DNA of 64,000 nucleotides. Origin: Molanna angustata. Lineage: Eukaryota; Arthropoda; Insecta; Trichoptera; Molannidae. Made by a program: the position numbers and the translations under genes. Positions 1-64,000 of the stretch are shown here, piece after piece. Below the pieces are notes generated by a model. The model saw nothing but the letters and a program-made list of their open reading frames with translations, ran no database searches and had not been told where the DNA came from. The DNA is taken from assembly GCA_963576475.1 (NCBI GenBank), contig OY754981.1, positions 14,312,216 through 14,376,215 of the forward strand, given 5' to 3'. Position 1 is the stretch's first letter. The number at the start of each line of letters is the position of its first letter.

Positions 1-599
1 TGGTATTATTTACTTATTGTTAATTTCTATTTATTTACTAAAATCCTTTTTTTTTTTCAAGTATCACAATAACAATTAACATAATATAACTTTCTACCGT
101 AGTAAATAAAATTATAAGTTATACTATAATTTAAAAAAGGTTAAAGTATGTCGTAAGTGTATACATTTATACCTATATTTTAATTTGTGGATTAGGCTAC
201 TCTACTAGGCTATGTAAGCCGGTCCCAGAGTAACGTTAGGTATATAAATCAGTCCTATTATTTCAATTCGTCTTGGTGTTAGTTAATTTTGTAAGATTTT
301 GTGGTAGGTTGCAGTAATTTAGATGTGCGTATGTATGAAGTATGTATTTATTTTTGTGTTGAAAAAAATTAATGCCAGAATAATTACCGTCCTACTGCTT
401 GATACCGTCGTAGGAAAATTTGTAGGTAATTTTGTAACAGAACGGTGTATGACAGAGTTCAGAACGAAGATACAAGGAAAGAAAGTAAGATACCGAAAGA
501 TGTAATTAACAGAATTAAAGTTAACACATTTAGATGGGTTGGCACGACCATGTAGACGATATTTTTAAAGATGAAAGTGCAAGAAACGTGAACCACAGA

Positions 600-746
600 C
601 GAACATGTCTCCGACGATGTATGAATGTTGCTGAGGCGATGAATGTGTGTCAAGGTGGAAAAATGCGGCGTTCGGTTCTCTTTGCCTACCCCGTGAGGGC
701 CATGGCGTGTTGGTCTGTAAGTATGTACGTAGGTATGTATGTATAG
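600..746 (+). repeat. non-LTR retrotransposon 3' end embedded in the LTR
   Basis: The stretch resembles copies at 42543-42651 (+), 19125-19200 (-) and 56817-56885 (+). They share the core GTTCGGTTCTCT, then TACCCCGTGAGGG, and end in a GTATG microsatellite. One frame reads like the C-terminus of an RTE-like ORF. The same segment sits at 12671-12817 in the other LTR, so it was in the LTR before this insertion event. Confidence 0.5.
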
Positions 747-1852
747 TTAAAAGTTAAAATTCGTCTGTGTATACATGCTAAGTCCTTTTTTTATTCGTAT
801 AATTTTCATAGTCCTAGAACGTCGCTATTAATTTGGTCTCTCTTGAATCGAGGTTTTTGTGAATATCCTGGGATATTATTCTAGGTATGCAGCTTGGTAC
901 TTTCGGACCGGGTCGTAGGTACCCGCGCGAAAAAAAAACATCGATACATGTCGGTATTCTGAGGATGATTTAGATATTAAACCTAGGGTCGTGATCTTTT
1001 CGACTGTAGTTTTTTTTTCTTTTGTTTTTATTTTTTCGTAGTGCGAAGAATAGGTTGAGTTAAATTTCTATTTCACTCGTTACTGGGTCTTAACCTTCTA
1101 GTGTTAGGTCATTATTACCGGGAGGTTTTTTTTTTTTATTTTATTCATGCTCTCATTTCCTTCCTGGGTTATTTAATCATTCGATTCTTTATTTATTTAT
1201 TTGTTTATCGAGCCGTTTATCCTCTGAAATGGTTGTCTACCCCTTCCTACGTTTGCTTATTTCTTCGTATCTCTTTTCTTGATTGCGTTAGTTATTTATT
1301 TACGTATTTATTCCCCTATACCTATCTGTAAATTTTCTTTCAGCATCACTCTGTTGGTTTACTTACGTGTTTATTTCTACATTCACGTAATTGGCTTACT
1401 CCCCAGCTCATTAATTTATTTATTTTTGTTTACTGTTAAATATGTAGGTCTTGTTTCCCGAAATTAAAATAATTAAATAAATCAATCAATTTTCCTGTTT
1501 TCTATCTCCTTTCGGTCCGCAACGATTCGACAGTGGGTAAGCCCTGGCTACCCCTACTTATATTTCCTTGTCTGGTCTCATTCAAATTTATGCGTCCTAC
1601 CCTATGAACCTACTTATGAACTTGATACCTTGGGGTGGTCTAGTGATATAGTGACCGAACACAGTCTGGACCCACATGCGTTCCCACGAACTAGATTTGC
1701 CGGGCCACATCGCCGTCCGTCTAATTTCTGATTTATCGTATCCGTTAGAGCGGCTCGCGAAATCTGACACCTTTCTCCAACGGACATTCCAGTGGCGTAA
1801 CTAGCTCTACCTACTTGGTCGTTTGATGTTGTTCAATACGAAACATCTCTGT

Positions 1853-2129
1853 GTTTTCTCAAACCAAAATTAAAAATACCGAAAATATTTTTATTATTCA
1901 CGGTGAGCTTGTCTGTTGATTTCTTATTTATGCCGCCAAATTATAACTTTTGGGTAATTAAATTATTTACCGATTAATTATTTACTTATTGTTTTCTCAA
2001 ACCAAAATTAAAAATACCGAAATTATTTTTATTATTCACGGTGAGCTTGTCTGTTGATTTCCTATTTATGCCGCCAAATTATAACTTATGGGTAATTAAA
2101 TTATTTACCGATTAATTATTTACTTATTG
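1853..2129. repeat. 138-bp tandem duplication inside the LTR
   Basis: Two head-to-tail copies begin with GTTTTCTCAAACC at 1853 and 1991 and differ at only a few bases. The same duplication is present in the other LTR at 13924-14200, so it predates this insertion. It may be a duplicated enhancer-like U3 block, but that is inference. Confidence 0.8.
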
Positions 2130-2542
2130 TCATTTCGTTAATTAATTACACTAATTAGCTATATCCCATTCTATTGAATAGGATCCAGCGATTACTAGCA
2201 ATTTCTTCTGAAAGCATTTTCCTATGTCAGAAGCAAATTTTTTTTTTTTTCTTAAGACTTGTTCCCGCTTCTATTTTTCTGATTACCCACAATATTTCGG
2301 TACGCCCATGTCGCATTTCGATGTCTCGACCGTTGGCGTGTTCCCATGGACCAGCCAAGATATCCATATGTGTCAATTATAAGTTATTGCGTCCTGCCTG
2401 GCACTTCCTTGCGACCGACAAGGTTCTCCGGGGCTAAACCAACATACCACCTACGCAGGATTCTGCGAAATATGCACGTCTGTAGTGTCTGAGACCCGAC
2501 GCGTGATTTTGTTCAAATACCTATCCATGTTGGATATATCAA

Positions 2543-2559
2543 ACCACCCCATCCTTCTT
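2543..2559 (-). other. polypurine tract of the gypsy-type element
   Basis: Read on the minus strand, the bases directly upstream of the 3' LTR are AAGAAGGATGGGGTGGT, almost all purine, followed by the LTR start TGATATATCC. A polypurine tract primes plus-strand DNA synthesis in LTR elements. Its position supports both the minus-strand orientation and the LTR border at 2541/2542. Confidence 0.7.
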
Positions 2560-4929
2560 GAACCAAAATCACCGCGGCGTCCATTTACCCGTTTTCTCTG
2601 CCTTTCCTCCGTCTCCGGGGTTCTTTTCCCCGGAACCTTGCGTCCGCGACTCATGACTTCGGTACCCCTGATGCAGATTTACTATTTAACCCCATTTCGG
2701 CTCCACTACGGTCCTTTCCTCTCCTCTTAACTACCTCTACGCCTGCCTTCGCCTCGTACTCCGAGGTACGTCTCTGCGTGCGGCGCCAGCGGATACCCAA
2801 TAGATCGATTAATTACCTGCTGGACATACATCTCGTTCCCCCCGAGGTATTTCCCTGATCATTTCCCCTAAGTCTTCTTTTTTTTATCTTACTAATCACC
2901 GCTTGTGCCTAGTTAGCCCCACCGATTGGAGGTATACTCCGTGGGTGACCGTCCGGCCCACCCCGGCAAACTAGCTTGTCCGCAAGCCTATCGTCCTATA
3001 TAAAATAAAAATATATAAATATATACCTATGTAATATTATAATATCGCGATTTATTCCGTTCCTTTCCTTTTCCTTCATATACGGCACTACAGGCCCTTC
3101 CATTCTCATTCCTTGGTACTATCTGAGGCGCCTTTAACATTCAGGCTCAAACCCCCTTAACATACCCATGCCTAAGTCTTGATAATTAATCCCTTCATGG
3201 GTTCGTTCCCCGACTAAAACCTCGCGATCTCCCTCCAGGAGAGAGAGTGCACACGCAGATCGACCTCCTCCCGTTCCCGCATCTCACCTACTGAGTATTC
3301 GTCCTGACTCAACATATTTACGATACTTCTTGCCGATATCTAACGATTAACTTATAACCTGCTCCCGCGCACTTTACTACTGTATAATATAATAAGGTGG
3401 GTCGTCATCCCTCCCACTTATTAATTCCTGATCTTCCTAACTCGTCTAACAACATAATATTTTTCCTCGCACACTCTGCCTAATCCTATATAACTTTAAA
3501 TTCGTCCTTTTCTTGGCCACTCAATTGATATCCATCGCCGATACAACGTCTGGCCTTGGGCGTTCGTATCGTATTTCTAAGCTATTTCCCTAACATCATA
3601 GTTTTCTACTCTCGTCTTTTCCTGATCATTACCTGCTCTTACGTTCATGAAATATCTCCTCAAGACCTCAATTCGCGTTCCTTTCATAACCCTTTTTCTA
3701 ATATGCTGATCGGATCGCTAGCTAAACGATCTAATTCTACCTTCTCAATTCCATGCAACGCTTTTCTCTTACTAATTCCTCAATCAATACTTATTGTTCT
3801 TATATACCTATACGCGTTATACCTATTAACTCTTACATCGTTAGTGGCGGTTTATCATAAACCCATTAACTTCACTTGTTCTTAGTTTATTTCGTTATCC
3901 TGCCGCACGTTATAAAATTAAATTCAAAAAGACATTAATAACCTTAGTTTTTATACTATTCCATTCAATTTCACATATCGCATTACTCATGAGTATTCCT
4001 ATGTTATCTTGTAAAATCTTCTTTAGGTATACTACCATACCTAACTTATACGTTATTCGACTGATCAGTTATATTCTTCTCACTTATCGCCGGGGCAAAC
4101 GCCTGATCAATAGCATTCCTCCCTCGGTTACCTATTTATACCTAATTCGATAATGCGCGTCCGCACTTAGATTATTGGTCGGCCAACATAATTACCTACT
4201 AATCTTCCTTATGATTTCCTCATTACACCTCGCTCTTAAATTTCTTATACTACTTATCTTCTTCTTCCCAAGACACTTTAAAAAAAAACTAATTTTTTTT
4301 TAGCCTATCGCTTACGGCGATAGTTCATCTACCCCGCGTCTATCCTTGCGTTTAATCTTTGATTACTATATCTTCTACGCCTATACTGCTTGCCGGTGCT
4401 CTAATACCTATTCGTCATTCATCTTATACTTTACGCCGACCCTTTTCTCGTGGCATATCAATAATTATCTGCTAGTTATCTGATCAGTTATCTACCGTCC
4501 TCGGAAGTAAACGCTTGATCACTGAGCGTTTAGCCTTCTACCTTCCATATATATACCTATTGCATTAATAATATCTATTGCGTACACGCACCTGACATAC
4601 CTGTTATTTGTATTAATTATCGTCCTTATTACTTCTCTAGTAGACCGCCTATGAGCTATACGCTTAGTAAATCTTATAAATATTATTTTCCCGTTGTACC
4701 TAACTCTCAATTTCCTTACCGCTAAGTGCCTACCTCCTCGAAAGCATTTCATTACGTCATACGCGTTAATCCGCGTATACCTATCTATCCTTCCGAGAGG
4801 TCTCAACTCGCTCGTTTGCAATTAAACACTCCTTATACCTACCTATTTGCATATTCTTATACTGTATCGTTCGACTATCTACCAGTGGACATTTCTACCT
4901 ACCCATACCCATTTCACTGCCCTGTCTTA
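2560..4929 (-). other. 3' untranslated region of the gypsy-type element
   Basis: About 2.4 kb lies between the pol stop and the polypurine tract. I see no envelope, reverse transcriptase or RNase H. The longest minus-strand frame (4519-4821, 100 codons) is basic and matches nothing I recognise. The block is pyrimidine-rich on the plus strand and GC-richer than the host DNA to the right of the element. Confidence 0.5.
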
Positions 4930-7230
4930 TCAACGCCGATTTATGACTCTTCGCATGTCATCTGCGTGTACCTTGGTCGGCTTACTTCGCCGATCTATCC
5001 AATACGTGTGCCCTCGGCCAATGACAGTGAGAACGGTATAAGGACCACTCCATTTTGCGGCGAAACCGGCGTGAAAGCCTCTTGCTGCGTCTGACTGTGG
5101 GTGTTCCCGAACCCATACTTTCTCACCTGGACCGAATGTCGATCCTTCCTCCCCTGGAGTCAGGTACCTTCCGCGGTACTCAGCTTGCTTTCTCACTATT
5201 TCCTCATCAGCGGAGCGCCTGTCTCTTGCTTCCGTTGCTGATGGTACGATATCTTCGTTGGAATGTACCAACCACTCTCCTGGTCGTGGTAGGTCGTATC
5301 CTAGTAAAGCCTGGCTGGGGGTCACGCCGGTAGCCTCATTCTGTCTTCCTCGCAAAGCACCGAGTATTGTCGGCAAGACGACGTCCCACCTCGTATGACT
5401 CCCCTCCTGCAAGTGAATCCTGAGAGCTTTCTTTATCTCTTGATTCCTTCGTTCAGCCGGATTGGCTCTGGGGTGATACGTGGCTGTGGTCCAGTGCACG
5501 CACTGCCACCTCTCTATAGCATCGTTCCATGTCCTGTGCGTAAATTGTCGACCGTTGTCAGTTAATACATACTTCGGGTACCCGTAACGGTTGAATACTT
5601 CCGATTCAAGTACTGTCGTGAGTGAGGTGGCCTTACTGGATCGCATGGGAAAGGCTTCCACCCACTTAGTAAATAGGTCCGTGACCACTAAAATATAACG
5701 GTTTCCCGCCGCGGAGGCTGGATACGGACCCATATAATCTACCGCTAATACTTCGAATGGTTTGGTTGCCCGGTGTCCTGTCTGATGGACTCGATGTAAG
5801 CCTGGTCGGGCTTTCGCCTGCATACACACGCCGCATGTCTTCACATGTCGTGCGACATCCGCCTTCAGTCCTGTCCAGTAATATAGTCTCTGAATGGCGC
5901 GCGTAGTCTCTTTCGTACCTGGGTGACTAGCTACCGGGTCGTCGTGATATTTCGTTATTACTTCCGCTATCTTCGCGCGGGGTACTACTAGCTTCGACTC
6001 TCCGCCTTCCTGCTTCCTCCACAGGGTTGTACCTAATACTTCGTAGGCGGCTTGCAGGTTCCTTTCAAAACGACTTCGTGCTCGGCTCGGCCGCGCCTGC
6101 ACTCGCCGTATCCTTTGCATTTTTTGATTAATATCTGCATCTCTACGCTGGCTAACTCGGATGTCCTCTGCTAGAGCCCACGCTCCGGCCTCTTGTTCGT
6201 CTTCCTGGTGAGAACGCATCTCTTCCTCACGTTCCTCCTCTTCTTCGTGCTCTCTGCGACCTTCCTGATCTCTGCGCCCTTCCTGATCTCTGCGCCCTTC
6301 ATCATCTCTGCGCCCTCCTTCATTTCTGCGCCCTTCGTGATCAATGCGCCCTTCGTGATCTCTGCGCCCTTCGTCATTTCTGTGCCCTTCGTCATTTCTG
6401 CGCCCTTCGTCATTTCTGCGCCCTTCGTCATTCCTGCGCCCTTCGTCATCTCTGCGCCTTTCGTCATTTCTGCGACCTTCGTCATTTCTGCGTCCTTCTT
6501 CGTTTCTGCGCCCTTCGCCATTTCTGCGCCCTCCTTCATTTCTGCGCCCTTTCTCGTTTCTGCGCCTTTCGTCATCTCTGCGCCCTTCCAGCGTTTCCAC
6601 TTCGCTAGCCATTGTGCTCGCGATACGCGCGACGTCTAACATATTAATATCTGGGAAAGTCTCTATATGTATATCTTGTTGCGGTCGGTTTGGTAGAAAA
6701 TGTATTGTTCTTCGTGACGGACAGCATATATGAAGACAGCCTCTGTGGAAGTCTGTCACTCCTTTGTGTTTAACGAGCCATTCATGGCCAAGTATCACGT
6801 CTTCTCTTAGTCCTGGGACAATTAGGAAAGTATCTGTCAAGACATGGGCGGCTGAGGTCCATGTAATATCTGCCTCCCCGCTAATCTTCATCTCCACACT
6901 CGAGTGTGCGAGTCTTACAATTTTATCCGTACTGCGTCGTATTAAATGGCTAGGTACTAAGCTAGCATTCACTAAATTGTGCGTGCTCGCCGAATCTACT
7001 AGGACCGCGGTAGCGATACCTACTAGCTTAGCAGGTATACGTGATAATGGCCGTCTGTGAAGTCCCGTTACGTTGTTACATGCCCAACCCCTTCTATTGT
7101 TGTCGTTTCCAGTAATCGTGCGGTGGTGGTCTATTGTCATTGGGTCTGGCTGGTCGCGTTGACCACTCCCACTTAATGTCGGCGTGTCGCCTGAGCGTGG
7201 TTGGTTCCGCCCAGGCGGGAGGCGTTTCCC
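4930..7230 (-). CDS. pol: retropepsin plus integrase, no reverse transcriptase
   Basis: The pol frame is open from a stop at 7236-7234 down to 4930 and overlaps the end of gag in the -1 frame. Its first Met is at 7140, and the numbering that follows starts there (736 residues). Residues 40-130 are a retropepsin: active site VDSAST (D49, a variant of DTG/DSG) and the later motif VILGHEWL. Residues 186-299 are charged hexapeptide repeats. Residues 385-620 are a gypsy integrase with an HHCC zinc finger (H399, H406, C436, C439) and a D468, D528, E563 triad with canonical DD35E spacing. A GPY-type tail with KWSGPYTVL follows. No YxDD reverse transcriptase or RNase H is present, although a normal gypsy pol would carry over 400 residues of them between protease and integrase. 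The frame has no stops or frameshifts. Expression as a Gag-Pol fusion is inferred from the slippery site. Confidence 0.9.
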   Translation of the reverse strand, partial: GKRLPPGRNQPRSGDTPTLSGSGQRDQPDPMTIDHHRTITGNDNNRRGWACNNVTGLHRRPLSRIPAKLVGIATAVLVDSASTHNLVNASLVPSHLIRRSTDKIVRLAHSSVEMKISGEADITWTSAAHVLTDTFLIVPGLREDVILGHEWLVKHKGVTDFHRGCLHICCPSRRTIHFLPNRPQQDIHIETFPDINMLDVARIASTMASEVETLEGRRDDERRRNEKGRRNEGGRRNGEGRRNEEGRRNDEGRRNDERRRDDEGRRNDEGRRNDEGRRNDEGHRNDEGRRDHEGRIDHEGRRNEGGRRDDEGRRDQEGRRDQEGRREHEEEEEREEEMRSHQEDEQEAGAWALAEDIRVSQRRDADINQKMQRIRRVQARPSRARSRFERNLQAAYEVLGTTLWRKQEGGESKLVVPRAKIAEVITKYHDDPVASHPGTKETTRAIQRLYYWTGLKADVARHVKTCGVCMQAKARPGLHRVHQTGHRATKPFEVLAVDYMGPYPASAAGNRYILVVTDLFTKWVEAFPMRSSKATSLTTVLESEVFNRYGYPKYVLTDNGRQFTHRTWNDAIERWQCVHWTTATYHPRANPAERRNQEIKKALRIHLQEGSHTRWDVVLPTILGALRGRQNEATGVTPSQALLGYDLPRPGEWLVHSNEDIVPSATEARDRRSADEEIVRKQAEYRGRYLTPGEEGSTFGPGEKVWVREHPQSDAARGFHAGFAAKWSGPYTVLTVIGRGHTYWIDRRSKPTKVHADDMRRVINRR
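6244..6585 (-). repeat. 18-bp coding minisatellite, about 19 units
   Basis: Units of 18 bp encode the hexapeptide GRRNDE and variants such as GRRNEG, GRRDHE and GRRDQE. The array lies between protease and integrase, where reverse transcriptase and RNase H would normally be. It is in frame, and the 18-bp period keeps other frames open too, which creates spurious antisense ORFs. Arginine and acidic residues alternate, so a long charged helix or disordered linker is likely. Confidence 0.9.
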
Positions 7231-8132
7231 GCTCTAAAGGGTTGATAGGTAGGTCTGGGTCCGTTATTGTAATGTCTATTCCAATCGTGGTTCCCCGCGG
7301 GCCGCTGTCCATTTGGTACATAATTTCGTCCGCCGCCATTTTGTCGTAAGTCGGCTCGATGGTCGCCTTCAATATACCTCTCTGGCTCCGATTGGAAGCC
7401 ATTTGGACGATGTTGATGCTGCACTGACGGCATGTTCCACTGAACCCGTGTAGTGTTTGTATATAAAGGTTGCCGTGGGAAGTCTAGTCCCGAAACTCGA
7501 CTCCGCAGAGTGTCCATCGTATAGGGTCCGAAGGTCAGACCCACTTCTAGAAGTTCGCTGTACCTCGGGTGCATCAGGCCGATGAGATCCTGACAGATCT
7601 CGTTGATCTCTCCCTTCGGAAATAGTCTTCTGTATATTACATTTTTCCTCTGAAGGAAACAAATACCACTTTCGCCCTCTCGCTGTCGATCTCCATACAG
7701 GCTCACCAGCAGCGAGGCACGAGCTGCCTCTGTTCCATATCTGGACCGAAGAACGTTGCAGAAGTCCGCCCATCCCCAGCGTCCTTGCAAGTGAGGCCTC
7801 CACCAGTTCTTTGCTTCGCCTCTTAACCTCTGCGCTGCTCTCTCCACCTGCACGGCCGGGCTACAGTGTACAGCCTTGAAATGCGCTTCACAAGCGCGTA
7901 TGAATTGTTCAGGGTCTTCTTCGGCTAGACCGCTGAAGGTATCTTCCAGGACACGTGGTACGCATGCCCGCTCCCAAGTCCCAGACGGGGCCAAGGCGGC
8001 TCTCGCGGGCGAGCTATAATTTTGGCCTGCCTCTGCCTCTTCTTCGATCGGCATTGGTATAACCGGACTATTTTCTGCCGAACTCTCCATGTCTGACGCA
8101 CTATTTCCTCTCAACCGTCGCATATCTGTCAC
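7173..8132 (-). CDS. gag capsid polyprotein of gypsy-type element
   Basis: A 319-residue Gag of Ty3/gypsy type that would assemble the particle. The capsid core is recognisable by EDPEQFIRACEAHF near residue 75, a tryptophan-rich NWW segment, and LYGDRQREGESGICFLQRK near residue 145, which matches the region before the major homology-like part of arthropod gypsy Gags. The C-terminal 100 residues are rich in N, R, Q and P and have no CCHC zinc knuckle, so RNA binding probably uses this basic tail. The Met at 8132 is the first in the open frame. Pol follows in the -1 frame with a 61-bp overlap. No internal stops are present. Confidence 0.85.
   Translation of the reverse strand: MTDMRRLRGNSASDMESSAENSPVIPMPIEEEAEAGQNYSSPARAALAPSGTWERACVPRVLEDTFSGLAEEDPEQFIRACEAHFKAVHCSPAVQVERAAQRLRGEAKNWWRPHLQGRWGWADFCNVLRSRYGTEAARASLLVSLYGDRQREGESGICFLQRKNVIYRRLFPKGEINEICQDLIGLMHPRYSELLEVGLTFGPYTMDTLRSRVSGLDFPRQPLYTNTTRVQWNMPSVQHQHRPNGFQSEPERYIEGDHRADLRQNGGGRNYVPNGQRPAGNHDWNRHYNNGPRPTYQPFRAGNASRLGGTNHAQATRRH
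7224..7230 (-). promoter_or_regulatory. programmed -1 ribosomal frameshift heptamer GGGAAAC
   Basis: On the minus strand GGGAAAC is split as G GGA AAC in the gag frame, which is the canonical X XXY YYZ form. Slipping back one base enters the pol frame, which opens only a few bases upstream after a stop at 7236-7234. Five bases further on, CCGCCTGGGCGG can form a short GC hairpin, the usual stimulator. Gag-Pol at low ratio is the expected product. Confidence 0.8.
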
Positions 8133-9580
8133 TATCTCTATTTTCCTCTTAATATTTCGGTGTCCCGACTGCGTGACTGTTTAAGTGACCGCCCTTGAGA
8201 CGACTTTATCCTGTAACCGGCGCGGTGATCTCTTATTCAGTATTATCAAAAAAACATCGGTCAACGTTCCTAATTGAAAGAAAAAAAGTAATTTTCAAAG
8301 TTCCTAATTGAAACAAAAAAAAATTAAATTTTTTTTTCTTTTTATAATCACTATCGACCTTAAACGGTCTTTATCTATCTCCGTACGTAAAATAATTTCT
8401 CCGTAATTGGACTACTTATACCTAAAACCATCAAATATTAATTTATGTTAACTCACCGCTAATGAGTCTTAGAGTAGCAATCCTCTTCCGTATACATACA
8501 ATAAAATTTATATAAAAATTATATCCGTAATAGTTATATTCGTAAATGTATTAAAATATATTTGTACCTATCATTTTTTTTTTTTTTCCTTGGTAAATAT
8601 ATTCATAACCTTTTTGGTTTATTATCCTACCCCTAAGGAGAGACGAATATTTCTTCCTAAGCGAGTATTATGCTTCCCAAACGAAATTAGTCTATAATAT
8701 TAATTTACCCAACTCACCACTAACGATATTAATCTCGATTGAAAATAGCTATACCTACGAGAACAAAAAAAAATCGAGAACAAAAATTATCTATCTCCCC
8801 ACTACTGAGGACAAAATCCTGTTTCGTAATTAGCAGTTATCCTTATTATTTTATCATTAGCAGAAAAAACGTAATATTCCCAAAAAAAAATATTATAACG
8901 GCCTAATTATTCATTGCCAAGCGAGTTTCCCTATCTACTCATCGAGACGCTTATTATATAAAAAAGAATTATTCCCGTCGTCCAAGCGATTTCTTACTGA
9001 TGTATATACCTATTCTATCAATTCAGATACCTATAGTCGATCAGTCAATTACCTACTAATTAAAACGTTACGAGTGTCGATGATAAAGATTTAACTACCA
9101 AATACAAAAATTATAAGGTCACCAGCTTCGGTGATTAGTCAAATGATATAAGGATCACCAGATTCGGTGGTTCAAGACATACAAATAAAAATATTACCTA
9201 CCAAAATTGTAAAGTAATAGGTAAAACTAGTGTTGGGTAATTGTTTAGATATTAATATTTCTTTCTCTATCTCTCCCCTACAACCCTTCTGAAGCCTCGA
9301 GTTATTTTATCCTAAATTCGTGGGTACGTGTTTTTTTTGTTTTCTTAGCAATTATTTTCGTAAGTGAACAAACTTAAGTTTCTTTCGACTTAATCCGCGG
9401 AAGGTATTTTTCGATTAATATCTGGTTGGATTATTAATGGGATTCCAACTGGAATCTCTATTTTCCAATAAGAAAATCAAAAATCGCGAAATTTCAACGA
9501 TTAATTATAGTTTTTTTAATAACGATTAATTTCTTTATTTTATTAGATATAATTCGCGGAGAAGTCGCTTAAGCTGCCTT
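8133..9580 (-). other. 5' leader of gypsy-type element
   Basis: About 1.45 kb lies between the primer binding site and the gag Met. It is AT-rich, with runs of T/A and no open frame worth calling. Packaging and dimerisation signals would be expected here but cannot be pinned down. Confidence 0.5.
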
Positions 9581-9595
9581 CAACGTTGGGCGCCA
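9581..9595 (-). other. primer binding site, tRNA-Lys type
   Basis: On the minus strand this reads TGGCGCCCAACGTTG. The first 13 bases are complementary to the 3' end of a lysine tRNA of the type ending ACGTTGGGCGCCA. It marks the inner border of the 5' LTR, so the LTR runs from 14616 to about 9596 and is about 5 kb long. The LTR end itself is not a clean CA here, so the exact border may be off by a few bases. Confidence 0.8.
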
Positions 9596-10851
9596 TTTAA
9601 TACACCGGGGGGAGTTTAAAAGAGGGAGAGTGGGAAGGTCGGAAGGTGTTGCGAGGTTGTTGATAATTATTTGAATATTATTTGAAAATGAAAGTTGGGT
9701 ATTGGTTTTGTCGGGAACTATTTTCTTATTCAGTGCTCACACTGAGGTGGCACTAGAGTATCGGCACAGCCGATTTCGACGACTTGCTAGGCTCAGGGCG
9801 GTAGCCGCCCTTCGCCGCCCACTAGTTGGTTTGCCCGGCCAGCTATCGGGTGCAAGCCGTCGCTGTGATTCCTCCCCGGGAATTAAAACTTAAATTAAAC
9901 CTTAAAATTACCTAATTACTAACTATAATTAAAAACAGGCTTCAGATTGGGATTGTATATGAGAGAGAAGAAAAAAAATCAATTCAGTTAACTAAAATTT
10001 ACTAGCATCTAGGCACACAAAGACATTACAAGCTAAAGAAACAATGTTTTCTAAATACTAGGACTTATACTAAGATCTTAACGTATACTTAAAACTATGT
10101 GTGTGCACACAACAAAACACGAAGGGAGTCTTTGAAAAAAAAAAGAACGTTGAGAACGTCGAAGTGTGAAGAAACGAAAATTAGAACAGGGCAGTATTGG
10201 CCTCCTGTGAGGCGATGGCTGGTGATCCTCGTGGGCGGCCTCTCCAGAGGCGGCGATAATGATCCTCGAATAATTGCCTCCTACCACAGAGGCGGCGTGG
10301 ATGTCTCCTGGGTAGGGCCTCTTTTCCAAAAGAAGCGCTTGCCGTTGTCTTCTTGGCAGGGCGAAAAAAAAAAATGGCCCTCCAATTGAGTGGAGTATAA
10401 TGGACTCAGTGGACATACAAAATAATGTGAAATAAAACCTGGTAGGTTGGCCTCTCTCCGTCCGCGGGACCTCGCCAGAGCGAGTCTGTAGTAGACCGTA
10501 ACGACCGCGTATGCCCTGATATAAATTTTAATGTTTGAAATGGGCTCCTTCCTTGCTGGTCTGATTCACTGGTTTATAGTAAAGTACTTTGTAAAATTTT
10601 ATTTGCTATGCGTCCACGACGGTTGGGTAGAATCGTTGGTACTTGGTCTAGCTGGCGAGACCCGCGAACAAGAGAGAAGACTGTTACTGTTGCGATGACG
10701 AAATCGGAATGCTCCAGATCATCCCGTGCGGTCGCTAATATTGACCGGCGGCATCTCGTCCCGCAAGCCCCTCCCCCCTAGTTCCTCGGCTGTCCCTGTG
10801 TTCCCGTACGGACGCACTGATTTTTCGCGCCAAAGTTCACGCACTATGTTT

Positions 10852-10937
10852 TCTTTTTTTTAATTTTCGTTACACATACACTTTTTCTTTTTTTTCTTTT
10901 TAATTTTCGTTACACATACACTTTTTCTTTTTTTTCA
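10852..10937. repeat. 40-bp tandem duplication in the LTR
   Basis: Two copies of TAATTTTCGTTACACATACA start at 10861 and 10901 and are separated by T/C runs. Confidence 0.75.
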
Positions 10938-12670
10938 TCTTATACACTTATACACTTCTTATGGACTATTTACATGATCAGAGCAACATAACATTATAAT
11001 TTCTCCATACAGAAATGTGTGCCTATAGGTAGGTATTTCCAACCCTGATTAACTATATTACCCAACACACAAAATTATTTAGACAATGATATGTTGTAGG
11101 GACATAAAATTATGGTACTTCCCAACAACTATTTTATTCTCCTTGACAATAGCATTATTTTATTTCAATTTTATTGACAAAAATCATTATTTTATTCCTT
11201 TCTTTTCGCCCTACCAATCCTAACTATGTTACATAAATTAATATAAGTTCCCGTAGGTACATTTTCTTTTTATAAAACAACTCATTCTTATTACCTCGAT
11301 GACTGCCATAATTTTCTTCGAAGCTTGGAGAAAAAGAATCGAATTTTCTCAAGGAGAAAATCATTTTCCTATCTTTATCGCTATTCGCCCTCTGTATGTC
11401 GAGACGCGAAGCTTTTCCCTGCGCCCCAAGCTTACTAACCTCAGCTAAACGATCTGCATCAGAGTCCCGAACCAAAGCGCGAAAGTATCCCCTACGGACG
11501 TAAATCAACTTATTGTACTTCAATTTTCTTCCCTTTTATTATTATTAATTTAATATTCTCCCCTCGCGCCAATTTCCTCCCCTTTCAGATTTTCCTCGGC
11601 TTATTTTTTTTCGTGCCATCTATAGAGTTTCGCGCGCTGTCTCTGACCTATGACAGTCGGTCGAGCAGAGCGCTTCCCGAAGCTGATCGAATTTTTCGCT
11701 AGATGTCTCCCCTAGTATTGAAACGAAAGCTCTCGTCTCCTCTGAGCGGCTGGCGCATATTTAAAATACCTATTTAAAAACCACCTTATTATACTGATAA
11801 TAACCAGAATGGAAACCTCCGCTGTCCGTAACCACCAACTTATTTTATTTTATTTTAATTAAGTCAGCTCAGACACAGGCATGAATGCCCAAATATTTCT
11901 GCGCATAATAGCTTATAGCCTATATGGGAAGTACATACGATCAGATAATCACCTATCACCTGATCTCGGATATGGGTTATATAAGAATTTCATAACCGCG
12001 TCGAGGGAGAATTCCGGCGTTCGGTTCTCCCTGCCTACCCAAGGTAACGCAATGACCGTCATGGTATCGCCTGGTATTATTTACTTATTGTTAATTTCTA
12101 TTTATTTACTAAAATCCTTTTTTTTTTTCAAGTATCACAATAACAATTAACATAATATAACTTTCTACCGTAGTAAATAAAATTATAAGTTATACTATAA
12201 TTTAAAAAAGGTTAAAGTATGTCGTAAGTGTATACATTTATACCTATATTTTAATTTGTGGATTAGGCTACTCTACTAGGCTATGTAAGCCGGTCCCAGA
12301 GTAACGTTAGGTATATAAATCAGTCCTATTATTTCAATTCGTCTTGGTGTTAGTTAATTTTGTAAGATTTTGTGGTAGGTTGCAGTAATTTAGATGTGCG
12401 TATGTATGAAGTATGTATTTATTTTTGTGTTGAAAAAAATTAATGCCAGAATAATTACCGTCCTACTGCTTGATACCGTCGTAGGAAAATTTGTAGGTAA
12501 TTTTGTAACAGAACGGTGTATGACAGAGTTCAGAACGAAGATACAAGGAAAGAAAGTAAGATACCGAAAGATGTAATTAACAGAATTAAAGTTAACACAT
12601 TTAGATGGGTTGGCACGACCATGTAGACGATATTTTTAAAGATGAAAGTGCAAGAAACGTGAACCACAGA

Positions 12671-12817
12671 CGAACATGTCTCCGACGATGTATGAATGTT
12701 GCTGAGGCGATGAATGTGTGTCAAGGTGGAAAAATGCGGCGTTCGGTTCTCTTTGCCTACCCCGTGAGGGCCATGGCGTGTTGGTCTGTAAGTATGTACG
12801 TAGGTATGTATGTATAG
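12671..12817 (+). repeat. non-LTR 3' end embedded in the second LTR
   Basis: Second copy of the segment described at 600-746, in the same relative place in the LTR. Confidence 0.5.
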
Positions 12818-13923
12818 TTAAAAGTTAAAATTCGTCTGTGTATACATGCTAAGTCCTTTTTTTATTCGTATAATTTTCATAGTCCTAGAACGTCGCTATT
12901 AATTTGGTCTCTCTTGAATCGAGGTTTTTGTGAATATCCTGGGATATTATTCTAGGTATGCAGCTTGGTACTTTCGGACCGGGTCGTAGGTACCCGCGCG
13001 AAAAAAAAACATCGATACATGTCGGTATTCTGAGGATGATTTAGATATTAAACCTAGGGTCGTGATCTTTTCGACTGTAGTTTTTTTTCTTTTGTTTTTA
13101 TTTTTTCGTAGTGCGAAGAATAGGTTGAGTTAAATTTCTATTTCACTCGTTACTGGGTCTTAACCTTCTAGTGTTAGGTCATTATTACCGGGAGGTTTTT
13201 TTTTTTTATTTTATTCATGCTCTCATTTCCTTCCTGGGTTATTTAATCATTCGATTCTTTATTTATTTATTTGTTTATCGAGCCGTTTATCCTCTGAAAT
13301 GGTTGTCTACCCCTTCCTACGTTTGCTTATTTCTTCGTATCTCTTTTCTTGATTGCGTTAGTTATTTATTTACGTATTTATTCCCCTATACCTATCTGTA
13401 AATTTTCTTTCAGCATCACTCTGTTGGTTTACTTACGTGTTTATTTCTACATTCACGTAATTGGCTTACTCCCCAGCTCATTAATTTATTTATTTTTGTT
13501 TACTGTTAAATATGTAGGTCTTGTTTCCCGAAATTAAAATAATTAAATAAATCAATCAATTTTCCTGTTTTCTATCTCCTTTCGGTCCGCAACGATTCGA
13601 CAGTGGGTAAGCCCTGGCTACCCCTACTTATATTTCCTTGTCTGGTCTCATTCAAATTTATGCGTCCTACCCTATGAACCTACTTATGAACTTGATACCT
13701 TGGGGTGGTCTAGTGATATAGTGACCGAACACAGTCTGGACCCACATGCGTTCCCACGAACTAGATTTGCCGGGCCACATCGCCGTCCGTCTAATTTCTG
13801 ATTTATCGTATCCGTTAGAGCGGCTCGCGAAATCTGACACCTTTCTCCAACGGACATTCCAGTGGCGTAACTAGCTCTACCTACTTGGTCGTTTGATGTT
13901 GTTCAATACGAAACATCTCTGTG

Positions 13924-14200
13924 TTTTCTCAAACCAAAATTAAAAATACCGAAAATATTTTTATTATTCACGGTGAGCTTGTCTGTTGATTTCTTATTTA
14001 TGCCGCCAAATTATAACTTTTGGGTAATTAAATTATTTACCGATTAATTATTTACTTATTGTTTTCTCAAACCAAAATTAAAAATACCGAAATTATTTTT
14101 ATTATTCACGGTGAGCTTGTCTGTTGATTTCCTATTTATGCCGCCAAATTATAACTTATGGGTAATTAAATTATTTACCGATTAATTATTTACTTATTGT
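13924..14200. repeat. 138-bp tandem duplication in the 5' LTR
   Basis: Counterpart of the duplication at 1853-2129, with matching internal differences. Confidence 0.8.
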
Positions 14201-14616
14201 CATTTCGTTAATTATCACCCGACACTAATTAGCTATATCCCATTCTATTGAATAGGATCCAGCGATTACTAGCAATTTCTTCTGAAAGCATTTTCCTATG
14301 TCAGAAGCAATTTTTTTTTTTTTTCTTAAGACTTGTTCCCGCTTCTATTTTTCTGATTACCCACAATATTTCGGTACGCCCATGTCGCATTTCGATGTCT
14401 CGACCGTTGGCGTGTTCCCATGGACCAGCCAAGATATCCATATGTGTCAATTATAAGTTATTGCGTCCTGCCTGGCACTTCCTTGCGACCGACAAGGTTC
14501 TCCGGGGCTAAACCAACATACCACCTACGCAGGATTCTGCGAAATATGCACGTCTGTAGTGTCTGAGACCCGACGCGTGATTTTGTTCAAATACCTATCC
14601 ATGTTGGATATATCAA

Positions 14617-15501
14617 GGTAATCATTTAGTTTTTCTGTTGATCTTTTTGAAATGCTGATAGTTTGCAATTCTACTATAGAATATAGAAAAATTCAATAGT
14701 TTAATAACAATACGGTGGATTATGTATTAAATTATTTTAAAAATCTCACCAAAAACATGTTTTTTATGTAGAAAAACAAAATAAAATACTTTAATTTTTA
14801 AAAAATAGCTTAAAATATTTTCTTTGGTAAGAGTATTCAGAAAGTGGCTTTAATGCATGGATCATAAACGGTTTATAATTAATTGTTAAAATAAAAAGCA
14901 AGGAAAAATGATTGAGCCTAAAGAAATAGTATAGTTAGCGGCAAATTTCTCAAGCTCGTCATGTGGGCGCACAGAGCGCAAACTTTTTAGTTTAAACCCA
15001 CCTGAAAAAGAGAACGGTTGTTCTAGAAACAAGTTGTAGAATAAAAATAAATAAGTGGAAATAAACAAAGTTATATTGTTGTTTTAATATTTTTTCAAAT
15101 GAATTTCTACAAAGTAAATGCCTCTACCTTAGAATATTTGTGTTTTTTTTTTCTTAATTGGTATATGCGCAAACTGCTGCACTCCACAGCTTTTTTTTAA
15201 GAATTTTGCCAGCATCTATACAAGCCAAGCAATCTTTAAATTATAATATTATCTCTAAATAACAAACACCATTCTATTATTTCCTAATTCCTTTCTATTC
15301 CAATACATAAAATATATTCATTTATGTATATACATAGGTATAACAACTCATTTTTAATATATTCGTCAGTGAAATATAAAATTGTATTTGTTGCATTTTT
15401 TTATCTTAGAAGATTTAGGAGTCTGAATGCATATTTTTATAGATTTAATTTAAATCATAAATTTAGCGCTAATATTTTTTTTATCATGCAATACTCTGAA
15501 A
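14617..15501. other. AT-rich intergenic DNA between LTR element and hAT-like element
   Basis: I see no gene. Fragments such as GCGCACAGAGCGCAAA (14970) and TTGGTATATGCGCAAA (15160) resemble pieces near 38450-38510, which suggests shared repeat debris. The target duplication of the gypsy-type element cannot be checked because its left end lies outside the window. Confidence 0.4.
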
Positions 15502-16655
15502 CAGTGTGACCGTTTTTAGTATTTTTAGTACTAAATTGGTATTTTTTCGCCACTTTGGAACACGTTTGGTATTTTTTTAGTATTTGAAATTTTTGGTATT
15601 TTTTGGTATATTTTGTGATTTTTGGAAAATTAAATACCATTTTTTGGTATTTTTTTTAGTATTTTTGGTATATTTTGTGATTTTTGGAAAATTAAATTCT
15701 TACCATTTTTTGGTATTTTTTTAATATTCTGTCTGAATTCACTTTTTTCTCTATGATAATTTTATCGCTCTTTACTTCTATTAATTACTCATTGATGGAC
15801 ATGGTGGTGGCGGGATCTTTTGAATTACATTTTTTAACTGGTGACTTTTCACATTATTCTAAAAAATACTAAAAAGTATCGAACATTAAATAACTTCTGA
15901 AAAATTACATGTATCGTCCACATTGAACAAAGTTTGTTGACATGTTGTGTTTTGATGGAGTTAATAATTATTATGAAGCGAAAATACGAACAAAATTATT
16001 GTCCTGAATAGGAACAGAAATGAATTTCATAATAAATTTACTTTCAGATCCACCATCATAAATCTTTAAGTAATCTCAATCCTTTGTTAATCATATTCTT
16101 TGTAGGAAAAAATAAGTTTTTTTTTCATAACTATGGGGCGATTAAAAATATCTTTTTTTCTTCGAAAGTAGTTAAGTGACAGTGCTTAATTAAGTATTTA
16201 ATTAACAGCTCCAGTTCGGGAGCAGCTCAGATTTGTAAGATCTTTTATATTTTTGCCTTGAATATTTGGATTTTTAGGTACATGACAGGCGATTATTTTT
16301 TTAATTCTTTACAGCAAGAGCTAATGTGTTTAATTTGACTTTTCTGCAAAGATGATCATTATTATTCTGTACATATAACCGAATTTCATATGATTCCATT
16401 TCTTACTTACGACACATTCTTTCTCCCCCGCCATATTATTTTGTTTATCCGGTTATTAACTCGTTTTCCACGCTCTTCTTTGTTATATACGTAACAATTA
16501 TACTATAAATATATGCGTGTTTTCTTAGTATGTTCCCAAATATCGTTAAAAAATTTAGTATTTTTTTGGTATTTTTTCACATTGGGTTTAGTATTTTTTA
16601 GTATATTTTCGCCACAAGTGCGGTATTTTCGGCAGTTTGGAAAACGGTCACACTG
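15502..16655. mobile_element. hAT-like non-autonomous DNA element
   Basis: The element starts CAGTGTGACCGTTTT and ends with the exact inverse AAAACGGTCACACTG. It is flanked by a perfect 8-bp duplication CTCTGAAA at 15494-15501 and 16656-16663, which is the size made by hAT transposases. Both ends are built of iterated TTTTGGTATTTTTTAGTAT-like motifs, and the 1154-bp interior has no transposase. Its right end lies 103 bp upstream of the Ras start codon, so it probably sits in the promoter or 5' UTR. Confidence 0.85.
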
Positions 16656-16757
16656 CTCTGAAATGTCGATAGTCGATAACTGTTGCTGCCATTTATGTCA
16701 TTCTTGTTTAGTTTTTATGTTGTTTTAAGTTTTATCATTGATATTTTATAATATATC

Positions 16758-21599
<4,842 letters not shown>

Positions 21600-22852
21600 C
21601 CTCTGCTTCATATTCACAGTCGCAAACATCGAAGATTTAGCTTTAATCCAGATACAATACTTGTATCTTAATGTATAATAACATTCATTTTTTACACATA
21701 CCTACACAAATTATTCCGAGACCATCCTGCATTTTACTATTTCATCTAGTCACTCATGTTTTTTTATTTGTTCGGATGTATATATTGTCAAAATTTGTTA
21801 GTGTGAATAATTCAATTGCTTTTTCGCGATGTACATATTATTATGTCTCTTGAATACCAAAAAAATTAGTTTATTTAATTTGATTGACAAAAAAAAAACA
21901 ATTGATTTTATGAAATTTTGTGATGATGTAAATATGCGGATATCTTGGGATAATATTATTATTTTTGTCTATGATAAAATTACATACCTGAATGACCGTT
22001 CATTTAATATTATTCTTTATTACATTACAATGTTGTGTAGTATAATATTTTGGTATGTTATTAAACTAATATAATATATAATATTACATTACTAACAAGA
22101 ATAACAGTTTATGCGTCAATTCTAATTATTTGTTTGATAATATTATGATGTTTTGTTTAAAGTTATCTTAACCTCGACAAAGTAAAAATTGATTGGTTAA
22201 TAATGGATACCAACCTTCATGGCTAAGCCATGGGTTGACTTTAATTCTCTAGACACAATTATTATAACACAATTATTTTCGTTGCGTTTCTTTCGGATCA
22301 TAAGTCTCCAGAGAGTGGCAACTTGTTATTGAGTGTGTGTTCGATTCATATTAGACTCAGTACATGGCACTCGTCTGATAAAGAATGTGAAATAAAAAAA
22401 TAATATGTGTATATCAATTTGTATTGTATTTAATTTTTATGTTTTATATCAAAAAATATATGGGTGCAATCATATCCTCATCAAAATGGTGCTATCAGAC
22501 CATTATCTTTTGCAATGAAATATACCATTTTGAATTTCACAAAAAGTGATTGCACTTGGGTGTTTTAAATCTGCTATTTCCGATATAATAATTATTATTT
22601 ATTTCAAATATAAATATTTGGTACTCCCAATTTAAGCCCGTCCATTAAGTTGAGTTATGTTTTAAACAGTTTTTTCTACTATGAGCAGCTTTGTTGTGTC
22701 ATTAAATGAGTATTTTTCAACTAGACCTTAAAATACACCACAGCTCGCTAAAAATTTCAACATAAAAAATAATAATTAGTATTTAAAAATCATACAACTA
22801 AATAATATGAAAATTATAATTTATTTAGTAAATGTGTTCAAATGCGAATACA
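21600..22852 (+). other. Ras 3' UTR and downstream DNA
   Basis: No gene is seen. The 3' UTR presumably continues some way from the stop at 21597-21599. An AATAAA lies near 22392, within a relic of SINE family C (22290-22410), whose AGTCTCCAGA and TATTGAGTG words match the copy at 35410-35645. The exact polyadenylation site cannot be fixed. Confidence 0.4.
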
Positions 22853-23238
22853 ATACGCCCTATTCAGTAACTATTGTAACTAAAATAATAGGAACGTTCT
22901 AAAATTGTAGATTTTAGATTTGCGGTCTTATTTCAGCGTTATAAAATATCAAATTGGACTAAATGGAATAGGAACGTACCTATATTGGCCGGAACGTTCT
23001 TAAAAAGTTACTGAATTAGACGTATTTTGAATAATTATGAAAATTTCATATTTTCATAATTATTCATAATACGTCTGATTCAGTAACTTTTTAAGAACGT
23101 TCCGGCCAATATAGGTACGTTCCTATTCCATTTAGTCCAATTTTATATTTTATAACGCTGAAATAAGACCGTAAATATAAAATCTGCAATTTTAGAACGT
23201 TCCTATTTTAGTTCCAATAGTAACTGAATAGGGGGTAT
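22853..23238. mobile_element. foldback element with about 185-bp arms
   Basis: The whole 386 bp is a long inverted repeat. It begins ATACGCCCTATTCAGT and ends ACTGAATAGGGGGTAT, and arm identity is high throughout, including GGAACGTACCTATATTGGCC and its inverse. The centre near 23045 has almost no spacer. There are no coding frames. It is a MITE-like foldback of unknown superfamily. Confidence 0.85.
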
Positions 23239-23619
23239 TATAAACTTATTCCTAACCTCATACGAAAAAAGTGTTGATAGCATTTTTCCTGCAACTAATT
23301 TCCATTCAATTTATAAAGAAACTCACTCATGTGAATTGCTATTATCATTGAAGACTATCCAAACCTAACGGAAAATTATATAGGATTCAATTATATACGA
23401 CAACCAAATAATAGTATGATGTGTACTCAAATCTCCATTCCCCATAATTTTAGTCTATAATAATAAAAGTGACTCACTTGAGCGAGTTACTTTATATATT
23501 CAATTTGATCACATGTTTTTAATAAATTATATTTCTCAGCAGTTTTTTAATACTTTTTACTATTATTATGTTTATAATTTTCGAGTTTAATGTCAACTTT
23601 AATATTTTTACTGACAAAC

Positions 23620-23735
23620 TTTTTAACATCTCAATAGAGACGAAGTTGGGATATTATAGAAGAACCAGGAACTCAAGGCACCTACAGGGTTTACGACCTG
23701 TCATCGGCTGGGCTTACAACCTACAGATCAACTTT
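23620..23735 (-). repeat. SINE family A body, partial copy
   Basis: Read on the minus strand it matches the body of the SINE at 24268-24525: CCAGCCGATGACAGGTCGTA, then TTGAGTTCCTGGTTCT, then TCTCTATTGAGATGTTAAAA. The tRNA head is missing. Confidence 0.7.
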
Positions 23736-24267
23736 AATATCTCAATGCGAGCTGTGGTGTAGTCGAAAATCTAGTTATTTTACACAACACATTTTTTTAG
23801 ACAAATGGTATCAATACTCATTTTACCATACTTGTATATATGTAACTTTCATACCTAGTGATTTATTTAAAATATTTCTCAGACAATTCTTGCTTCTCTG
23901 AGCTGGCATCACTGGTAAGTTGCCATTCAGCAAATTTACCACTTTCATGTGTTTTGAATAGAAGACTTCTTATTTACAATTATTAATGAACCTTAACTGT
24001 TCCCAATGCGGTGCTAAGTTTTTTAATAATCACAATATGTCCAATTCTGATTCGTTTCATACTACGAAATCGTCTATAACCAACTTTCATCCGTTCGGTG
24101 TGACGAAATAGAGTCCTGTATAAATGCAGTCAACTTTTTGACATTTCTCATATACTAAAATTCAGACGGATAAATTTAGACAAATCAGAATAGGACATTT
24201 TAGATATAGCATCCTCGTTTCTAATTTATGCATCAAATTGATGTATAAATTAGACCCATCAAAAAGA

Positions 24268-24525
24268 TAGGTCGATGGCAGAGCGGTTAGCGCGCTGGGC
24301 TAGCAATCCAGTGGTCGCTAGTTCGAATCCTGCCTCGACCGATTTCGTTAACAGATATAAAACTTTCAAAAATTGGATTGATAGGGAACTCAATAATAAG
24401 ACATAATTGGTCATGTAAACCAGCCGATGACAGGTCATAAGCCCTATAGGTGCCTTGAGTTCCTGGTTCTATAAAACATATTTCTTTGTCTCTATTGAGA
24501 TGTAAAAATTTGTCATAAAAAACAT
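24268..24525 (+). repeat. full tRNA-derived SINE, family A
   Basis: The head at 24270-24341 resembles an alanine-type tRNA (anticodon-arm loop CTAGCAA; A box TGGCAGAGCGG; B box AGTTCGAATCC), but D and T stems are imperfect. The body carries CAGCCGATGACAGG and TTGAGTTCCTGG, and the tail ends GAGATGTAAAAATTTGTC. Parts recur at 23620-23735 and twice at 62191-62746. The imperfect stems and attached body argue for a SINE rather than a tRNA gene. Confidence 0.75.
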
Positions 24526-24954
24526 TCATTATCGTTTAGATGCTGAATGTTAAGTAATAATTTCGCATTACTACATCTCTACACAAAATCAAGCTTAGAT
24601 TTCATAACTCTCTGGCCCACAGTTATTCCAGGCCAATGACTTCATAATTCATAGTAAGTATTATCACTTAAGTGCATTATCAATATAATTTTTTTGACTT
24701 TAATTGAGTTATCTTATAAATTTAAATATCATATCAAACAAAAAAGCTTTAAAACTAGATTTTTACCCTCCACATCCATGGAATGGTGGGGTGTTATGAT
24801 TTTTTTAGATGTATCTGTATTATGAAATATATACATATGTACATGATATATATATATATACTTAGTTGTGTCAACTGGCATTTATAAGTTATGAAATTTC
24901 AATTAATTAAGGGTTGAGCAATCATAAATAAATTCAATCATTTTAATAAAACAA

Positions 24955-24990
24955 CAAACATGTTTATATCTATTGATATAAACATGTTTG
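24955..24990. repeat. perfect 16-bp hairpin
   Basis: The two 16-bp arms, CAAACATGTTTATATC and its exact inverse, flank the loop TATT. Weaker pairing continues outward (TAAAACAA and TTGTTTTA). Confidence 0.8.
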
Positions 24991-25003
24991 ATTAGTTGTT
25001 TTA

Positions 25004-27562
25004 TCATTGTTGTTTTTATGGTGTAGTGAAACTGAGATAGACTCGTATAAATTTAATTTAGTTTATTATTGTTCATATTTATTTTTTTATTTATGTCTGC
25101 AGTGCACAAAGCAAGAGCACTTCCTCTAAAGGACTGAAAACAGCTTTGTTTCCTGAATCATTAAATGGGGCTATATAAATTATTTTCAACCAATTTAAAG
25201 AGATGTGTGAATTTGACTTGGCATGCTATCAATAGATAAATTATAATTAAACACAGATATTACAATTATTCATGTACAACATATCTTTGTTTTACTGTAC
25301 AAATTATTCTGTTATATTTCGTACAAGTTATTTATTATTAGTTTCAATATAACTGTGTACTTCAATTGTATTCATTGAGACAGAGAATGAGTTGCAGCTG
25401 GTTTAGAAATAACTAACAAAGCTTCCTTTCAAAATAATGTATTTCTTAACAACAAAACATAATTTTACACTAACAAAAAAATTAATTTTAAATGATTTAT
25501 ATTATTGTCACTTGGCACACTTGAAATCAGCTTAGCATATTCCCCAATATCTATATTGACATGAAAAATAATATAAGTTCATCTAAAGGCACCTTGGTGG
25601 TGTGTATAAATTGTAATGAATTGTGCATGTGTAGATGCCTAATGGTAGTTTCTACCAAATGGAGAATAGATTGGAAACCAGTGTTTTCAATCCATAGAAG
25701 GAAAAATTAAACATGAAATAATTTTTACCAAATTACATCTCCACTGGGAATCAAATCTATGAATATAAAACCCCCGGATATATTTTTTTTTTAATATTAC
25801 AGTATTTAATTGAAGCATATGATGCTGTTATGAAATGCATCAACGTTGATACTTTGAATTTTACAGATAGTTTGTTTTGTATATTTTCATGAACTGGCTA
25901 TATGTTTTTTTTAAGTTTCCTATTATTTAAGATTTATATATTTCTAACATCTGTATATTTTGTGATCGTTTTATTTATTAGTTTTATTATTTTGAAGCTA
26001 GATTTTTTAAAACTAGGCGTGTAAGTCGATATGCATTCATTTTGTTTGTGAAATGTTTAATCAGCTTGTTTCATAAAAATAATCACATATAGGTATATTA
26101 GATGACTTATAGTCGTCTATGTAAGGTGCTATAGACATTATTTATATTTTGCTGTTAATTTAGTAAGTACATAACATCAGTCCAATGAAATGGTAAAAAC
26201 GCTGTTATGTCACGGTGCCAAATACTGTCTTCATAAACTCTTAATTATTTAACAATGTTACCATATTCATTATAAATTTTATTGATTCATCAATATTTTA
26301 AAAATATTTATGTATTATTTTTGAATGCAACATTTTATAAATCGCCAGTAACATATTAATGCTAATTAAAAAACAATAATACTTATTTCATTGTTTAGAT
26401 AATATTTATGATTATTTAAATTATTTCTATTCTTTTTAATATTGATATGTAGGTACATTTTTTTTTAATAAACTGCACAATTATAATTAAATACATATGA
26501 TTTTTACCAACGAAGTTGTATTAAGTTTATTTATATAAATAAAATAGTATTATTTAATAAGTGTTTCCCATTTTATATTCGAAAATCTATTATCAATTGT
26601 TGATTTTTTCTCTACCCTCTTAATTATGTTGTGCCTACATTGTTCTATTTATCCTGTATTTTTTTGTAAATGCCCTATTAAGGGCGTATATATAATAAAT
26701 AAATAAATAAATATATTTTTAAACCGTGTGAGGTTGAATAAATAAATGCTCTAATTTTTTATAAAACGCACAGATGTATTAATTTTATCTTATGTATTAT
26801 TTAGTAATCGGGGCTTTTTTAATGCTGCCTCTGACGGGCTACAGTTTTGAAATATGCTGTGCCATAAGCAAATGAAATTGGTCAGGATTCAAAGCCAGCT
26901 CTAACGGTGACCAAATTTTAATAATATTTTTATTGAATTTTCTTATCGCTTAACTATTGATATTTAAAGCTTGAAATGTTTTTAGCTTACTCATTCGGAC
27001 TTAATTCTTTTTGCAATTTGAGTTTAATCAGTTTATTGTATGACCGAAATTGGCTAAGCAACGGGTTATAGTCAAGTTCCAAATAGTAAGGCCTATTATA
27101 TTTTATGGAAAATTTTATATTGTTTTAATATGTATTTATGTTATAGCTGTACAATTTACACAATTTTTATTTATGAATATACCTGTTATAAGTAATCCGT
27201 AACTAAATAATAAATTTTTATATTTATATAATTTAAATTTAAAAATTATAAATTACGACTTTTTTTATCCCTTTCCCAAAAAGCATTTAATGCTTGATTA
27301 TTCTTGGGGATGTCACATCCATTTAAAATAAAAAATATTATCCAATTTTAATAAATTTAGTATGTGCAATGAAATTTGAGATTTATTTACATAGTATTGT
27401 ACGTATCTATTAAACAAGTATGTAGTAGCTGAGATTAAACAAAGTTTAAAACACCAATTTGAAGATTGTGGCCTTTGCTAGTGAATTATATTATTTCAGA
27501 ATCGGCTTTCAATATTTTTATTATAAAGTGAATTGGAGAAATACATTATTAATGTATGTATA
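25004..27562. other. AT-rich intergenic DNA, no gene seen
   Basis: It holds only short stop-broken frames. A B-box-like SINE scrap on the minus strand lies near 25740-25765 (GATTTGATTCCCAGTGG) and an AATA microsatellite near 26693-26712. Confidence 0.4.
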
Positions 27563-28496
27563 GGCCGGCCACGCTTGACTTTAGTATGACGTCATCAAAA
27601 AACTATGCGACCCGTCGTAAGTCGTATTTTTGTACATGTAATTTGGATGCCAATACGGTGACCATCATTTTGTTTACAATGGACCCAATTTTTTTATTTA
27701 ACTTTGATCATCTTTCCATTTTCACTTATTACATCATTTAAGACAATAAAGAATGTAATTATTAATTCTTACCTTACTTAACATGTCTGCGTAAGGGCAG
27801 CTATAAGGAATTGGGTCCATTCTACGCTTCCGAAGTAGTGCACTACGTAGCCTTTGGGAAGGTTTGCAATCTGATAAATTAATAATATATTTTTTCGATC
27901 TTATAATAAGAGAAGGTGAAACACAGAATTCGGTCAAGATTGTTCTATAGTAGGGCTGCTGTGTTAATGGGGGAGTCCGAGAAGCAACTGGTTCGAGTAT
28001 GTTGAAGGTTTACTGTGATTTGATGTTGCAACTGAGGACTTTACACAATATAAACAATTTTTCAAAAGTAAAACAGGTCATGTTAAACACATCATATTTA
28101 ATAAATAATAAAATATCAATGACAAATAAATGGTTGTGGTGTGTATGAAACAAATTTCATACATTCTATTTGTTAAAATAATGTTTTTGTTGTTTAAAAA
28201 TACGCACTAGGACAAATTGTCACCCTATAGACGAAGATTTGAAATATTTCTTTAAAACGTCATTCACATTCACAAACGTCACGTGGTATCTTCGAAATAA
28301 GTGTATGATTTATAAAAGACGTACGTTTTAACATTTTATATGGGAGTTTGGTTTTTTCACTGCGACTTACTTTCATCTTCCGTCTTTGTTTTTTTATATA
28401 CAGAGAATAAGAAATAGATACATTAAAAGCAGAAGTATTTTTGTTCGATCGACATATTTTTGCGATGAGTCATACCAAAGTCAAGATTGGCCAGCC
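27563..28496. mobile_element. 934-bp non-autonomous TIR DNA element
   Basis: The left end GGCCGGCCACGCTTGACTTT matches the inverse of the right end, GGCTGGCCAATCTTGACTTT, and the match continues for about 33 bp. Both sides are flanked by TATA, so the duplication is TA or TATA. There is no transposase frame. Superfamily is uncertain; a TA duplication would fit Tc1/mariner-like or related elements. Confidence 0.75.
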
Positions 28497-28500
28497 TATA

Positions 28501-29815
28501 GTAATGAAATTAATGATATTATCACTAATTATATTACATTTTGAAATTCGAATATGAAGGTTTATAATATAGAATTGGATTTAAAAATGTATGTAAAATA
28601 AATTCACATGAATATTTTTAATGATTCTTAACCTAATTAAAATACAGGTACCTATTAAATAAAATTTTCTATGGCAATGTTAAAAAACACATATTAGAGG
28701 GACCGATTTATGTACAGAGAATGAATATTATCACAGTTTTTGAACATATCTTTAGTATCCAATTGAATAGAAATCATCAATCTTATATATTTTGTATTTA
28801 CAAGATTTCTGAAATTTAAATAAATATTATATGTATTATATAATATTTATGAGACTCGTGGAGATGATGCAAATTACATATTAAATATGGAATTCTAATA
28901 TTTATCTTTACTGATTCTTTACTATTTTTACATCTGTTTTGTTATATGTATATAATTGATCCAAAGTTGTTGATTAAATTCTGTGGCATTTTTTAAGGTC
29001 TAAAAAACTCCAGTTAAGTATTTTTTAAAATTAATAATTATGTGTACAAAATACTGCAGAAGAACGTTAAGAAAAGAGACACCTTTACTTTTTTTTATTT
29101 ATTTATATTTTTATACATAATATACAAATACACTGGTGGGTATTTCCAACCACAAAAAATATCACGAATAGCACATTGTTCACAGGTTCATATTATCTTT
29201 TGCCCATAAATATTTTAACTATTTTTTATTCAAGTATAGTAAATGTTCAGGGTATAAAAATATTCAAAGTATTGTCTTCAATATAAATCTACGAATGGAT
29301 TCCATTTTATTATCGTGGTTTAATTGATGTGTGCACAAATAAGATAAATTAATGTCAATATAGAAAGTTCACACTAAAGGGTACTGAAAATAGGCATGTA
29401 TAAAAAATCCCTTCATCAGCTTCATCTCTTTTGAAATTAAATTCACAAGTCAACTTTGTATAAATAGTATGTCTTGATCATCCGTGGCTCTACAACCCAG
29501 GTCTGATCTTGTCATCTCGTGCCAAGCATAAATAGTACAGATTATATTATTATATTGTATAATTATGTATTCAAAAACATTTGTCATTCAAGACTAACTT
29601 ATTAATATTATGTACCTACTTTTTTCAGACATATTCTTGTAATTTTAATTAATTCTCAATTTTAAATCCATTAATTTTTATATGTTAGTAAATCCTTGTG
29701 AAAAAGTCATACTGTGTAACGGCTTTTTTAACTATTTTAGTACCTAAAACAACTGACTCCTGAGCTATTCTTGGTTTGATTCTCGGCGGGATTACAGTTT
29801 TAACACTAAATATTT
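28501..29815. other. AT-rich intergenic DNA, no gene seen
   Basis: No coding, RNA or clear repeat structure was recognised in this stretch. Confidence 0.35.
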
Positions 29816-29819
29816 GTGA

Positions 29820-30285
29820 AACAGTCCACATTATCATCAGCTATTATTGGTCCAGTGTTTTACATATGCCTCCCCTTTCGGCCTCCATGCTTTCCTATCC
29901 CTCACCACTTCCACGATGGCATACACTCTTTATATGTCGTCGGACCATTTTGCTTGCGGTCTGCTCAGGTTTCTATGGCCAGTTCTCGGTCACCATTTCA
30001 GGGTAAGTTTGCTACATGGCCAGCCCAATGCCTCTTTAAGGAAGCTATCTTTCTAGTCTTCTTCCTCTCTTTTTAGGCCTGTCGGCCTGTTTATTTCCTG
30101 CGTCAGCTTCTCTCTTGTGACGTGGACTGTCAGCTGTCTTTCCATCTCTTGGGAGGACGTCCCGGAGGTCTGCTTTCTTGTGGAACATTATCCCTTTGAC
30201 GGTTGTTGAGTCTGTCATTCTTGATACATGTTCGTTCCAGAACCTTCTTCTTCTTCTCTTCTTTCTAGTCAACATCATAAATCTT
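29820..30285 (-). pseudogene. two RTE-like non-LTR reverse transcriptase C-terminal relics
   Basis: On the minus strand, 30278-30045 encodes RRRRRFWNEHVSRMTDS and a basic tail, the typical end of RTE-like ORFs. From about 30028 down to 29820, broken frames give LSRPQAKWSDD and KAWRPKGEAYVKHW, the C-terminal signature of a second RTE-like subfamily also seen at 58946-59450. Frames are disrupted, so these are dead fragments joined or nested. Confidence 0.6.
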
Positions 30286-30289
30286 CAAA

Positions 30290-33200
30290 ATGTTGCATCT
30301 TGTAATAGGTGTGTGTTTAAATAATATTTGACATCTTCTGTAACTGTCTCTTCATCTCTTTGTAACTGCTACAGTGCGCGTCAACGATTATCTGGTCTAA
30401 ATAGTTGTTCCTAGGACGGCCTCTACAGTTGCTCCCATCAATTATTCCTTCAATTTATTTGACATAAAATCAGTTAGTTGTCAGAGAAATAAAATAGACA
30501 AAAAATACAGTTTTCCAGATTATATAATCGTTGGTAATTATATTACTTATATATGGGCTATCGCCATATTAATTGAGCATCGTTAGCTGTACAGATGCAT
30601 CAATACACTCAATAGAAGTTAACAATTATTTTCTTCAAATAAAACAAAGAATTACTATACCAAAATTGCAAGAATATGATCGATCCATTTGTGTGTATGT
30701 ATTGTTAAAAAAATCTTTGATGTGCGTGGACTTATTGTTAGCTACATGTTATACCTATATTGAAAAAATAATCCTCATTTTTTTTTATAATATTTCATTA
30801 TCATTCCGGACAATGAAGGATTAATATCAAACATGTATTAGAATATGGCCAATTTTAGATAACATATTACATTCTTGAGTATAAGACCAATATTACGTAT
30901 TTACCATTGATTATTATTTTTATATAAATTTTATTGGAGTGTCATTTTTTTGCCATTACATAATCGAAGACATGTGAAGTGGACGAAGGTGTTATGGTAG
31001 AACATAAATATGTTTTATGTTTGGGACAATTCAAAATTAAGTACAATCTCACTAATGTAAGGATAAGAATGCCGGATTAGAGGGAAATTTGGGTTACTGC
31101 AATGTGGGCAAAATGAGTAAAAACTTATTTATGTTTGTACATAATTGTTTATCAATAAAATACAAATAAAATCAGTTTTTTTATGAAATAAATTCGTAGT
31201 ACTGTATTACTAGATAAGCCGGATTGGCGAGATTGTATTATATTTTTTTTGTTGAGCCTTGAAAACCTGAATGGGCTGAATATTTGAATTATTATGTTTT
31301 GTTTACCAATTAAAATATTTTTTAGAAATCATTTGTTAAATAGTTTTTTGTTACTTACAATTGGAATGAAATTTGATGTTTTTTTTATATCTTTTAAAAT
31401 AACTGAGCAGCTGTATTGCGTATTATGAGAAGCCACTCGGAATGAAAATGACTCTCTTGATATAAAGGGCTAAAATGATAATGATATTTTCAAGCTATGT
31501 AGACCTTCTGTCACAGTAAAAACATTCAAATTATTCATAACATAAAATTTTCCTCTTGCGTCACTTTAAGAAGTGATTTCTTATAAATATACAATACAAG
31601 TGTAGATAATATAAAAACCAATAAAAACATACTCCAGATAAGTTAATACATTTTCAAACCGTAGTGACTTACATTCCCCAAATTAAATGAAAATGCTCAA
31701 GCTGTACGTAAATGAAATGGTCTAAGCAGTATTTGAACTTGGGACCACTGGGTATCTCACCCAGCACACCATCTGTAGTACCAAAAAAGTTGAAAGAAAT
31801 TTTAATACAGCTGTTTACATCTTATATTAAATATTTATCACCTTCATCCACACATATATATCTTCAGTTATTGTTGTAGTTTTGTTAATATTACATACTC
31901 CATCATGAAGCTATAATACTATACTCCATACTTATTTTTATATTTTATTTTTCTAATTATTGTGGCCTTATATATAAGTGCATTGTGTAATGCCATTCTG
32001 AAAACTTTTAACACAAAAACAAAGCCATATTAACTAAGAATAGAATTTTGATTATTTTTGTGAAATACATTATTAATAAATGCATTATATAATATTTATG
32101 TGAATGTATAGCTTAGATATATGATAATAAAAAAATATTATTAACAAATATTTAATAAAAAAAAATGTATGTAAAATCCTGTTTTTATTATCACCAAAGC
32201 CGATCTTATATCACTGACACAAAAAAATATTTTTGTTTCAATTGATTCATGCAGAATGTGATAGATGTGATGCACGTGTGTGTCGTCCTACAAGGTAATG
32301 CACACCTGTCACTGATTATCTCACATTGTGGGATATGCCTTGATGGAATGTATATTTTCTGCAATTATTAACCTACTTTGATGTAAATTGTAAACATATA
32401 CCCCGTGTGATCAGAAATTTCATGATATTCCTGCAGAATGGTTATTTCTTTAACCAGTATTCCTAACAGTTTGAAATATTCAATACCCAAGTTTTAAAAA
32501 GTAACTAGTCGAAAATGACAATTTCTTTTTCCTTCTAATAATTACTATGTTTTTTTCTTTTATTAATTAAATAACTTGTTTTAACCATTAGAATTATCCT
32601 TGTCTCCTTTATTTAATCATACAGTATATTTTTTTCTGATTTCTGTGATAACACTAACTCAAAATGATTTACGGACTTGTTGCCTTTGAAAATTCAGGTA
32701 TCGATATGCACTATTAGCAAGTTTCAACATAACCTATTAAATTCAGAATTATCCAGATGCGGTGTGCGCACACGCGCACACCTAAAATGTCTCGGCACAC
32801 ATGTTTTACCCTCCACACAGTCAATATTATATAAGAAAGTTTCCATTGCCAGATTTTAGTTTTGCTAAAAATATACATTTTAATGAAAAATTGTATGTGT
32901 GTTCATGGAGGGGAGGGTGTATTTTTATCGCACCGCCACTGCACAGATGCGTCGAAGATCCGCTGTCAATATAAAAATTAGAGGGAACGTTGGCGGTGAG
33001 TTATATTAAAAGTGGTAATTAAAAATGAAACCAGCTTTTAAATATGTGAATGTTTCATTTAATATTAAATATACCTCAACATTTTGTTTTTATTATGTAC
33101 ATTGGTGTGCATTTAAGATGAAAATGCATGTTTTTATTGAGTAACATTATGAAACAGTCAAATGACTTTTGATATTACCATAGAACTGATATTACAAAAT

Positions 33201-33373
33201 GAATTTCATAATAGGCAAAAAAAAAATAATACAAAAGATACAACAGATCACAATCTGGGTGATTATTATTTAATTAATGCGTTGATAATTTTGATTAGAC
33301 CTTGTTCTATCGCACACCATTGATATAAAGTTACTGAGATGGTAGCTACGTTATAATATACAACAGAAGATGC
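30290..33373. other. intergenic DNA with repeat scraps
   Basis: No host gene is seen. A tRNA-derived SINE head lies on the minus strand at about 31700-31790 (anticodon-arm CTGGG, loop TGAGATA, CCCAG). A relic at 32255-32345 matches 57170-57297 (CACATTGTGGGATATGCC). An alternating purine/pyrimidine run GTGTGCGCACACGCGCACAC lies at 32763-32782. On the minus strand an AATAAA at 33138-33133 could serve ATPsynB. Confidence 0.4.
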
Positions 33374-36300
33374 TTATTGCTTGGCTGCGAGGAGCCCAAG
33401 ATCGGCAATGCACTTGTTCAAGGTTTCTTTCTCCTGTTCGGGAGTGATGGACTTCAGCACATTGGACACAATCCAACTGACCATGTGTTTCTGAGAAATA
33501 CGACGATCTACATTCTCCTTTTCTACTTGATAGTCCAGACGACGTTTAACCTGGAAAAAATGCACACTGAATAAGAAAAAAAATAACCAAAATGTCTCTT
33601 AACTTTAAATTTATTTTCAAAGAAGTAGGTCACATTATGGGGTATGCCGTAGTGGTATGAATGAATGAAAAAAAGTAGCATCTCAGTATACAATAATGTA
33701 TACAGTTTTCTTGTATTTTGAATAAATTTTAAGTAACACATCTGACTTATTTAAAGTAACATTTTTTTTTTGGCGAGTTCATGAAGAAGAATTTAAGAAA
33801 ATGTCATATTTCCAAAAATAAAAAATGATACTAGGTATCTTTTAATCAAATAAAAATGATAATATTTCTACATTTATATTTTCCTTATAATAGGACGACC
33901 ATTTCGGCTGGCTAGGCCCTTATCAACCAGTTGATATCGTCCTATTATAAGGGAAATATATATGTAGAAACATTCATTTTTGTTTGATTAAAAAATACCT
34001 AGTGTAATGGAGTTCTACACATTAAACACCGTCAGTATTGACAAATTAAAAAATATTAATTTGATAACACAATGTGTGTTGTTTCAAAGACCAGTCTGTT
34101 GATAAGGGCCTATTCAGCCGAAATGGTCGTCCTATTATAAGGGAAATATATATCTAGAAACATAATCATTTTTGTTTGATTAAAAAATACCTACGGCCGC
34201 TTTCTCCAAGGTCCCTCAAAATCGAACATCAGCTAAGTACCCATTCGAAACTTAAATCCTTAAGTGGCTTACTTAATAAATTTGCATTTCACCAACAAAT
34301 AACAGCCACACTAAGCTAAGGTCAGGATTAGTTTTTGTTATGTTTCCGGTGAACATGAATATGGACTCAAGATAACGTTACTTTAAAAAATATGCAAATA
34401 AGAAATATATAATAAACTATAAAAATATCATTAAAATATTCTAACGTGTGAATTTCACGATTTTTACTCTATATATAAATTAATTATAAAAAAAGTACTA
34501 CTTTGATCTCATGAGTACAGGTAATTGCCGCTGGCGCCAACAGATGGCGCTAGCGGCGCTCGCTGTCAGGGTAGCCTTGTTTGTACACCAGTTTTTGTTT
34601 TTGACACATCATGTACAGACAGTTTATTTAGTATTCACACCAATTTAGTTATTTTATTTTAATATTTGTTACTTTTTTTTAATATACAATGCAACTGGCT
34701 CATGCCAGCCGCAATTATAACTACAGACAAACCTAACCAATCTATTTTTACCAAACTTTTGTAGGTTTGGTTAAAAAAATCGGTGTACATCCTAGGATAT
34801 ACTCGCTGTCATGGCTGTTTATTCGCTTTGCACTTGTTGATTGTTGAGATTGTTCGACACGGGACGCGCATATTTATCAGAGTATAATTATGGATAAACC
34901 AAATAAACGTTCTACAAATTTTACCCCCAATGAAAAAACTAAATTAATTGAATTAGTTTCAAAAAACACGGCAATTACTTCAAAACAAACGGATGGAGCA
35001 TGTCTATTCAACGATCTCACGAATCCAGCCATCTTCCAAGATGATAATAAACAAAATATAACTTAAATTTTACAACAAAAAAAAGATAAATTCAATAATA
35101 AAACAACTCTGCGACGAAATCGTAACCCAAATATCTATCTGTCAAACGCGTTAAGTGACGGTTATGACGGTTAATACACTAGAGACCGCCACTTAAAATT
35201 TTATGCGCCGACGTCGCTAAGCGAGGCTAAGATTGTTTGGTGAAATGCAATTTTGCGCTAAGTGGTTCATAAATGTGATTTTTTAAGTTAAGGAGCCTTG
35301 GGGAAATCGGGCACTAGTGTAATGGAGTTCTACGTATTAAACACTGTCAGTATTGACAAATTAAAAAATATAAAAAATTATAATTCGATAAGGGTGAAAT
35401 CATATTTGACATAAAATGTACTATGTTATTTTATTTATTTTACATTACTTCTCGGGCAATCAACAGTTCAAATATTAATTTAACACGCACCCAATAGCAA
35501 TTTGCCACATTCTGGAGACTTACGATATTAATCATCTCACAGATCCAGACTGAAAACACAATTAAAAACTGAGTCTCCACCGGGAATCGAACCTGGGACC
35601 CTTGGATCAGCAGTGAGATACCTTACCAATTGAGGTCTCATGACAAAAACGTAACGTTTTGTAACTTGGCCACATGACCACAACATGTGTGAAAGTAAAG
35701 TATCCTTATATTGTTGACATCTTCTATAAGGGCCAATATGTAGTGGTGTCATTTTTAGATTGCAGTGACCAGTAAATAAACTGTCGTATTCAGCTTATAT
35801 TGCTAGATAATCCCATCTACTTAATGCACATTGTTGTCAGGAGGAAATAGTCTCTGTGGATCCTACAAACAGCCAGAATCCATCGAGTACTGCACTACCA
35901 AAGACATTAATATACAAATCAAAAGGAAACAAATGATTAATTACCTCTTGGTATGCATGGTAAAGTCTCTCTCTGTAGGAGGCCTCCAGCTGTAGTAAAA
36001 TATTCTCTTTCTTGGCTTCCATAAGCAACTCGTTACCCTCAGCTCTCCACTGCTCCTTCTTTTCCATCTCAATGGAATCAACCAGGACTTTACGAGTCTC
36101 GTCACGGCTTTCATTCAATGAATTTTCATATGCCTGTTGAATTATTTTTTGATTAAGTTCAATTTGATTCAACTGAATTTCATGAACAACAAACAATATG
36201 ACAAGTACTTTCCAAAAATTATACAAAAGCTAAAAGGTTATATGTGCACTAATTGTGGAAAAAAAAAATTTTTTGTGTATCTCGCTAACAGTGACACCAA

Positions 36301-39300
36301 TCGGGTCAAAAACCTTCCTATCTTTTAATCCAGAACCAACCATATATATTGAAAAAATTTCATTGAAATCGGCTGGACGGTTTCAGAGATTAGCAAGTAT
36401 GAACATTGTGATACAAGATTTTTATACATTAATTAATGTTTGCACTGTCATTGATTTTAAAAGGGTTTATTGTAACAAAACCCATGTTTATAGTATCCCA
36501 CAAGTCAAACCTTTTACATACAGTAAAAACACTTGAAAAATGTCTATGCTATATGCTTAGGATTATTCAATAATTTGGCTTTTTGCTGAGATAGTAAATA
36601 AAAACATACATCGATTTCTTTATCGGCCCATTTGGCGATTTCTGGGCCAAACTTCTTGGTGAAGTAAATAACCATAATGATAATGGACAATCCAGTGTAG
36701 TACTCATGCTCCATGACGTAGATCTCCTTGCTGCAGAGGTAGGTGGTGAGACCTAAACCAAACATGTAGGGGCCAGTGACACCGGTCTTCTTGTGGAAGA
36801 AGAGAAACCTGAAATAAATTAACAATATGTGATTTATATTCACAATATACAAAATAAGTAAAAAAAACCGTTACAAATTCTTGAAAACAAATGAACACAG
36901 AACTGTGTGCCAAAGACAGCAAATGCATGAATTTACTGACAAGCATGTAAATATAAGTAGACAGAATGTCATCTACTCATTGGCATTACTAATATAGCCG
37001 ACCGTCGTGGAACAGTTGGTAAGCTGTTTGGTTTCTGTGCGGGCGTCCGGAGTTCGATTCATTTGCGTGAGAAATTTATTTCTCTCGCAAATGATCGTTG
37101 ATACATTTGAAGAATATTTTAAAGAAGATTATTCGGAGTTCAATTGGATAATGAACCCATTCGTTTCGGATCTGGATAGTGTGAATGAAAAGGAATCTCT
37201 GATATAACTATCTTGCGATGGAGGTTTGTAAGCGGAATTCAACAAAGTAGAGCTGTGTTAATTTTGGCTAAAAGTTAAAAATGAATATCCATCGCTGTCC
37301 AGAAAAGCATTACTGTTTCTGATTCCATTTACAACCACGTATCTCTGTGAGAGCGGATTTTCTGATATGTTGGTAATAAAAAACAAATATCGTAATAAGC
37401 TTAACGTAGACCCCAATTTGCGCTTAAAATTAAGTACAACTGAGCCAGATATTTCCTATCATGTCTCGAACATGCAGCACCATTTTTCGCACTAAGAATA
37501 TTGTATTTTTTTCCTATAATTAATAAATGATAATGTTGTCATAAGCAGTTGTTGCAGTTTTTATTAATTTAACATTTTGAAGGTTTTTTTTAACGGTTAC
37601 AGTTCATTGGTACGCTACTGATAATTTCATGTGTGGTACGCAAAATTAAAAGTTTGGGAACCACTGATTTAGGGGATGTAAACATATTCATTCAATTAAA
37701 AAATAAATATTTACCATTCATCAGGGATGAATCCCAAACGCACCTTTCCTGACTCCTCTAGTCTCACAGGTCGGGGGAAGTTTACCTCATCTCGAATGGA
37801 AGCTGAGCCTCGTGTGCATACCACCAGGGGACGAAGTTGCTGGCCTATAATGCACAAAATTATATTTATCAACACTTGAAAAGAAAAATGCAGGGTTGGA
37901 CCTGCCACATAAAACATGGGTGCAGCAAAACAGGGTAAAAACGGAGCAAGGCTGTTGTAATAACTTGCTCTAGAGATGGGGAAACAGGGAGAACCAGAGA
38001 ACATTGTGAATGTGGAGCCGAGCAGACAGTAAAGCATATGGTTCAGGACTGCTAGCTCATGAAATATAATGGTACCCTCCGGGATATCCATAAGGCCAAA
38101 CTGGCTGACAAAGCTGGACCCAAGGCTATGAATTTGGGACGCTGCCCATGTGGGTGAAGAGAATGCCTGTACCGAGGCCAAACGAAAATCAAATCAAATC
38201 AATCAACACTTGCAATATAAAAAAATATCATGAATATTACAAAATTGACATAAGTTACTACATAATATTATTATCTTTTAATGTATTCATTATAGGTATA
38301 TTCCAAATTAACATTTCAACTACATTGCTGGTTTTCACCACTATTTACTTTTAAGACATTTTCAAACATTCATTTCATATTCACAGGCTTAACAACTATT
38401 TTAGTTTAAAACACTTAGTATAATTATCGTAACTTGACACAGACTCCGGGTGCGCAGAGCGCAAATTTGTGTAATTTTGCTTGGTTGGTATATGTGCAAA
38501 TCACCCCCCTCCACAGCGAAATGGCTCAAGAAGTTTGACGAAAACTATACTCTTCTTGACAGTTGAAAAATGATAATATTATTAAACCAAGTTATCTATA
38601 ACGGTGTCAAAAATATACAAAGTATGTAAGTATTGTAGGGACATACATATATTATTACTTATATAGCATCATCACATCTTTTGGCGACACCAAAGATTTC
38701 TACTGGATTCCCCGCATCTCTAGTAGTAACAAGACCGACATAATTGCATCACGAAACCTTCAGGCAGTCGGAGGAAGGATGACATCATCGCCAGTTCCAG
38801 CCGTCTTCCAGTCAGCCTGAGTGAGCACTCTTAGTCTTGTCCGGTCAAGAGTCGCACGCACTGAGCGCCGCGCACATTATGATAACGAATATAATTATTT
38901 ACCTATTCCTTTACAAACTAATTAATACCCGTCACCACGCCTATCTCCATAGTGGTGACCCCGTGTAAAAAAAGTGAGATTCGCAGTGGAAAGCTCGAAA
39001 AACAGTTAAAAACAGTTTTCAAAATATAGTTTTTCTTTTGTGTGAGTTAATATTTCGTCGTCAATATTTCTCTCTCTTTGTATATAGCGTCACTACAGAA
39101 AGATACAAAAGGGTTCGTTGTTTTGACGACATCGTAAACAAATATACTTACTAGTGCCGACTCTGCATTTACGGTGAATATTCACTGAAGTTTGGTAATC
39201 AAATTCATATATAGCTGTCAAACCAAACATAACAACAACTTTTTTTCTTCATGTAAGTAGGTACCTATTACATTAAAAATACAGTGGGAACGAATTACTC

Positions 39301-39612
39301 ATTGAACCCAGATTAAATGATATAAAAGTATTCAAGATAAAAAAATTATAGGTTATTTTTCTAAACCTTGATTTAAACGAATAATAATTGCTATATACAT
39401 TTTTTAGTTCTTGTATCATCACCTTCGCAACTTTGTACAAGTCCAGGGTGTCAAAATTACAATTATTGAAGATATTAGTGATTACATAAAGGGGTGCTCT
39501 ATCAAAAATACAACGATTTACTAAACTTCAAATAGTAACACCTATTTAATATTGAATGGAAATAACTGAATAAATACAACTTACATGTGCGAAGAGCCGC
39601 CCTGGACAACAT
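33374..39612 (-). CDS. ATPsynB: mitochondrial ATP synthase subunit b
   Basis: Five exons on the minus strand join in frame: 39612-39585, 37844-37715, 36808-36610, 36133-35945 and 33550-33374. They give 240 residues with GT-AG introns throughout. Subunit b is part of the peripheral stalk that holds F1 against the rotating c-ring of the F0F1 ATP synthase in the inner mitochondrial membrane. The N-terminus MLSRAALRT is a basic mitochondrial presequence. Motifs typical of insect orthologues are [51 protein letters not shown] and, near the end, [20 protein letters not shown]. The hydrophobic hairpin lies in exon 3, and the charged coiled-coil stalk in exons 4 and 5. The W codon is split TG|G at exon 2/3. 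Introns carry SINEs, a hAT fragment, an LTR remnant and a Harbinger-like element. The protein appears intact. Confidence 0.95.
33826..34193 (+). repeat. Penelope-like pseudo-LTR array, inverted plus direct copies
   Basis: Inverted copy 33826-33912 pairs with direct copy 33940-34012 (arms AATAGGACGA and TCGTCCTATT, then matching poly-A/T segments to ACTAGGTAT and ATACCTAGT). A second direct copy at 34090-34193 begins GTTGATAAGGGCCTATTCAG and continues after the Harbinger-like insertion at 35314-35375. Partial tandem plus inverted terminal units are typical of Penelope-like elements, but no RT is visible, so the assignment is inference. Confidence 0.5.
34194..35313 (+). mobile_element. Harbinger-like non-autonomous element
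   Basis: The ends are imperfect inverted repeats: GGCCGCTTTCTCCAAGG and the inverse of the right end, GCCCGATTTCCCCAAGG. Similarity continues inward to GCATTTCACCAA. A 3-bp duplication CTA flanks it (34191-34193, 35314-35316). The sequence it interrupts is intact in the neighbouring copy (ATACCTAGTGTAATGG at 34005-34020), which proves the insertion. It carries a truncated Myb/SANT-like frame at 34890-35066. A GC-rich patch sits at 34528-34570. Confidence 0.75.
34890..35066 (+). pseudogene. Myb/SANT-like (zeste-type) DNA-binding protein, N-terminal remnant
   Basis: A 58-codon frame starts [20 protein letters not shown] and continues ELVSK with a later KQTDGA. This is the N-terminal part of the Myb/SANT-like domain proteins that accompany Harbinger transposons (KR.TNFT..EK..LI.LV.K pattern). 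The domain breaks off after KQTDGA and the frame ends in unrelated residues. It is inside the TIR element at 34194-35313 and is probably dead. Confidence 0.6.
35410..35645 (-). repeat. tRNA-derived SINE, family C
   Basis: On the minus strand the head reads GAGACCTCAATTGGTAAGG, with a B-box-like GGTTCGATTCC and GGTGGAGAC closing the acceptor-like end. The body has AAGTCTCCAGAATGTGGC and TGCTATTGGGTGCG and ends in an AATAAA-rich tail. A diverged body copy lies at 22290-22410 (+). It sits in ATPsynB intron 4. Confidence 0.65.
36996..37086 (+). repeat. SINE family B head joined to hAT sequence
   Basis: The head GCCGACCGTCGTGGAACAG and B-box-like region match the reverse complement of the SINE at 57298-57512. 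Similarity stops near 37086, exactly where hAT transposase coding sequence begins. Confidence 0.65.
37087..37668 (+). pseudogene. hAT (ZBED-type) transposase C-terminus with right TIR
   Basis: Translation in broken frames gives the hAT dimerisation region: [20 protein letters not shown], then LCESGFSDM, then [20 protein letters not shown], then QHHFSH and a stop near 37494. Stop codons at 37205 and just after show it is dead. Downstream, AAAGTTTGGGAACCACTG at 37651-37668 is the inverse of the CAGTGGTTCCCAAACTTT terminus typical of hAT elements. The left end is missing. It is in ATPsynB intron 2. Confidence 0.75.
38634..38966 (+). mobile_element. BEL/Pao-like LTR remnant with primer-site-like sequence
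   Basis: A GC-richer block starts TGTAGGGACATACA and is followed at 38950-38966 by CTCCATAGTGGTGACCCC, which resembles an LTR end (CCA) next to a TGGTGACCCC primer site. No second LTR or coding region remains. It lies in ATPsynB intron 1. A similar TTGGTGACCCCGATGTGA sits at 44509-44526. Confidence 0.45.
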
Positions 39613-39991
39613 TTTATAATTTATTTTTGCTGTTGATTAATAAAACTAAAAACGTCGAGCACAAATGTAAATGTCGGCAAAAGTCGTCCAGGTTGCCAGT
39701 TAACAAAATTCTTTGATCAAAAGTCAAAAATCAAGCTAGTGACTTGAACTATAATTAATCGTAATTTAACAATTCATTCAAAATTAAGCAAATACAATGA
39801 GTTAAAAAATATCATATATATTTGATTATGTAAAATTTTCTGTATTTAGTTTTTTTATTATGTGTACTTATAATATTGCATTTAATATGACACTTGTAGT
39901 AGTCGTGTTATGACAACAATGGAATTTAAACGTCAGTGAAATTGAAATATATCTACGTTTTGTAGTTACAAAGTCAATTGCGATAATAATA
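39613..39991. promoter_or_regulatory. divergent promoter region of ATPsynB and SVIP
   Basis: The start codons of ATPsynB (-) and SVIP (+) are 379 bp apart, so both promoters and 5' UTRs must lie here unless there are upstream non-coding exons. The stretch is AT-rich with no obvious TATA box or CpG cluster. Shared regulation is an inference from spacing. Confidence 0.6.
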
Positions 39992-42900
39992 ATGGGATTA
40001 TGTAGTTCTTGTTTAAAAGGATCCACTACGGATACACTTATGCCAGACGTGGTAAATAGTAATTCTTTATTAATATTAGCAGGTATGCAATGTCTTAATC
40101 GATAATATCAAATTCTATCAAGTTGGTGATTTTGACATTTCGTCTTGTCGCTGTTTTCGTGTTCGTATTTATTGATTTTTAGTTTAAACCCGGGAAAACA
40201 CTCGGGGTATGTAAAACGGTGTATTTATATGGTATTGAATACAAAAATTAACAGTAAATATCTTAGTATTTGCTTGCCGTTCGAGACTTTTTATTTGATT
40301 CTTTTATTGTTTGGTTTTTGAGGGGTGAAAATGATCACTTTTATTTATCTGAAGGTAAGGATGTTGAAAAATATACTCGTATATAGTCTGGTGTTTACTA
40401 TTTACGTATGTCTTTTATCAGTATAATATTTTTCTTTTCATATAACCTTGCCTAAGTTATTGCATTCTAATGTTGGTTTATATTTAAAAAAGAGGTGCAT
40501 TGTGTACTTTTGTTAAAAATATTGAATGTAAACATTGTTTATGAGTTATCCGGGAACTTTCCACTCCATATTGATTTTCTAGGGTGCATGTAGGTAGCTA
40601 TTGATGTAATTTATATAGATGAAAATGACATTCTATATGCAATTGTGGGTGGTGAGGAGTGAAGGTTGGGAGGCTGGTATTGCACTGATCTACAGCCCAG
40701 TCCGGAACTCACCCAGCTCAATCCGATACATACATTTACAACGGGTACATCTCTTGTGTGGAACAACATAATAATTCAATTACATTATGTTTGTATTATT
40801 TATAATGATTCTTGTGGCTGCAACTGTTGCTGAGTGTGTCAAGAACATGAGGTAATAATGTTATGTCAACATCTAAATACAAAACATATTGTTATTGGAA
40901 AATTTACCAAACAAAGAAAGATGCTATTTATATTATTCAAAACATTACAAGTATCTATTCCTTTGTTTTTCTTCGCTCTCATTTATTTTTTTTGTTGGTA
41001 TTTCTTTGTAATATTTTAAGTATGTAAAAAAATATCAAATTGTTATATTAAATGTTTGTGAATACTTATATTCATTCTTTTTACATTATTTACTTAAATA
41101 GTACTTTAAATACAACTTTGTTTTACACAATAATGTGTTTTTTTTTATCAAAACTAAAAACATTGAATATAATTTTATAAACAAACTAGATAATGGATAA
41201 TAATTCATAGTAGGTATGAACTTTTTTTATAAATATGTTTATATTCATGGTTAACCATAATATATTTTTCTGTGTAAAAATATATCCTTTTTGTCTAACA
41301 TATTGTGCATCTGATTAAATTATTGCACACATACTGCGTAGCATCAGAAGGATAGGTCAGTATGGTGGTATGAGGAGTGGGTGTATTATGGGGAGGTGTT
41401 TGTTGGCAATCAAGGTCTGAGGGTGATAGATAATAGGTTGATGAGGGAGAAGGGAGAAACAAGTTGTAGAATTTTGTTTGAAATCAACAAAATGGGTGGT
41501 GGGTGTTGATGAATACCTCATTAAATGTTGAAATTGGATTCCAGAGCTGTGACTGGTATTAAATTACATTTGTGTATTATATTTTTTCTCAGTTATAAAT
41601 TCATACAATGTACTTATATCCTGATACTTCATACAATGTACTTATATCCTGATACTTGTATCATAAATTTTTCAAACAAATATTTTTTTTCTCATAACAA
41701 AAGAATATTTTTCATTGAGAGACATTGTATATTTTTAAAATCAATAAAGATACAGTAAAGATTTTTTTATCTCAAAAGATACGTCTTTGAAATAAAAAAA
41801 AACCTTTTGTATATAAATCTTTATTCTATTGTATGAGTTTTTTTGAAATTTGAATTTGTTTAATAATTTTCTTGTAAAATTTGTTTTAGTAAAAACCTTT
41901 TTTTAATTTTTTATTGTACATATTAAAAAACTACAAGGCCTATGAAGTAGATTTTTATTTCAATCAAAAGAGAATATTATGAAAATCTACCGGCTGAGTT
42001 TTTTATTATTATATTTTTTTAGTTACTATTCTTGCTGTTTAAAAAACCTCTAAATTTAACTTTTTACAATACAATATTTTTATATTGTATATCACAGATT
42101 AGGTGATACACAATATTCTTTCGTGTTTCATACATTAGAAGGTAATTTAGTGTGCATTTTTGTGTACATCCGTATGACCAGGGTATACAAGGGCCTTAAA
42201 TAATAATAAGCACTTCCTTGCACCCTGCTCAAGTGGCGAGTTTATTGCCATATGGTAATTTCTTCCAACTTACCAGTGTTACCAGCCTAGAGAAACAATA
42301 TTTTCGTGAGAAATAGATTTAAATAAATTTCTCCTCCGCTGGGGATTGGTTTCAGGACGCCTGCACAGAAACCAGATGGCTTACCAGGGTAATTTATAAT
42401 TAAAATTACATTGAAGTCTGGATCTCTGGACTAGGAATTCATATTATAGATAATATCTATGATTAAATGTAAAAAATATATATTATAATTATAAATATAT
42501 ATGTACCTATGATAATAATTCTTTAATTCAGAACAGTACAAAGCCATGAATGTTGACGAGGCGATGAATGTGTGTCAGGATAGAAAGATATGGCGTTCGG
42601 TTTTCTCTGCCTAATCCGTGAGGGACATGGCGTGATGGTATGTATGTATGTACAAAGCTATAAGAATAAATACAAAAATATGAACAAAATAATATATATT
42701 TAAATACAGCTTATTTCATTTCTTTTTTTTGTATTCATAATTATTTTTAAAAAAGCCTATTGGCTCATGATTATAATTAACAGTTCACATTGCAATATGG
42801 TAGTCATTCATGTACAACAACACTTTACTTCTTGATACAAAGTTTAGTTTTCGATTCCCATTAGAATGCCTTTTCGTTCATAATTTTTAGTTGTATTCTC

Positions 42901-45900
42901 TGACTGTGGCGATGCTATACACCACAATGAAAACGTCATTCGTCGGATAGTCTCGCATCTCATTTGTATTAACGAAGATGGCTGAAAGACGTCAGTTCCT
43001 GAACCGAATATGCAGCGCGGCTCGCCGTTCGCATATCAGCTGACAGGACGACAACAGTGTTAACTCTTTAACTTCTTCTTCTTCCTTTTCATAGATCCGA
43101 AGATCTGTTTGTACCGCTATTCTGTCTCCTGCGATGTGGACTGCCAACTGTCTCGCCATCTCTTTGGAGGTCTTCCTGGTGGTCTTCTTCCAGCTGGGTT
43201 CTCCTGGAGAGCGATACGTGGGAGTCTATTTTCAGCCATTCTGTTTACATGTGAGCTCCAATATCGCCTCCGCTGTCTTCCCCATCTGACGATGTCCTCC
43301 GTACTACACTTTTTTTTTATTTCGGTATTTCGAATTCGGTCTCTTAGAGTGTTTCCGGTTATACATCGCAATGTCCTCATCTCTGATGTTCTCAGAAGAG
43401 ATTTTGTTCTCGTTGTGTCTGCTCTGGTCTCTACTCCGTAGGTGGCAATGGGTCTTACACATGTTTTATATATTCGGACTTTGCTTTCGATATTCATGTG
43501 TTTATTCCTCCATATACTTTCCTTTAGACATCCTGATATTGCAGCTGCTTTATTTACTTGTCTTAATGTTTCGTCGTATAGACTACCGCTGCTAGTGATG
43601 TCTATTCCCAGGTATTTAAAGTCCATCACTTGCTCTATTATGTTATTTTCTACGACTAATTTGCATCTCAAAGGGTTCTTGCTTATCGTGAGACACTTTG
43701 TTTTGTCTGTAGATATCATCATATTATATTTAAGTGATGTATGATTTAGTTTGTATAGCATCCTTTGAAGGTCATCTTCTGATTCTGCGATAAGTACCGC
43801 ATCGTCGGCGTAGCATACTATACTGACTCTTTTACCTCCCATTCGGTACCCAAGGTTTAGGTCTACAACTTCTTCGATCAGTTTGTCCATTATTAAGTTG
43901 AATAGGAATGGACTTAGACTATCGCCTTGTCTTATTCCGATTGGAGTTGGGACTGGATTGGTGAGGTCGCCCTGTGTTTTTATTCTAGTAAAGCTGTCGG
44001 TATTCAATCCTTGGATTATTTTTACTATGTTGGAGGGAGTATTCTTTGCATTGAGTATTTCTATTATGTCCTCCAGTCTGACTCTGTCAAATGCCTTGGT
44101 GAGGTCGACGAAGCACATATATGCAGCCTTATTATATTCTATTGATTTTTCAGCGATCTGTCGAACGACAAATCGTTTGGTTCTGATTATGCTCTTATAC
44201 TCTTTAACTTTACGCGTAAAATTAATATCGACCCAAACATCGCGAACATCTCTAAATTTATCAAGTATAATATTGTAACTTATTTAAACTGAAAATTGAT
44301 GTAAATATCGTAAGTCCTCTTTTATTATGAAGCCCTTCGAACTCAATAACTATTTCTATTTCTACTAATTATCTGATTATCAAATTGCAATATCTTATAT
44401 AGTGATGTATGTTATTGGGAAGTAATTTGAACACATACTTAAAAACGCAGTATCTGATATATTATATTCTCAATTAAATAACCACCCCAATAGCATCCAT
44501 TCCTATAATTGGTGACCCCGATGTGATGCTATACACCACATGGCAATTTATTAAAGTCGCACTGAGTTACACAGTCCTTTGCACATTACTTTTTCGTGTC
44601 TGATTTTTTTGTAGTTTTCTCAGTTTCAAAGTAATTTAATATACATGTGTTGTAGTTGCGGATTTGTGTTCTCTACTTAAGTCTTAAGTTCAGGGTCTTC
44701 TATTTTTATTTTGTGTATTAGTTTTAATGTTAAAAGAATTTATATATTTATTATTCTTTTAAAATTGTTTTATGTATAGTTAAAACTTCTGAGACTTTTC
44801 TAAGCTGTGAGCTTGGATTTTGTTTTACTTAGCTAGCCTAGCCTGGGAACCCTCCCTTTTCATTGAGTTATTTGATGAAACCAGTTTCGAAACGACTGCT
44901 TGTGCAGGGCGGATGAAAATTTTGTTTGATTATTGTAGATATGTTATGTTGTGATCATTTCTGTGTGATATTTTAAAACTTTGGGCTGCATTATTTATTT
45001 CAGAAGACATTATAAATGTTTTTATTTCAGGAGACCCGCCGCAGGAGGCAGATGGAGGCAGCAGAGAAACGACGCCAGGAAAATGAAAGTCGAGGGATAC
45101 AGAACTTGGAGAAACTAAAGAGACAACAGCAGAGACAGCAAGAAATGGAGCACAGGCAAGAAGAAGCCATGAAGCAACAGACGTCTCAACCCACTCTTAA
45201 AGTATTATTATTTTTATTATGATAAACTTTCCTTATTGTATATTATGAATCTCCATTTTTGCTAATCCTCGTCTCACGTACTAAAGTGAACATATTCTTA
45301 AATTTAAAATTAGTCAATCTTCAATTATTTGAAAAATTAATTTGCAAATATATGTTGTTTGTTTTACTATCCTCTACCTACCGCAATGAAAATATTTATT
45401 TTGAGTCTGTTTTAACATTTGATTTGTTTTTTAATATCCCCATTTTTCCTTTTCCCAATAATAACTTTGCCTTGCTAAGTATCATCAATCATCAAAGCCT
45501 GCATTTTTTGCTGGTTACAAAGCATTGTAAGCTTTTTGTTTTTAATTCTACTCTATTCTTTGTTAAATATACTTAATGGAATTCTGCTAGTAAGAATCAA
45601 TATCACATGTATTACATAAGTATACTACAATTCAATCATTTTCCGTGTTGTTTGTATCTGACGTACTATCGTCTGAAGAGCATAATAGATCATGAAGTAA
45701 ATGTCCACATAAGAGCAGCGCATCAGACAGATTTTAGTATTCTATATAGGAAGTCATGTGCGCACATTGGATTGTCAGCAATAACGACATTGTTATGTAC
45801 TATAAAATATGCGATACATCTGCTGCACCTCTATGCCACACTAAGTTTTACAGTGCAAAGACATAATCAACCCTACTCCCAACTAATAATAATCATACTC

Positions 45901-46212
45901 TCAATTTCGTTATTTTGAATTGGTATTGTAATATTTGTTATCATAAGGTTCATTTATATCGTTTTGAGCAGGTTTAACATATTATATTTAATTCGTATAG
46001 TATGTTTTGGATGTGAAATTTTATTTTTACAATTATGCAAATTTCTTCAGTAAATAATAATAGATTTTATATAGCACCATTTGATAACTCAAGATGATTC
46101 TTAGGACGCTGATAGTTAAGTTATGTGATCCTTTTATAATACTTTTGGTTGTTGTAAATATATGAGTATCAAGTTGTATTTGATTTTTTTTCAACAGTGG
46201 CAAACTAATTAA
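39992..46212 (+). CDS. SVIP: small VCP/p97-interacting protein (SVIP)
   Basis: Three exons join in frame: 39992-40051, 45031-45201 and 46198-46212, giving 81 residues (human SVIP has 77). Exon 3 encodes only WQTN and the stop, after a strong TTTTTTTTCAACAG acceptor, and matches the W-containing C-terminus of the family. SVIP is a membrane-anchored adaptor that binds the N-domain of the AAA ATPase VCP/p97 and limits ER-associated degradation. The start MGLCSSCLKG carries the N-myristoylation glycine and nearby cysteines for palmitoylation. The VCP-interacting motif R-x5-AA-x2-R is present at residues 24-34 (RRRQMEAAEKR). The rest is a charged, glutamine-rich helix. Intron 1 (5 kb) holds SINE, RTE and LTR fragments. 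An AATAAA at 47008-47013 is a possible polyadenylation signal. Confidence 0.9.
41601..41656. repeat. 28-bp tandem duplication in SVIP intron 1
   Basis: Two copies of TCATACAATGTACTTATATC plus CTGATACT start at 41601 and 41629. Confidence 0.85.
42203..42399 (-). repeat. SINE family B copy
   Basis: Matches 57298-57512: GTGGCGAGTTTATTGCCATA on the plus strand, then TTTAAATAAATTTCTCCTCC and the inverted B-box region. It carries a TAATAATAA tail at the left. Confidence 0.7.
42543..42651 (+). repeat. non-LTR 3' end relic
   Basis: Carries GAGGCGATGAATGTGTGTCA, then GGCGTTCGGTTTTCTCTGCC, then GTGAGGGACATGGCGTGATG and a GTATG tail. One frame reads MNVDEAMNVCQDRKIWRSV, like the C-terminus of an RTE-like ORF. 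Related copies lie at 600, 12671, 19125 (-) and 56817. Confidence 0.6.
42911..44540. mobile_element. composite insertion bounded by 16-bp direct repeats
   Basis: GATGCTATACACCACA occurs at 42911-42926 and again at 44525-44540. Between them is LTR-like DNA starting near TGTGGCGATG and ending in TTGGTGACCCCGATGTGA, itself interrupted by the RTE insertion at 43075-44198. The direct repeats may be a long target duplication or the restart of a second LTR; the sequence does not decide. Confidence 0.45.
43075..44198 (-). mobile_element. 5'-truncated RTE-like non-LTR retrotransposon
   Basis: A 12-bp target duplication ACTCTTTAACTT flanks it (43063-43074 and 44199-44210). The minus-strand ORF (44118-43117, 333 codons, open upstream to the truncation point) is the C-terminal half of a reverse transcriptase. 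It has FVDLTKAFDRV, then GIRQGDSLSPFLFNLIMD, then the YADD catalytic box (SIVCYADDAVLIAE), then a thumb and the basic RRPPGRPPKRW tail. The 3' end is a GAA-rich simple tail. The endonuclease domain is lost through 5' truncation, but the remaining frame is intact, so the insertion looks fairly young. Confidence 0.85.
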
Positions 46213-46773
46213 TCTGCTTCCATCGGTACCGACATTTATCTTCTCCAGTCCTCGTCTTTCAGTCCTTGAAATTCTCACCAGAATGAGTCTCCTCAATTGC
46301 GATCTAGATTTAATGTTGACCTCCGCCATAATCATACTTGTCTTTGAGTCCTCGTCTCAATCTACAAATCTGTGGGAGAAATTCATTTCAATGTCTTCAT
46401 TTATATAAATAATATTGATGTTTACTTAAGATATATAAATATCTGTTTTTTGTAATTGTAATTATTTAAAAAAATGGAGTGTTCTTGTTTGTTTAACATA
46501 TATTATAGAATTAAAAATGTGTCATATCATTTAAGTGTGTCTTGAAATATGTGCATTTTATATCAGAACTTGTTTTGGTTATAACTTGCATATTTCTTCA
46601 AATTTATTATCTCAATATTTTTAGTTTTTTCTCAATACTAGTTTTAGTTAGTTTTTCAACGAAAATATTGTCGTAATGAAATAATATGAATCTAAAATGC
46701 GGCGGTACAATGAACAGAAGACTTTTTGTAATGATTAAATTATAATATAATTGTAAGAAGATAAATATTGATT

Positions 46774-46953
46774 TTTTATATGCCTATTATGTTGACAAAG
46801 CATGAATAATTTTATATGCCTATTATGTTGACAAAGCATGAATAATTTTATATGCCTATTATGTTGACAAAGCATGAATAATTTTATATGCCTATTATGT
46901 TGACAAAGCATGAATAATTTTATATGCCTATTATGTTGACAAAGCATGAATAA
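46774..46953. repeat. 36-bp tandem repeat, five copies
   Basis: Five essentially identical units start TTTTATATGCCTATTATG and end GACAAAGCATGAATAA. The array is about 560 bp past the SVIP stop and may be in its 3' UTR. The repeat peptide on the minus strand is an artefact of the 36-bp period. Confidence 0.95.
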
Positions 46954-46959
46954 TTTTAC

Positions 46960-49900
46960 TATACTGCAGTCTTATACATTTTAAAATTATTTCTTATTTT
47001 CATAATCAATAAAATTACCAAATTGTGTTGTATGAATGCATATACTACATGTTTTTCATTTTAATATATTTATTGTATTTATATTCACCGCACTACAAAA
47101 TATCATGTGATAAAATATTTATTTAGTTGTTTTTACAAAAATATATTTATTTATTTTTTTGATGTTTTATATCACAATTAAGATTTTAAAAAGTATTTTT
47201 ACGATTAAGAATTTTCTAATGAATTTTGTTACAGAATTAAATTATTAAGTGTAATTTTATAACACCTTATATTATTCAAAATATATAAGAAATATTTAAT
47301 TTGTTACGGTAATTTTAATAGAAAATGGTTATTATAATATATTATGTAAAAGAGTTTACCTCAATATTATTATATTTTCGAAAATTGACTGTGTTAAAAA
47401 ATTATAAGTCTATTTGTTTATTTAGTTATTTTACTTCGCATATAAAGATGCTTATTTTGATGAATGTAAGTCTCATGATGTTGTATTCCAAAGATTTATA
47501 AAATATATACTAATGAAATATATTCAATATAATGCATCTTAGTATATTTGTAAATAAACCTACTTATCTTCATGTGTAATGAATAGACACCTTATTAAAA
47601 GGTATTTTATATGAAGAATGCCTTGAAAGTTAAAAATTAATATTGTACAACCTTTCTACAAATTGTATAATGCACGTTTATATTAAATGTTGGTTATTTG
47701 TTATTGAAAGAAATAATCTCAATTCTATATCTAAATTGTATAAATAATTTGATTTTTGATTCTGATATCAAAAATGAAAACTATTGGTACCCACACACCT
47801 ATATATTTTGAATAAAATTTTATACAACAATAAATTAGGTACTAAAAACCTCGTTAGAGATGATCTGTTTTATTTTTATTTTTTTCTACCTAAATCAGTC
47901 GAAATATATTTGATACAGTCTATTCATTGTAGTAATTGCACTTTTGTCGTCCCTTGTTTGGGGTATTAAGTAAGACTGTTTATCAACAATATCTATAAAT
48001 GTATTTGTATTGGCACTTATATAATTAGATGAAAAATTACATTTAAATATGTCTAAGATTATTATTAAGAATGTCTGATGATTCTTAAAATTTGTAACAT
48101 TCTGTACCAAAATTTCCTTGAAGATGTTTGTCTATAAAATTTACACCACTAGTATCAATTTATGTAGTGTTTCAAACCCTCCTCTGTCTAAAATATATAT
48201 AGGTAGTTATTATTATTTTACGTTGACGTTCCTGACAAAATAATTATTTTGATTGCAGAATGTGCTAAAGAGTTAAATTTTTTTATAATTGCAATGAATT
48301 TCAATAGATGGAAATAAACTTGTACAATTGTATCAGACAATTCATGAATATTTGCAAAGATAGAAGTGATACTCGGTTCTCTCTGCCAACTGTTGAATCA
48401 CAATGATATTCATATTTCTTAATTTATTCAGATATCTGATATTGCTATGTATATTTTTTTCCGTATTTTATAGAACTGTTAATTTTTAAATTTAATTTAT
48501 GTTTAATTATAGTTACAATAGTTGCTTTTGCAAATTTGTTGTCAAGACAATTTATTTACCTACAAATATTATTAACATGAAAAAGTCTCAAATTATTTTT
48601 TGTTTAGATTTGCACCAATTTGATGTACACATCTATCAAAGTAAACTAAGGTTTTAATGTAAATTTTGTATTAAAATTCATGAACATTTTAGGATAAAAT
48701 ATTTTTAAATCAAGTTCAATATTATTATATATTTAATTATTCATCTACCCATTAGCTAGTATTAACTACTATTTATATTTTAGTAATTGGAATATCATTG
48801 TACATGTTTTTAATCTTATTCTTGTATAATATCTGTTTACATTTATTGAATAAGTAAATCTAAAAATAATATGATATCTGTGTTCACTATAAGTTATCGG
48901 TTTGTCCTCAAGCGTAAAATTTTCAGGGTCCTAATAAATTAGATAATTTCTTATACTGATCGTAATAAAATTTCTGAACTCTAAAAAAAAAGATCACAGC
49001 AAAAAGGATCTTTGATTAATTGAAATATTTTTTTATTGTCCCTTAAAATTATTCCTTTATAGATATTTTTTAATAAATTTTGTTTATCTGTAAATTGTGT
49101 TAAGATCGACTCAATAATGTATTATGAAAATCTTTTGCTTTGAATTCAATTAGCACAATTCAGCTACGCATAATTTACACAATAGTATTAATACAATATT
49201 CTTACTGAAATTCAAATGATAACGGTTTGTTTCATCAAAATAATTTTATGGGAATGAAAATAGTCATTTCCCATTATTTGCTGAGAATTATGTTTAATTT
49301 AAAGAATAATATGTATTTATGTTAATAATCATGTATTATTTTCACTGATTCTTTTTTTTCTGGAATCCCATAAGACTGCTGGGCCATATTAGACACTTAT
49401 TGTCCGCTTTGCCACTGATTCCATACAAAACAAGTCAATGTGAATATTTTATTTCATGTGTCTTATTCTTGTTGATTTTAGTGGCCCAAATTTTTTATTT
49501 ATTTTATTTATTTATTTGTCACACCATTTAAATAATCTTTATTAAAATAGATAACTGCTGCCCAACTAGGTATACCTGTTCTAGGGCTAGCAGTGTACAT
49601 ATTATTACATTTCACAGGAGTAACTATTTGCATTTTTTTAAATGAATCTAAACAATATAAACTTAACTATTTAAAAAGAATCAAAACAATATAAACTTAA
49701 CTATAACACATATAGAAAAAATGGAATTTGAGTCATCATGATATGCATATTATACATAGTATTGTAAAAGTAGGTATCTTGTAATTTTATTTGTTAATTG
49801 CACAAAATAAACTGAAATAGTATTTCTTGGGAATACTGAACTGACAGAGCATAGATATGATCCGTCAGTCATATCTTTATTCAGTCGCGCCTCAAATCAA

Positions 49901-49990
49901 ATCAAGACAGCACAAAATTTATAAAACAATTAGGATTTTTTGTAAAAAGTAAATAAAGAAAAAAAAATAACAATTATATAAATGATGTCC
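46960..49990. other. AT-rich intergenic DNA, no gene seen
   Basis: Only short stop-broken frames occur. A scrap TCGGTTCTCTCTGCC at 48374-48388 resembles the non-LTR 3' family at 42543. Confidence 0.4.
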
Positions 49991-49992
49991 TT

Positions 49993-50515
49993 TTACACTA
50001 CGATGTCGAATATTTGATATATTTTAGTTCTCCCGTAGTTCATGATGTATTCGGAACATTTTCTTTTAAATGATTTCAGCGATACTATTTCTTTTAATGA
50101 TGTAGGCAACATGTTATAAATTCTGGGGGCAATGAAAATAAAATTTCTTTGACCAAAAGTAGTTCTCATGTGTGGAATTGCATAGTTTGCAGCGGTGCTG
50201 GCTCGTGTAGCTATAGATTGTTGTGTTTTCGGGTAAACTAATTTATTTTTATGAAAATTTGTTAGTACATAATGTAAAAAGATTTGTTTCGGATCAAAAA
50301 CTTTAAATTCACTGTATAAATCTTTAGTGGGGTAGTCAAGGGGTTTGCTGAGTATTATTTTTATTATACATCGTTGAGCTAAACATAGTTTTTCCATAAT
50401 GGTGTCGGCACACCCTCCCCAACCAACAATTCCATATGTGAGTAAAGAATGTGTCAACGCGTAGTACACTTGTTTTATTATCCAGGATCTTTCGGAGTTC
50501 TCTATAAATATATCC
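49993..50515 (-). pseudogene. CR1/Jockey-like reverse transcriptase C-terminal relic
   Basis: The 158-codon minus-strand frame (50469-49993) reads MYYALTHSLLTYGIVGWGG, then CIIKIILSKPLDYPT and FVAPRIYN-like FIAPRIYNMLP. This is the region after the thumb in Jockey/CR1 superfamily ORF2 proteins. Another frame just upstream gives IVKLGYIYRELRKILD, so a frameshift separates it from the rest, and the catalytic RT domain is absent. Confidence 0.7.
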
Positions 50516-50923
50516 TAGTTTGACTATTTTACTTGACAGGAGAATGAATCAATTAAAAATAAATATGACTGTTAATTTTTACCTCATGTCTTAATTTATA
50601 TTTTATAATGGATTGTAATTTATTCATTTCTTATCAGAAAAATCTTTTATCGCATTTATCTAAAATCTGCTGTTGAATCTATTTTTGGAAACTAATCAAA
50701 AATGAATTTTGCAAGATGCCAAATTTGGGACCAAAAAAAGTTAATTTTGAATCATCAGTTCATCGATTTTAACCTCATCAAATGTATTGTAATTTATAAA
50801 TGTTTTAAAATATACTTGACCAACCTTAAAATCCCAAGATTTTTTATGGTTCCTCTTTAGGAAAAATCCATTATCAGCAAAAAACAGTTTTTAATATCTC
50901 AATTTCAAATAGATTACCGTCAT

Positions 50924-52660
50924 TTAGGGTGACTTTAACCCAAAATATTGAAATATTTAACAATTCACTTTGCGGTTTCCATAGTTTTGGATATATCGGG
51001 ATCATATACTTTTGATATCAGCTACAAGATATAGGTACCCAGTAGCAATAAAATCATTCGAATAAATTTCACTCTACATATTTTTTGTTATATTTTATTT
51101 TTCACCCTCTTCGAAGGATGACTTTGGCCTCCATATGTTGTGCCAACAAAATGTAGTTTTAATTGTAAATAAGCTAATGCCACCCGCCCGACAGGTTCAT
51201 GAGTAAATGTTACAAGTATTTTTGGCAAAGATCTGTTCAGCTTTTGGTTTAAATAAAAAGAAAATTTAGTTTAATTTCAGTTTAATGAGACTAACAAATA
51301 AATAAAAAATGTTAATCTTTTTGAAATCGAATAATTAATTTTAAATCGAATAATTAATTTTAAATCGAATAATTAACATTGCTCATGTTTATTGAAATAC
51401 AAATTAAAAATTGTTATTAAAAAAATAAACAAACACTTCCTCGCACTCTGTGCAAGTGGTTAGTTTATTGCCATGTGGCAATTTCTTCCAACTATTATTG
51501 ATCTTTAATTTTCATTGTCCAACTCCGGAACAGAAAAGCAGCCTTTCTTCATGAATTTAGGAGCTTCTATTTTACAAACAATTTTCCCAGTCCCAGCTGT
51601 AAAGCTGTTCATCTTTTTTGCTGGCCAGCACCAAAATGATTTTCCTTTCTTCATGCAACTTACAAGAGCTCCTTCTTCATTTAATGAAAGAACCTGACCA
51701 GGATATTTACACAATCCTCATATAATAAGTTAGCCAATCGTCGACATAGATCTTTCTGCCTTTTGAGAAAACCTCTGAGCCAGTCTTTTCCTGGAATGTT
51801 ATTTTCAAATTTCTTTACCATCCTGCCTTGTGCACTTAGGTAATCTCTGATCCCAATTTTAAGATCAAATTCTGTTAATGGAAAACCATATTCAGAAAGT
51901 GCCGTTATGTATGCAACGAACGACGCTTCTTCTTCCTCTGTAAAAACAGTAGTCCCGCCAGGTTTGTTTTTACATTGATTAACTAATTTATTTTTTATAG
52001 TACTGCGCGGTATTTTATATGTAACAGAAGCAGCTCATTGAGTAATTTGTTTACATTTTACGGCTGCCAAACATTCTTCTAACTGTGACTCTGTATAATC
52101 GATGTATCGACGACTACCAGGCTTTCTTATATATTTGGGGGGCATCTCAAAGGCTGCAGTTTGTTTTATTTATCTGAAAATTATGTAATCGGGGTTCAGA
52201 TTCTCAAGTTGCAGTAGAATTTATATCAGTCGGGTTACTTTGGCCCACGGGCCAAAGTAACCCGAAAAACCGGCCAAAGTGTACTGACATTTTGCTATTG
52301 AAATTAAGTATACCTAAAATTCAATACACCCTGTTGAATTTATAAATACCACACTCCTGACTACATAAATAACAACAACAAACACATTGATGAATGTATA
52401 CTTACCAAAATTTGCAGTTTCACAGTAAAGTTTGCAAGCACTAAAACATGTGGGTAATCTGTCAAAATTTGCGCACGAAAACTGATTAACACAAGAATAA
52501 GTAAACACATCAAATGAGTGGGGTTTGTATGCTACTACTGCCATATTTCATTCCCGCATGAAAGTTTTTCGATTGTTCAGTTCATTTTGTATCGGCGGGA
52601 ATTTCAAACTTTGTTCCATTTTGGGCCAAAGTCACCTGCTAGGGCTAATGACACCCGATA
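50924..52660 (-). pseudogene. pogo-like DNA transposon with lost DDE core
   Basis: Inverted ends are visible: GTCATTTAGGGTGACTTTAA near 50927 and the inverse-related GGCCAAAGTCACC...AATGAC near 52624-52652. On the minus strand, 52143-51720 encodes a helix-turn-helix pair: SRRYIDYTESQLEECLAAVK, then SVTYKIPRSTIKNKLV, then GKDWLRGFLKRQKDLCRRLA. These are the psq and CENP-B-type DNA-binding domains of pogo transposases. The frame 51714-51505 resembles the far C-terminus. The DDE catalytic region between them is missing, and an in-frame stop interrupts the first helix-turn-helix. A second palindrome GGGTTACTTTGGCCC at 52232 hints at nesting. Confidence 0.65.
51425..51497 (-). repeat. SINE family B tail copy
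   Basis: CACTTCCTCGCACTCTGTGC followed by AAGTGGTTAGTTTATTGCCA matches the 3' part of the family B SINE. It lies within the pogo-like element, just beyond its C-terminal coding end. Confidence 0.65.
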
Positions 52661-52699
52661 TGACGGTACCTATAGAAATCATCTAAGAACAATTATTTC

Positions 52700-54879
52700 A
52701 CTTTGTATTTAGTAGATTAAAACTAATGTGTTGAGCAAGGTGATTCATTACGGTGATTGATTTAGCAAATAGTTTCTCTACCGCTGTAAGAAAAATCTAC
52801 ATAAAGTTCAAAATAATATTTTTTTGTTTGCTTGTTGAATTATCAAGTTTTCCAAAAAATATTCCTATGCAAATTAATTATAACCATAATATGTCTTAAT
52901 AATGTTTTTTGCATAATGCAAACTTTATTTTTTGAAAAATTCTTACGTAATATCAGTATTATTTACCCACCTTGCAAGGTTAGGAATATGCATCTTTTTA
53001 TATGTGTCACTATAATGGTCCTGTATAAATAGTAATTTCATGAGAACATTGATCAGTGTATTGAATTAATATTCATTCATTATTGTTTTTCATACAATAT
53101 ATAATATAAACTATTCTTACTGCTAATATATATTATAAGAAAATGATTTATTTCTATGAAAACATATTTATTTCGGTATATCTGATATTTGGTATGTTGC
53201 AGATTTTTTGAAACATACTCGTAGGGTAAAATATAAAAGACTGTAATGTATGATTCAAATCTATTGAGAACATAAGAAGTTCACAATTAAATCTATTGAG
53301 AACATAAGAAGTTCACAATTAAAAATAATGTATTCATATGATCATTATTGAAATAACCTTGAAAAGGAAAGTGAGTTATAAAGAAAAATGTGATTGCACT
53401 GTAAGATAATTTAAATTATATTTAAATAGTATAAAAAAATATTTCAGTATTCATATTTAAACTGAAGAAAAATTTAATATTATTTGATAGACACTCGTAA
53501 TTTGTTACGTTGTAAAAATAAAATTGAATGTACTAAATATTAAGCTATTTCAATTTCTATATGTCTCACAGTTGACCCCAAATTTTCGTATTAAAAATAT
53601 TGTATTTTCAAAATATAAAGTGCGTCATATTTATCTGTAGACCTTTTTATACTTAATTATCATGGCAAGAAATTACATTAAATGTAACTTGTAATTATAT
53701 TTATTATCAAAAGAAATTGTATTGTGTAATTTAGTATTAGAGATATCTATTACAATTTATTTTTTCCTTTATCCCATTGGCTGTGAATTTTCAATATAAT
53801 AATAATTACAATACGAACCACTAAAATGAATGACATATGGCTGATCATATTGCGTTGTGAAAAAAACATGCACATTAAAAAACTCTTTTACATTATTTCA
53901 TAAATTACATATTAAGGCTGATTCAACATTTTTCCATTTAAATTCTGCATTATTTTAAATTTATGAGTGCAATTCGTTTTTTACTCTCCACGCTATGGAA
54001 TAGTGGAGAGTCATGATTTCACAATTACTGAGCATATTTCTTTTTGTGTATGTTTTAAATATATTTTGACACAATACTATAGACCTAAAATAGGTATATT
54101 ATACATTTTTCTTGAATTCACTGAAGTTTTTGTGATTTCTTATTTATCTTTCTGAAGACTATAAAGGTTTTTTTTATATTATATAATAACAATTTTCACA
54201 AATGACTGTCAATATTTTTATGATCAGCCTAAAAACTACTGGAATATTACACATATTTAGCAAGCATCATTTCCACAATGATTATGTATGTAATGCTGTC
54301 CTATAAATATAATGTTTTTATTTAATGTCCATACTTAACTTTATACATAAACCCTATTATTGTTCAAAAATCCATTCAATTGATTCTTATATTATATATT
54401 TATTATAATAGTGCTATCCTACTTATGATGTTTAGATTAGTGTAAATTTGTCATATTTATGTATTTTTTATTGTTGTGTCATATATTATACACGGTACCT
54501 ATACAATGTTGCATAATTATATGTTTATAAATAATAATAAGTGTGTAATTGGCTGTAAACATTGTTTTATTTCTCCATTTTCTTTTGCCACAAACCGCAT
54601 ATATTATTTCTATAAAATAACTTGGTTTTTATTCAAGGTCTCTTCTCTGAGTGATAACTTAGCAGTGCTCGTGTTTTGCTCTAATATAATCTTTATAATA
54701 GAAGTGCTCATGATTTTGTCCCATGATGTGCATGTTAAGTTTGTTTTAATAGCAGTTAATTGTCAAGCTACTTTAACAACTTTAAATGGCTCTAATGAGA
54801 TATATAATAATGGTGTTGAACTCATAATTCACTGAACCAGAATAAGGTAAAAAAAGTAAATGAAACTCTGGAGTAACAA
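52700..54879. other. AT-rich intergenic DNA, no gene seen
   Basis: No gene is recognised. A 32-bp unit (AAATCTATTGAGAACATAAG then AAGTTCACAATT) is duplicated exactly at 53257-53320. Confidence 0.4.
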
Positions 54880-55930
54880 TCTAGAACAGAAAGGCTGCAG
54901 AGACAAACTCTCAAAGCTACAAAGACTGGCTTGCCTGCTAATCTAAGAAGCACTACATAAATGAAGGTATTAATATGACTACATACAACTCCCACAGCTT
55001 CCTTAGAAGCCTTTCTTAATCTTTTAACACTTTATTTGCATTTATAGAAGGTAGCAAAAGAAAGTAAATTAGATTAATTACTAGATTTAGCCAAAAACAT
55101 AGCTTTCCAAACAAATCTAACCTAATAAAGGAACTCGATGAAGACAACCTATGTAATATAATTTCAATGTTTTTTCCTTAGTGGAATTTCTAAGAACTAT
55201 AAAGTGAATATTAAATTTATTTATAAAAATAATACACCGTTTAAAAATAATCCACAATGAGAACAATTTAATGATAAATTGTGTCTCTGAAGATGCTAGT
55301 TGTGTCTAGCGAAAGTGCTTAGGCTCATTAAATTGTACTCATTGTGGATTAAAACGGTGTTTTATTTTTATAAATAAATTTGATATTTACTTTACAACCT
55401 ACTTAGCTTACCTAAAGACAAAATCAAGTCAGTCTAAAATTTTGATAAACCTTATAAAATTGAAATTTAAACCAGAAATGAACTATCTGGTTTGAGTCAA
55501 ACAGTGCCCTAATTTGTTACACTGATGGTTCCAAAAAGACAAAAATGAGTGGGCTCCGAGGTGTATGGACTCACACCCAAAATGAAAATATGTTAACACT
55601 TAAAGTAGACACACCACGACAATTTCCAGGCGGAATTATGTGCCATAATAATATGTGCCTATGAAAACTTCAAACGGAACTATAGACACAAAAAAATATA
55701 TATTTATTCCGACAGTCAAGCAGCACTCAAAGCCCATGTAAAATAAATTCAGCAACAGTTCAGGACTATTACTTAGCATTAGACAAACCATCAACAGAAC
55801 ACAACAAGGTTGTTCTGTGATGGGTGCCAGGACACTCAAATTATGAAGGTAATGAAGAGGCTGACAAACTTGCCAATGTGGGAGCTGACACAACAACCTA
55901 TGGACCAGAACCTCACTGCTTCTTAACCAA
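54880..55930 (+). pseudogene. degenerate non-LTR element with RNase H domain
   Basis: Broken frames give a reverse transcriptase tail (DKLSKLQRLACLL at about 54900-54945). After a foldback insertion come RNase H motifs: CYTDGSKKTKMSGLRGVW at about 55520, IYSDSQAALKAH at about 55706, and WVPGHSNYEGNEEADKLANV at about 55835. These carry the catalytic D, E, D and following region of RNase HI. An RNase H domain after RT points to the R1/LOA/I-type group. Many stops and shifts show it is dead. Confidence 0.7.
55199..55396. mobile_element. foldback element with ribozyme-like centre
   Basis: Arms of about 70 bp pair (AAATTTATTTATAAAAATAA, then ACACCGTTTTAA-like, then ATCCACAATGAG, then ACAATTTAATG). 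The asymmetric centre at 55286-55322 reads CTGAAGATGCTAG, TTGTGT, CTAGCGAAAGTGC. That is a CUGANGA box, a 5-bp stem and GAAA, as in a hammerhead core. It interrupts the non-LTR relic. Confidence 0.65.
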
Positions 55931-56005
55931 TAGTGTCAATTAAACAATACTATACAATATTATGCAATGTTATAAAAAGCAAAACAAAACTGGCTAAACA
56001 TATCA

Positions 56006-56190
56006 GGTGGGCAAGTCTGGTTGACAGTCGAAATGAAAACCCTCCTTGTTTACCCATATCATGGATATAATTATTATATGGAGTTCTACAATATCTTTAG
56101 ATGTCATAGAACTCCATACAATAATTATATCCATGATATGGGTAATCACTGGGGTTTTGATTTCGCCGGTCGAACCAGACTTGCCCCCCA
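56006..56190. mobile_element. foldback element with about 80-bp arms
   Basis: GGGCAAGTCTGGTT at 56009 pairs with AACCAGACTTGCCC ending near 56187, and the inner arms TACCCATATCATGGATATAA and ATGGAGTTCTA pair with their inverses around a loop of about 18 bases. No coding frame. Confidence 0.8.
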
Positions 56191-56816
56191 GGACAGAATC
56201 AGATAAAAGATCCAAACAAATCCTTACCTTGAACAATTTTAATGCTTTCTATTAAGCATTAAAATTCTCATCAGACTCTGTCTGGACATTGTAGATTAAA
56301 CAAACACTTATTTACAATGAACCTAGCAGACATAAATTAATAATAATTTATTTGTTGTATATACAAAAATAATAAACAATTATACAATTTTTGCACTATT
56401 TTACAACAAATAGGCTATTGCTCAGCTGTACAACCGTGGAGACCCACAGTGCAGCTGGTTTTCAGCAATGCCTTGGACGATCACAAAATATATATTTAGA
56501 TACATACATAGATAATAATACAAAAATAAAATAAAATTATATATGAAAAGATCTAAAAAGGAAAAAAAAGAAAAGAATTGAAAAAAACAAAAGAAAAAAA
56601 TTAATAAATATAGAACACATTATTACTTGCATTATTAGTTAATTTTGTGTATTTAACAACCATTCACTGCAATGCCTTTTAAAGCTCTGCAGTGAGGCTG
56701 CCGTACAAATGTGCTGTGGCAAGGGCCGGATAAATCATAGAACAATCAGGAACAAGAAGTCAGGGCGGTAGTCTTAAAAAGGGCGCTTATAATTCTAAAA
56801 TGTTATATAAATAAAA

Positions 56817-57297
56817 AAATCCACAGATATGGCGCTCGGTTCTCTTTGCGTACCCGGATAGAGGCTCGGCATGATGGTGTAAATATGTAATATTATTATG
56901 AATCTACAATTGTTGTGGCTATTTTTTTATTAACAACTATATAGGTAGGTAGGTTTAGGTAATATTAACAAACTAATTCGTCATTTTAGACCCGGTGTAA
57001 TTTTACATAATTTTAAATTGTTCTACATTTAAAATTCCAAAAAAATGGGGGGGGGGGGCAGATTCAAATATATTGCTACGGGCGCAAAAACACGTTTATC
57101 CGGCCCATCGGATGTCCCATAAGAGCCGGATAATCAAAAATACAACACACAAAAAAACGTCTCACACAGTTCAACGATGAGGTTGACGAGACTGGTGTGT
57201 GTGGATGCACGTATGTGTCGTGGTTCCATTTATAAAGTAATGCACACCCTCATACCCGTCGCCGGTTACCCACATTGTGGGATATGCCATGATGGTA
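56817..57297. repeat. cluster of non-LTR/SINE tail relics
   Basis: 56817-56885 (+) matches the GGCG(T/C)TCGGTTCTCT family. 57170-57297 (+) reads GTTGACGAGACTGGTGTG, then AAAGTAATGCACACCC, then CACATTGTGGGATATGCC and ends in ATGGTAATAATAATAA. It is related to 61440-61640 (-) and 32255-32345. The stretch between holds a G9 run at 57049-57057 and a short repeated word ATCCGGC, and no gene. Confidence 0.5.
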
Positions 57298-57512
57298 ATA
57301 ATAATAATAAACACTTCCTTGCACCCTGCGCAAGTGGTGAGTTTATTGCCATATGACAATTCCATCCAACTAACCAGTGTTTCCAGCCCAGAGAAGCAAT
57401 ATTAGCGTGAGGAATTAATTTAAATAAATTTCTCCTCTGCTGGGAATCGAACTCAGGACACCTGCACAGAAGCCAAACGGCCTTATCAACTGTGCCACGA
57501 CGGTCGGCAATG
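57298..57512 (-). repeat. full tRNA-derived SINE, family B
   Basis: On the minus strand the head CCGACCGTCGTGGCACAG, with B-box-like GAGTTCGATTCCC, is followed by a body with AAATTTATTTAAATTAATTC and CTGGTTAGTTGGATGG, and a 3' part ATGGCAATAAACTCACC ending in a TTATTATTATT tail. Other copies or pieces are at 36996, 42203, 51425 and 60165. Confidence 0.75.
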
Positions 57513-57882
57513 TATATATGGCAATGTCGATGGTATGTATGAATTTGAATTTCTTAATGGTTGTATTGTTTTTATTTTCGACAAATAATATGATATTAAT
57601 AATGCATTTGAACCTAACAGCTTTATTAATATTTTTCTGTGATAAAATCATTTTTCCTTCACAATTGACTAAGCTACACACTATTACCTATGTTTATATT
57701 TCGCGCGCAAGGATTTTTGACAGTTGTCTTTTCGAGGTTACCGACAGAGCATGAAGACTGTAATTTATGATAATTTTGTCACTTTCGTTTTTACGTGCGG
57801 TAATAATCTTCGAAAACTAAAAGAATTTGCAGCGCGAATTTCAGTGTAAAACACAAATTAAGCCTATTTTATAGTATTCAAA

Positions 57883-57912
57883 ATGCTTCAAGTAATCCAG
57901 GATGATAAGAAA
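57883..57912 (+). CDS. candidate first coding exon of an unidentified gene
   Basis: ATG at 57883 opens ten codons, MLQVIQDDKK, ending at a strong donor AAA|GTGAGT. The upstream 150 bp (57730-57880) is less AT-biased, with CG-containing words such as TTACGTGCGG and GCAGCGCGAATT, as expected of a promoter or 5' UTR in this genome. I do not recognise the gene. The next exon is not certain; 63715-63810 is a candidate later exon. No homologue was identified by eye. Confidence 0.35.
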
Positions 57913-58945
57913 GTGAGTACACTCCTCATAATATTATAATCAAACTGGAAAAAAATGTTATCAATTTTGCTCTTTGATCTTTTGGAGCGTTTGTTTTGAT
58001 TATGTTCACGTTGACCTCCAAGATTTCAAAGGACACGGATTGTAATCTATACCACGGCTTCATAAACTATTAAAAATAATTCTATTGAGCTGTCAGAATC
58101 CTCAAACCATCATGCTGTTTTTATGTAATAATTTTGTTATCTTCTGTTCATAGAATTATAATATACAATTCTAAGCTTCTGTTATATATTTAAATTGGAA
58201 TGATTTATTTTCAGTTCATTATTGATAATCAAAAAGATTTATGAGACTTATTAAATAGGTACCATTTTTCTTATTTTACAATATTAGTATCATGAGTTTT
58301 CTTGATTTCATATTAATTTTACCATATTTTTATTTTTTTTGTGAAAATAATTCAAGGAAGTTTACTATAGTTTTTCTTAAATAATTCATATAACTTACCT
58401 TTTTTTGAAGTACATAGTAAGTATAGGTATACAAGTATGACAGGGTTACTAATAATGGTTGATCGGTGTGTAATCTCTGTTCATTCCTCTGAGACTAGAC
58501 TAATATTATCCTATATACTAGAGGATACGAGTTTGGCAACTTAATGTTGGTGATTTTTGACTTACTTCATCCACATAAACAGCTAGATGAACTTCAACCA
58601 CGCTAATCTCTCAAATTGAGGAGCGTTATCCAATTACTCTATTTTTACATTTATCCTAAATGATGAGTAAATACAACATTAAATATACTGAATAAATGAG
58701 TTTTTGAAATTGTTTTTACTGTTCACTATGATGGTTAATGGTTGGTTGTTCCATTGAATGGGTGCTCTAGCAGCAAAGTACGTTAAACCTAATTTTGTGT
58801 AGTGTCATTGATTTTTTCCACAAAACAGTAAACTACAGTTGTTGCGGATTTAAGCCTTATCCTCCGTTCCATACCATAGCTGTCATGGTATACAGTATTC
58901 AATTTGGTGCGATAGTACTTATTAATATAGTACGTCATAATAGAT

Positions 58946-59450
58946 AGAGTGCAAATTGAAAGAGTAGACAGATGCATATATCTAGGCCATACCGTGATGC
59001 TTGCCAAAGAAAATCAAGAGGCAGAAATAGAGAGAAGACGTGGCCTTGCCTGGGCAGCTTTTGGAAAATTATCATACATTCTGAAATTATTTGAAAAAGA
59101 AGCTATTTGATGCATGTATTCTCCCAGTGCTTACTTATGGAATGGAAACATCGGTCCTAGCAAAACGAATAATGCACAAGCTGTTAGTGACACAGAGAGC
59201 TATGGAGAGAGCTGGGCTGGGCATATTGCCAGATGCCAGGATTCACGATGGACCAAAAAGATCGTAGAATGGCGACTGAGAACAAGCCAAAGAGATGTCG
59301 GCAGACCCCAGGCAAGATGGTCTGATGACATCAAGAAATGCGCCGGAGGGAGATGGATGCAGTGTGCCCAAGACAGGGAGCTGTGGAGGATCAAGTGGGA
59401 GGTCTATGTCCAAGAATGGAAAAAAAACAGACTGAAGAAGAAGAAGTACT
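58946..59450 (+). pseudogene. RTE-like non-LTR ORF2 C-terminal relic
   Basis: Broken frames give ERVDRCIYLGHTVMLAKENQ, then RGLAWAAFGKLSYIL, then a stop, then SWAGHIARCQDSRWTKKIVE, WRLRTSQRDVGRPQARWSDD and WMQCAQDRELWRIK. This is the standard post-thumb tail of RTE-like retrotransposons. It is 5'-truncated with a GAAGAAGAAG tail at 59436-59448. A stop at 59109 and a frameshift show that it is dead. Confidence 0.75.
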
Positions 59451-59459
59451 TTTTATCTG

Positions 59460-61439
59460 AACTACCTTATAATATTGAATAGTAATTAAACAGAATGAGA
59501 ACTGGAACATGTTGTCTATTCAGAATACAGTAAAACTAGTATAAATAAAAACAATAGATTTACTTATTTATATTAATATTTTTTCAGTATAAATCTTGCT
59601 TCTATATTACTGCTTATAATTTTTTTAAATAATGCCAGTGACTGACCAAACCAAATTTTTGGTAAGAATATTTCGGTTAGGTTTATATGTAGTTATCATT
59701 GCGACTCGCGTGAGTGAGTTGCATTAATTATCAAAATGGATTTTTCAAGAAATGAAAATGTGTATACTATTTAAATATATTTTTTTAATATAATTGTATT
59801 GCCCAAGTATTCAAGTCTGGTGGTGAATTTCGGAAACATGAGTAGTCAGGAAACCAACCATTTTTATTATGGATTCCTTCATACATTTTTCGCAATTTTA
59901 TTTTATTTTTTATAATTTTTCTTACCGCCAAAAGTTTTTATTTTTCCTGTAATATATACGCGTTTATCTATCTATTGATATAAAAATTATTGTGATCGGC
60001 CAGGGACAGTATTTGTAAACAATTACCAAATATTGTTTTATCAACATTAGGTATTCTAAAAATGAACTTCTAAGATGTACGTCTTAGTTGTATATGATTT
60101 TTAGAAGGTTTTTTAACATTTGTGCAGTCTTTTATATTTATTTATTTTAACCATTTTGCACACATTACATAATAAGTGCACAATGGTGGGCTTATTGCCA
60201 TATGGCAATATCTTCCAACCAACCATGTACATTTGATGAGTTAAATTAGTGGGTCATTACACGTCAATTCATCCAGCCGTGTCACCCATGGTCTCAGATT
60301 TTGTTGATATTTTTTTAATTGTTCCTTTTGACATCCTTATTTATCAATGCAAAATATTATTTTGATATCTTGTATATTTTTTGAGATATAATTTTTTGAA
60401 ATTGATGAAAAAATGACCCGAGGGCTACTTCCGAGGCCTTGCATTTTTTTGGCACCATAGTATAAAAAAATCATAAATTTTTCAATTTTTGATGTATCTC
60501 AGTTAATTGGCAATATCTTTCAACCAAACATGTACATTTGGTGAGTTAAATTAAGTGTGTAGGATATGTACCAATTTATCTTAATAAAATAATAGAAACG
60601 AAAAATCAACAATAAAAATAATATAAAGAAGGAGGGGAGAGGGGAGGAGCGGACAAGAATAATAAGGAAACAAATTAAAGTGTTATGTAAGGAAATGATG
60701 CTTCGATTTATTTTGAAAGCGGGTTTGGGAGTTCATTATACATTCATAGTGTCTATGTGTGTCTACAAATGTCTTTTGTTTAGACAGTCTGTTTAGTTGT
60801 TTAATATTTTCAAGAGTTGCCTTTGTCTAATATCTATTATTAGTATATTTTTACTATCATGTTATTTATTAGTAGATTGTTTTGTATCATCTTAATTAGC
60901 ACACTGTTGAGCAATTGAAAATGAATTATAACTGATGGATTAAGAGTAGGCATTGCAATTGCTGGATCCCTCATACAGCAATCCAGCTGGATCTAGCACA
61001 TTTTTTGGCTTGCTTGATCCAGCATTGCGGATCCGCAATTACATGAAAAATAAAGACAATTAAAGAGAGATATGACTTATTCATACTATTTTCAATTGAT
61101 TAAAATATATGTTTAAATACAAATATAACTAACTTGTCTTATATTTACGAGAATACTAGTCTTTATTAAAAGAAAAACTGCTGGATCCAACAATTTTTAA
61201 GGATTGATAACGCTGCTGGATTGCAATCTCTAATTAAGAAGAATGGATTCACTCTAGGAAAGGCTGACATAACATGTGAATGATATTTTGAAAGACGCAA
61301 AATAATAAGCAAGCATGTATTGAAGATTGAAGTGCTGCCTTCAGTTCTTTCCGTCTTTACTTTGTAAAGGACATGGTATGTTTCAGTCAAAAATTGTTTC
61401 TATTCCCATTGGATTATTTTGATTAATGTTCATTCATTC
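59460..61439. other. AT-rich DNA with SINE tail pieces
   Basis: No gene is seen. SINE family B tail pieces lie at 60165-60240 (-) (TGGGCTTATTGCCATATGGC) and about 60508-60550. A repeated word GCTGGATC occurs near 60960-61030 and 61180-61220 (four to five uses), perhaps an old palindromic element. Confidence 0.4.
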
Positions 61440-61640
61440 ATACCATCACGGCATATCCCACAACGTGGGGTAACCAGCGAAAGCTGTGCGGGTGTGCATT
61501 GCCTTATAAAAGGGAGCACAACACATCTGTGTATACCCATACACCAGTCTCGTCTCACCTAAAAAAGCACTACATTCAGAATGAGTGGTGAACCTCATTG
61601 CTGAACTATGTGAGATGTTATTGTTGCCTGTTGTATTTTC
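61440..61640 (-). repeat. SINE/non-LTR tail relic
   Basis: On the minus strand it carries GTGAGACGAGACTGGTGTAT, then AAGGCAATGCACACCC, then CCCACGTTGTGGGATATGCC and ends in a TGAATGAATGAA tail. Related to 57170-57297 and 32255-32345. Confidence 0.6.
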
Positions 61641-61958
61641 GATTACCCGGCTCTTACGGGACACTCGAAAACAATAATAGAAAAGAGTGGAAGCACTATT
61701 CTAAGCCGGTGCCAATGTTAACTTTTATTTTTGCTACTTACTAAAAAGCATAATCATTTTTTAATACTGAAAATGTTTTATGAATATGATATTACGTATT
61801 TAAACCATATTATATCAATTTATCTTAAAGTTTATCTGGTTGTCAATTAATAAAACTGACAGATACTGTACGAGATCTGATGTCCACCAAAGAAGGTAGT
61901 CATGAATTAGGAAATGTAAAAATACACACATTTTTGTGAGTATGAGATGTTACATGAA

Positions 61959-62152
61959 TGTGGGGATCGGAGTGGGCCGGCGTGACAGTGCCGGAAGTGC
62001 TCGAGCCACGGAAGCGGGTAGCGGAAGTGAGGGCGAGGCAGTCTACAAGCTAGACGAGCTGGACCCAGACGCCAAAAGACATATTATTTTGTAGTTAATT
62101 ATAGATTTGTTTCCGAGTCGTTTTATTAATTATTCACTATTCTAATCCCACA
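61959..62152. mobile_element. 194-bp solo LTR with 4-bp target duplication
   Basis: The block starts TGTGGGGATCGG and ends CTAATCCCACA, giving TGTGGG/CCCACA termini as in LTRs. It is flanked by TGAA on both sides (61955-61958, 62153-62156). The first 130 bp is strongly GC-rich against an AT-rich background. A 47-codon open frame (61954-62094) falls inside it and is probably fortuitous. A 4-bp duplication fits a gypsy-type integrase. Confidence 0.75.
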
Positions 62153-62190
62153 TGAATGTAAATTAGAAATCGATGATTGTCAAAATATTT

Positions 62191-62746
62191 TTTTTTTACA
62201 AACTTTTTAACATCTCAATTAGAGACGAAGTTGGAATATCATAGAAGAACCAAGAACTCAAGGTACCCACAGAGCTTACGACCTGTCATCGGCTGGAAAA
62301 CACTGTCACCTCATTTATAAGCACAATTGCTTTCATTGTTTACAAATAAACCAACTTCTCAATAGATGGCGTTACAAAAAGATCGGCTGGTTTACGTGAC
62401 CACTTTATGCGCTTGCGCAACATTCACCAATTATGCCTTCTTATTGAGTTCCCTTATCAATGCAATTTTTGAATGTTCTATATATTTTAATAATGAGTAA
62501 CAGATCGCCTGGAAATAGGACATTATTAATATTGCCATCTATGAAGTAACGAAGTAACCTTTTTGTAACGCCATCTATTGAGAAGTTGGTTTATTTGTAA
62601 ACAATGAAAGCAATTGTCCTTATAAATGAGGTGACAGTGTTTTCCAGCCGATGACAGGTCGTAAGCTCTGTGGGTACCTTGAGTTCCTGGATCTATAGTA
62701 TTCCAACTTCGTCTCTATTGAGATGTTAAAAAGTTTGTCAAAAAAT
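62191..62746. mobile_element. foldback made of two inverted SINE family A copies
   Basis: Arms at 62195-62381 and 62560-62746 pair along their length (ACATCTCAATTAGAGACGAA; GACCTGTCATCGGCTGG; AATAGATGGCGTTACAAAAA and inverses). The arm sequence is the body of the SINE at 24268-24525. The spacer of about 180 bp continues the left copy (TTATTGAGTTCCCTTATCAA). Confidence 0.8.
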
Positions 62747-63714
62747 TTCATTTGACTCCCTACAGAAAAAATCCAATGTTTGCGTATACGCATTTAAAAA
62801 AATATTCAACTGTCAAAATAGTAAAAAGTGGGAAAAATATTCTTTTATTACTTAAAATGAATTAAAAGTAAAACATTTTTGTGATATACTAGGCGATGGT
62901 ACTAGGCTAAGGTTGTTTGAATTATAAATATAAATGTTTGTCATTAATGATTATAAATACTTCACAGTCATATAATATATATCATAATAACTGATTACAT
63001 AGACACATCTGTATTTAACATGTTGTAAGTTATATTATTATTGCTTTAGAAATTATTATGGATTGCTTATCGATGCAAAGGCATTTTTCCACCTACATTC
63101 ATTAGGTAAAAGGCTATTTTTTCCTACAAAACTAAGCATGATAAATACTTGGTTTTGATAAGTTATACAGCTTGTATCATCATTAGCTGCTTGATAAGAA
63201 TGTAGTGATGTATTTAAATATTCAATAAATATATTAATAATTTTATTTTGCTCTAAGCACTTTCGGGTATCTTCTCAGTGATATATAATTTAATGTGTTC
63301 AGTGAGATTTTTCTAATTGAAAAACAAGTTAGTTTATCATCAAATTTGTATACCCAATTATTCAACTGTGAGTATTATTTTAATTTTATTTATATCTTGG
63401 AAAATAAATATTATTCTTCATGTTGCATGTTGGTTTTGTTACCACCTGCATTTCTCAATTCCAAGCTCAATATAAACTTCATAAATGTCTCCTAATGTGC
63501 CATCATTTACCTCAACCTACTCATTTAATCTTCTGAAATCCATAGATGTTCTCTGTCCAATCCGTAGATAAATGTTTATTTTATCTAAGTTTAAATTGAG
63601 GCATATGTCCGTCAAAGTAACTACAAATTCATAAGTTTTAACCTTATTGCCAATGTTTTCTTCAATTAAATATGTATGTACACCGTATGTGTCACATAAT
63701 GATGTTTTTCTAAG

Positions 63715-63810
63715 CCATATGTGTTGTGGATGTAGCTACTTTTGTGATGTACGGGTCAATTGATGATCAGTTGGAAGCTACAAGCTGGATTGACCAACCA
63801 TTGAATCCTG
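63715..63810 (+). CDS. candidate internal exon of an unidentified gene
   Basis: A TTTTTCTAAG acceptor and a CCTG|GTACAT donor bracket 96 bp open in one phase (one base needed from the previous exon), reading ICVVDVATFVMYGSIDDQLE then ATSWIDQPLNP. The composition is balanced and protein-like compared with the surrounding AT-rich DNA. It could belong to the gene whose first exon is at 57883. I do not recognise the protein. Confidence 0.35.
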
Positions 63811-64000
63811 GTACATATTTAATCCTATAACTATTTCATTTGTTATTTACACAATTATTTTCATTTTGTATATAACATTATATCAGGATAAAAATATATT
63901 AATTTCTAGTGTATATGAATTCTTTCTACACCCTACTTTTTCTAATAAAACCGTGATCAATAAAAACTAATTGATAAAAGGAGATTTTTTGTAGATAACA

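What the first reader, a model, noticed from the sequence alone, without database searches (positions are those of the whole stretch)
4930..8132. Intact Gag-protease-integrase element with no reverse transcriptase
The pol frame is unbroken and carries retropepsin (D49) and a complete integrase (HHCC; D468/D528/E563 with DD35E spacing; GPY-type tail), yet the RT and RNase H that should lie between them are absent. The join is a coding minisatellite, and gag and the frameshift signal are intact. This suggests a semi-autonomous lineage that makes particles and integrates but borrows RT from a partner. Most non-autonomous LTR elements lose coding capacity altogether, so keeping exactly this subset under frame constraint is unusual.
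Basis: partly seen in the sequence, partly recalled or inferred. Interest (0 to 1): 0.9.

Follow-up and report, generated by a model that had tools for sequence, protein, structure and literature searches.

The report
RT-less retrotransposon carried by its sister
A jumping gene in this genome lost only its copying enzyme, yet it has still spread, very probably by sharing particles with almost identical copies that kept the enzyme, which makes it a natural case for asking which proteins such an element must make for itself.

Summary
In detail: the window holds a young Ty3/Gypsy element (about 17.1 kb, 5.0-kb LTRs) with open gag and pro-int frames, a good -1 frameshift signal, protease and integrase motifs, and no RT or RNase H. 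It is no isolated wreck: the same 1,464-nt in-frame deletion, with one identical junction, is found at 21 places, and nine of 12 RT-less insertions tested have perfect 4-bp target duplications. The family has 23 further integrase copies without that junction, 16 of them with full-length open pol; one was read through RT and RNase H, about 98% identical. The RT-less form is best seen as one deletion allele in a recombining pool. Differentiation from RT-bearing copies is 0.62 next to the junction and about zero in most of gag and in integrase; the window copy's gag is identical to that of two RT-bearing copies. This suggests shared particles, RT in trans and template switching. Frame constraint is only partly borne out: private variants look neutral in gag (9N:2S) and protease (8N:2S), weakly constrained in integrase (12N:11S, p 0.034). 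It works like mouse IAP 1Δ1 or wheat Sabrina_SA, but loses only RT/RNase H: a new variant of a known kind.

The parts
9598..14615 (-). 5' LTR, 5,018 bp (TGATATATCC...CGGTGTATTA)
   Evidence: LTR ends fixed from 5' and 3' flanks of other copies
9577..9595 (-). Primer binding site TGGCGCCCAACGTTGAAGG, 2 nt after the LTR; tRNA-Lys type (recalled, not tested)
   Evidence: read from sequence
7173..8123 (-). gag ORF from its first Met; capsid region Arc-like
   Evidence: Pfam Retrotrans_gag 1.9e-4, below its cut-off; PDB Arc 6gse E 5e-9
7224..7230 (-). -1 frameshift heptamer G GGA AAC in gag phase
   Evidence: present with the 5' stem arm in 34 of 34 copies examined
7188..7217 (-). 10-bp stem-loop 6 nt downstream of the heptamer
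   Evidence: RNA fold of 89 nt -31.9 kcal/mol, z -3.4; 3' arm exact in 33 of 34 copies
4930..7233 (-). pro-int ORF, 767 aa, no RT or RNase H
6994..6996 (-). retropepsin catalytic Asp (DSA motif, residue 80)
   Evidence: DSA in 33 of 33 aligned copies
6623..6624 (-). deletion junction: 1,464 nt (488 codons) absent relative to the RT-bearing copy L009; 1-nt microhomology
   Evidence: 21 genome places
6253..6588 (-). 18-bp coding minisatellite, charged linker; also in the two RT-bearing copies read
5806..5985 (-). integrase H2C2 zinc-binding domain
   Evidence: Pfam 2.2e-16
5470..5766 (-). integrase catalytic core D499/D559/E594 (DD34E)
   Evidence: Pfam rve 5.5e-14; aligned to PFV and Ty3 integrase structures; invariant in 23 of 23 copies
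5038..5046 (-). GPY motif of the integrase C-terminal region (KWSGPY; name recalled)
2542..2559 (-). polypurine tract next to the 3' LTR
   Evidence: sequence
1..2541 (-). 3' LTR, part inside the window; it continues to G000:C17:14309742
   Evidence: 99.69% identical to the 5' LTR over 2,545 columns, 3 mismatches, 3 gaps

Best explanation
It is a non-autonomous deletion form of a recently active Ty3/Gypsy family. One in-frame deletion removed RT and RNase H from pol. The form then spread because its RNA, and perhaps its Gag-Pro-IN proteins, enter the same particles as those of nearly identical RT-bearing copies, whose RT copies both RNAs (inferred). Template switching in mixed particles keeps moving the deletion between gag and integrase backgrounds (inferred from mosaic haplotypes), so the two forms are alleles of one recombining pool. 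Shown: one shared junction, many independent recent insertions, RT-bearing partners, mosaic haplotypes. Inferred: particle sharing, RT in trans, and that its proteins are made and work. The open frames are explained mainly by youth and by recombination with RT-bearing copies; selection for its own integrase is possible but weakly supported. The first two rivals below are readings of what its proteins do, within this explanation, not alternatives to it.
For: One junction in 18 of 18 RT-less copies read, of 21, and at 21 genome places, control 0. Nine of 12 insertions tested have perfect 4-bp target duplications, mostly differing between loci. LTR pairs are 99.86-100% identical in 12 of 14 copies with an alignable pair, of 17 tried. 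The RT-bearing copy L009 is 98.4-98.8% identical in its two main aligned blocks, with RT and RNase H where the deletion lies. Thirteen of 14 other such copies run on past the deletion's upstream edge, and 0 of 14 have the junction. Differentiation between the forms is 0.62 next to the junction, about 0 in distal gag and integrase. The window copy's gag has 0 of 888 differences from two RT-bearing copies, while its protease has 1 difference from RT-less copies d2-d7 and 8 from those two. Frameshift heptamer (34 of 34) and catalytic residues (33 of 33, 23 of 23) are kept in the copies examined.
Against: No expression, particle or transposition data exist here. Gene conversion after insertion could also make mosaics. 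RT was shown by Pfam in one partner copy only; in the others it is inferred from frame length. The family count rests on searches that call themselves lower bounds. The window copy's own target duplication has a mismatch (acct/aact). No search for other deletion forms (copies without integrase) was answered, as the genome search stayed busy.
Confidence: 0.82

Rival explanations
1. Semi-autonomous element: its own Gag, protease and integrase are needed in cis and kept by purifying selection, with only RT borrowed.
For: Frames open in 13 of 21 RT-less copies against 16 of 23 copies without the junction, Fisher p 0.75. Integrase private variants 12N:11S, omega about 0.44, p 0.034. Integrase bit scores against the C24 copy span the same range in 17 RT-less (948.2-955) and 16 RT-bearing (948.5-955) copies.
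Against: Private gag 9N:2S and protease 8N:2S, with protease non-singletons 6N:0S, show no constraint. No differentiation in most of gag or in integrase, so not a separate lineage. The integrase test used 7 of 16 open RT-bearing copies, so some 'private' variants may be shared ones, which are rich in synonymous changes; the bias is towards apparent constraint. Integrase against gag plus protease is not significantly different, p 0.06.
Confidence: 0.25
2. Pure passenger: none of its proteins matters. Any family RNA with the right ends is copied, and the frames are open only because the copies are young and recombine with RT-bearing ones.
For: Neutral-looking private variants in gag and protease; young LTR pairs; RT-less copies with broken frames exist.
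Against: Private integrase variants lean to constraint. No other successful deletion form was noticed among the 44 integrase copies, though that census cannot see copies without integrase.
Confidence: 0.45
3. Single dead deletion multiplied by segmental duplication or misassembly.
For: The C26 pair is in tandem with a shared LTR.
Against: Different flanks, and perfect target duplications at 9 of 12 insertions, on several contigs; LTR, coding and minisatellite variants between copies.
Confidence: 0.02

Closest known systems
Mouse IAP 1Δ1 subtype (PMC6466679, passages read)
   Same: Internal deletion derivative of an active family, keeps a coding frame, non-autonomous, needs proteins in trans, makes most new insertions; its fusion protein is reported to act in cis.
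   Different: 1Δ1 loses part of gag and pol and makes a gag-pol fusion; here gag, frameshift signal, protease and integrase are whole and only RT/RNase H is lost. Not of the same family (retrovirus-like ERV versus Ty3/Gypsy).
Wheat RLG_Sabrina_SA, called semi-autonomous (PMC9744471, passages read)
   Same: Gypsy element lacking RT, keeps an intact GAG-Pro frame, depends on an autonomous partner.
   Different: Sabrina also lacks integrase and has hardly any sequence homology with its proposed partner; here integrase is kept and the partner is about 98% identical and recombines with it.
Wheat RLG_Quinta with RLG_Cereba (PMC11302176, passages read)
   Same: Non-autonomous derivative of an autonomous Gypsy family with shared ends and primer site; keeps GAG.
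   Different: Quinta lost RT and integrase some 28-35 million years ago; here the loss is RT/RNase H only, with RT-less and RT-bearing copies still about 98% identical.

Membership tests
Ty3/Gypsy LTR retrotransposon | Two near-identical LTRs with PBS and PPT | tested here: met
   LTR 5,018 bp, 99.69% over 2,545 columns; PBS 9595-9577, PPT 2559-2542
Ty3/Gypsy LTR retrotransposon | Short target site duplication | tested here: met
   4 bp perfect in 9 of 12 insertions of the RT-less form; the window copy itself has acct/aact, one mismatch
Ty3/Gypsy LTR retrotransposon | pol order PR-RT-RH-IN | tested here: not met
   Window copy has PR-IN only; the RT-bearing copy L009 has RT at 284-445, RNase H 533-637, IN 959-1130. 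So the family is Ty3/Gypsy and the window copy is a deletion derivative
Ty3/Gypsy LTR retrotransposon | RT sequence nearest Ty3 | tested here: met
   RT-bearing copy L009: best PDB matches 4ol8 (named RT/RNase H, E 2.6e-75) and Ty3 7q5b (E 4.8e-75); clade not resolved
Non-autonomous element mobilised in trans | Repeated independent insertions without own RT | tested here: met
   21 junction places, target duplications at 9 of 12 insertions tested
Non-autonomous element mobilised in trans | Intact autonomous partner in the same genome with matching ends | tested here: met
   Partner copy on C24 aligns with the window element into both LTRs; 16 open full-length pol frames; activity not tested
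Semi-autonomous element (own proteins used) | Purifying selection on its own gag, PR and IN | tested here: inconclusive
   gag and PR private variants neutral, IN 12N:11S p 0.034
Semi-autonomous element (own proteins used) | Proteins shown to act in transposition | not testable with these tools
   needs bench work
TRIM/LARD (non-coding LTR elements; definition recalled) | No coding capacity | tested here: not met
   gag and pro-int frames open

The most novel reading that the evidence does not exclude
A division of labour inside one retroelement pool: RT-less genomes make Gag, protease and integrase but no RT, RT-bearing genomes make everything, and the two are kept near even numbers (21 with the junction, 23 without, both lower bounds) by frequency-dependent selection while recombining freely on both sides of the deletion. 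Integrase would be under cis selection while RT is a shared public good. This would be close to a two-allele, partly bipartite retrotransposon.
Probability: 0.12. Interest if true: 0.8.

Novelty: new variant of a known kind. Interest (0 to 1): 0.55.

Why it matters
Purifying selection within LTR element families implies that each copy uses mostly its own proteins, yet the life cycle makes it hard to see how (PMC9073684, abstract and discussion read). Here one enzyme must come from elsewhere while the others are still encoded, in two forms that differ by a single deletion and recombine on both sides of it. Comparing variants private to each form, gene by gene, lets cis preference be tested in nature. 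It also gives population-genetic evidence that non-autonomous and autonomous copies share particles.

Tried and rejected
Rejected: chimera of two families. The first tblastn list shows no protease match in RT-bearing copies and suggested this; reading one showed the protease is there, 98% alike. Rejected: a lone dead copy. Rejected: LTR of 2.5 kb ending in CA; comparison with other copies gave 5.0 kb. Rejected: CCCTTTA as the frameshift site, wrong phase. Rejected: pooled omega as proof of selection on RT-less copies, because shared variants drive it in gag.

Led nowhere: viral contig scan with the pol frame, no relative. Protein database switched off, queries not sent. Of the genome searches tried (pol, junction, intact boundary, RT, integrase, gag) only pol, junction and integrase were answered, so an intact-boundary count, an RT list, copies without integrase and solo LTRs were not obtained. 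The host was not identified; the clade within Ty3/Gypsy was not resolved. Eight literature searches ran (listings of titles and abstract starts, open-access library). None of the titles and abstract starts shown describes an LTR element that lost RT alone and kept integrase; the longer listings were capped (15 or 20 shown, of up to 163). A string test for the intact boundary was too strict (0 of 14); the printed tails show the boundary in 13 of 14 with small differences, and in one the anchor was not found.
Full report
What is there. The finding lies on the minus strand. Gag runs 8123-7173 and overlaps in the -1 frame with a 767-codon frame, 7233-4930. Pfam finds the integrase zinc domain and core above cut-off, protease and gag models below theirs, and no RT or RNase H. 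The integrase aligns with PFV and Ty3 integrase, gag with Arc capsids. The catalytic residues are D80 (DSA), D499, D559, E594; 34 residues separate the last two. The frameshift signal is G GGA AAC at 7230-7224 in the right phase, then 6 nt, then a 10-bp stem (-31.9 kcal/mol, z -3.4, 0 of 200 shuffles as good).

The whole element. Comparing copies showed that the LTR is 5,018 bp (14615-9598), with a PBS at 9595-9577 and a PPT at 2559-2542. The 3' LTR leaves the window at its left edge and ends at G000:C17:14309742; the total is 17,089 bp. The two LTRs differ by 3 mismatches and 3 gaps in the first 2,545 columns, none in the next 1,000 and 2 mismatches in the last 119; 1,355 bases between were not fetched.

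The family in its genome. The genome (995 Mb, 131 contigs, unnamed) holds 44 integrase copies at 96-100% identity among 101 matches scored (a lower bound); the other 57 belong to a family about 54% identical. Twenty-one of the 44 lie beside the RT-less junction, which a 36-base pattern with up to 3 mismatches finds at 21 places, 8 exact and 13 with one mismatch, control 0. The other 23 do not; 16 of them have open pol frames of 1,219-1,339 aa. One RT-bearing copy (L009/L010) was read: it matches the window element at 98.1-98.8% in its long aligned blocks outside the deletion and has RT and RNase H. A second (L011) has the same 1,309-aa frame length. For 14 more, the gag-protease piece was read: none has the junction and 13 run on past its upstream edge. 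The deletion is 1,464 nt, in frame, with one base of microhomology. All 18 RT-less copies read (of 21; the window and 17 fetched) have the same junction.

Movement. Nine of 12 insertions with both ends fetched have perfect 4-bp target duplications; two mismatch (window copy acct/aact, d16 ttat/aaat) and one 3' end was not recognised. The C26 pair is a tandem flanked by one duplication and counts once. LTR pairs could be aligned in 14 of 17 further copies: 12 at 99.86-100%, one at 99.63%, one at 98.7-98.8% (the tandem shares an LTR). Copies d4 to d7 (three loci) do not differ in gag, and both the gag-protease tree and the integrase tree put them at zero distance, so the form moved very recently, while the protease piece differs by up to 8 of 546 sites among RT-less copies: more than one round of copying.

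Recombination. Gag haplotypes are shared between the forms. The window copy has 0 of 888 gag differences from RT-bearing copies C16 and C12c, but its protease has 1 difference from RT-less copies d2-d7 and 8 from those two. Differentiation between forms in thirds: gag 0.195 (p 0.07), 0.04 (0.25), -0.03 (0.73); protease 0.29 (0.01), 0.42 and 0.62 (0 of 500 shuffles each) towards the junction; integrase -0.16, -0.21, -0.13 (p 0.7 or more). Left out: d5-d7 as near copies of d4 throughout; also d9, d10, d11, d18 for gag, d10 and d18 for protease, d18 for integrase; integrase has 7 RT-bearing copies. The simple reading is template switching in shared particles; gene conversion is not excluded.

Constraint. 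Thirteen of 21 RT-less copies have gag and the whole pro-int frame open, against 16 of 23 copies without the junction with gag, protease and full pol open, Fisher p 0.75. Gag of three RT-less copies and of the other seven was not fetched; their pol is broken or short. Pooled variants suggest constraint in gag (13N:11S, p 0.035) and integrase (12N:16S, p 0.0009), not protease (9N:5S, p 0.41). Splitting by class changes the picture. Private to RT-less: gag 9N:2S, protease 8N:2S, integrase 12N:11S (p 0.034). Private to RT-bearing: 7N:2S, 5N:2S, 3N:3S. Shared: 4N:9S, 1N:3S, 2N:6S. So older shared variants carry most of the signal; private gag and protease variants look neutral in both forms; integrase keeps a weak one, and the contrast integrase against gag plus protease falls short (p 0.06). 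Rows dropped: d9, d10, d11, d18 for gag, d10 and d18 for protease, d18 for integrase (one search dropped d10 for integrase too); the tandem pair d6/d7 and the identical d4/d5 were kept. RT-bearing rows: 16 for gag and protease, 7 for integrase, which biases integrase towards apparent constraint.

Comparison. The nearest working parallel is mouse IAP 1Δ1 (PMC6466679); the nearest in kind are wheat Sabrina_SA and Quinta. As described in the passages read, none of these keeps protease and integrase while losing RT/RNase H alone. Verdict: real, young, multi-copy and very probably dependent on its sister for RT; a new variant of a known kind, with a good natural test of cis preference.

Noticed in passing
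621-728 and 12692-12799, compared with 42546-42653: The LTR carries a stretch about 85% identical to sequence some 460 bp beyond the 3' end of a non-LTR RT ORF in the same window, as if it had captured LINE sequence.
   Followed up: no
43117-44283 (-): RT ORF of a non-LTR element, 388 aa, Pfam RVT_1 1.4e-27; element type judged from memory.
   Followed up: no
35837-36229 (-): ORF with a Pfam match to mitochondrial ATP synthase B chain (8.3e-12), probably an exon of a host gene.
   Followed up: no
G000:C26:1724793-1739031: Two RT-less copies in tandem about 11.9 kb apart sharing an LTR, the array flanked by one target duplication tatg.
   Followed up: partly
G000, for example C1:15827259-15828560: A second family, 57 of the 101 matches, many with 1,321-1,335-aa open pol frames, integrase 52-54% identical to this one.
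   Followed up: no
6253-6588: The charged minisatellite before integrase varies in length and stays in frame: linker 136-214 aa in 18 RT-less copies, 202 aa in the two RT-bearing copies read; the spread of RT-bearing frame lengths probably has the same cause.
   Followed up: partly
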